This document shows, in pieces, positions 1 through 35,242 of a stretch of DNA of 35,242 nucleotides (the stretch's first letter is position 1; each line of letters opens with the position of its first letter). The stretch comes from a bacterium (GTDB lineage Bacteria; Patescibacteriota; Minisyncoccia; Moranbacterales; UBA2206). Made by a program: the position numbers and the translations under genes. Location: contig JAJYGF010000013.1 of assembly GCA_021785125.1 (NCBI GenBank), positions 105,413 through 140,654 on the forward strand. The letters run 5' to 3'. The notes under the pieces were generated by a model that was not told the DNA's origin, did no database searches, and saw only the letters and a list, made by a program, of their open reading frames with translations.

Positions 1-191
1 GCGTGCTGTTCGCTTTTCTTATTTCAGTGATCGTTACGAACGGATTTGGCTATGATTGGCAGTTCCTGATCTCCTGGCAATCAATCGCAGTCGCAACCTT
101 GGTTTCCGTCGCGATCGGGTTGGTGTTTGGAATATATCCGGCCAGAAAAGCATCGAAAAATTCGCCGATGGAAGCCTTGAGATACGAATAA
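1..191 (+). CDS. C-terminal fragment of MacB/FtsX-type ABC transporter permease
   Basis: This is the tail of a gene that begins before the window. The visible residues form a hydrophobic segment, a gap, then a second helix ([25 protein letters not shown]). It ends in the motif PARKAS-x-x-SPMEALR-x-E, the standard C-terminus of MacB-family FtsX permeases. The next gene ends in almost the same motif (PARKASQLSPMEALRKE), so the two are tandem paralogues that probably form a heterodimeric permease. The ATPase subunit is presumably upstream, outside the window. MacB-type transporters couple cytoplasmic ATP hydrolysis to periplasmic or surface conformational work rather than classical substrate passage. 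The stop codon lies one base before the next ATG, so the two genes are translationally linked. Confidence 0.88.
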
Positions 192-192
192 T

Positions 193-1446
193 ATGCGTGA
201 ATTTTTAATATCCATAAAATTAGCTGTCAAGAGTATCGAATCTAATAAAGGCCGGACGGTTTTGTCGATTCTTGGAATCATCATCGGCGTGGCTTCGGTC
301 ATCCTGATTTTGACGTTCGGGTTGGGCATGAAAAGCTATGTGGTCGGGGAAATTGAAGCTTTCGGAACGAACGTAATTTCCGTCAAGCCGAAAGTGCCGC
401 AGGCCAAGATGGCATCCGTCCAAAATTTGCGCGGGGCGATCTTCGGGTTGGTAACCACGCTGAAGGTGGACGACATCGAATATGTCGCCAAAGAAGCGCA
501 CAATATTTCCGGCTGGTACGCGGTCAATATGGGACAGGCGGTGGCCAGCTATGGCTCGACGACCAAGCGCGCGACTTTGTTCGCGACGACTTCCGGAGTG
601 TTCGATGTGGATCCTGAAACCAAAATTGCCGATGGGCGCGCTTTTTCAGATCTGGAGGACAAAAGCCTGGCGCAGGAAGTTGTGCTGGGCAGTGCCATCA
701 AGAACGAATTGTTTGCTGACGAAAATCCGCTGGGCAAGGAGATCAGGCTGGGCGGTCAGAATTATCGGGTGATCGGCGTTTTGCAGGAGCGCGGTTCGAC
801 CGGATTCTTCAATTTCGACGATCTGATCTATGTGCCGCTTCGGACGTATCAGAAAAAGATCGCCGGCATCGACTACACCCAGGGCGGCGTTTTCGCCTTG
901 AAAGACACCAGTCAGACGGATGCGACGATCGCGGAAGTGAATTCCATCATGGATGATCGCCATAAAATTACCGATCCGAGCAAGGAAGATTTTACGACCA
1001 CTTCGATTTCGGAAGCGACCGGAATTTTGGATCAGGTTTTTCTGATCATTAATCTGCTTTTGGTCGGACTGACTTCCATCTCGCTTCTCGTTGCCGGCGT
1101 GGGGATCATGAATGTCATGTATGTTTCCGTCACGGAACGAACTTTCGAGATCGGTCTGCGAAAGGCGGTCGGTGCCAAGCAGTCGTATATTTTGAAGCAA
1201 TTTTTGCTGGAGGCGATCATGATCACTGTGCTCGGCGGGATTGTCGGGGTTATTTTGAGCGCCGGTGTGGCGTATGTCGCTACTATCTATGCCGCCAAAG
1301 CTGGCTTTGCGATCGTTTTCAATCTTTCTTGGTCGGTGGTTGGAGCCGGTCTGGGCTTCGCCGCGATCACGGGCCTGATTTTCGGTTATTATCCGGCTCG
1401 CAAGGCGTCACAGCTTTCTCCGATGGAGGCGTTGCGGAAAGAATAA
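193..1446 (+). CDS. MacB-like ABC transporter permease (FtsX family)
   Basis: This 417-residue protein has full MacB permease architecture. An N-terminal membrane helix (about residues 20-45, after the typical AVKSIESNKGRTVLSILGIIIGVASV start) is followed by a roughly 230-residue extracytoplasmic MacB periplasmic core domain. Three C-terminal helices of the FtsX domain follow (about 280-310, 335-365, 380-400), with the conserved TERTFEIGLRKAVGA loop and the PARKASQLSPMEALRKE end. It starts one base after the preceding paralogue's stop, so it belongs to the same operon. The substrate cannot be read from the sequence. In Gram-positive-like and Patescibacteria cells such permeases are usually linked to export or cell-envelope stress functions. 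The family call is secure; the role is not. Confidence 0.93.
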   Translation: MREFLISIKLAVKSIESNKGRTVLSILGIIIGVASVILILTFGLGMKSYVVGEIEAFGTNVISVKPKVPQAKMASVQNLRGAIFGLVTTLKVDDIEYVAKEAHNISGWYAVNMGQAVASYGSTTKRATLFATTSGVFDVDPETKIADGRAFSDLEDKSLAQEVVLGSAIKNELFADENPLGKEIRLGGQNYRVIGVLQERGSTGFFNFDDLIYVPLRTYQKKIAGIDYTQGGVFALKDTSQTDATIAEVNSIMDDRHKITDPSKEDFTTTSISEATGILDQVFLIINLLLVGLTSISLLVAGVGIMNVMYVSVTERTFEIGLRKAVGAKQSYILKQFLLEAIMITVLGGIVGVILSAGVAYVATIYAAKAGFAIVFNLSWSVVGAGLGFAAITGLIFGYYPARKASQLSPMEALRKE

Positions 1447-1545
1447 TATTAAGCAATAATATGAAAAAACGGCAAGTTGTTGCTGACGGGCGTTTATGAT
1501 ACTCTTAAATCAGCTTTAGTTTTAGCCAAATTAAAAAAGGTAAAT

Positions 1546-1941
1546 ATGGACCGTTTTAAAAATTATCTGTCGAAAATAAAAAATGTCCGCGCTTATTTTG
1601 CCAAAAAATTTCTGATGCCTCGGATCGCGCGACAGGTAGTTCCATTGTTGGAAGATGAGATGCAGACGAAGGTCGAACGGAACCGGAAGATGGATATGTA
1701 CATTGAATTCGTCCTGATCTTCATTTTGGGCATTTTGATCGGCATTGCGGTCAAAACCGAGGCGAATAAAAAAATTACTATCGGCTTCGATGATTATCAG
1801 ATGAAGCTGTACAGGCCTGATTTCAATATCGATCAGCTTCAGGCCGATACGGAAAAGAAAGACGCGCAGAACCAAGGCGGTTCTGGCCAGGATACCTCTG
1901 CTATCGGGGCGACTTGTTCGGACGCATCAGTCAATAATTAG
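1546..1941 (+). CDS. Small single-pass membrane protein, unknown function
   Basis: I do not recognise this protein. From the ATG at 1546 it has 131 residues: a basic N-terminal region (MDRFKNYLSKIKNVRAYF), a charged stretch, one clear transmembrane helix (FVLIFILGILIGIAVKT) and a polar tail ending in a glycine- and serine-rich region. The same frame is open to a TTG at 1477. I prefer 1546 because an AAAAAAGG purine run precedes it and the upstream residues look non-conserved. It sits 17 bases before the DsbA-like gene and after the permease pair, so it may be an accessory of the export or oxidative-folding operon. That is inference from position only. Confidence 0.65.
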   Translation: MDRFKNYLSKIKNVRAYFAKKFLMPRIARQVVPLLEDEMQTKVERNRKMDMYIEFVLIFILGILIGIAVKTEANKKITIGFDDYQMKLYRPDFNIDQLQADTEKKDAQNQGGSGQDTSAIGATCSDASVNN

Positions 1942-1958
1942 AAATTAAAATAACTCTT

Positions 1959-2981
1959 ATGGAATCGAAGAAAGATAAAAGAATCAAAAGTCTGATTTCG
2001 ATCACTATCCTTTTGGGCGGACTTTTTGTCGGCAGCTTGTTCGTGGACATCGCGCAAATTATTAAGGGTGAGGGTTTTTCTTCCAAAAATCTGAACCAGT
2101 CGGACATTTTCGAGGCTAACGGAAAAACCTGGGTCGCCTACAACGAGCCGGCTGTTACGGTCAAGGTTATCAATGACGACAGTTGCGGCAACAAGTGTGA
2201 TCCGAGCGAGGCATTGGTCTGGTTGAGGAGGGTTTTGCCGACCATCAATGCGCAAAAAGTATCTTTTAACAGCCAGGAGGGGAAAAATCTAATTGGAGAA
2301 TTCGGCATCTCGACTTTGCCGGCTTTCATTTTTGACAGCAATGTGGCTAAGACTGATTTCTACAACCAGGCCAAGGTTCTGTTTGATGACGTGAAGGATG
2401 ATTCATATGTTCTGAAAACCCAGGAGCTGGGACTGACCCCGGGGGAATATCTGGATGCTCCGAAAGTTAATGACAGCGATCCGACGTTCGGCAAGGCCGA
2501 CTCGAAAGTAAAAGTCGTCGTCTTCTCGGATTTCCAATGCCCGTACTGCAAGATGTTTTGGTCAACTCTTCGCGATACGATGAAAAATTATGCCGACAAG
2601 GTTCTGTTCGTATACAAGCATCTGCCGCTGGACATCCATCCGCAGGCGGATAATGCCGCTTTGGCGGCCGAGTGCGCGCAGGAACAAAATAAGTTTTGGG
2701 AATATGGCGACAAGCTGTATGCGACCCAAGATGACTGGGGCAAGACAACTGACACCCAATTATTCAAAACGTATGCCCAACAGCTCGGATTGAATACGGC
2801 GCAATTCAACCAATGTTTGGACGGCCAGAAATATCAGAGCATGATCGACGCCGACAAAAATCAAGCCAATGATCTGGGGCTTTCCGGAACGCCGGCGATT
2901 TTCGTAAATACGCAATTCAAAAATGGCGTGGTCAGCGCGGATGATCTGAAGAATTCTATCGATCAAGAATTGAACAAATAA
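1959..2981 (+). CDS. Membrane-anchored DsbA-like thiol oxidoreductase with two thioredoxin-like domains
   Basis: This 340-residue protein has an N-terminal signal anchor (SLISITILLGGLFVGSLFV). A first thioredoxin-like region follows, carrying C76-GNK-C80, an unusual CxxxC spacing, and a GISTLPAFIF strand with the cis-proline feature. A second, classical DsbA/thioredoxin_4 domain starts near residue 178 with FSDFQCPYCKMFW (C194-PY-C197). It continues through the helical insertion (AALAAECAQEQNKFWEYGDKLY) and ends with GLSGTPAIFVN, the cis-Pro loop. The protein should oxidise or isomerise disulfides outside the cytoplasmic membrane. No DsbB or VKOR partner is seen nearby. The gene ends at a hairpin shared with the convergent GGDEF gene. 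Confidence 0.9.
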   Translation: MESKKDKRIKSLISITILLGGLFVGSLFVDIAQIIKGEGFSSKNLNQSDIFEANGKTWVAYNEPAVTVKVINDDSCGNKCDPSEALVWLRRVLPTINAQKVSFNSQEGKNLIGEFGISTLPAFIFDSNVAKTDFYNQAKVLFDDVKDDSYVLKTQELGLTPGEYLDAPKVNDSDPTFGKADSKVKVVVFSDFQCPYCKMFWSTLRDTMKNYADKVLFVYKHLPLDIHPQADNAALAAECAQEQNKFWEYGDKLYATQDDWGKTTDTQLFKTYAQQLGLNTAQFNQCLDGQKYQSMIDADKNQANDLGLSGTPAIFVNTQFKNGVVSADDLKNSIDQELNK

Positions 2982-2998
2982 TCTTTTCAAAATTAAAG

Positions 2999-3028
2999 AA
3001 GCCGGCGAGTCATTGCCCACCGGCTTTT
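2999..3028. terminator. Shared bidirectional hairpin terminator
   Basis: Arms AAGCCGG (2999-3005) and CCGGCTT (3020-3026) form a 7-bp stem with a 14-base loop, followed by T residues on the + strand and by CTTTAATTTT on the - strand. It lies between the convergent DsbA-like and GGDEF genes. The stop codon of the - strand gene (3010-3012) is inside the loop. Confidence 0.75.
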
Positions 3029-3567
3029 ATATCGTACATTACGAGATTCGCGAACCTGTTCAACTCATCAATTTTAGTCTCTTTTGTTACGAACTGGGAG
3101 TTGAAGCTTACGGTCGCACTTACGTTTAGGTGAACACCATCTATTGCAACTTCTTTGAGTCTCTTTTTTAATCTATTCTCGAAAACCATTGTGTCGGTTT
3201 TTTTCGAGAATATTGCGATTACTCTAAATTCGTCCCCACCAACTCTGCAGGTGATGTCATATGGACGCTTAGAATTGAACAATTTTTTTGCGATTGCCTG
3301 AAGTGCTCTGTCACCGACGGTTTCTGCGTAAAGCTTGTTTATTTCTCCCAATTTATCTACATCAATACTTGCGACGCAGATAAATTTGCTGGCGAGTTCT
3401 TCTCTGTCTATCAACGCTTGTATCTCTGCCATTTTTTCCTCGAAATACTTTCTATTTCCCAAGCCAGTCAGATGATCGATCCGTGCTTCCTCCCTTAAAC
3501 TGGAGTTCTCTTTTGTAAGATACACGATGACATCTATGAGAAATGAAATCTTCCGATCTTTGTCCAT
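3010..3567 (-). CDS. Stand-alone GGDEF domain protein, probable diguanylate cyclase
   Basis: This 185-residue protein makes c-di-GMP from two GTP if active. A short N-terminal helix (about residues 5-30, likely dimerising) leads directly into DHLTGLGNRKYFEEK, the usual GGDEF start, with no sensory domain. Key positions are kept: D69 (metal), N77 and D86 (guanine contacts), and GGDEF at 110-114. The product-inhibition site R101-PY-D104 lies exactly five residues before GGDEF, as in PleD. Translation starts at an ATG preceded by a strong AAAGGAGG site. A TTGACT-17-TAAAAT promoter with TGG extension lies divergent from tyrS. No EAL, HD-GYP or PilZ gene is in the window. The enzyme family is secure; activity is inferred from intact residues. 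Confidence 0.93.
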   Translation of the reverse strand: MDKDRKISFLIDVIVYLTKENSSLREEARIDHLTGLGNRKYFEEKMAEIQALIDREELASKFICVASIDVDKLGEINKLYAETVGDRALQAIAKKLFNSKRPYDITCRVGGDEFRVIAIFSKKTDTMVFENRLKKRLKEVAIDGVHLNVSATVSFNSQFVTKETKIDELNRFANLVMYDIKAGGQ

Positions 3568-3633
3568 GCCAACCTCCTTTTACTCTGCTCCCTGTTATGT
3601 TAAAGAACGGGTAAAAATTCATACTAATACGAC

Positions 3634-3662
3634 ATTTTACCACTAAGTTGGCAAAAAGTCAA
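3634..3662 (-). promoter_or_regulatory. Promoter of the GGDEF gene
   Basis: Read on the - strand: TTGACT (3657-3662), 17-base spacer, TAAAAT (3634-3639) with an extended TGG before the -10. It predicts a leader of about 60 bases containing AAAGGAGG before the start codon at 3567. Confidence 0.65.
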
Positions 3663-3679
3663 GTTTTTCAGTATGTCAG

Positions 3680-3708
3680 TTGCAAAAAAGCCTTTAGACT
3701 GGTATCAT
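3680..3708 (+). promoter_or_regulatory. Promoter of tyrS, near-leaderless
   Basis: TTGCAA (3680-3685), 17-base spacer, extended -10 TGG-TATCAT (-10 at 3703-3708). The tyrS ATG at 3717 is only eight bases after the -10, so transcription should begin within a few bases of the start codon. There is no Shine-Dalgarno sequence. The promoter is divergent from the GGDEF promoter. Confidence 0.65.
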
Positions 3709-3716
3709 TTTAATAT

Positions 3717-4916
3717 ATGCAAAATGATTTATCAAACAAAATAGAGGAGATTTTAAGCCGCGGCGTGGCTGAAGTTATCGACCGGAAAAATCTCAAAAAA
3801 AGGCTTTTAAGCGGCGAGAGATTGCGCATCAAACTGGGCATCGATCCGACCAGTCCTAATCTGCACATTGGCAGGGCGGTGACACTCTTGAAGATGAAGG
3901 ATTTGCAGGATCTGGGTCACCAAATCGTTTTATTGGTCGGAGATTTCACAGGAGTTATCGGAGACGCTTCAGATAAGGAAAGCGAACGTCCGATGCTTGA
4001 CGAAGAAGTTGTTAAAAATAATTTAGCTACTTATTTCGAACAAGCTGGAAAAATTTTGGATCTGGAAAAGGTTGAAAAACATTTCAATTCCGAATGGCTT
4101 TCGAAATTAGGTTATGTCGAAATTGGCGAACAAGCCGACCAATTTTCATTGGCTGAATTCATCGCGCGTGAGAATATCAAGAAAAGATTGGATAAGGGCA
4201 CAAGAATTTCCTTGCGCGAACTTTTGTATCCGTTGATGCAGGGTTATGACAGCGTGGCTGTGAAAGCGGATCTGGAATTGGGCGGCACGGATCAAAGGTT
4301 TAATCTTTTGGCCGGACGTGAGCTGCAGAAGCATTACGGACAACAAGCCCAGGACATTTTAATGGTCAATCTGATAGAAGGGACTGATGGACGTAAGATG
4401 AGTTCCAGCTGGGGCAACACAGTCAATCTATTGGACGTTCCAAGTGATATGTTCGGCAAGATCATGAGTATTCCGGATGAATTGATCATTAAATATTTCA
4501 TTCACTGCACGCGTGTTCCGATGCAAGAAGTTGGAAAGATGGAAGAAGAAATGAAAGCAGGAAATTTGAATCCGCGCGATGCCAAATTATCTTTGGCGGA
4601 AGAAATCGTGAAATTATATCACAGCGAAACGGAGGCGGAAAAGTCGAAAGAATATTTTGTGAAGACTATTTCAAACAAGGAGACGCCTGAGGAGGTAAAG
4701 GAGGTAAGGGTTGATAAGGAAGAAATAAAATTAGTCGAGTTTTTGGTGTTGGCTGGTCTAGCAACAAGCAATGGAGACGCCAGAAGAAAGATTGAGCAAG
4801 GCGGAGTGGAAATAAACGGGCAAAAGGAAAATGATTGGCAGAAAGTGTTAACCAAAGCAGATGATGCGGCGGTTATAAAAGTTGGAAAATTCGGATTTGC
4901 TAAAATAAAATTCTAA
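3717..4916 (+). CDS. tyrS: Tyrosyl-tRNA synthetase
   Basis: This cytoplasmic class I synthetase charges tRNA-Tyr. The 399-residue product has the usual TyrRS length and order: a Rossmann catalytic core with the HIGH-type motif H50-IG-R (in DPTSPNLHIGRA) and the KMSKS-type motif K227-MSSS. A C-terminal S4 RNA-binding domain follows (about 335-395, LVLAGLATSNGDARRKIEQGG). It resembles the TyrZ-like branch, in which the catalytic core carries the IGDASD sequence. The start is chosen because the -10 box ends eight bases upstream. It is followed four bases after its stop by the tRNA-binding-domain gene, so both are probably one transcript with the PheRS-like gene. Confidence 0.96.
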   Translation: MQNDLSNKIEEILSRGVAEVIDRKNLKKRLLSGERLRIKLGIDPTSPNLHIGRAVTLLKMKDLQDLGHQIVLLVGDFTGVIGDASDKESERPMLDEEVVKNNLATYFEQAGKILDLEKVEKHFNSEWLSKLGYVEIGEQADQFSLAEFIARENIKKRLDKGTRISLRELLYPLMQGYDSVAVKADLELGGTDQRFNLLAGRELQKHYGQQAQDILMVNLIEGTDGRKMSSSWGNTVNLLDVPSDMFGKIMSIPDELIIKYFIHCTRVPMQEVGKMEEEMKAGNLNPRDAKLSLAEEIVKLYHSETEAEKSKEYFVKTISNKETPEEVKEVRVDKEEIKLVEFLVLAGLATSNGDARRKIEQGGVEINGQKENDWQKVLTKADDAAVIKVGKFGFAKIKF

Positions 4917-4920
4917 CATA

Positions 4921-5340
4921 ATGAAATTTTTATCTGATTGGTTTAAAAAAATATTTTCCGCTGAAAAGCCAGCCGTAGGGAATGCAGATCTGCGTTCTGT
5001 CGTGGTGGGAAAAATTTTGGAAATTGAAAAACATCCTAATGCTGATAGATTACAAATTGTCAAGGTAGAGACGCATAGCAATGCGTCTGTACAGGATGCA
5101 ATTCAAATTGTTTGCGGCGCAAAAAATATTACAGTTGGTCAGAAAGTTCCAGTGGCTTTAGTGGGCGCGAAATTGCCAAATGGCATGGAAATCAAAGAAG
5201 CGGAGATCCGCGGCGTGAAATCTTTTGGGATGCTGTGCGCGTCGGATGAGCTGGGATTGGGCTCGGATCACAGCGGGATTATGGTCTTGGATGAGAAAGC
5301 AGAGATAGGAAAAGAATTTTCAAAATATAAGCCATGCTAA
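4921..5340 (+). CDS. Free-standing PheT-type tRNA-binding domain protein
   Basis: This 139-residue protein has a short amphipathic N-terminus (MKFLSDWFKKIF) followed by one OB-fold EMAPII-like tRNA-binding domain (about 24-130). It matches domain B2 of PheT closely: VVGKILEIEKHPNADRLQIVKVE, IVCGAKNITVGQKVPVALVGAKLP, EIRGVKSFGMLCASDELGL. The remaining PheT domains (B1/B3/B4 editing, B5, catalytic-like core) are absent. A perfect-looking short palindrome lies in frame inside the gene (5065-5092) and adds residues around ETHSNASVQD before IVCGA. The stop codon overlaps the start of a paired-palindrome repeat (5339-5384). It sits between tyrS and a PheS/FDX-ACB fusion, so it may supply tRNA affinity in trans. 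It could also be a general tRNA-binding protein like CsaA or YtpR. Confidence 0.88.
   Translation: MKFLSDWFKKIFSAEKPAVGNADLRSVVVGKILEIEKHPNADRLQIVKVETHSNASVQDAIQIVCGAKNITVGQKVPVALVGAKLPNGMEIKEAEIRGVKSFGMLCASDELGLGSDHSGIMVLDEKAEIGKEFSKYKPC
5065..5092. repeat. Palindromic element lying in frame inside a gene
   Basis: Arms GTAGAGACGCAT (5065-5076) and ATGCGTCTGTAC (5081-5092) pair at 11 of 12 positions around AGCA. The arm resembles a short palindrome type (TAGAGACGC...GCGTCTCTA) that I recall being dispersed in many bacterial genomes; this is from memory. The reading frame of the tRNA-binding protein passes straight through it. Confidence 0.7.
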
Positions 5341-5384
5341 GGTTGAACCTTAGAAAGGCTTAGGCTCCGCAAAGGTTCAACCTT
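5339..5384. repeat. Paired palindrome (REPIN-like), 13-20-13 layout
   Basis: AAGGTTGAACCTT (5339-5351) and its exact reverse complement AAGGTTCAACCTT (5372-5384) are separated by 20 bases. Each 13-mer is itself a palindrome around one central base. The stop codon of the tRNA-binding gene (5338-5340) is partly formed by the element. A second element with the same 13-20-13 geometry but another sequence lies at 13652-13697. Confidence 0.75.
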
Positions 5385-5456
5385 GGAAGAGTTTTTTAAA
5401 TAGTCTTGTCGCAGTCGAATGTGCAAGAATAATCATTATTCAGTATTAATATATCT

Positions 5457-6599
5457 ATGAGAAAAATTGTCATCAAGGATAAGGACGAAAAAATCCTGCT
5501 AGAAGAACTTAACAAAAGGAGCGACATAAAGGCTGAACGCATTAAGAGAATGTTGGCTTTGCCGGATCTTACTAAAAGAGAAAATTCTCCTGTAAGAATT
5601 ATAAATGACAAAGTATTGGAACTTCCAAGGTTCGCTGATTTTGATATTGTTGAAATCCCGAAAATCGTGACGGTTGAGGATGATTTTGATCTGTTGAACA
5701 CACCAAAAGATCATCCAAGTAGAAGAGAGTCTGATACATATTATTTGGACGATAAACATATTCTACGTACGCAAATGACTGTAATGTGGCCGTATTATTT
5801 TCGGGATGAAGATGTTTTAGAAAGACTGAAAAAAGATGGGGAGGTTGGTTCATTGGCACCGGGAATTGTTTGGCGTAAAGACGAAATAGATAGAAAACAT
5901 TTTCCAGCATTTCATCAGACAGACTTTTTGTATGTTTGCAGAAAAGATAAGAGGATAATTACTCTTGAAGAATTGCAAGATGTCCAGGCAGACGCCGTAA
6001 AGGCAATTTTCGGTGAGGATATAGAATACAGATTTTTAGAAGATACTTTTCCGTTTACAGATCCTTCAACGCAAGTTGAAATTAATTGGCAGGGCAATTG
6101 GATTGAAATAACTGGTGCTGGTCTTGTGCATGAGAATTGTCTTAGAAACTTTGGATTAGATCCCGAAGTTTATAATGGTTGGGCTGGCACATTTGGATTA
6201 GATAGAGTTGCCATGATAAAGATGGAAATTCCTGACATCAGGATCCTTTGGTCAAATGACGAAAGGATCACGAGCCAATTCAAGGACATCAACAGCAAAT
6301 TCAAGGAAGTCAGCAAGTTTCCGGCAACAACGAGAGATATTTCATTCATTATCGACAAGAACATCAGCCTCAATAATTATTATGAAATCGTCCGGGATTA
6401 TGCCGACAATCTGATCGAGGAGGTGAAGCTTCTGGACGAATATGAAAATGAGGAAAAGTTCGGCAAGGGCAAAAAAAGCTACACTTTTCGCATCGTGTAT
6501 CGCTCATCGGAAAGGACTCTGACCAACGAAGAGATCAACAAAATACAGGCAGAGATTCGCACCAAGACCGAGAAGGAATTGGGCGCATCGCTCCGATAA
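5457..6599 (+). CDS. Single-chain phenylalanyl-tRNA synthetase-like protein (PheS core + FDX-ACB)
   Basis: This 380-residue class II synthetase joins two pieces that bacteria normally carry on separate subunits. Residues about 85-272 are a PheS catalytic core: HPSRRESDTYYL near motif 1; motif 2 GIVWRKDEIDRKHFPAFHQTDF; then EDTFPFTDPSTQVEI; and motif 3 GTFGLDRVAMIKMEIPDIR. Residues about 287-380 are an FDX-ACB anticodon-binding domain (FPATTRDISFIID to SERTLTNEEINKIQ), normally the C-terminus of PheT. The long PheS N-terminal coiled coil is reduced to about 85 residues, and no editing domain exists. This is the layout of mitochondrial PheRS, which works as a monomer. Expected reaction: ATP-dependent charging of tRNA-Phe. 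Alternatives are a PheS-related paralogue of other specificity, or a helper to an ordinary PheST elsewhere in the genome. Confidence 0.88.
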   Translation: MRKIVIKDKDEKILLEELNKRSDIKAERIKRMLALPDLTKRENSPVRIINDKVLELPRFADFDIVEIPKIVTVEDDFDLLNTPKDHPSRRESDTYYLDDKHILRTQMTVMWPYYFRDEDVLERLKKDGEVGSLAPGIVWRKDEIDRKHFPAFHQTDFLYVCRKDKRIITLEELQDVQADAVKAIFGEDIEYRFLEDTFPFTDPSTQVEINWQGNWIEITGAGLVHENCLRNFGLDPEVYNGWAGTFGLDRVAMIKMEIPDIRILWSNDERITSQFKDINSKFKEVSKFPATTRDISFIIDKNISLNNYYEIVRDYADNLIEEVKLLDEYENEEKFGKGKKSYTFRIVYRSSERTLTNEEINKIQAEIRTKTEKELGASLR

Positions 6600-6624
6600 A
6601 TTAAAACGGATAAATGTGAAAACC

Positions 6625-6649
6625 GGCTGTTCGAAAGAGCAGTCTTTTT
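6625..6649 (+). terminator. Rho-independent terminator after the PheRS-like gene
   Basis: Arms 6625-6632 and 6637-6644 form an 8-bp stem (two G-U pairs) closed by a GAAA tetraloop and followed by TTTTT (6645-6649). It ends the tyrS to PheRS transcription unit just before the valS promoter. Confidence 0.8.
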
Positions 6650-6651
6650 GT

Positions 6652-6679
6652 TTGATTTTTTGGCCAAGATTGGTAGAAT
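6652..6679 (+). promoter_or_regulatory. Promoter of valS, near-leaderless
   Basis: TTGATT (6652-6657), 16-base spacer, extended -10 TGG-TAGAAT (6674-6679). The ATG at 6687 follows after seven bases, so the transcript should start at or next to the initiation codon. Confidence 0.65.
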
Positions 6680-6686
6680 AGGATAT

Positions 6687-9254
6687 ATGAAAGAAATTTC
6701 CAAACAATACGATTTTAAGGCAAAAGAGCCTAAAATATACGCAAAATGGGAGAAAAGCGGGTTTTTTAATCCTGACAATATCAAGACTGAGAAAAGATAT
6801 TCCAACATTCTTCCTCCACCAAATGCCAACGGAGAGCTTCATCTTGGCCATGCCAGCGGATATGCCGTGATGGATATTTTTGGGCGCTTTGAAAGGATGA
6901 ATGGAAAAAAGGTTTTATTGCTTCCAGGAAAAGATCATGGCGGAATTCAAACCCAGGTAGTATTTGAGAGGAAAATAAAAGAAGAAAGGGGCGTAACTCG
7001 GCACGAGCTTGGCAGAGAGAGATTTTATAAGGAATGTTATGAATTTTCAAATGGCAGTTCAAAATATATGCGTTCTCAGGAAAAAAGGATCGGAATCAGT
7101 GCGGATTGGTCACGGGAAAAATTCACGCTTGATCCTGATGTTTCCAGAATCGCATTGGAGACTTTTGTAAAGATGCATAGAGAGGAATTGGTCTACAAGG
7201 GCAATCGTATAATTAATTGGTGCCCAAGATGCGGTACGGCCCTTAGCGATATTGAAGTGATCCACAAGGAACGTGAAGGCAAATTATACTACATAAAATA
7301 TCCCATCAAAGATTCCAAGGAATTTATTATTGTTGCAACAACGCGTCCGGAAACGATGCTGGGCGACACGGCTGTGGCTGTTAATCCAAAGGACAAAAGG
7401 TATCTGAGCTTTATCGGACAAACTATTGTTTTGCCGTTGCAAGAAAAAGAAATTCCAGTGATTGCAGACAGGAGGATCGATATGGAGTTTGGGACTGGTG
7501 CAGTAAAAGTAACTCCGGCACATGATCCGCTGGACTGGCAGATCGGAAAAGACCACAAATTGGAAGAAGTGCAAGTTATCGATGAGAAAGCTCAAATCAC
7601 GGCTAATGGCGGGAAGTACGAAGGTTTGGATGTCCTTGAGGCACGCTCCAAAATCCTTTTGGATCTTGATGAATTAGGGCTCTTGGAAAAAGAAGAAGTT
7701 TTGGTAAATAATGTTTCTGCTTGTGAAAGATGCAAAACAACCATAGAACCGCTCATAAGCAAGCAATGGTTTATCAATGTTGATGCAAAAAAATATTCCA
7801 TCAAGAAAAAAACTCTCGAAGCCATCAAATCGGGAAAGTTAAATATTTATCCGGCTAGTTTGAAAAAGGTGATGATACAGTGGCTGGGCAATCTGCAAGA
7901 TTGGTGCATATCCAGACAAATTTGGTGGGGGCCACAATTTCCAGTTTGGTATAAGGGCGAGGAAATTTATGTCGGTCTAGAAGCGCCGAAAGGAGAGGGT
8001 TGGGTACAAGACGAAAATACTTTTGACGCTTGGTTCTTTTCTGGCCAATGGCCATACACGACTCTTGGGTATCCAGATAGTAAAGACTATGATGAATTTT
8101 ACCCGACCGATATGATGATAATGGGTAAAGATATCCTGTTTTTTTGGTCAGCTAGAATGTTGATGCTGAGTTTATATAGGACCGGAAAAATTCCATTTAA
8201 AAATTTATATTTCACAGGATTAGTTCGAGATAAAGACGGACATAAATTTTCTAAATCACGCGGAAATGGAATAGATCCATTGGACATGATTGATAAATTT
8301 GGGGCGGATGCATTGCGTTTGAGCTTGGTCATGGATATCGCTCCTGGTCAAGACACTAGATTGTATGAAGAAAAAATAGAAAGCTTTCGAAATTTTATAA
8401 CCAAACTCTGGAATATTTCCAAGTATTGCAAACAATCGGATGAAAAATTTGTCTTGGTTGAAAAAATCAGCAAGAAAGACCTGAAAAGCTTATCAGACAA
8501 ATGGATCATATCAGAACTCGAAGGAGTGACGAAGAAAGTGACGGATCTTATTAAGGAAAAAAACATTTCTTTGGCTCAAGATGCATTGCGCAGATTCACT
8601 TGGGACAGTTTTGCGGATTGGTACATCGAAATAAACAAATTGGAAAAAAATACAAAGGTGTTGGGATATGTTTTGGACAAGATTTTGAAATTATGGCATC
8701 CGTTCACGCCGTTTATTACTGAAGAAATATATGGCATCTTAAATAATGATGAGAAGCTTTTAATGGTTGCCAAGTGGCCGAAAAGTGAAAATAAATTTAT
8801 TGATAAAGAAGCGGAAAATAATTTTGCCGACCTGCGGGAACTGGTCGGAAAGATCAGAAACATCCGCTCGAGCTATCATATCGATCAAGCCGAACAGATA
8901 GAGGCATTCGCAGACAGAAGAATAGAAAAAGATATCATTGAAAGATTGGCACGAGTCAGGATTGAAACAGAGGGAAGGCCGAAGATCAAAATGCTGCAAT
9001 TATCCACGCGCAAAAGAAATTTCGAGCTTAACATTGCCAAATTGATAGATGTGGCCAAAGAGATCGCCTTTATGGACAAGGAAATCAAGATTTTGGAAGG
9101 GTTGATCAAGAAGAATGAAAGCATGTTGAAAAACAAGAGATTCGTGTCCGGCGCACCGGAGGAAGTGGTTGCGGCGGCCAAGGCGCGCTTGGAGGAGTAT
9201 GAGGAAAAATTGAAGATCCAGAAGGAATTGGAAAAAAATCTCCGGCGATTATAA
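6687..9254 (+). CDS. valS: Valyl-tRNA synthetase
   Basis: This cytoplasmic class I synthetase charges tRNA-Val and edits Thr-tRNA-Val. From the ATG at 6687 it has 855 residues, the usual ValRS size. It carries the HIGH-type PPPNANGELHLGHA near the N-terminus, and a zinc-type CPRCGTALS knuckle with a later CERCKTTIEP knuckle. The CP1 editing domain has TTRPETMLGDTAVAV and GTGAVKVTPAHDPLD. The catalytic KMSKS variant is KFSKSRGN, followed by the anticodon-binding helical domain. A C-terminal coiled-coil arm (KILEGLIKKNESML to KNLRRL) ends the protein. The frame is open upstream to a TTG at 6648, but that region overlaps the preceding terminator and the promoter, so the ATG is the start. It is transcribed alone, followed by the rnpB promoter. 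Confidence 0.96.
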   Translation: MKEISKQYDFKAKEPKIYAKWEKSGFFNPDNIKTEKRYSNILPPPNANGELHLGHASGYAVMDIFGRFERMNGKKVLLLPGKDHGGIQTQVVFERKIKEERGVTRHELGRERFYKECYEFSNGSSKYMRSQEKRIGISADWSREKFTLDPDVSRIALETFVKMHREELVYKGNRIINWCPRCGTALSDIEVIHKEREGKLYYIKYPIKDSKEFIIVATTRPETMLGDTAVAVNPKDKRYLSFIGQTIVLPLQEKEIPVIADRRIDMEFGTGAVKVTPAHDPLDWQIGKDHKLEEVQVIDEKAQITANGGKYEGLDVLEARSKILLDLDELGLLEKEEVLVNNVSACERCKTTIEPLISKQWFINVDAKKYSIKKKTLEAIKSGKLNIYPASLKKVMIQWLGNLQDWCISRQIWWGPQFPVWYKGEEIYVGLEAPKGEGWVQDENTFDAWFFSGQWPYTTLGYPDSKDYDEFYPTDMMIMGKDILFFWSARMLMLSLYRTGKIPFKNLYFTGLVRDKDGHKFSKSRGNGIDPLDMIDKFGADALRLSLVMDIAPGQDTRLYEEKIESFRNFITKLWNISKYCKQSDEKFVLVEKISKKDLKSLSDKWIISELEGVTKKVTDLIKEKNISLAQDALRRFTWDSFADWYIEINKLEKNTKVLGYVLDKILKLWHPFTPFITEEIYGILNNDEKLLMVAKWPKSENKFIDKEAENNFADLRELVGKIRNIRSSYHIDQAEQIEAFADRRIEKDIIERLARVRIETEGRPKIKMLQLSTRKRNFELNIAKLIDVAKEIAFMDKEIKILEGLIKKNESMLKNKRFVSGAPEEVVAAAKARLEEYEEKLKIQKELEKNLRRL

Positions 9255-9286
9255 GGCTTGGATAAGGCTTTATTTTCTGAATTTGA

Positions 9287-9315
9287 TTGACAAATCGCAA
9301 AAAATAGACTATTAT
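9287..9315 (+). promoter_or_regulatory. Promoter of RNase P RNA
   Basis: TTGACA (9287-9292), 17-base spacer, TATTAT (9310-9315): a near-consensus sigma-70-type promoter placing transcription start near 9322, about 20 bases before the mature 5' end predicted from the P1 helix. Confidence 0.75.
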
Positions 9316-9343
9316 TAAAAGTGTTTTTTGATAATTGGATAGA

Positions 9344-9738
9344 AGATTTATCAAAGCAAATTGAGTAATTACTGTGATGAAAATCACAGAGGAAAGTCCG
9401 GACATCCAGTCCCGCTTGACGGGGCGAAGGTAGCGGGTAACTCCCGTCTGGAGCGATCCAAGAGGTGCGAGCAGAGACGTCGAAACAAGTGATTGTTTTG
9501 AGCGCTTTCGCAAGAAGGCGTAGTCCCGCACTAATTTTGCTCTTTTATTTCGGCACGCAGTGCCGGAGCAAAATTAGTGCGGGAGTGAAACGGCAAAATC
9601 CTTACCCGGATGCAAGGCCGCGTCCAGTATTCCCCTAGGAAGTATTGGAAGTGCCGCATGAGGCCGATGGCGACATCGGTCCAAGATAAATTATTACTCA
9701 CGACAAAATCCGGCTTATAGATTTGCTTTGATAAATCT
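9344..9738 (+). ncRNA. rnpB: RNase P RNA
   Basis: The catalytic RNA of RNase P cleaves 5' leaders from pre-tRNA. The universal CR-I sequence GAGGAAAGTCCGGAC is at 9389-9403, and the 3' conserved CCGGCTTATA at 9710-9719. The two ends (9344-9361 and 9721-9738) are perfectly complementary over 18 bp, giving P1 and setting the boundaries. GTGCGAGCAGAGACG near 9465-9480 fits CR-II/III. A perfect 19-bp helix (9524-9542 with 9566-9584) capped by an inner 6-bp hairpin (9551-9565) occupies the P12 position and is longer than usual. In the P15/P16 region the hairpin 9624-9648 has loop CCCCTAGGA, in which I see no GGU for pairing with a tRNA CCA end. The total is 395 bases, type A-like. Confidence 0.94.
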
Positions 9739-9824
9739 CATATCCAATGCTTGCGGATATCCGCAAATGTTTAAGGGATGTATCCGAATAAATATTTTTA
9801 ATCATTCGCGAGCTTCAGCATTTT

Positions 9825-11240
9825 ATGAAACGATCAGAGTTATTCTTCAGCGCCATCCAGATCCCGGTCGATTTTATGATGATATTTTTGGCCGGCATGA
9901 CAGCTTTCGTCGTCCGAAATGTGCCGGAAATCTTGGCGCTCCAGCCGAAGCTGTATACCTTTAAGTTCCATTCCTATCTCATGATCCTTTTGGCGGTGGT
10001 ACCGCTTTTTATTTTGATCTATGCCATCGAGGGTTTGTATGCTATCCGAGTAACTCGAAAGTTTTGGAAGGAAGCGCTGGACGTTTTCAAGGCGACGTCG
10101 ATCGGTTTGGTCATAATCATCGTCGGCATATTTCTACAGAGACATTGGTTTTCGTCACGCTTTGTGATTTTGGCCGCTTGGATGATGGCGGTTCTTTATG
10201 TCGTTATCGCAAGATATCTGATACATTTGATCCAAAAATGGTTAGTTAATTATAAAGGTTTGGGAGTTCACCGACTTCTGTTGATCGGCCGTAATGGCAA
10301 ATTGGACACCATATCCAAGCTTATAAAGCAAAATAAAAATCTGGGATATAAAATCATCGATCAGATTGACACGGCCCATTTGAAAGTGGTGCGCGCTATC
10401 CGCGAAGAAAGAGGCGTAGATGAGATCATCCTGTGTGAGCCGTCCGTGACGGACGATGAACAGGAAAAGCTGATCGATTATTGCGCGATCAACAACATCG
10501 CCTACAAATTCATCCCAACCACTCTGCAGACTTCCAATTATGAGGTCGGCGTGCTTAACGGAGAGCCATTGATCGAAGTCAAGCACACGCCGCTGGACGG
10601 ATGGGGGAAGATATTGAAAAGAACCTTTGATGTCATAGTTGCGCTGATCGGCATCATTATAACTTCGCCGATCATGATCGTGACGGCGATCGCGATCCGG
10701 CTGGACAGCCAGGGCCCGATCATCTACAAGAATGAAAGAGTCGGCAATGATGGCAAGAAATTTTTCGTCTACAAGTTCCGCTACATGAAATGGGAATGCT
10801 GTGTCACCAATGAGAATCCGGCTCTGGATGAAGCTCTGAAGCTGGAGAAGAATTTGATCGAAAAGCAGAGCGTGAGGAAGGGGCCGCTATACAAGATCAA
10901 AGATGACCCGAGAAAGACCAGCGTCGGGAAGTTCATAGAGAGATATTCCATCGATGAATTGCCGCAGTTTTTTAATGTCCTGTTCGGCTCGATGAGTATG
11001 GTGGGTCCGCGTCCCCATCAGCATCGCGAAGTCGAGAAATATATGGACTATCATCGCCGCCTTTTGACGATCAAACCCGGAGTGACCGGCATGGCGCAAG
11101 TTTCCGGACGCTCGGACCTGGATTTTGAGGATGAATATCGACTAGATTTGTATTATATTGAAAATTGGTCCTTGAAATTGGATGTCCAGATTTGTCTCAA
11201 GACCATTGGGGTTCTGTTCAGAAAGAGACGCAATTTATAG
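9825..11240 (+). CDS. Polyprenyl glycosylphosphotransferase (WcaJ/RfbP-like)
   Basis: This 471-residue enzyme transfers a sugar-1-phosphate from a nucleotide sugar to undecaprenyl phosphate, the first step of a surface polysaccharide. The N-terminal part has four to five membrane helices (about residues 10-125). A central CoA-binding-like cytosolic domain follows (about 140-260, LLIGRNGKLDTI). The C-terminal bacterial sugar transferase domain starts at KRTFDVIVALIGIIITSPIM and contains RLDSQGPIIYKNERVGNDGKKF, DELPQFFNVLFGSMSMVGPRP and KPGVTGMAQVSGRSDLDFEDEYRLDLYYIENWS. The usual KFRSM motif reads KFRYM here. It begins the 9.8-20.2 kb polysaccharide cluster and ends at a terminator. The sugar is not predictable. 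Confidence 0.93.
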   Translation: MKRSELFFSAIQIPVDFMMIFLAGMTAFVVRNVPEILALQPKLYTFKFHSYLMILLAVVPLFILIYAIEGLYAIRVTRKFWKEALDVFKATSIGLVIIIVGIFLQRHWFSSRFVILAAWMMAVLYVVIARYLIHLIQKWLVNYKGLGVHRLLLIGRNGKLDTISKLIKQNKNLGYKIIDQIDTAHLKVVRAIREERGVDEIILCEPSVTDDEQEKLIDYCAINNIAYKFIPTTLQTSNYEVGVLNGEPLIEVKHTPLDGWGKILKRTFDVIVALIGIIITSPIMIVTAIAIRLDSQGPIIYKNERVGNDGKKFFVYKFRYMKWECCVTNENPALDEALKLEKNLIEKQSVRKGPLYKIKDDPRKTSVGKFIERYSIDELPQFFNVLFGSMSMVGPRPHQHREVEKYMDYHRRLLTIKPGVTGMAQVSGRSDLDFEDEYRLDLYYIENWSLKLDVQICLKTIGVLFRKRRNL

Positions 11241-11253
11241 AAATTTATGCAAA

Positions 11254-11277
11254 CCGCTCGCAAGGGCGGCTTTTTTT
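11254..11277 (+). terminator. Terminator overlapping the next promoter
   Basis: CCGCTC (11254-11259), GCAA tetraloop, GGGCGG (11264-11269), then a run of seven T (11271-11277). The last T residues are also the first bases of the next gene's -35 box. Confidence 0.8.
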
Positions 11278-11304
11278 GTCTAAAACCGGCAAAAAAGCTA
11301 TAAT
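11276..11304 (+). promoter_or_regulatory. Promoter of the methyltransferase-like gene
   Basis: TTGTCT (11276-11281), 17-base spacer, TATAAT (11299-11304). The ATG at 11308 is only three bases after the -10 and is likely at or before the transcription start; the in-frame ATG at 11317 fits better as the used start. Confidence 0.75.
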
Positions 11305-11316
11305 TAAATGGCTACT

Positions 11317-11844
11317 ATGCTTGAGGTGATATTTTCCATTTTCATAATCCTTCTGGTCTTGTGGATCGCGATTTCCAGTATCCGCGGATTTGTGATCGGC
11401 GCGCCGATCCTGTATTCGCCGAAGCGGGCGACAGAAGAGGCTTTGAAGGCGGTGGATGCGAAGCCGGGCGAAAGGTTTGTCGATCTGGGGATGGGCAACG
11501 GCCGGTCCTTGATCATCGCGGCGAAAAAATTCGGACTGGATGTCTCGGGTTATGAGATGTCGCCGATCATATTCTGGCTGGCCAAACTCAATTTATTTCT
11601 GCATGGCATCGGGAAGAGCCGACTTTTCATGAAAAATTTCTACAAAGAAGATCTGTCAAGAAACGATATCATTTTCTGCTTTCTGACGCCGCCGGCCATG
11701 AAAAGATTGAGGGATAAATTTGAAAAGGAATTGAAGAAGGGGACTAGAGTCATTTCATACGGCTTTCGGATAGATGGCTGGCAGGAAAAAGAAATCCTGA
11801 ATCCAGGCCTGCCAGGGAAAATATTTATCTATCAAAAAGACTAA
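11317..11844 (+). CDS. Membrane-anchored SAM-dependent methyltransferase-like protein
   Basis: This 175-residue protein (178 from the ATG at 11308) has one N-terminal membrane helix (VIFSIFIILLVLWIAISSI). A compact Rossmann methyltransferase fold follows: KPGERFVDLGMGNGRSLIIAAKKFGLDVSGYEMSP contains the motif I DLGxGxGR and the acidic end of strand 2 (GYE). NDIIFCFLTPPAMKRL matches the motif IV region. Related small anchored methyltransferases are common beside Patescibacteria polysaccharide loci. The substrate is unknown. Its stop is four bases before the next glycosyltransferase, so it is the first gene of a long operon. The start at 11317 is chosen from the promoter position. Confidence 0.8.
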   Translation: MLEVIFSIFIILLVLWIAISSIRGFVIGAPILYSPKRATEEALKAVDAKPGERFVDLGMGNGRSLIIAAKKFGLDVSGYEMSPIIFWLAKLNLFLHGIGKSRLFMKNFYKEDLSRNDIIFCFLTPPAMKRLRDKFEKELKKGTRVISYGFRIDGWQEKEILNPGLPGKIFIYQKD

Positions 11845-11848
11845 TCTT

Positions 11849-12952
11849 ATGCGGATCGCTTTGGTTCATGATTACTTGGTGCAGAACGGCGGCGCGGAAA
11901 AAGTGCTGGAGTGCTTCGCCGAGCTTTTCCCGCAGGCGCCGATATATACGATTGTCTATAACAAGAGATTCATGCACGGAAGGTTCGCGGACAGGAAGAT
12001 CCGGACGTCTTTCATCCAGAAGATGCCTTTTGCTAAAAGCTATCACCGCATCTTTCCGGAGCTCATGCCGATGGCGATTGAACAGTTTGATTTTTCCAAT
12101 TATGACATCGTGCTGTCCGATTCATCGAGCTATGCCAAGGGCATCATCACCGGTCCGGAAACCCTGCATATCTGCTATATGCATACGCCGATGCGATATG
12201 CGTGGGACGACTGCCAAAAATATACCAATGATTTCTATTTTCCGAATTTTATCAAGAAATTGGTGCCTTTCGCGATGAACTATATCCGCATCTGGGACCG
12301 CATCAGCGCGGACCGGCCGGACAGATTGATCGCCAATTCCAATTTCGTCGCCAAAAGAATAAGGAAATATTATAAACGAGACAGCGCAGTTATTCATCCG
12401 CCAGTCAATGTCGATCGGTTTTATGCCGGCAAGGGCGGAGATTATTATCTGATGGTCGGGCGGCTTCTGGCCTACAAGCGCCATGATATCGCCATCCGGG
12501 CTTTCAATAAATTGGGACGCAAGCTCAAGATAATCGGACGCGGGCCGGAGCTCAAGCGCCTGAAGCGGATGGCCAGGCCGAACATCGAGTTCTTGGATCG
12601 AGTGGCGGATTCGGAACTGCCGGAATATTATGCCGGATGCAAGGCTTTTATTTTTCCGCAGGAGGAGGATTTCGGCATCGTAGCCATTGAGGCGATGGCA
12701 TCGGGGCGGCCGGTGGTCGCGTTTCGCGGCGGAGACATCATGGAGCATGTCGAAGAAGGGAAGACTGGCATCTTCTTTGACAGGCAGGATGCCCAAGACA
12801 TTATCGAAGCGGTGAAGAGGTTGGATGATTTTTCATTCGATCCGGATCATATCCGCGCTCAGGCGGAAAAATTTGACAAAAGCCTTTTCAAGGCTAAAAT
12901 TAAGGAATATATAGAGAATTCCTATACGGAATTCAAAATTTCTAAGTCCTAA
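11849..12952 (+). CDS. GT4 family glycosyltransferase
   Basis: This 367-residue cytoplasmic or peripheral GT-B glycosyltransferase transfers a sugar from an NDP-sugar during surface glycan assembly. The N-terminal acceptor domain begins MRIALVHDYLVQNGGAEKVLECFAELFP, with the glycine loop typical of GT4. The C-terminal donor domain includes YYLMVGRLLAYKRHDIAIRAF, IIGRGPELKRLKRMA and the E-x7-E motif in FPQEEDFGIVAIEAMASGRPVVAFRGGD. It resembles the WcaL/RfaG-like subfamily with a HTPMRYAWDDCQKY segment. It is four bases after the methyltransferase gene and one of three GT4 genes here. Donor and acceptor cannot be read. Confidence 0.92.
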   Translation: MRIALVHDYLVQNGGAEKVLECFAELFPQAPIYTIVYNKRFMHGRFADRKIRTSFIQKMPFAKSYHRIFPELMPMAIEQFDFSNYDIVLSDSSSYAKGIITGPETLHICYMHTPMRYAWDDCQKYTNDFYFPNFIKKLVPFAMNYIRIWDRISADRPDRLIANSNFVAKRIRKYYKRDSAVIHPPVNVDRFYAGKGGDYYLMVGRLLAYKRHDIAIRAFNKLGRKLKIIGRGPELKRLKRMARPNIEFLDRVADSELPEYYAGCKAFIFPQEEDFGIVAIEAMASGRPVVAFRGGDIMEHVEEGKTGIFFDRQDAQDIIEAVKRLDDFSFDPDHIRAQAEKFDKSLFKAKIKEYIENSYTEFKISKS

Positions 12953-13035
12953 TTACTAATTTCTAAATAATTTCTAATTATAAAATTTTTAAATTATTAA
13001 TTGTTTGAAAATTGAAAATTAGTAATTGAAAATTT
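12951..13035. repeat. Very AT-rich spacer with inverted repeat
   Basis: This 80-base gap between two cluster genes is almost only A and T. AATTACTAATT (12951-12961) has its exact reverse complement AATTAGTAATT at 13017-13027. The interior contains further AATT-type units. It could form a long weak hairpin. There is no terminator signature. Confidence 0.5.
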
Positions 13036-13641
13036 ATGGAGCTAAAGGAATATTTGCGGATCATCAAAAAAGACATGAAAGTCTTTTTGGGGGTGATAAT
13101 CGTGACCGTGCTCGGCACTTTTGCATTTTTTGCAGTGAAGCCGGTCACATATCCGACTTCTTTGGCACTCAATATCACGCGCAGCGGATCACAGCAGACC
13201 GCGGACTATAAATACGACGATTTCTATCGGATCCAGGCGGATGATAAATTTGCCGACACCGTGGTGCAGTGGCTCGAGGATCCGCAGACAGTGGCGGATA
13301 TCTACAAGGCGGCCGGTTTGGACGTGAGCCGATTCAGCATCGGGCAATTGTCGAAAATCTTCTCGGCGGAAAAGCTTTCTTCCCAATTCGTCTCGATCTC
13401 TTTCGCGGCGCGCAGTAAGGATTCGGCTAAAAAGATCTCCGGTGCGATTTCCGGCGTTCTTGGCCGCAAGACGGATGCATTGAACAAGGATCAGAATGAG
13501 AACACGTGGTTTGAAATCCTGGCGCAGGATCCGGTCATCGTCAAATATCGCGTCAGTCCGCTCATCCTTCTCGCGATTTCTCTTGCGGCCGGCATTTTCC
13601 TGGCTTTTTGGGTGGTTATGCTGCGCCATTATTTGAAGTAA
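13036..13641 (+). CDS. Wzz-like polysaccharide chain-length / co-polymerase protein
   Basis: This 201-residue protein has two membrane helices, one near each end: FLGVIIVTVLGTFAFFAV (about 15-34) and PLILLAISLAAGIFLAFWVVML (about 176-197). An extracytoplasmic domain lies between them. The start MELKEYLRIIKKDMKVFLGV matches the beginning of Wzz/Wzc-type polysaccharide co-polymerases. At 201 residues it is shorter than usual and has no C-terminal tyrosine kinase. In this family the protein sets glycan chain length or organises export. No Wzy polymerase gene is seen in the window. The call rests on topology, N-terminal sequence and context. Confidence 0.75.
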   Translation: MELKEYLRIIKKDMKVFLGVIIVTVLGTFAFFAVKPVTYPTSLALNITRSGSQQTADYKYDDFYRIQADDKFADTVVQWLEDPQTVADIYKAAGLDVSRFSIGQLSKIFSAEKLSSQFVSISFAARSKDSAKKISGAISGVLGRKTDALNKDQNENTWFEILAQDPVIVKYRVSPLILLAISLAAGIFLAFWVVMLRHYLK

Positions 13642-13650
13642 AGATAAGCG

Positions 13651-13698
13651 AGACATCGGATGTCCAATGCTCATGAAGGTTAAAGACATCCGATGTCT
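13651..13698. repeat. Paired palindrome (REPIN-like), 13-20-13 layout, second type
   Basis: GACATCGGATGTC (13652-13664) and its exact reverse complement GACATCCGATGTC (13685-13697) lie 20 bases apart; the match extends one base outward. Each unit is a palindrome around one central base. The element fills the gap between the Wzz-like gene and the next glycosyltransferase, ending nine bases before its ATG. The geometry equals that of 5339-5384. Confidence 0.75.
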
Positions 13699-13706
13699 GT
13701 AAATAT

Positions 13707-14870
13707 ATGCGGATCGGGATCGATGTCAGATGCTTGTCGGACGGGAGGCGGACAGGGGTCGAAGAATATACGCTCAATCTTTTGTCCAATCTGTTCGAGA
13801 TGGATCGGAGGAACGAATACGTCCTTTTTTTCAATTCCTACAGAAAAACAGGAGCTGATTTTTCGTGGATCGGGAAATATCCGAATGTAACGCTGAAAAA
13901 ATTCAATTATCCCAACAAGCTTCTGAATTTTTTGTTCTGGTATTTCAATTGGCCGAAGATCGACAAGATGATCGGCGGCGCGGATATCATCTTCATGCCC
14001 AACATAATTTTCGGAAGCGTGAGCAAGGATTCCAAATTGGTCGTGACTCTGCACGATCTGTCCTTTGAACGCTATCCGGAAACTTTTTCCTGGAAGCGGA
14101 GATTGTGGCATCTGTTCGTCAATCCGAAGAGCATCTGCCGGAAAGCGGACAGGATAATCGCGGTTTCCGAATCGACCAAAAATGACATCGCCAATCTGTA
14201 TGGGATCGATTCGAACAAGATCCGCATGATCCATAGCGGGCTCAGTGAAAAATTCGCGCCTGTGGATCGGAATAATGCCAAACTCATCCAGACGAAAGAA
14301 AAATATGATTTGCCGTACAAATTCATCTTGTATCTGGGAACGATCGAGCCGCGCAAGAACATCGCCGGCCTGGTGAGGGCGTTCAATGAACTGCAGAAGA
14401 TGGCCGCTGAAAAAAAATTGGAGGAGATTCTGCGCCACAAGCTGGTTATTGCCGGCTCTTCCGGCTGGCTGAGCAAAGAAATATTCGAAGAGATTGAATA
14501 TTCTCAGGCTAAGGACAAGATCATGGTCATAAATTTCGTGGAGGATGCGGACAAGGAATATGTCTTCAACCTGGCCTCCTTGTTCGTCTATCCGTCTCTG
14601 TTCGAAGGCTTCGGTTTTCCGCCGCTCGAAGCCATGGCTTGCGGCGTGCCGGTGGTCGCGTCCAACAACTCTTCGCTGCCGGAAATCATGGGGCAGGGCG
14701 GCGTGATGGTGGATCCGCACAAGCCGGATGAGATCGCCAAGGCGATGTTTGAGATCCTCACTGACGTGAAATTGCGGGAAGCATTGATCCAAAAAGGCAA
14801 GGCGCAGGCCGCCAAATTTGATTGGCAAAAGACGGCGGAAGAGTTTCTCAAGGTGATAAACAAAATATAG
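13707..14870 (+). CDS. GT4 family glycosyltransferase
   Basis: This 387-residue GT-B glycosyltransferase begins MRIGIDVRCLSDGRRTGVEEYTLNLLSNL, a GT4 start also seen in mannosyl- and rhamnosyltransferases of surface glycans. HDLSFERYPETFSWKRR and RIIAVSESTKNDIANLYGI belong to the acceptor domain. The donor domain shows YLGTIEPRKNIAGLVRAFNEL, LVIAGSSGWLSKEIFEEI and SLFEGFGFPPLEAMACGVPVVASNNSSLPE with the E-x7-E nucleotide-sugar motif. It is similar in layout to the next gene, so the two may be an old duplication. Its stop codon lies in the stem of a terminator. The REPIN-like element is just upstream, leaving only a nine-base gap, and no clear Shine-Dalgarno site is present. Confidence 0.93.
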   Translation: MRIGIDVRCLSDGRRTGVEEYTLNLLSNLFEMDRRNEYVLFFNSYRKTGADFSWIGKYPNVTLKKFNYPNKLLNFLFWYFNWPKIDKMIGGADIIFMPNIIFGSVSKDSKLVVTLHDLSFERYPETFSWKRRLWHLFVNPKSICRKADRIIAVSESTKNDIANLYGIDSNKIRMIHSGLSEKFAPVDRNNAKLIQTKEKYDLPYKFILYLGTIEPRKNIAGLVRAFNELQKMAAEKKLEEILRHKLVIAGSSGWLSKEIFEEIEYSQAKDKIMVINFVEDADKEYVFNLASLFVYPSLFEGFGFPPLEAMACGVPVVASNNSSLPEIMGQGGVMVDPHKPDEIAKAMFEILTDVKLREALIQKGKAQAAKFDWQKTAEEFLKVINKI

Positions 14871-14890
14871 CTGGCAAATGCCAGCTTTTT
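14869..14890 (+). terminator. Rho-independent terminator after the second GT4 gene
   Basis: AGCTGGC (14869-14875), loop AAAT, GCCAGCT (14880-14886), then a T run to 14890. It overlaps the stop codon (14868-14870). Confidence 0.8.
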
Positions 14891-14910
14891 GTTTTATTTG
14901 AGGCCTTTTG

Positions 14911-14919
14911 TGGTATAAT
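14911..14919 (+). promoter_or_regulatory. Extended -10 promoter, near-leaderless start
   Basis: TGG-TATAAT is a perfect extended -10 with the -10 hexamer at 14914-14919. No good -35 is at standard spacing. The ATG at 14926 is six bases after it, so the transcript should start on or beside the start codon. Confidence 0.65.
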
Positions 14920-14925
14920 GAGACT

Positions 14926-16053
14926 ATGCAAATCGGAATTGATGCCCGTTTTTTTGGAGTAAAAAGAAAGGGCTTGGGACGCTATACGCAAAAACTGGTC
15001 GAGAACCTGGAAAAGGTTGATTCGGAGAATCAATACTTCATCTTTTTGCGCGCGGAAAATTTCGACGAGTATGTCCCGCGGAACAAGAACTTCCAGAAAG
15101 TGCTGGCGGATTTCCGCTGGTATTCCTGGAAAGAACAATTGAAGTTTCCAAAACTTTTGAATAGCTACAAGCTGGACCTGGTGCACTTTCCGCATTTCAA
15201 TGTGCCGCTCTTCTATTTCCGCAAATTTGTGGTGACGGTGCATGACCTGACTCTGATTCATTTTCCTACGATAAAAAATTCGACCCTGCATCCGTTTTTC
15301 TATTTTCTGAAATTCTTGGCCTATAAGATCGTCATCAAATCGGCCATCCGTCGCTCGAACCGCATCATCACCATCTCGAAATTCACCAAGCAGGACATCT
15401 TGAAGCATTATCGGCGCATCCCGCCGGAAAAAATCATTGTTACATACGAAGCCTGCGAAGATTTCTGCATGATGAGCCCGAATAAGGACGAAGAGATCCT
15501 GGCGAGATATGGTATAATGAAGCCATACATAATGTATGTCGGCAACGCTTATCCGCATAAAAATCTTGAGAGGCTGGTTTTTGCTTTTGACGAGTTGCGC
15601 AAGAAGAGGACCGATCTGCAGCTGGTTTTTGTCGGCAAAGAGGATTATTTTTACGCCCGCCTGAAGGCGCTGGTGGAAGAGCGCCGGATCGAAGGCATAA
15701 TCTTTACGGATTATGTGCCGGATCATGATCTGGATGTTTTGTTCCACAATGTCGCGGCCTATGTCTTCCCGTCGCTGTATGAAGGCTTTGGATTGCCGCC
15801 GCTGGAGGCGATGGCCAAAGGAGCGCCGGTCGTCTCTTCCGATCATCCCTGCGTGCGGGAAATCTTGGACGAGAGCGCATATTTTTTCAATGCGGAAGAT
15901 ATCGAACGTATGGCTGAAGCGATCGACGAGGTTCTTCGAAACGAATCGCTCCGCAACGAGCTTATCGCCAAGGGATATAAGCAGGTTAGGAAATACAGCT
16001 GGAAGCGCATGGCGCAAGAGACAAAAGACGTCTATTCCAGCATAAAGATCTGA
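14926..16053 (+). CDS. GT4 family glycosyltransferase
   Basis: From the ATG at 14926 this is a 375-residue GT-B glycosyltransferase (MQIGIDARFFGVKRKGLGRYTQKL start). HDLTLIHFPTIKNSTLHP and RIITISKFTKQDILKHY are acceptor-domain landmarks. YVGNAYPHKNLERLVFAFDEL and SLYEGFGLPPLEAMAKGAPVVSSDHPCVRE are donor-domain landmarks with the E-x7-E motif. The frame is open to 14908, but the -10 box lies there, so the later ATG is the start. Its stop TGA shares one base with the ATG of the DUF4012 gene (16053), indicating translational coupling. It likely adds a sugar to the same surface glycan as its neighbours. Confidence 0.92.
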   Translation: MQIGIDARFFGVKRKGLGRYTQKLVENLEKVDSENQYFIFLRAENFDEYVPRNKNFQKVLADFRWYSWKEQLKFPKLLNSYKLDLVHFPHFNVPLFYFRKFVVTVHDLTLIHFPTIKNSTLHPFFYFLKFLAYKIVIKSAIRRSNRIITISKFTKQDILKHYRRIPPEKIIVTYEACEDFCMMSPNKDEEILARYGIMKPYIMYVGNAYPHKNLERLVFAFDELRKKRTDLQLVFVGKEDYFYARLKALVEERRIEGIIFTDYVPDHDLDVLFHNVAAYVFPSLYEGFGLPPLEAMAKGAPVVSSDHPCVREILDESAYFFNAEDIERMAEAIDEVLRNESLRNELIAKGYKQVRKYSWKRMAQETKDVYSSIKI

Positions 16054-18464
16054 TGGAAAATAAAAACAAAAAAAACAGAGTTCTGCCGCAGATGTTCGAT
16101 GTGCGTCCGGTCAAAGAAACCGGCGATTTGGATCTGGAAAAAATCCAAAATATCAACAAGGTCCTGCGCTTGGAAAAACGGGAAGCTGAAAAGAAAATCC
16201 TGCCGGAAAATCAAGGCGCCGCCTTTTCCGATATCCGCCAGCCGAGCATCACCGAGCAGGAAGCGCAAAGATTCCAAAAAATTTTGGAAGATGAAAGGAG
16301 AGCTGATGTTTATCAGCTAGGCCGAACTTTCCAATCTGATCATGTGCCGGTTTTGTATGAGATTGAACCTGATTCGAAGGTGTCTACCAGAAACATTTCT
16401 CCCGCACCGAAAAAAGAACCGATCGTAATCAGGCAGAACAAAGCATCTGAAAATGCGTTTTCATTCGGCCGTCTTTGGAAAGCCGGGCGCGTTAGAAGGC
16501 CGACGTTTTCTTTTTCCAGTCTGGCTGTCGCGATCTTTCTGGCTATTTTCGCGATTACCTTGTGGAATCATGGAATACGGATTAAAAGCTTGGTTACGGA
16601 TAAAGGACAGGTCGCATATGCCGATCTGACTATGGCTAAGAGCGATATCCTGGCTAAAAATTTTCAGGAATCTTCATTCCGATTCAGCCAGGCTTACGAC
16701 AAGTTCAGCGAAATATCCAAAGAGATCAACGATCTGGGCGGCATTCTGGTGGGACCTGCGCGCTTTGTGCCGTTCGTTTCTAAACTATCCTCCGGCAGCT
16801 ATATGGCTCAAGCTGGCAAAGACATTTCCCAGGTCGGCATCCTGGCCGGACAGGTCGCGCAATCTATGGATAAAATAAAAAATCCGCTCAAAGATGCGAA
16901 TGATGCCAATGCTTCCGTTTCGTTTCTGAAAATTTTCCAGGATACGGATAAAAATTTGAAACAGATAGCGACTCTATTGGCGGATGCCCAAGATAATTTG
17001 GACAAGATAAATCTGGATGATATTCCGGAGGCGCAAAGGGCGCAGTTTGTGAATCTGAAGGATCAATTGCCTGGCATATCCGATTTTTTGAACGCTTTTT
17101 TGGATAACAGTCGGGTGTTCACGGACATCTTGGGAGGCGACGGTCCGCGAAAATATCTATTTCTTTTTCAAAACAATCAGGAGATGCGCGCCACAGGCGG
17201 GTTTATCGGCACTTACGGTTTGATGGATATCTCAAACGGTCGTATACGTAAATTTTTTATCGATGGAATATACAATCCTGACGGTCAGCTTAAGGAAAAG
17301 GTGGTTCCGCCGATCCCAATCCAGAAAATTTCCGCCGCTTGGAGCTTGCATGACAGCAATTGGTTTCCAGATTTTCCGGTTTCCGCCGAAAAGGCGGCCT
17401 GGTTTTTTGAAAAAGATGGCGGTCCTACGGTCGATGGCGTGATTACGATGACTCCAGAGGTGATGCAGAAACTTTTGGCTGTGACCGGTCCGATCGACAT
17501 GCCGGAATATAACATGACGATCGATCAGAATAATTTTGAAGACGCGGTCCAGCAAGAAGTGGAAGTGGATTATGACAAGACGCAAAACCAGCCGAAAAAG
17601 ATCATTGCCGACCTGGCGCCGAAAATTTTAGACAAGATTTTCAACGCCAAGGACTTTGCCACTATGGCCAAAACCATGGATGTGCTGATGGAAAGCCTGA
17701 AGGAAAAGCAGATACTGATCTATTCCCGCAATTATAATATCGAAAAAATATTGTCCGAGGAGGGTTGGTCAGGAGAAATTTTGGACGCGCCGAAAGATTA
17801 CATAAGCGTGATAAACACCAATATAAACGGATATAAGACGGACGGGGTAATTGACGAATCGATCAATCACAAAGCCGATATCCAGCCGGACGGTTCCGTG
17901 ATTGACACCGTGACGATAACCAGGCATCATAATGGAGGCAACTCGCAGTACGATTGGTACAACAAAGTGAATGCGGATTATATGCGCGTATATGTCCCGA
18001 AAGGCTCGCAATTGATATCGGCCGAGGGGCAGACGCGCGAGTTCGATTCGCCGCCGTTGGATTATGACGCACTGGGGTTCAAGCGCGATCCGCAGGTGCA
18101 ATCCGAAGAAGATTCGACTCATGTGGACGAAGAAAGCGGCACGCGGATTTATGACGATGCCAATAAGACCGTTTTTGCCAATTGGGCATATGTCAGTCCG
18201 CAGGAAACAGTTGTAGTAAAATATAAATATCTGTTGCCGTTCAAGATATTTTCCGATTCGAAAATAGCCGACACTTATTCCTTGGTAGCCCAGAAGCAAT
18301 CCGGCAGCATTGGCAGCAAATTAGAGACAGAGGTGGATTATCCGGCAAATTGCAAAGTGAATTGGAAATATCCAGACAGTTCCAAGCAGGGCGGAAATAC
18401 GATCAAGCTGGATACCGATCTTGTGACCGATAAATTTACCGGTATGGAATTTGTCAAACAATGA
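16053..18464 (+). CDS. DUF4012 membrane protein
   Basis: This 803-residue protein has a cytosolic, charged, low-complexity N-terminal region of about 150 residues, one transmembrane helix (about 152-171, TFSFSSLAVAIFLAIFAITLW) and a large extracytoplasmic part. The DUF4012 signature is clear: RKYLFLFQNNQEMRATGGFIGTYGLMDISNGRIRKFFIDGIYNPDGQ, and PEVMQKLLAVTGPIDMPEYNMTI further on. The function of the family is not established. Its members are frequent next to glycosyltransferases in Gram-positive bacteria and Patescibacteria, and resemble LytR-CpsA-Psr neighbours. It overlaps the upstream glycosyltransferase by one base, tying it to surface glycan synthesis or attachment. The long N-terminal cytosolic tail is notable. 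Confidence 0.9.
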   Translation: MENKNKKNRVLPQMFDVRPVKETGDLDLEKIQNINKVLRLEKREAEKKILPENQGAAFSDIRQPSITEQEAQRFQKILEDERRADVYQLGRTFQSDHVPVLYEIEPDSKVSTRNISPAPKKEPIVIRQNKASENAFSFGRLWKAGRVRRPTFSFSSLAVAIFLAIFAITLWNHGIRIKSLVTDKGQVAYADLTMAKSDILAKNFQESSFRFSQAYDKFSEISKEINDLGGILVGPARFVPFVSKLSSGSYMAQAGKDISQVGILAGQVAQSMDKIKNPLKDANDANASVSFLKIFQDTDKNLKQIATLLADAQDNLDKINLDDIPEAQRAQFVNLKDQLPGISDFLNAFLDNSRVFTDILGGDGPRKYLFLFQNNQEMRATGGFIGTYGLMDISNGRIRKFFIDGIYNPDGQLKEKVVPPIPIQKISAAWSLHDSNWFPDFPVSAEKAAWFFEKDGGPTVDGVITMTPEVMQKLLAVTGPIDMPEYNMTIDQNNFEDAVQQEVEVDYDKTQNQPKKIIADLAPKILDKIFNAKDFATMAKTMDVLMESLKEKQILIYSRNYNIEKILSEEGWSGEILDAPKDYISVINTNINGYKTDGVIDESINHKADIQPDGSVIDTVTITRHHNGGNSQYDWYNKVNADYMRVYVPKGSQLISAEGQTREFDSPPLDYDALGFKRDPQVQSEEDSTHVDEESGTRIYDDANKTVFANWAYVSPQETVVVKYKYLLPFKIFSDSKIADTYSLVAQKQSGSIGSKLETEVDYPANCKVNWKYPDSSKQGGNTIKLDTDLVTDKFTGMEFVKQ

Positions 18465-18506
18465 GCCTTGTGATTTTAAGGTTGCAAGGAAGAAGATAGA
18501 AATATT

Positions 18507-20159
18507 ATGATTCGAAAAATCCTGAAGGATAAATATAAATACATAACCCATTCGCGGCCGACTGAGTCGGTGATTTCGGCCGCCTTCGTGATTACGGTTG
18601 CCGGCGTGGCCAGCAATTTTCTCGGCCTGATACGCGATCGTCTTCTGGCTTCGACTTTCGGTGCGGGAGATACGCTTGATGTGTATTATGCCGCTTTCCG
18701 CATTCCGGACCTCATATATAATCTTCTTATTCTGGGCGCATTAAGTGCGGCTTTCATCCCGGTATTTACCGGACTCAAAAGCCATGACAAGGATGATGAG
18801 GCCTGGAAACTGACTAATGGTATGGTCAATTTGGCAGCGTTATCCATCATAATCTTGTCTGTCGTGTTTGCGGTTTTCGCGCCGCTTCTCATGCATGTCA
18901 TTACGCCCGGATTTCCGGAAAACAAGATGGGACAGGTCGTCCTGTTTACTCGCATCATGTTTCTAAGCCCGCTTTTTCTCGGCATCAGCGGAATTATGGG
19001 CGGCGTTCTCACGTCCATGAAACGTTTTTTGATATATTCGATCGCGCCCCTGCTCTATAATCTGGGCATCATTACGGGCATAGTCCTATTTGTGCGCTTG
19101 ATCGGTCCGATCGGTTTGGCTTGGGGCGTCGTATTCGGAGCCTTCATGCATATGGCACTGCAATATCTGACGGTGAAACATCTGGGATACGACCATCGGT
19201 GGGATTTTGTGAGGTCTTTCAAGGATAAAAATGTCAGAAGAGTGGCGCGCCTTATGCTGCCGCGCATGACGGGCATAGCTATCAATCAGTTTAATCTGAT
19301 GGTAATCACTATTTTTGCTTCGACTTTGGCGGCCGGCAGCTTGGCCATTTTTAATTTTTCGCAGAATCTCCAAAGCGTGCCGCTAAGCGTTTTCGGGATA
19401 TCTTTTTCGATCGCGGTCTTTCCGGCCTTGTCCGCTTTCGCGGCGAAGGGCGACAAAAAGAATTTCGTAAAATCTTTTTCGGAAACTTTCCGCCAGATCC
19501 TGTTTTTTGTCATTCCTTTCAGCGTTTTCATGCTGGTGCTGCGGGCGCAGATCGTGCGGGTGGTTCTGGGGGCGGGCAAATTCAACTGGCATGATACCAT
19601 TCTGACTTTTCAATGTTTGGGCATCTTGGTTTTCAGCTTGTTCGCCCAGAGCGCCGTCCAGCTTTTGGCGCGGGCTTTCTATGCGATGCAAGATACCAAG
19701 ACCCCGTTCTACATAGCCGTAGTCACCGAGGCGGTCAATATTTTGACGGTTATCCTGCTGATAAACAAAGTCCAAATTCTCGGTCTGGCAATCGCCTTTT
19801 CATTGTCCAGTGTGGTCCAAATGTTATTGCTCTTGTTTTTCCTGCGCAGCCGGTTCGACAATTTGGACGACAAGAATATCATCAAGTCGGTATTACGGAT
19901 CGCGCTGGCTTCGTTTGCGGCCGGGCTGGGCATACAAGGGGCGAAAATTCTTGTGGCCTCGGTCGTAAATCTCAATACCTTCCTGGCTGTTTTTGCCCAA
20001 CTGGCCATTTCCAGTCTGGTCGGATTTCTGATTTTTGTCGGAATAAGTTATGCGTTGAAATTAGAGGAATTGATGCTGTTCAAAGAGTCCATTGCCAGGA
20101 AATTTTTTAGGGGCAAGCAGGTTATCCTTGAAAGCACGGACGAAGTGAGTGGGATATAA
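18507..20159 (+). CDS. murJ: MurJ/MviN-family lipid flippase
   Basis: This 550-residue polytopic membrane protein should flip lipid II, or a lipid-linked glycan, across the cytoplasmic membrane. The N-terminal half carries the family signature: ITVAGVASNFLGLIRDRLLASTFGAGDTLDVYYAAFRIPDLIYNLLILGALSAAFIPVF. About 14 hydrophobic segments follow, with FLSPLFLGISGIMGGVLTSMKRF and ARAFYAMQDTKTPFYIAV, both typical of MurJ. It follows the DUF4012 gene by 42 bases and closes the polysaccharide cluster at a strong terminator. That position leaves open a role in glycan export (Wzx-like) in addition to peptidoglycan, because no other flippase gene is seen in the cluster. Confidence 0.94.
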   Translation: MIRKILKDKYKYITHSRPTESVISAAFVITVAGVASNFLGLIRDRLLASTFGAGDTLDVYYAAFRIPDLIYNLLILGALSAAFIPVFTGLKSHDKDDEAWKLTNGMVNLAALSIIILSVVFAVFAPLLMHVITPGFPENKMGQVVLFTRIMFLSPLFLGISGIMGGVLTSMKRFLIYSIAPLLYNLGIITGIVLFVRLIGPIGLAWGVVFGAFMHMALQYLTVKHLGYDHRWDFVRSFKDKNVRRVARLMLPRMTGIAINQFNLMVITIFASTLAAGSLAIFNFSQNLQSVPLSVFGISFSIAVFPALSAFAAKGDKKNFVKSFSETFRQILFFVIPFSVFMLVLRAQIVRVVLGAGKFNWHDTILTFQCLGILVFSLFAQSAVQLLARAFYAMQDTKTPFYIAVVTEAVNILTVILLINKVQILGLAIAFSLSSVVQMLLLLFFLRSRFDNLDDKNIIKSVLRIALASFAAGLGIQGAKILVASVVNLNTFLAVFAQLAISSLVGFLIFVGISYALKLEELMLFKESIARKFFRGKQVILESTDEVSGI

Positions 20160-20177
20160 ATATGAAAAATTAAAATA

Positions 20178-20206
20178 CCCTGCTAGGCTATACCTAGCAG
20201 GGCTTT
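20178..20206. terminator. Shared bidirectional terminator
   Basis: CCCTGCTAGG (20178-20187), loop CTATA, CCTAGCAGGG (20193-20202): a perfect 10-bp stem, with CTTTTATTT after it on the + strand and TATTTTAATTTTT on the - strand. The - strand gene's stop codon (20183-20185) is inside the stem. Confidence 0.85.
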
Positions 20207-20539
20207 TATTTCTTGGAACTCTATTTGGAGTTCCAAATATTTTTTTCCGATGGGCCTGATTTTTGTGCCGTGTTTCTTGAGGGTGGCAAGCACACAGTCT
20301 ACCAGGGATAATTTTGAAAACTTACAGTAAGACAGGAAGGAAGGACTGCTGCCGACGTGGATGTAGATCGAACCGTGCCGGTTTTTCAGATATGTGCGGA
20401 CCTCCTCTTTGAGTTCGTCGATTTGGCCTTGCTTTTTTTCCAGCGCCCTTTTGAATGCAGAATCCATGATCATAAAGGACTCGTGTTTGGCGACTGTGCT
20501 GGAAAACTTATTCTTACTGTTTCTTTTGCGTGGTGGCAT
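20183..20539 (-). CDS. Hypothetical 118-residue protein
   Basis: I do not recognise this protein. It is basic (MPPRKRNSKNKF start), soluble, with a predicted helical middle (AFKRALEKKQGQIDELKEEVRTYLKNRHG), then a strand-rich segment (SIYIHVGSSPSFLSYC) and a helical end (LVDCVLATLKKHGTKIRPIGKKYLELQIEFQEIKALLGI). A strong AAGGAGG site a few bases before the ATG supports it as a real gene. It diverges from lepA, sharing a 74-base intergenic region, and converges on murJ with a shared terminator in which its stop codon lies. No DNA-binding motif or catalytic motif is obvious. Confidence 0.75.
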   Translation of the reverse strand: MPPRKRNSKNKFSSTVAKHESFMIMDSAFKRALEKKQGQIDELKEEVRTYLKNRHGSIYIHVGSSPSFLSYCKFSKLSLVDCVLATLKKHGTKIRPIGKKYLELQIEFQEIKALLGIA

Positions 20540-20574
20540 ATGCCTCCTTCATATGTTGCAAAGAACTTCCATCC

Positions 20575-20603
20575 TTGATTTTTCCCTGCTTTAATAGTAA
20601 TAT
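20575..20603 (+). promoter_or_regulatory. Promoter of lepA
   Basis: TTGATT (20575-20580), 17-base spacer, TAATAT (20598-20603). The ATG at 20614 is ten bases later, giving a leader of only a few bases and no Shine-Dalgarno site. Confidence 0.6.
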
Positions 20604-20613
20604 AAAACATACT

Positions 20614-22410
20614 ATGAGTCAAAAGGACGTACGGAATTTTTGCATAATAGCACACATAGACCACGGCAAGTCGACCCTCTCGGATCGGCTTTTGGAACTG
20701 ACTCATACCGTGGAACAGAGAAAAATGAAGGAACAGCTTCTTGATCAGATGGATCTGGAAAGGGAGCGCGGCATCACTATCAAGCTCCAGCCGGTCAGGA
20801 TGGATTATGATTTGGACGATAAAAAATATACTCTGAACTTGATCGATACTCCTGGCCATGTCGATTTCGGCTATGAAGTCTCCCGGTCTTTGGCGGCAGT
20901 CGAAGGCGCGGTGCTTTTGGTGGACGCGACCAAGGGCGTGCAAGCTCAGACGCTTTCGAATCTGTATCAAGCGATCGAACAGAATCTTGAAATTATCCCG
21001 GTGGTCAACAAAATAGATCTGCCGAACGCGGATGTGCCGAAGACAAAAAAGGAAATCATCCATGTCCTCGGCTGTAAAGAAGAAGAAATCTTGGAAGTTT
21101 CCGGCAAGACCGGACTGGGCGTGGATAAACTACTGGAGAAAATCGTGAGTGTGATTCCGGCGCCGAGCGGAGAAAAGGAAAAACCTCTGCGGGCTTTGAT
21201 CTTTGATTCCAAATATGACATCTACAAAGGCGTGGTGGCGTATGTCCGGATCATCGACGGGGAAGTGAAGCGCGATGACAAAGTGACGATGATGGCCGGC
21301 CTGGCGGACAGCGGCGTCGTCGAAGTCGGACATTTCAAGCCGGATCTGCAGAAAGTTGATAAGCTGGTGGCCGGAGATATCGGATATATCGCAACCGGAT
21401 TCAAAAGCGTGGAAAGCTGCCGCGTGGGAGACACGATCACTCTCGAAGGAAAGCGCAATGAGATCAAAGTTCTGTCCGGATATAAAAAAGTGACCCCGAT
21501 GGTGTATGCGTCTTTCTATCCGATCGAAGGCGACGATTACAATTTCATGCGCGACGCACTGGATAAGTTGAAGCTCAATGACGCGGCGTTCGAATTCGAA
21601 CCGGAGAGCAACCAGGCGCTGGGGCGCGGCTTCCGCTGCGGATTTTTGGGCATGCTGCATCTGGAAATCATTCAATCGCGCCTGGAAAGAGAATTCGGCA
21701 TCAGTCCGACCATCACCACGCCGAGCGTCGTGTATGAAGTGCATATGAAAGGGAATGGCGAAATTTTGCAGGTCTATTCTCCGACCGAATTGCCGGATCC
21801 GTCCGCGATCGACAAGATTTATGAGCCGTACGTGAAATTGGACATCATTTCGCCAGCCGGCTATTTGGGCAATATCATGGATGTCATGAAAAATACGCGC
21901 GCGGAATATCTGAACACGGAATACATCGACAGCGAACGGATGATCCTGACGTTCAATTGTCCCTTGACGGACGTTATTACAAATTTGCACGATGACTTGA
22001 AAAGCGCTTCATCCGGCTATGCCTCGATGAATTATGAACTGGCCGAATATCGACCGTATGATTTGGTGAAATTGGATATTATGGTGGCCGGCGAGAAAGT
22101 GGATGCGTTCTCAAGGATCGTTCCGAAAGAAAGGGCATTCTCCGAAGGCAAGACGACAGTGGAGAAATTGAAGGATGCCATTCCGAGGCAGAACTTCCAG
22201 ATTGCGCTCCAAGCTTCGATCGGCGGCAAAGTGATTGCGCGTGAAACGATCAAGGCTTTCAGAAAAGACGTGACCGGCGGACTCTATGGCGGAGACGTAA
22301 CGCGAAAGAGAAAGCTTTTGGAGAAACAGAAAAAAGGAAAGAAGAAGATGAAAAATATCGGCAAGGTCAGTATTCCATCCGAAGCTTTTCTCGCGGTGTT
22401 AAAGAAATAA
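20614..22410 (+). CDS. lepA: Translation elongation factor 4 (LepA)
   Basis: This 598-residue ribosome-associated GTPase has normal LepA length. G1 is AHIDHGKST, followed by the switch I region (QMDLERERGITIKLQPVRM), G3 DTPGHVDF, G4 NKIDLPNA and G5 VSGKTGLG. Then come domain II, the EF-G-like domains III and V, and the LepA-specific C-terminal domain ending with the lysine-rich GGDVTRKRKLLEKQKKGKKKMKNIGKVSIPSEAFLAVLK. The frame is open upstream to 20530, but that stretch would encode an unrelated peptide through the divergent promoter region; the ATG at 20614 matches the usual LepA start. It is monocistronic, ending at a terminator. Confidence 0.97.
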   Translation: MSQKDVRNFCIIAHIDHGKSTLSDRLLELTHTVEQRKMKEQLLDQMDLERERGITIKLQPVRMDYDLDDKKYTLNLIDTPGHVDFGYEVSRSLAAVEGAVLLVDATKGVQAQTLSNLYQAIEQNLEIIPVVNKIDLPNADVPKTKKEIIHVLGCKEEEILEVSGKTGLGVDKLLEKIVSVIPAPSGEKEKPLRALIFDSKYDIYKGVVAYVRIIDGEVKRDDKVTMMAGLADSGVVEVGHFKPDLQKVDKLVAGDIGYIATGFKSVESCRVGDTITLEGKRNEIKVLSGYKKVTPMVYASFYPIEGDDYNFMRDALDKLKLNDAAFEFEPESNQALGRGFRCGFLGMLHLEIIQSRLEREFGISPTITTPSVVYEVHMKGNGEILQVYSPTELPDPSAIDKIYEPYVKLDIISPAGYLGNIMDVMKNTRAEYLNTEYIDSERMILTFNCPLTDVITNLHDDLKSASSGYASMNYELAEYRPYDLVKLDIMVAGEKVDAFSRIVPKERAFSEGKTTVEKLKDAIPRQNFQIALQASIGGKVIARETIKAFRKDVTGGLYGGDVTRKRKLLEKQKKGKKKMKNIGKVSIPSEAFLAVLKK

Positions 22411-22422
22411 GAATAAAAAAAT

Positions 22423-22447
22423 TAGCCGGGGGTTGCCCGGCTATTTT
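22423..22447. terminator. Shared terminator after lepA
   Basis: TAGCCGGG (22423-22430), loop GGTTG, CCCGGCTA (22436-22443), then TTTT. On the - strand it is followed by ATTTTTTTATTC. It serves lepA and the convergent 73-residue gene, whose stop is at 22449-22451. Confidence 0.85.
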
Positions 22448-22448
22448 G

Positions 22449-22670
22449 TCAGTACCATATGTAGCTCACTCCGTTTTTTTCGAGAATCTTAAAAAATTTA
22501 GGCGGAGTGGACTCGGCGATGATGTAGGTGTGATATACGAGACCATCTTTCGTGATGCTGGAAGGATAGTCTTCAATGTCCGCTTTTTGCAGGATGATTT
22601 TCTCATCTTGTCTGCAAAAAATAGCTTCAAGCTCTTCTAAATATGCGGCAATGAGCAGAATCTTTTGCAT
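22449..22670 (-). CDS. Small hypothetical protein (73 residues)
   Basis: I do not recognise this protein. It starts MQKILLIAAYLEELEAIFCRQDEKIILQKADIEDYP and ends KFFKILEKNGVSYIWY. It appears soluble, with alternating strand and helix propensity, and perhaps a small alpha/beta fold. The start is supported by a strong AAAGGAGG site seven bases upstream and a promoter TTGCAA-17-TAGATT with a TGC extension. It converges on lepA and shares its terminator, the same arrangement as the other two - strand genes in the window. Confidence 0.72.
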   Translation of the reverse strand: MQKILLIAAYLEELEAIFCRQDEKIILQKADIEDYPSSITKDGLVYHTYIIAESTPPKFFKILEKNGVSYIWY

Positions 22671-22694
22671 GTAACCTCCTTTTTGATTGTCCTG

Positions 22695-22723
22695 AATCTA
22701 GCACGCCCTTTCTTTTTTTGCAA
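22695..22723 (-). promoter_or_regulatory. Promoter of the 73-residue gene
   Basis: Read on the - strand: TTGCAA (22718-22723), 17-base spacer, TAGATT (22695-22700) preceded by TGC (extended -10). The AAAGGAGG site lies between it and the start codon. Confidence 0.55.
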
Positions 22724-23111
22724 ATTTTAAAAGCCCTCAATGCAGGAGAAAGAGTCTGCGAACAGGCTCCGGTGCGTGCATCCCGTGAAAAAAGTAACGG
22801 AAAAAATAAATTTTTTCTTAAGTCTGTCCGAAGGGTCTCTTTCGTAGCGAGAATTTAAAATTTCGAGCGAAAATTTTGAAGAATGACGAGTCATATCATA
22901 TATGGCGAGGATTGATGAAAAATTTGCAGCCGAAATTTTAAGGTCGTAGCAGAAACAGACTTTTCAGACAGACTTGCCAGGTGGGTTGCAATTTTTCACC
23001 TCTCCATTCTGAAGGCTTTCTGAACCAGTATATATCAACTCAGGCATTTTGCCAATCTCGACGATTTTCAGCTTTTGTCATAATATAAAAGCATAAATTG
23101 TAAATAAAAAT
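22724..23111. other. Gene-free interval of about 390 bases
   Basis: No reading frame here looks coding on either strand. It contains the large inverted repeat at 22820-22975 (listed separately). The stretch 22976-23040 has no recognised signal. TTTTGTCATAATATAAAA near 23074-23091 probably contains the -10 region of the rubrerythrin promoter. Confidence 0.6.
22820..22975. repeat. Imperfect 156-bp inverted repeat (MITE-like or structured RNA)
   Basis: The left arm (22820 to about 22868) starts AAGTCTGTC-C-GAA and runs through GTAGCGAG to TTAAAATTTCGAGC. The right arm (about 22928 to 22975) is its imperfect reverse complement, ending GACAGACTT. Over roughly 48 bases most positions match, with a few small gaps. 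The ~60-base centre contains AAAATTTT and CATATATGG. There is no coding capacity. It could be a non-autonomous mobile element or a long hairpin RNA. Confidence 0.6.
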
Positions 23112-23603
23112 ATGAGCACGCAAGAAAATTTGATGAGCGCGTTTGCCGGGGAATCGCAGGCAAACCGGAGATATCTGGCTTTCGCCAGGAAAGCCGAGAG
23201 CGAGGGCAAGAATGATCTGGCCCATCTTTTCCGTGCGGCGGCCGACGGTGAAACCGTCCATGCTTTGCGCCATCTGCAGACGGCGGGGGAAGTGAAGACT
23301 TTCAAAGAAAATCTGGAAGCGGCGATTGCCGGCGAAACGTATGAGTTTACCGAGATGTATCCGAAATTCATCAGGGAGTCCGAGGCGGAAGACAATACGC
23401 CGGCCACGATGAGTTTCATGGGCGCCAACACGGTCGAAAAGGAACACCAGAAACTTTTCCAGGAGGCTTTGGAGAAAGATGGAAACATCGATCCGGAAAA
23501 ATATTTTGTCTGCCAGGTCTGTGGTCACTTGCATCTGAAAGAAGCGCCGGAAAAATGTCCGGTCTGCGGCGCGCCGAAAGAAAAATTCAAAGAGATCGAA
23601 TAA
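23112..23603 (+). CDS. Rubrerythrin
   Basis: This 163-residue cytoplasmic non-haem diiron peroxidase reduces hydrogen peroxide with electrons from rubredoxin-like donors. The N-terminal ferritin-like four-helix domain has the ligand motifs FAGESQANRRYL (E14), GETVHALRH (E47-x2-H50), AGETYEFTEMYP and EKEHQKLF (E111-H112 region). The C-terminal rubredoxin-like iron site is C134-QVC137 and C149-PVC152. This is the short, classical rubrerythrin layout. It suggests an anaerobic or microaerobic lifestyle with oxidative stress exposure. It is transcribed alone and followed by a 12-bp terminator. There is no Shine-Dalgarno site. Confidence 0.95.
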   Translation: MSTQENLMSAFAGESQANRRYLAFARKAESEGKNDLAHLFRAAADGETVHALRHLQTAGEVKTFKENLEAAIAGETYEFTEMYPKFIRESEAEDNTPATMSFMGANTVEKEHQKLFQEALEKDGNIDPEKYFVCQVCGHLHLKEAPEKCPVCGAPKEKFKEIE

Positions 23604-23608
23604 GGTAA

Positions 23609-23639
23609 AAATCCCCCATGAACGTTCCATGGGGGATTT
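23609..23639 (+). terminator. Terminator after rubrerythrin
   Basis: AAATCCCCCATG (23609-23620), loop of seven, CATGGGGGATTT (23628-23639): a perfect 12-bp stem, followed by GATTTTTC. Confidence 0.8.
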
Positions 23640-23747
23640 GATTTTTCAGTATATCATCTCCAAATATTCGATACTGCCGTTTATATTGGCGATTTTTTTG
23701 GCATCTTCTTCCGATTGAACTTGAAGCTGACTGACTGTATAAGTTAA

Positions 23748-23777
23748 TTCGACCAGATGCCGTTTTTGGCGTAAGAT
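23748..23777 (+). promoter_or_regulatory. tspO promoter, GGCGTA-type
   Basis: TTCGAC (23748-23753), 18-base spacer ending GCCGTTTTTGGCG, TAAGAT (23772-23777). The spacer end is shared with the promoters at 25179, 26470 and 28238. Confidence 0.55.
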
Positions 23778-23799
23778 AAAAACATAAAAACAAAAACAG

Positions 23800-24270
23800 A
23801 TGAAAAATATTCATAAGCTCATAATTTCGATCGCGCTTTGCGAAGGAGCGGGAATCATCGGCGCGCTGTTCACCGTATCGGCAATTCCGACGTGGTACGC
23901 GCATCTGCACAAGCCGCCTTTCTCTCCGCCGAACTGGATCTTCGGACCGGTCTGGACGACGCTCTATCTTCTGATGGGAATTTCTTTGTATTTGGTCTGG
24001 AAAAAAGGATTGAAGAAAGACAAGATCCGCTTCGCCTTCATCTTTTTCCTCGCCCATCTGGCCATCAATGCCATCTGGTCGGTCATCTTCTTCGGTTTTC
24101 AAAACATCGCTCTGGCCTTTCTGGACATCCTCATTCTTTTGGGGATGATCGTATATCTCATAAAAATCTTCTATCCGATCAATAAGGCTTCCGCCTGGCT
24201 TCTGGCGCCATATCTTCTCTGGGTCAGTTTCGCCACGATCTTGAATCTCTCCTTGCTCATATTGAATTAA
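23800..24270 (+). CDS. tspO: TspO/MBR family tryptophan-rich sensory protein
   Basis: This 156-residue membrane protein has five hydrophobic helices, the normal TspO size. The family signature is residues 38-62 (KPPFSPPNWIFGPVWTTLYLLMGIS). LAPYLLWVSFATILN near the C-terminus corresponds to the ligand/CRAC region, and AINAIWSVIFFG is the third-helix motif. TspO proteins bind tetrapyrroles and other hydrophobic ligands and are tied to oxidative or light stress responses. Rubrerythrin just upstream and an iron-sulfur flavoprotein nearby fit that setting, but each has its own promoter. There is no Shine-Dalgarno site; the leader is about 15 bases. Confidence 0.95.
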   Translation: MKNIHKLIISIALCEGAGIIGALFTVSAIPTWYAHLHKPPFSPPNWIFGPVWTTLYLLMGISLYLVWKKGLKKDKIRFAFIFFLAHLAINAIWSVIFFGFQNIALAFLDILILLGMIVYLIKIFYPINKASAWLLAPYLLWVSFATILNLSLLILN

Positions 24271-24280
24271 AATCCACCGG

Positions 24281-24301
24281 CCGCCTTCCAAGGCGGTTTT
24301 T
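24281..24301 (+). terminator. Terminator after tspO
   Basis: CCGCC (24281-24285), loop TTCCAA, GGCGG (24292-24296), then TTTTT (24297-24301). Confidence 0.7.
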
Positions 24302-24311
24302 GATTTAAGTC

Positions 24312-24340
24312 TTGACAAATTTTATTTTTTATATTATTGT
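24312..24340 (+). promoter_or_regulatory. Probable promoter of the mutarotase-like gene
   Basis: TTGACA (24312-24317), 17-base spacer, TATTGT (24335-24340). A second TTGACA lies at 24354-24359 and the palindrome ACACGTGT at 24375-24382 in the leader. Which -35 is used is uncertain. Confidence 0.45.
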
Positions 24341-24402
24341 CTCTTGAGGTTGTTTGACATATTTTTTCATGTAAACACGTGTCTAAATAAAAGGAGGATC
24401 AA

Positions 24403-25128
24403 ATGTTCATTGAGAATGGAGATGGTTGTGCTTCCATATCGCCAAAGGGTGGTATTGTGGCTATGTATGTATTTAGGGATAAACACATCATCTATCCCGA
24501 ACGTCCGGTCGGCGAGAAATCCCGCGGCGGCATCCCCATCTGCTTTCCGTTTTTCGGGAAGCCGAAAGAAAGTTTTGAAGAAATCCCACAACACGGATTC
24601 TTGCGCCACCAGCTCCTATCGCCATCCGCTCAGACAATCGTAAGTGCCGCATTGATGGGATGTAATATTCCCCAAGTGGCATATCCGTGGAGCCTCTCGT
24701 ATGGCATCGGGGTATCACTGGACGAAAAAGGAAGCCTGAGCGTGAAGCTCGGGGTCAAAAGGCTGGACGACGGTCTGAAAACGGCTGCGCCCATAAACCC
24801 GGGATTTCATCCGTACTTTTCAAATCTCAGAAAACATTCAGCCAAGATCGGCGGAAGGGAGATTTCTGATTTTCCACAAAAATCAGTGGGGATTCCCATG
24901 GAGCATCCCATTCTCATCAACATGGGGGAATGTCAGGCCGAGATGGAGTTGGAGGGCTTCAGCAGGGATTCATATTTCACCATCTGGAGCGATAACCCGG
25001 AAAAATATTTCTGTGTCGAGCCGGTTCTGACCCATCCCTCCGCATTCAATGTGGAAGGGAAAGGGGCATTTCTCGAAATCGGCGAAACGCTCGAGCTGGG
25101 CATGACGATCAAGCCAATAATGGACTAA
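24403..25128 (+). CDS. Aldose 1-epimerase / hexose-6-phosphate mutarotase-like protein
   Basis: This 241-residue protein of the galactose mutarotase-like fold interconverts alpha and beta anomers of a hexose or hexose phosphate. The motifs RGGIPICFPFFG, QHGFLRH (catalytic-type histidine), NPGFHPYFS (second histidine) and CVEPVLTHPSAFN match the YeaD-like hexose-6-phosphate mutarotase branch better than GalM. The start is secure: AAAGGAGG lies seven bases before the ATG. It is one of the few genes here with a strong Shine-Dalgarno site. The gene is monocistronic and ends at a 10-bp terminator. It may feed nucleotide-sugar synthesis for the surface glycan, which is inference only. Confidence 0.88.
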   Translation: MFIENGDGCASISPKGGIVAMYVFRDKHIIYPERPVGEKSRGGIPICFPFFGKPKESFEEIPQHGFLRHQLLSPSAQTIVSAALMGCNIPQVAYPWSLSYGIGVSLDEKGSLSVKLGVKRLDDGLKTAAPINPGFHPYFSNLRKHSAKIGGREISDFPQKSVGIPMEHPILINMGECQAEMELEGFSRDSYFTIWSDNPEKYFCVEPVLTHPSAFNVEGKGAFLEIGETLELGMTIKPIMD

Positions 25129-25142
25129 GGAGGTATCAATGG

Positions 25143-25175
25143 CGGCCTGCTGGAAATCAGCGGGCCGTTTTTTTT
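25143..25175 (+). terminator. Terminator after the mutarotase-like gene
   Basis: CGGCCTGCTG (25143-25152), loop GAAAT, CAGCGGGCCG (25158-25167): a 10-bp stem with one T-G pair, then eight T. An AAGGAGGT site and ATG (25129-25141) sit directly before the hairpin. Confidence 0.85.
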
Positions 25176-25178
25176 ATT

Positions 25179-25207
25179 TTGATTTATGGCCGGTTTTGGC
25201 GTATGAT
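25179..25207 (+). promoter_or_regulatory. Promoter of the iron-sulfur flavoprotein gene, GGCGTA-type
   Basis: TTGATT (25179-25184), 17-base spacer containing TATGGCCGGTTTTGGCG, TATGAT (25202-25207). From the -35 to the first two bases of the -10 it is identical at 24 of 25 positions to the radC promoter at 26470. Confidence 0.65.
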
Positions 25208-25235
25208 GTAAAGGTAAACATTGATAAAATGAAGT

Positions 25236-25769
25236 ATGGCAAAGATATTGCTGATATCTGGCAGTCCAAGGAAAGGGAACAGCGATCATATCATCAGCCG
25301 GATTTTCGACAAGTTGGCGGGCGAGAAAGATATCATCCGTCTCCGGGAGGAGAAGATAAGCCAATGTCTCGGTTGCAGTGTCTGTTTTGATACGCAAGAA
25401 TGCGTGCAGAAAGACTTGATGAGAGAAATTATCGTGAAGTTCCAAGAAAATGACATAGTCGTCCTCGGGACACCGAACTACTATGATAACGTTCCCGGAT
25501 TGGTCAAAAATTTTTTCGACCGCCTGAGTCCGCTCTATGATACCGATCTCAAGGGCAAGAAGTTGGTCGTGATCATTTCGGCCTATCATGAACCCGGTTC
25601 TGAATCTTTGATGAATTGTGAACAAGCCATCCGTAATTTCGCCCGCTTGCAGAACATGGATGTGAAGGGCGTCTTTCATTTCCAGGGACAGGAAGTGGAC
25701 GATGTGCAGAAAGATCCGAAAACGGAAGGGAAAATAGATGAAATTGTGACAAAGATAGTGGCGCTGTAA
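25236..25769 (+). CDS. Iron-sulfur flavoprotein (NADPH-dependent FMN reductase-like fold)
   Basis: This 177-residue flavodoxin-like protein has an N-terminal FMN phosphate loop, GSPRKGNS (residues 9-16). A compact cysteine motif C44-x2-C47-x2-C50-x5-C56 matches the [4Fe-4S] motif of archaeal and clostridial Isf proteins. LGTPNYYDNVPGLVKNFFDRL is the usual second FMN-binding region. Isf proteins move electrons from ferredoxin, often to reduce oxygen or peroxide. Neighbouring rubrerythrin and TspO genes fit a redox-stress role. A GGCGTA-type promoter lies 28 bases upstream. There is no Shine-Dalgarno site. No clean terminator follows, though a GC-rich inverted region near 25802-25838 may act as one. 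Confidence 0.9.
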   Translation: MAKILLISGSPRKGNSDHIISRIFDKLAGEKDIIRLREEKISQCLGCSVCFDTQECVQKDLMREIIVKFQENDIVVLGTPNYYDNVPGLVKNFFDRLSPLYDTDLKGKKLVVIISAYHEPGSESLMNCEQAIRNFARLQNMDVKGVFHFQGQEVDDVQKDPKTEGKIDEIVTKIVAL

Positions 25770-25892
25770 ATTATAAAAAATCTCTTCAAGAAAGAATGAT
25801 TGCCCGCCGAAAGCTTGCCTGCCCTTTGGAGGGGCGGTTTTTGCTTTATTGCCAATATTAGAGTAGGATTGGGCCAGGGGAAAGGAGGAAAT

Positions 25893-26432
25893 ATGGGAGA
25901 GATCGTACCTTTCAAAGCAAAGAGAATCGCGGATGGGAATTCCGATTTCACGGCCATTCTGGCAAGCACGTATGAGGATATAAAGAAATCATTCATTGAA
26001 GAATCGGGAGGCATAGCAACCATAAGCACGAGTTTCGAAGAGGTGCTCAGGGCAAGGATTGGTGAGAAGTTCATCTGGGACCGAAAGATAAATCCCGATT
26101 TGTTCAGATGCGGGCTGTATGTTTCTGGTCTCATGAGCGAGATGATTTCCAATGTCCCGCAGAGTTTTTATGCGGTGGACTATTTCCAAAGAGGAATGGA
26201 AGAGTCCGATCCGAAATTTTTCAAGGAAGGAGCGGATCTTTGCTGCACGCTCTGCGTCGCCTTTCCTGGCCGGCTCGGATGGAAGGCTACCAAGACCGAT
26301 GATTATTATCAGCTTGGAATACAAATGTATGCCCTCTATTACAGCGAAACCAAGAAGCAGGTCGCTTGGTGCATGAGTCGGAACTTCAGGGAAATTGTGA
26401 GCATCGCGCGATTTTGCTTTCAAAGCTTCTAG
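25893..26432 (+). CDS. Hypothetical 179-residue protein
   Basis: I do not recognise this protein. The ATG at 25893 follows AAAGGAGG by four bases, so it is preferred to the in-frame upstream codons that reach back to 25800. The sequence is soluble and mixed alpha/beta: MGEIVPFKAKRIADGNSDFTAILASTYEDIKKSF at the start, then GLMSEMISNVPQSFYAVDYFQRGMEESDPKFFKEGADLCCTLCVAFPGR, and a helical end (IVSIARFCFQSF). The C-C-x2-C cluster in the middle might bind metal, but spacing is not diagnostic. The stop codon is the first part of a terminator stem. A possible promoter is TTGCTT-17-TAGGAT just upstream. Confidence 0.75.
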   Translation: MGEIVPFKAKRIADGNSDFTAILASTYEDIKKSFIEESGGIATISTSFEEVLRARIGEKFIWDRKINPDLFRCGLYVSGLMSEMISNVPQSFYAVDYFQRGMEESDPKFFKEGADLCCTLCVAFPGRLGWKATKTDDYYQLGIQMYALYYSETKKQVAWCMSRNFREIVSIARFCFQSF

Positions 26433-26455
26433 GCGGAACTCATCCCGCCTTTTTC
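26431..26455 (+). terminator. Terminator overlapping a stop codon
   Basis: AGGCGG (26431-26436), loop AACTCATC, CCGCCT (26445-26450), then TTTTTC. The stem begins inside the stop codon of the 179-residue gene. Confidence 0.75.
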
Positions 26456-26469
26456 TTTTGGGTGATTTT

Positions 26470-26498
26470 TTGATTTATGGCCGCTTTTGGCGTAAAGT
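26470..26498 (+). promoter_or_regulatory. radC promoter, GGCGTA-type
   Basis: TTGATT (26470-26475), 17-base spacer containing TATGGCCGCTTTTGGCG, TAAAGT (26493-26498). It is nearly identical to the promoter at 25179. Confidence 0.65.
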
Positions 26499-26515
26499 AA
26501 AATAAAACAAAAAGT

Positions 26516-27181
26516 ATGCCAAAAATAAAAGACATTCCCAAGGTCGATCGGCCACGAGAAAAATTGGAAAAATATGGGCCGGAAAAATTATCCGATCCCG
26601 AGCTCTTGGCCATCCTTTTGCGCACTGGCACCAAGGGTGTGAATGTAGTCGAGCTCTCTAAGAAAATTTTGCGCAAGTTTCCCAAAGAAGAATTGACCCA
26701 AGCAAGTTTCCAAGACTTGAAAAACACTTTTGGTCTGGGCAAGAGCAAAGCGGCGGAAATTATGGCCTGCTTTGAACTGGGCAGAAGAAAACTGAAAGGC
26801 AAGCAATCAATTTTGATTTTGTCGCCCAAAGATGTGTGGGAAGCTTGCAAAGACATCCGCGATCACAAAAAAGAACATTTTGTGGTTTTTTATTTAGATA
26901 CAAGAAACCAAGAAATCCAGCGGGAAATAATTTCCGTCGGCATCCTGAATGCCAATCTCATCCACCCACGGGAGGTTTTCGAACCGGCCGTCCGGCACAC
27001 TGCCGCGCATATCATCGTGGCCCACAACCATCCTTCCGGCAATCCGGAACCGTCTGATGATGACATTGCTATTACCAAACGTCTGCAAGAAGCCGGCAAG
27101 ATTCTGGGAATTGAAGTGCTGGATCATGTCATTGTGACAAAAATGGCTTATTTAAGCCTAAAAGATAAAAAATATCTATAA
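26516..27181 (+). CDS. radC: RadC/JAB-domain protein
   Basis: This 221-residue UPF0758 family protein has an N-terminal helix-hairpin-helix-like region (RPREKLEKYGPEKLSDPELLAILLRTGTKG to LKNTFGLGKSKAAEI). The C-terminal JAB/MPN domain has the JAMM metal signature H170-N-H172-PSGNPEPS-x2-D183, after LDTRNQEI and HPREVFEPAVR. The family was once linked to DNA repair, but that role is not supported. Members are often found on plasmids, prophages and defence islands, and the JAMM site suggests peptidase or isopeptidase activity. It sits at the left edge of the fic/hsd defence-like region and has its own GGCGTA-type promoter. The leader is about 12 bases with no Shine-Dalgarno site. Confidence 0.94.
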   Translation: MPKIKDIPKVDRPREKLEKYGPEKLSDPELLAILLRTGTKGVNVVELSKKILRKFPKEELTQASFQDLKNTFGLGKSKAAEIMACFELGRRKLKGKQSILILSPKDVWEACKDIRDHKKEHFVVFYLDTRNQEIQREIISVGILNANLIHPREVFEPAVRHTAAHIIVAHNHPSGNPEPSDDDIAITKRLQEAGKILGIEVLDHVIVTKMAYLSLKDKKYL

Positions 27182-27186
27182 AATTT

Positions 27187-27272
27187 AGTGAATATGCCTG
27201 ATTTTTCACAAATATTCACTAAAAATTGACAAAAAATAGTGAATAGACTATAATACTAGTATAATATTCACT
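27187..27272 (+). promoter_or_regulatory. fic promoter with paired operator-like inverted repeats
   Basis: TTGACA (27226-27231), 17 bases, TATAAT (27249-27254): a perfect sigma-70 consensus. Four copies of the half-site AGTGAATA / TATTCACT lie at 27187-27194 (+), 27213-27220 (-), 27238-27245 (+) and 27265-27272 (-), forming two inverted pairs about 51 bases apart. One half-site lies in the spacer and one downstream of the -10 over the expected transcription start, as a repressor operator would. Confidence 0.75.
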
Positions 27273-27280
27273 GAAAATTT

Positions 27281-28174
27281 ATGGCAATTTCAAATCTCAT
27301 CAAAAAGCGCATTCAAGCGCTCAAAAAAGAATATGACGCCTTGAGGAAAGGCAAAGAGTCGCTTTTGACTATGATTGATGAGGCTGAGGTGCCGGAGAAT
27401 GTCTACAACTCCAATGCGATCGAAAATTCAACGCTAACTCTCAAGGAAACCGAAAAGATTTTGCTGGAAATGGAAGTTCAAAGAGATGTGAGTGTCCGTG
27501 AAGTATTTGAGGCAAAGAATCTGGCGCGTGTCATGGCATATATCAGGACAAAATCGCAAGAAAAAGAGGTTGATAAGGAAACAATCTTGTTGTTGCATCA
27601 GATGCTGATTGGAGGTATCGATGATAATATTGCCGGACGTTTTCGAAAACAACATGAGTATGTTCGTGTTGGTACGCATATAGCACCCGCGCCGGAACAT
27701 ATCGAACTGATGATAAGTTCAATCTTATCAGAATATTCAAATGATATAGAATCATATTTTTTGGATAAAATTGCCAAATTTCATTTGGATTTTGAAACCA
27801 TCCATCCTTTCAATGATGGCAATGGCCGCATTGGCCGAGCTTTGATCTGTTATCAGTTGTTGCGATTGGGCTTGGAGCCGATTATCATTCGTGACAAAGA
27901 AAAAGCGACATATTACAAAGCATTTACGGATTATCGGGAAAATAAAAACACCAAAACGATGGAAAAAGTCTTGTCACTGGCTTTGATGGAATCGTTGCAC
28001 AAGAGAATCACGTATCTCAAGGGTGAGAAAATAATCACGCTTTCCGATTATGCGAAAAAACAAGAGGTGTCAGCACCGGCAATTTTCAACGCCGCCAGGC
28101 GACAGAGCATTCCGGCTTTTCGAGAGCGAGGCGTTTGGAAAATTGGCGCGGGATTCAAGTATGACAAGAAATAA
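27281..28174 (+). CDS. Fic-domain protein, class II (auto-inhibited), with C-terminal DNA-binding-like tail
   Basis: This 297-residue AMP-transferase-type protein carries the Fic motif H175-PFNDGNGRIGR, complete for catalysis. The inhibitory helix motif S44-NAI-E48-N49 (S/T-x3-E-N) lies before the Fic fold, which defines class II, the type held inactive by its own N-terminal helix. The C-terminal ~50 residues (ITLSDYAKKQEVSAPAIFNAARRQSIPAFRERGVWKIG) look like a winged-helix or excisionase-type DNA-binding unit. The protein could therefore bind its own promoter operators. It is transcribed alone: it has its own consensus promoter and a strong terminator before hsdR. The leader is about 20 bases without a Shine-Dalgarno site. 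Target proteins are unknown. Confidence 0.92.
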   Translation: MAISNLIKKRIQALKKEYDALRKGKESLLTMIDEAEVPENVYNSNAIENSTLTLKETEKILLEMEVQRDVSVREVFEAKNLARVMAYIRTKSQEKEVDKETILLLHQMLIGGIDDNIAGRFRKQHEYVRVGTHIAPAPEHIELMISSILSEYSNDIESYFLDKIAKFHLDFETIHPFNDGNGRIGRALICYQLLRLGLEPIIIRDKEKATYYKAFTDYRENKNTKTMEKVLSLALMESLHKRITYLKGEKIITLSDYAKKQEVSAPAIFNAARRQSIPAFRERGVWKIGAGFKYDKK

Positions 28175-28177
28175 AAG

Positions 28178-28203
28178 AATCGGGGGCAACCCTGATTTTT
28201 TTT
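28178..28203 (+). terminator. Terminator after fic
   Basis: AATCGGGG (28178-28185), GCAA tetraloop, CCCTGATT (28190-28197) with one G-T pair, then a T run to 28203. Confidence 0.85.
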
Positions 28204-28237
28204 GTCGCTTGGATGAACCGCTTGCTTCCGCCAAAAA

Positions 28238-28267
28238 CTGGACCAAAGGCGGTTTTGGGCGTAAAAT
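28238..28267 (+). promoter_or_regulatory. hsdR promoter, GGCGTA-type
   Basis: CTGGAC (28238-28243), 18-base spacer with GGCGGTTTTGGGCG, TAAAAT (28262-28267). The ATG at 28292 is 24 bases later. The spacer resembles those of tspO, the iron-sulfur flavoprotein and radC. Confidence 0.5.
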
Positions 28268-28291
28268 AGAGATAATGTAAACGGCAAATCT

Positions 28292-30664
28292 ATGGCAAAC
28301 AAAACACTTTCCGAACAAGACATCTGCACCAAATTCATTGTTCCAGCTATTGAAAAAGCGGGTTGGGACAAGATAACGCAATTGCGTGAGCAGGTGTCTT
28401 TTACGGCTGGCAGAATTATAGTGAGTGGAAAAATCACAAAGCGTGGCGAAGCCAAGCGAGCAGATTTTGTTTTGTATCATGAGCCAAATTTTGCAATTGC
28501 TGTGATTGAAGCCAAAGATGGCAATCAATCGATTGGCAGTGGTATGCAACAGGCTATTAGCTATGCAGAGGCGCTGGACGTTCCTTTTGCATACAGTTCC
28601 AATGGAGATGGATTCTTGGAGCATGATTTTCTAACTGGCCAAGAACGGCAATTGAAGATGGATGAACTGCCTGGACCGGAAGAATTATATCAGCGCTACA
28701 AGATTGCCAATAAAATCGAAGAAAAAGTTGAAACGGCGATTCGCACGCCATATTATTCTGATAATTCCAACAAAAAGCCGCGATATTATCAGGAAGTTGC
28801 TATTAATCGGGCTGTGAAAGCGGTGGCAGAAGGCAGGAAGAGAAATCTTCTTGTGATGGCGACGGGAACCGGAAAAACATATGTGGCTGGACAAATTATT
28901 TGGCGACTTTGGAAAGCGGGCATTGCCAAGAGGATTCTTTTTCTGGCGGACCGCAATATTTTGGTCGATCAAACCATGGTGAATGACTTCAAACATTTTG
29001 GCGACAAGATGACCAAAGTCAAAAACCGTCAGATTGATAAAGCGTATGAAATATATTTGGCACTTTATCAAGGCATCACGGGCAACGAGGAAGAAAGAAA
29101 TGCCTACCGACAATTTAGTCCGGACTTTTTTGATCTGATTGTGGTGGATGAGTGTCATCGCGGAGTTTCTTCTGATGATTCGGCTTGGCGTGAAGTTTTG
29201 GAATATTTCAAATCTGCGACTCACATTGGTCTCACAGCCACTCCCAAAGAAACCAGGGATGCATCAAACATTGAATATTTTGGCGAGCCAATTTACACCT
29301 ATTCGCTCAAGCAAGGAATTGAGGATGGATTTCTGGCACCCTACAAAGTTATTCAAATAATGCTCGATAAGGACTTGGGTGGGTATCGTCCGGCCATCGG
29401 GGATCGTGACACGGAAGGCCGAGAAATCGAAGATCGAATTTATACTGACAAAGATTTTGATAAAAATTTGGTTTTGGTTGAAAGAACAAAAACTGTCGCC
29501 AAGGAAATCACCAAATATTTGAAACAAACCGATCGTTTTGCCAAAACTATCGTTTTTTGCGTGGATATTGATCATGCAGAAAGAATGCGACAGGCCTTGG
29601 TGAATGAAAATGCGGATCTGGTCAAAGAAAATCCGAAATACGTGATGCGCATCACGGGCGACAATGAGGAAGGTAAGAAAGAACTGGATAATTTCATCAA
29701 CCCGGAAAGTCTGTATCCAACGATTGTGACTACAAGCAAGCTTTTGACGACTGGTGTGGACGCGCAGACTTGCAAGAATGTGGTTTTGGATTCCAACATC
29801 AAATCCATGACGGAATTCAAACAAATCATCGGACGTGGTACGCGTATTCGCGAAGATTATGATAAAACCCATTTCACAATTTTGGATTTTCGCAAAGTGA
29901 CTGAGCTTTTTGCGGATCCTGATTTTGATGGTCCGCCGGAACAAGTGAAGGAAGTGAAACCTGGGCAGGCGCCGGTAGATTATACCGAACAAATCGAGAC
30001 TGGTGCTGATGTGATTCATGAACCAACTCCGGAATATGGAACGTCGGAAAAGCCAACCATCGTTTCCGGAGGAGAAATTGAAAAAGAGAAGCCAAACAAA
30101 ATTTTTGTGGATGATGTGCCGGTAGAAGTGGCCTACAAACGGGTGCAATACTTGGACGGAGATGGCAAACTGATCACTGAGTCGCTGAAGGATTACACAA
30201 AAACGAAAATCTTGCAGGAATATGCTTCCCTCGATGATTTCTTGCAAAAATGGGACAAGGCCAAGCAGAAATATTACATTATCGAAGAACTGGAAAAGCA
30301 GGGAGTGATGATTGAAGAATTGCAGCAAAGCATTGGTGATCTCGGATCGGAGTTGGATCCGTTTGACTTGATTTTGCATGTGGCTTTTGACAAACAAAAG
30401 TTGACGACACGCAAAGAAAGAGCGGAAAAAGTCAGAAAGAGCAATTATTTACAAAAATATAATGGCCAGGCCAAGGAGGTGATCAATGCGCTTCTGGATA
30501 AGTATGCCGATCAAGGCATCACGGCTATTGATGACATTGGTGATTTGACGGTCACGCCTTTTGTGCAGTTTGGCACGCCAATTCAAATTGTGAATGATAT
30601 TTTCGGCGGGAAAGAAAAATATTTGGAAGTGGTTAATCAAATTCAAAAAGAAATTTACGCTTAA
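28292..30664 (+). CDS. hsdR: Type I restriction endonuclease subunit R
   Basis: This 790-residue motor and nuclease subunit of a type I restriction-modification complex translocates DNA with ATP and cuts it. The N-terminal PD-(D/E)xK nuclease has D58 (RADFVLYHE) and E73-A-K75 (AVIEAKDGNQ), followed by the QAISYAEALDVPFAYSSNG region. The superfamily 2 helicase core has Walker A ATGTGKT with K195, the DEAD-type box D286-ECH, motif III LTATP, and motif VI IGRGTR. The C-terminal part belongs to the EcoEI-like R family. The stop is followed after 11 bases by hsdM, so they are one operon. No hsdS is present in the window, yet the complex needs it for target choice. Confidence 0.96.
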   Translation: MANKTLSEQDICTKFIVPAIEKAGWDKITQLREQVSFTAGRIIVSGKITKRGEAKRADFVLYHEPNFAIAVIEAKDGNQSIGSGMQQAISYAEALDVPFAYSSNGDGFLEHDFLTGQERQLKMDELPGPEELYQRYKIANKIEEKVETAIRTPYYSDNSNKKPRYYQEVAINRAVKAVAEGRKRNLLVMATGTGKTYVAGQIIWRLWKAGIAKRILFLADRNILVDQTMVNDFKHFGDKMTKVKNRQIDKAYEIYLALYQGITGNEEERNAYRQFSPDFFDLIVVDECHRGVSSDDSAWREVLEYFKSATHIGLTATPKETRDASNIEYFGEPIYTYSLKQGIEDGFLAPYKVIQIMLDKDLGGYRPAIGDRDTEGREIEDRIYTDKDFDKNLVLVERTKTVAKEITKYLKQTDRFAKTIVFCVDIDHAERMRQALVNENADLVKENPKYVMRITGDNEEGKKELDNFINPESLYPTIVTTSKLLTTGVDAQTCKNVVLDSNIKSMTEFKQIIGRGTRIREDYDKTHFTILDFRKVTELFADPDFDGPPEQVKEVKPGQAPVDYTEQIETGADVIHEPTPEYGTSEKPTIVSGGEIEKEKPNKIFVDDVPVEVAYKRVQYLDGDGKLITESLKDYTKTKILQEYASLDDFLQKWDKAKQKYYIIEELEKQGVMIEELQQSIGDLGSELDPFDLILHVAFDKQKLTTRKERAEKVRKSNYLQKYNGQAKEVINALLDKYADQGITAIDDIGDLTVTPFVQFGTPIQIVNDIFGGKEKYLEVVNQIQKEIYA

Positions 30665-30675
30665 AATAAAAAAAT

Positions 30676-32091
30676 ATGACCCTTGAAACAGCCGTCAAGG
30701 CTATCCAAGATATTATGTGGAAGGACGAAGGCGTTGATGGAGACGCTCAACGTCTTTCGCAATTGGTCTGGATGCTTTTCTTGAAAATTATTGACGATCA
30801 GGAAAAGCAGTCAGAATTCATTCATGACAACTATCGTTCGCCGATTCCGGAAAAATTGCGCTGGCGCCATTGGGCGGCTGATCCGGAAGGCATGACAGGC
30901 GATGAGCTTTTGGATTTCATCAATAACAAACTTTTCCGCGAGCTCAAAAACTTGAAAACCTATGATAAGCTGGGTGAATTGGTCAAAGAGATTTTCAATG
31001 ACACTTTCAACTATATGAAATCCGGCACGTTGATTCGCCAGGTGGTGAACAAGCTCAATGAAGTGGATTTCAACAAAGCGGATGATCGGCATCATTTCAA
31101 TGAAGTTTATGAATCCCTTTTGAAAAGTTTGCAAAGCGCCGGCAATTATGGCGAGTTCTACACGCCGCGCGCGCTCACTGGTTTTGTGGTGGACATGGTT
31201 GATCCAAAATTGGGTGAAACGGTTTTGGATCCGGCTTGCGGCACCGGCGGATTTTTGGTGCATGCTATCGATCATGTTCGCAAAGAAGTCAAAACCAAAA
31301 AAGACGAACAACTTTTGCAAAAATCTATTCATGGTGTAGAGCTCAAGCAATTGCCGTTTACTTTGGCGGTGGCTAATTTAATTTTGCACGGCGTCAATGT
31401 GACGGATCAAATTGAGCGCGGTGACAAATTATCAAGACCCCTATATGATTATGGTCCCAAAGATCGCGTGGATGTGATTGTGGCCAATCCGCCATTTGGC
31501 GGCAGTGTGAAAGACGGCACGCAAGCTAATTTTCCTTTGGAATTTCGCACCAAAGAAACAGCCGATCTATTTCTGGTGCTGTTTATTCAACTCTTGAAAC
31601 CGAATGGACGAGCGGGCATCGTTTTGCCGGATGGCACACTTTTTGGCGAAGGTGTGAAAACGTCAATCAAGAAAAAACTTTTGCAGGAATGTAATTTGCA
31701 TACGATCGTGCGTTTGCCGCAAGGAGTTTTCAATCCGTATGCCGGCGTGAATACGAATTTACTATTCTTTCAAAAAGGTAATCCAACCAAAGAAGTGTGG
31801 TTCTATGAATTGCCGCTGCCGGAAGGGATGAAACAATATACCAAGAATCGAGGCATCCGACCGGAGGAATTTGAACCGGTGAAAAAATGGTGGCAGAATC
31901 GCAAGACAAATGACAACGCATGGAAAGTCTCGATCAAAGAGATTGAAGCGAGAAATTTCAATCTAGATTTCAAAAATCCCAGCAAAAATGGCGCGGTGGA
32001 ACATAATGATCCGAAGGAGATTTTGGAGGGGATTATGCAAAAAGAAAGCGATATTCTAGGTATATTGGGAGAAATAAGAGAAAAATTGTGA
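30676..32091 (+). CDS. hsdM: Type I DNA methyltransferase subunit M
   Basis: This 471-residue N6-adenine methyltransferase subunit protects host DNA within the HsdRMS complex. The N-terminal helical HsdM_N domain (about 5-135) precedes the N6_Mtase domain. Motif I is D185-PACGTGGFL and motif IV N271-PPFGG, with GELKQ-type spacing between and GIVLPDGTLFGEG after. The C-terminal tail from about residue 436 (SKNGAVEHNDPKEILEGIM) is present a second time in the same reading sense at 34050-34160, beyond the AbiE genes. The expected partner hsdS is missing directly downstream, where instead the AbiE promoter begins 25 bases after the stop. Confidence 0.96.
   Translation: MTLETAVKAIQDIMWKDEGVDGDAQRLSQLVWMLFLKIIDDQEKQSEFIHDNYRSPIPEKLRWRHWAADPEGMTGDELLDFINNKLFRELKNLKTYDKLGELVKEIFNDTFNYMKSGTLIRQVVNKLNEVDFNKADDRHHFNEVYESLLKSLQSAGNYGEFYTPRALTGFVVDMVDPKLGETVLDPACGTGGFLVHAIDHVRKEVKTKKDEQLLQKSIHGVELKQLPFTLAVANLILHGVNVTDQIERGDKLSRPLYDYGPKDRVDVIVANPPFGGSVKDGTQANFPLEFRTKETADLFLVLFIQLLKPNGRAGIVLPDGTLFGEGVKTSIKKKLLQECNLHTIVRLPQGVFNPYAGVNTNLLFFQKGNPTKEVWFYELPLPEGMKQYTKNRGIRPEEFEPVKKWWQNRKTNDNAWKVSIKEIEARNFNLDFKNPSKNGAVEHNDPKEILEGIMQKESDILGILGEIREKL
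31983..32034 (+). repeat. Left copy of a 52-bp direct repeat (hsdM 3' end)
   Basis: This stretch inside the last codons of hsdM matches 34052-34103 at 51 of 52 positions; the only difference is A32001 against G34070. The offset is 2069 bases, and the AbiE pair lies between the copies. Confidence 0.95.
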
Positions 32092-32115
32092 TATTTAATG
32101 CGGATTTTTGGCCTA

Positions 32116-32154
32116 TTGACAAGTCTTTTCGGATTTGATACAATATTGTCATAA
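32116..32154 (+). promoter_or_regulatory. AbiE promoter with operator-like palindrome
   Basis: TTGACA (32116-32121), 17-base spacer, TACAAT (32139-32144). The perfect palindrome ACAATATTGT (32140-32149) overlaps the -10, and TATTGACAA (32114-32122) is partly inverted as TTGTCATAA (32146-32154). AbiEi antitoxins are known to repress their own promoters through inverted repeats. Confidence 0.65.
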
Positions 32155-32156
32155 AT

Positions 32157-32771
32157 ATGAAAAGTAGAAAAAATCTCTTAGAACAGCTAAAAAATCTGCC
32201 ATACTTCAGTAATGATGATGTATATCGGTTGGGCGGGCAGATGAAAATAGCAAAATCGACATCTGACACGTATATCAGCCGCTTTTTTAAATCCAAGGAA
32301 ATCATTAGACTTAAGAATGGCACATATGTCACTACCGATTTTTTTGATAAAAATAAGGGGGATGCGTCTTATCGTTTTTATCTGGCCAATATTTTGCGTA
32401 CGCCTTCCTATGTGAGTGTGTGGAGTGCGTTGGATTATTATGGCCTGGTGACGGAAGCGGTCTATGGAATCACTTCAGTCACGCCAAAGGTCACTAGAAA
32501 TTTTGAAACTAAAGTCGAAAACTTTTCCTACCAGTCGATAAACAAGGATATTTTTTCCGAGTATGTTTTGGTCAAAGGCAAATTTGATTTTTTCATTGCT
32601 TCGCCGTCCAAAGCCTTGTTTGATTTGTTATATTTTAAAACTAATCGTTTCCGCAGTGTTGATTTCAAGGACATTGATGCGTTGATCGTCGAATTGCGCA
32701 TAGATTTAGATGAGATGGATGAGGCAGAGCGGAATAAATTTTACGAAATGATCAAAAAATATTATGAGTAA
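32157..32771 (+). CDS. AbiEi-family antitoxin / transcriptional regulator
   Basis: This 204-residue protein is the antitoxin half of an AbiE-type (type IV) toxin-antitoxin pair. The N-terminal winged helix-turn-helix (LLEQLKNLPYFSNDDVYRLGGQMKIAKSTSDTYISRFFKSKEIIRLKNGTYVTTDFF) is the AbiEi DNA-binding domain. The following domain has the family's YRFYLANILRTPSYVSVWSALDYYGLVTEAV and the IASPSKALFDLLYF segment. It overlaps the toxin gene by eight bases (the ATGAGTAA junction at 32764-32771), typical of such pairs. A consensus promoter with a palindrome over the -10 suggests autorepression. The gene sits directly behind hsdM in the place where hsdS would be expected. Confidence 0.92.
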   Translation: MKSRKNLLEQLKNLPYFSNDDVYRLGGQMKIAKSTSDTYISRFFKSKEIIRLKNGTYVTTDFFDKNKGDASYRFYLANILRTPSYVSVWSALDYYGLVTEAVYGITSVTPKVTRNFETKVENFSYQSINKDIFSEYVLVKGKFDFFIASPSKALFDLLYFKTNRFRSVDFKDIDALIVELRIDLDEMDEAERNKFYEMIKKYYE

Positions 32772-34044
32772 CCAGCTTCTGACAATTTTAAAAAGCAAAT
32801 TGGAAAGCCTATCTGCCTATGGCAATGTTGATCCGGAAACACTTCGCAATGCCCTCAAGGAGGAGTTGCAGTTTTATGTTTTGAATTTTATTTATCATCA
32901 CAAAGAATATAGCCAGTGGGTGATGTATGGCGGCAGCGCGTTGCGCATAATTCATGACCTTGATCGGATGTCGGTTGATTTGGATTTTGAAGTTTCACAC
33001 AAAGTGGATGAAGATTTTCTGAAAGGTTTGAAAGCGGAATTTGAAAAATATTTTGCTGACACTTTTGGAGCTGATCCGGATTTTTTGACGGTGGGCATAA
33101 CCAATGGCCGAGGGTTGGTCTTGAAATTCCATGTCGCGGATGATTTGAGTCTGGGCTATCATTCGAACCAGGTGCATTTGAAAATTGATCTCAATCATTT
33201 TGTTGCTCCGAAAACGGCGACTGAGCGGCGACCAATAAACCATAGTCAGCTCTCGTTTGTGATTTTGACCTATTCTATGTCAACTTTGATGTCCAGCAAA
33301 ATCGCGGCGATATTTTTGCGCGGCGAGCGCGGAGTGGGTAAAAATATCTATAACGAAAAAGGCCGCGATATTTATGACCTTCTGTGGTATATGGGCAAGA
33401 AAGTCGTGCCGGATCCGGACTATTTGATCGCGAAAAAGATTGACGTGAAAGATCAACGGGCGATTTTTGATAAGCTTACGCTGAAAATGAATGATGTGAA
33501 CGACAAAAATCTGCGTGATGATTTGATCCCGCTGTTTTTGGATCGCAATTACATTGAAAATTGGCTGAAAAATTGGCGGGAAAGTTATTTGCGGCTGTTT
33601 GAGGCATACGAAATCAAAACAGTGAAATCTTTGGAGAAAATTATTATCCGGCAGGATTTTACTACGGATATTTTCTATTTTACCTACTCATACAGTACGG
33701 AGGACGGTGGCTCGGCGCGCATAACTTACGGAATCAGTGATTACTGGTTTACTTTTGGTGATGGCGATCTGTCGATCGAAGTGGATAAAAAGCTGGAAGA
33801 TAAAATAGAATTTTCAGGCAGCGGGTGGGGCAAGGAAGCTTCTCGGGAAAAATTGAAGCAGTATGCGACGCTTTTCAATGAAAAGAACAAAAAATATTTC
33901 CGGAAAGTGAAGGATGTCATTTTAGGAGATAGCATCACAACAAAACTGATCCGAATGACGGCGGACAATCTGAACCGCAATGAGCAGATTTTGCTGAACA
34001 AATCGACTTTGTTGTCATGCGAGTTGGATGATTTGTTGAAATAA
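32764..34044 (+). CDS. AbiEii-family nucleotidyltransferase toxin with extended C-terminus
   Basis: This 426-residue toxin of the AbiE pair belongs to the DNA polymerase beta-like nucleotidyltransferase family, whose members can modify tRNA ends using NTPs. The active-site signature is G56-GSALR, then R-MSVD72-LD74-F, then KIDLNHF for the third carboxylate. The KIAAIFLRGERG and KGRDIYDLLWYMGKK motifs of AbiEii follow. Family members are usually about 280-320 residues. Here a further ~120 residues follow from about position 300 (IIIRQDFTTDIFYFTYSYSTEDGG to the end) and I cannot assign them. The gene's stop abuts the remnant copy of the hsdM 3' end. Confidence 0.9.
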   Translation: MSNQLLTILKSKLESLSAYGNVDPETLRNALKEELQFYVLNFIYHHKEYSQWVMYGGSALRIIHDLDRMSVDLDFEVSHKVDEDFLKGLKAEFEKYFADTFGADPDFLTVGITNGRGLVLKFHVADDLSLGYHSNQVHLKIDLNHFVAPKTATERRPINHSQLSFVILTYSMSTLMSSKIAAIFLRGERGVGKNIYNEKGRDIYDLLWYMGKKVVPDPDYLIAKKIDVKDQRAIFDKLTLKMNDVNDKNLRDDLIPLFLDRNYIENWLKNWRESYLRLFEAYEIKTVKSLEKIIIRQDFTTDIFYFTYSYSTEDGGSARITYGISDYWFTFGDGDLSIEVDKKLEDKIEFSGSGWGKEASREKLKQYATLFNEKNKKYFRKVKDVILGDSITTKLIRMTADNLNRNEQILLNKSTLLSCELDDLLK

Positions 34045-34160
34045 ACCCAAACAAAAATGGCGCGGTGGAGCATAATGATCCGAAGGAGATTTTGGAGGGG
34101 ATTTTGAAGAATGAAAAAGAGATCGAGAAAATTTTAGGAGAAATAAAAAGTAATTTATAA
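34045..34160 (+). pseudogene. Remnant copy of the hsdM 3' end
   Basis: Directly after the AbiEii stop, the frame at 34047-34160 reads PNKNGAVEHNDPKEILEGIL, then LKNEKEIEKILGEIKSNL and a stop. It aligns without gaps to the last ~38 codons of the intact hsdM, and both end at equivalent stops. The first 52 aligned bases (34052-34103) are 51/52 identical; the last 57 bases are only about 60% identical. There is no start codon of its own. It is therefore a scar of recombination or duplication rather than a gene. The protease gene begins two bases after its stop, as a downstream operon gene would follow a real hsdM. Confidence 0.88.
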
Positions 34161-34162
34161 TA

Positions 34163-35050
34163 ATGGCCTTATTTAATAAAAATAATCTAAAGGCGGTTGT
34201 GTTGATTGAAAGACAAAATGAAGACAAAAATTTTCAATCTGTGGCAACAGGACTGTTAATTGGATTTTTAACTGAAAACAATGCTGATCCCGCGTTAAGA
34301 AGATACAGAATTTTTCTTCTTACAAACCGACATGTTTTTAGTAATCAAACTCAATTGTGGCTAAGGTTTGATAAAAAAGATAATGGTAATACGCAGAGAT
34401 TTCCAGTTCTACTTAAAGATGAAAACGGAATTAAATGGCTTGCTCATGAAAACGAAAGGGTTGATTTGGCGATGGTGACTATAAGCCCAGATTTTCTTAA
34501 TTCCAATGGCATAGATTGGATTTTTATTAATGAAGAATTTTTTGCATATCCTGATAATCTTTCAGAAATTGGTATTGAACTTGGAGATTCTGTATTTCTT
34601 GCGGGTTTCCCATTGGGTATTTCTGGAACAGTAAGAAACTTTGCGATTGTTCGGTCGGGTTGTATCGCTAGATTCGATCAAGAAATTGTTGAATCTGCGG
34701 GATGTTTTCTTATTGACGCAACTGTTTTTCCCGGAAATAGCGGAGGGCCAGTTTTCTCGAGGCCGGAGCCAGTTAGTTTAGTGAATACTAAGGCGGTTGA
34801 TTCGATTTATCTGCTTGGAATAGTTTCAGGTTACAAAATTTATCAAGAGGTTCTTTATAGTCATCAGTCTAATCCTCCCATAGTTGCTGGTGCTACAATC
34901 GAAAATTCGGGTCTTGCAACTGTGGTGCCAATGAATTTTGCAAAAGATATTTATGAAAATTTTAAAAATTCTCAGGCGAAGCTAGAGAAGGATATAATTG
35001 CGGACGATAGAGTGATTGATTCCAAGGTGGAGGTCGCAATTAGATCATAA
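34163..35050 (+). CDS. Trypsin-fold serine protease-like protein
   Basis: This 295-residue protein has the full chymotrypsin-type triad: H57 (LLTNRHVF), D101 (NERVDLAMVTIS) and S193 (VFPGNSGGPVF). It has no signal peptide or membrane helix (start MALFNKNNLKAVVLIERQ), so it should act in the cytoplasm, unlike secreted HtrA proteases. There is no PDZ domain; a short helical tail follows. It lies two bases after the hsdM remnant, in the position of an accessory gene of the restriction operon. A cytoplasmic trypsin-like protease beside restriction and AbiE genes suggests a defence effector or a regulator of the restriction complex. The substrate is unknown. Codon and AT content look higher in A/T than hsdR. 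Confidence 0.85.
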   Translation: MALFNKNNLKAVVLIERQNEDKNFQSVATGLLIGFLTENNADPALRRYRIFLLTNRHVFSNQTQLWLRFDKKDNGNTQRFPVLLKDENGIKWLAHENERVDLAMVTISPDFLNSNGIDWIFINEEFFAYPDNLSEIGIELGDSVFLAGFPLGISGTVRNFAIVRSGCIARFDQEIVESAGCFLIDATVFPGNSGGPVFSRPEPVSLVNTKAVDSIYLLGIVSGYKIYQEVLYSHQSNPPIVAGATIENSGLATVVPMNFAKDIYENFKNSQAKLEKDIIADDRVIDSKVEVAIRS

Positions 35051-35071
35051 TTATTGTCTTGTTTATAAAAA

Positions 35072-35242
35072 ATGAAGATTAAAACTAAAAAATCAAGAGT
35101 CAAGAAAAATTATGTTATCGTCGCAAATAAGGGCTATGGCAAAAAACTTTTAGGTACAAAAATTTATTTTGAAGGGAAAAAACCGAAACAATTTAAGAAA
35201 GATGGCTCTATTCGTTTTGGAAAAAATATTCTAGAAATTATC
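35072..35242 (+). CDS. Partial small basic protein, unknown
   Basis: An open frame starts at the ATG at 35072 and runs off the window end after 57 codons. It is very lysine-rich (MKIKTKKSRVKKNYVIVANKGYGKKLLG at the start, then KIYFEGKKPKQFKKDGSIRFGK). I do not recognise it. The composition and the 21-base gap after the protease gene suggest the same transcript. The sequence may be a nucleic-acid-binding or structural protein; this cannot be decided from the fragment. Confidence 0.5.
   Translation, partial: MKIKTKKSRVKKNYVIVANKGYGKKLLGTKIYFEGKKPKQFKKDGSIRFGKNILEII

Follow-up and report, generated by a model that had tools for sequence, protein, structure and literature searches.

Bacterial phenylalanyl-tRNA synthetase (PheRS) has been described as a heterotetramer conserved in all known species, with the monomeric form confined to mitochondria (PMC3275996, 2010). 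The latter, named PheRS-M (PMC11580382), also known as FARS2 or MSF1 (PDB:3CMQ, 3TUP), carries the catalytic core and a C-terminal FDX-ACB domain on one chain and has no editing domain. It reads G34, A73, and G1–C72 of its tRNA (PMC9976931); in the human enzyme, Asp364, Phe366, Ser375, and Arg414 bind G34 (PMC7540514), and Gln124 and Glu159 bind the hydroxyl of m-tyrosine (PMC3275996). The same architecture is seen in SrmL, the “PheS-related mystery ligase” (NF051887), which occurs on plasmids and in a huge phage, and in single-chain PheRS encoded by large viral contigs from IMG/VR. Single OB-fold tRNA-binding domains encoded alone are known as YtpR, TapR, or Trbp111. Many PheT proteins of CPR bacteria have no B2 domain, and B2 has been found fused to TyrRS or LysRS (PMC5370408). 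We found no earlier report of a bacterial single-chain PheRS in the open-access papers searched; databases may already list these proteins under “PheS” names.

The window, i.e., the whole stretch of 35,242 nucleotides analyzed here, comes from a Patescibacterium with a 0.92-Mb genome (24 contigs, estimated 100% complete), which belongs to a family whose named members are Candidatus Moranbacteria. The locus contains the following features.

3717..4916, + strand: tyrS, tyrosyl-tRNA synthetase (TIGR00234, 343 bits; synteny)
4921..5340, + strand: gene of a lone B2 (tRNA-binding OB-fold) domain, 139 aa (PF01588; TIGR00472 positions 41–153)
5070..5087, + strand: palindromic insert GACGCATAGCAATGCGTC within the B2 reading frame (element 5065–5092)
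5341..5456, + strand: spacer between the B2 and PheRS genes with an inverted repeat (arms 5339–5351 and 5372–5384)
5457..6599, + strand: single-chain phenylalanyl-tRNA synthetase (PheS core and FDX-ACB), 380 aa
5568..6281, + strand: class II catalytic core, residues 38–275 of PheRS (PF01409)
6312..6596, + strand: FDX-ACB anticodon-binding domain, residues 286–380 of PheRS (PF03147)
6625..6644, + strand: intrinsic-terminator-like hairpin, then TTTTTG (consensus match only)
6687..9254, + strand: valS, valyl-tRNA synthetase (NF004349, 971 bits; synteny)

The B2 gene starts after a gap of 4 bp from tyrS, and valS comes after the PheRS gene. The spacer between B2 and PheRS, given above for this genome, is 11–22 bp in the other Moranbacteria measured. 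The hairpin is the probable end of a tyrS–B2–PheRS unit. Elsewhere in the window, at 27281–32091, lie Type I restriction-modification genes of the HsdR type (28292–30664) and the HsdM type (30676–32091), with a gene for a Fic-domain protein (27281–28174) just upstream.

The earlier note, made from the letters of the window, had claimed that one gene joins a PheS core to FDX-ACB and that the preceding gene is a lone PheT-type B2 domain, and both observations stand. In the Pfam profile search of the 380-aa protein, PF01409 (E 3.9e-50) is followed directly, on the same chain, by PF03147 (E 2.2e-27). About 100 further sequences from Patescibacteria contain the fused ORF intact, at 371–413 aa, and thus it is not due to chance. 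In profile comparison, human mitochondrial PheRS scores 270 bits, against 180 bits for the best bacterial alpha subunit. Similarly, the top seven PDB matches to the AlphaFold2 model (pLDDT 94, pTM 0.90) are structures of human mitochondrial PheRS, the best one extending over the whole length (TM 0.79, rmsd 2.9). The score with the equivalog model for mitochondrial PheRS proper (TIGR00469, pheS_mito) is 248.4 bits, just under the cut-off of 258.35 bits, and so the protein is filed as a sister lineage rather than a member. Unlike the mitochondrial enzyme, it is encoded by a bacterial chromosomal gene and is predicted to be the only PheRS of its cell. Compared with canonical PheS2PheT2, which has a homologous catalytic core and anticodon-binding domain and occupies the same locus in relatives, it carries both domains on one chain, and the body of PheT is absent.

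Family profile searches of the whole genome revealed no second PheS (the other PF01409 matches are two weak ones, to class II synthetases that are HisRS and LysRS by sequence), no B5 (PF03484), no B3/B4 editing domain (PF03483), and no FDX-ACB beyond that of the single-chain PheRS. Hence the absence of the rest of PheT, noted earlier for the window, extends to the entire genome, and the search for standard pheS and pheT then suggested finds neither. What the genome has in place of the canonical enzyme, with its PheT subunit containing B3/B4 and B5, is a single-chain PheRS in a cell without the B3/B4 domain. The gene of tRNA-Phe(GAA) was missed by ARAGORN and found after a permissive covariance search at L201:5110–5467 (G000:C4, minus strand), with a group I intron (RF00028, 66.8 bits) inserted in its anticodon loop. 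The joined exons contain anticodon GAA, G1–C72, and A73, the junction between U33 and G34 being our reading; in a relative with the same single-chain enzyme, tRNA-Phe is uninterrupted (L248:2294–2366). Since tRNA-Phe is present and no other PheS, B5, or B3/B4 is encoded, the 380-aa protein is almost certainly the only phenylalanyl-tRNA synthetase of this genome, as judged from gene content.

Among 55 genomes, comprising this one and relatives, eight carry the fused gene and lack separate PheS and PheT, which nearly all the others possess; in the phylum, the fused gene occurs in 33 out of 380 sampled Patescibacteria genomes. The domain B5 is present in none of 40 single-chain genomes and in 25 out of 25 genomes taken as canonical, the comparison set leaving out two incomplete relatives that show no B5 (G006 and G020); for B3/B4, the respective counts are zero out of 40 and eight out of eight. 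The possibility that pheS–pheT was missed through incomplete assembly is rejected on account of the lack of PheT domains in all 40 single-chain genomes, many of them estimated to be 95–100% complete. Named carriers include Staskawicz-, Nealson-, Yanofsky-, Taylor-, Ryan-, Wolfe-, Jorgensen-, Specht-, and Moranbacteria, the genome-by-genome sampling covering draft genomes of Patescibacteria. Collections of plasmids and phages yielded no close relative of this PheRS; SrmL and canonical PheS were found there. SrmL-type ligases or their likely relatives occur in L188, L189, L190, and L200 (L200 not model-checked); their carriers are a 635-kb phage and plasmids, and in two of the plasmids resistance genes are close by (Cmx-type efflux; erm(X) and tet(65)).

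Residue conservation was scored over 105 single-chain sequences. The class II arginines R140 (motif 2) and R250 (motif 3) are kept, as are the FP(F/Y) floor of the phenylalanine pocket, E217, G220 and G222 (GxG), and A243; Q154 is present in 104 sequences. The counterparts of the G34-binding residues Asp364, Phe366, Ser375, and Arg414 of the human enzyme, which are D327, Y329, S341, and R380 in this protein, are essentially invariant (Asp in 105 out of 105, Tyr or Phe, Ser in 105 out of 105, and Arg in 103 out of 105, respectively). Two pocket positions differ from both bacterial and mitochondrial PheRS: all 105 sequences have Trp where the human enzyme has Gln124 (in the ungapped alignment; other alignments are off by one position), and in place of human Glu159, 94 sequences have Asp and 11 have Gly. 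Due to these two differences, the specificity cannot be read from the pocket with certainty. Thus, the pocket comparison proposed in the earlier note shows the floor, GxG, and class II arginines to be kept and two positions to be changed; that a tighter pocket might substitute for proofreading is a testable idea and no more.

In trees of the core and FDX-ACB, single-chain enzymes are split from PheS plus PheT at 100/100, and the Patescibacterial single-chain clade (100/99) has as its sister group the human enzyme together with sequences from large viral contigs (100/99), mitochondria being represented by a single, partial human sequence. The tree suggested earlier thus sets the single-chain forms apart from canonical PheRS and beside the mitochondrial one. 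In the first tree, which included SrmL, the human enzyme was in an unresolved fork with long branches; the tree was resolved without SrmL, also after addition of the viral sequences, with which the long-branch warning disappeared. Viral single-chain PheRS are 34–40% identical to the enzyme described here, group with the human mitochondrial enzyme and not with the Patescibacterial clade, and the three tested all pass the mitochondrial model. The viral contigs encoding mitochondrial-type single-chain PheRS (L263–L284, IMG/VR) are up to 536 kb long; some of their enzymes look close to the eukaryotic one, and a separate set has HMTCYLYP in the pocket region.

The FDX-ACB domain of this PheRS is 27–36% identical to those of PheT; across the single-chain family, identity to human mitochondrial FDX-ACB is 30–43%, and that between the human mitochondrial and PheT domains is 16–32%. 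These data indicate that the core–FDX-ACB chain, acquired laterally, belongs to an old single-chain type with kinship to mitochondrial PheRS. The simplest reading of the trees is that the single chain arose once, which should be taken as provisional given one partial mitochondrial sequence.

The canonical gene order in the family is DsbA-like – tyrS – pheS – pheT – valS – sugar transferase (complete in G003, partial in G018 and G021), and in this genome and in G017, B2 and the single-chain gene replace pheS and pheT, the flanks being unchanged. Same-genus pairs with the two states are G021/G012 in the tyrS–valS context and G022/G013 and G007/G026 in a second context. The flanking genes are the family's own, and so contamination is not the explanation. 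In the tree, which comprises 104 enzymes, those of Moranbacteria occupy five separate positions, as forced by the starred branches, beside enzymes of other Parcubacteria; the nearest matches to this PheRS among named Parcubacteria are 60–84% identical. The five placements are most directly read as repeated lateral acquisition or exchange. In G008 (L012/L185), the single-chain PheRS is very divergent (51% identity, long branch), and its gene is convergent to the tyrS–B2 pair rather than following it.

The 139-aa product of the preceding gene matches PF01588 (tRNA_bind, E 1.2e-19), and its best NCBIfam match is the PheT N-terminus (TIGR00472, profile positions 41–153 of 798, 149 bits), which is also the first match among solved structures; the AlphaFold2 model consists mostly of beta strands, and pLDDT exceeds 90 for most of the domain. 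The only B2 homologue of canonical relatives is the PheT N-terminus, mostly in frames of about 800 aa (50–76% identity; 58–76% for Moranbacterial PheT). Single-chain relatives encode B2 by itself; the gene has decayed in G026 and is gone from G002 and G015. The lone Moranbacterial copies end just past the B2 domain and form one group within the diversity of Moranbacterial PheT (99/96 in the B2 tree), which suggests one truncation and subsequent spread. An origin of each stump from the PheT of its own genus, for which an insert common to G013 B2 and G022 PheT could speak, is countered by this grouping; forcing G013 together with G022 gave p 0.03, and the other forced groupings p 0.09–0.10. Under single truncation and spread, the common insert would need recombination or repeated insertion. 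On these identities and the tree, we regard the lone B2 gene as a remnant of the lineage's own PheT.

One site in several Moranbacterial PheT or B2 genes is occupied by inserts that differ from gene to gene. Palindromic elements of the form GACGCAT..ATGCGTC are found in the B2 frame, at 5339–5384 of the window, and near a tRNA gene (L201:5003–5017). These elements and inserts call to mind the protein-coding palindromic repeats of Rickettsia.

A distant family likewise has a lone B2 gene in front of the single-chain gene, the two overlapping or being separated by short spacers, and exactly one B2 is present in 20 out of 22 genomes of that family. The lone copies of this type are 45–66% identical to the B2 of G166, the one genome in which it lies in an 811-aa PheT frame, and 32–41% identical to a Moranbacterial PheT. 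Thus PheT was probably reduced to B2 at least twice, each time beside a single-chain enzyme, and such repetition argues for use of the domain. In G166 (L285), a 531-aa open frame lies between pheS and pheT, which are close together in most relatives. Most carriers of the Staskawicz type have no B2 in the stretch read beside the single-chain gene; as some single-chain genomes lack it or have only a decayed copy, and it was not found beside most other family members, B2 is not essential for the enzyme. Most likely, it would be a trans-acting auxiliary tRNA-binding protein for the single-chain PheRS.

A PheS-related paralogue with a new role, envisaged in the earlier note, would be an SrmL-type ligase for another substrate, with tRNA-Phe charged by a canonical PheRS missed in assembly. 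SrmL has the same core–FDX-ACB architecture, and its model gives this protein 252.4 bits, about as much as the mitochondrial one; however, this is below the cut-off of 300 bits, reference SrmL score 423–524 bits, and the three SrmL examined have HPY or HYY for FPF and ECG for GxG, both motifs being kept here. As PheT domains are also missing from all 40 single-chain genomes, even the nearly complete ones, and conservation extends to the residues of both the catalytic site and anticodon recognition, we find this reading hardly credible. We give next to no credence to fusion of the local PheS in place to the C-terminal end of the local PheT by one deletion: the gene does lie at the pheS–pheT locus beside a PheT fragment, but it comes after the fragment, not before it, shares only about 25–33% identity with PheS and the PheT ends of the family itself, compared with the far higher identity to named Parcubacteria, and belongs to the clade parted from canonical PheRS with full support. 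The alternative put forward earlier, of a reduced bacterial PheRS retaining the two tRNA-binding ends of PheT, is well supported as regards the reduction, as neither PheS nor PheT is encoded elsewhere and the functional residues are conserved, and as regards the lone B2, but not as regards FDX-ACB, given its low identity to PheT.

Chance adjacency of an unrelated free-standing protein of the YtpR or Trbp111 type is very unlikely as an account of B2. The protein does exceed the YtpR cut-off (133.8 vs. 100 bits), yet the alignment is confined to the second half of that model (positions 80–185 of 185), the N-terminal half of YtpR being absent, and scores higher with PheT; moreover, it sits in the pheT position, resembles Moranbacterial PheT N-termini closely, and genomes carry at most one B2-type domain, within PheT or alone. 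To the reading of B2 as a dying relic without function, the single chain alone being important, we attach appreciable weight, short of an even chance. The decay and losses listed above and its absence beside most family members agree with it, and human mitochondrial PheRS needs no B2, but the intact ORFs show strongly constrained amino acid changes (dN 0.14–0.22, dS near or at saturation), part of which constraint may date from before the truncation, and the arrangement with short spacers or overlaps recurs in a second lineage, from its own PheT.

Taking all this into account, we are highly confident in the explanation as a whole, namely, a sole, mitochondrial-like, laterally acquired PheRS with B2 kept as an auxiliary. 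The laterally gained chain has displaced pheS and the greater part of pheT, of which the stretch for the N-terminal B2 domain survives as a separate gene just upstream. The enzyme, likely a monomer, would use ATP to activate phenylalanine, its site being of class II and PheS type, and the hinged C-terminal FDX-ACB would read G34 of tRNA-Phe, B2 most likely helping in trans by binding tRNA; misacylated tRNA would meet no proofreading domain in the cell. A broader scenario, rather doubtful as a whole, is that a split minimal PheRS (the single chain and a trans-acting B2 subunit from the host PheT) evolved at least twice in Patescibacteria, with the loss of proofreading offset by a remodelled pocket (Gln to Trp, Glu to Asp) excluding tyrosine at activation, and that this single-chain stock, bacterial or viral, also gave rise to the mitochondrial enzyme.

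A bacterial single-chain PheRS that is the only one in its cell and sister to the mitochondrial form suggests another, concrete source from which mitochondrial PheRS may have arisen, and a small single-gene bacterial PheRS becomes available for engineering. The repeated swap, of which a PheT fragment remains, clearly exemplifies how an essential synthetase can be replaced by another form of itself. For the bacteria themselves, it would imply that entire proteomes are synthesized with no PheRS to proofread Tyr-tRNA-Phe.
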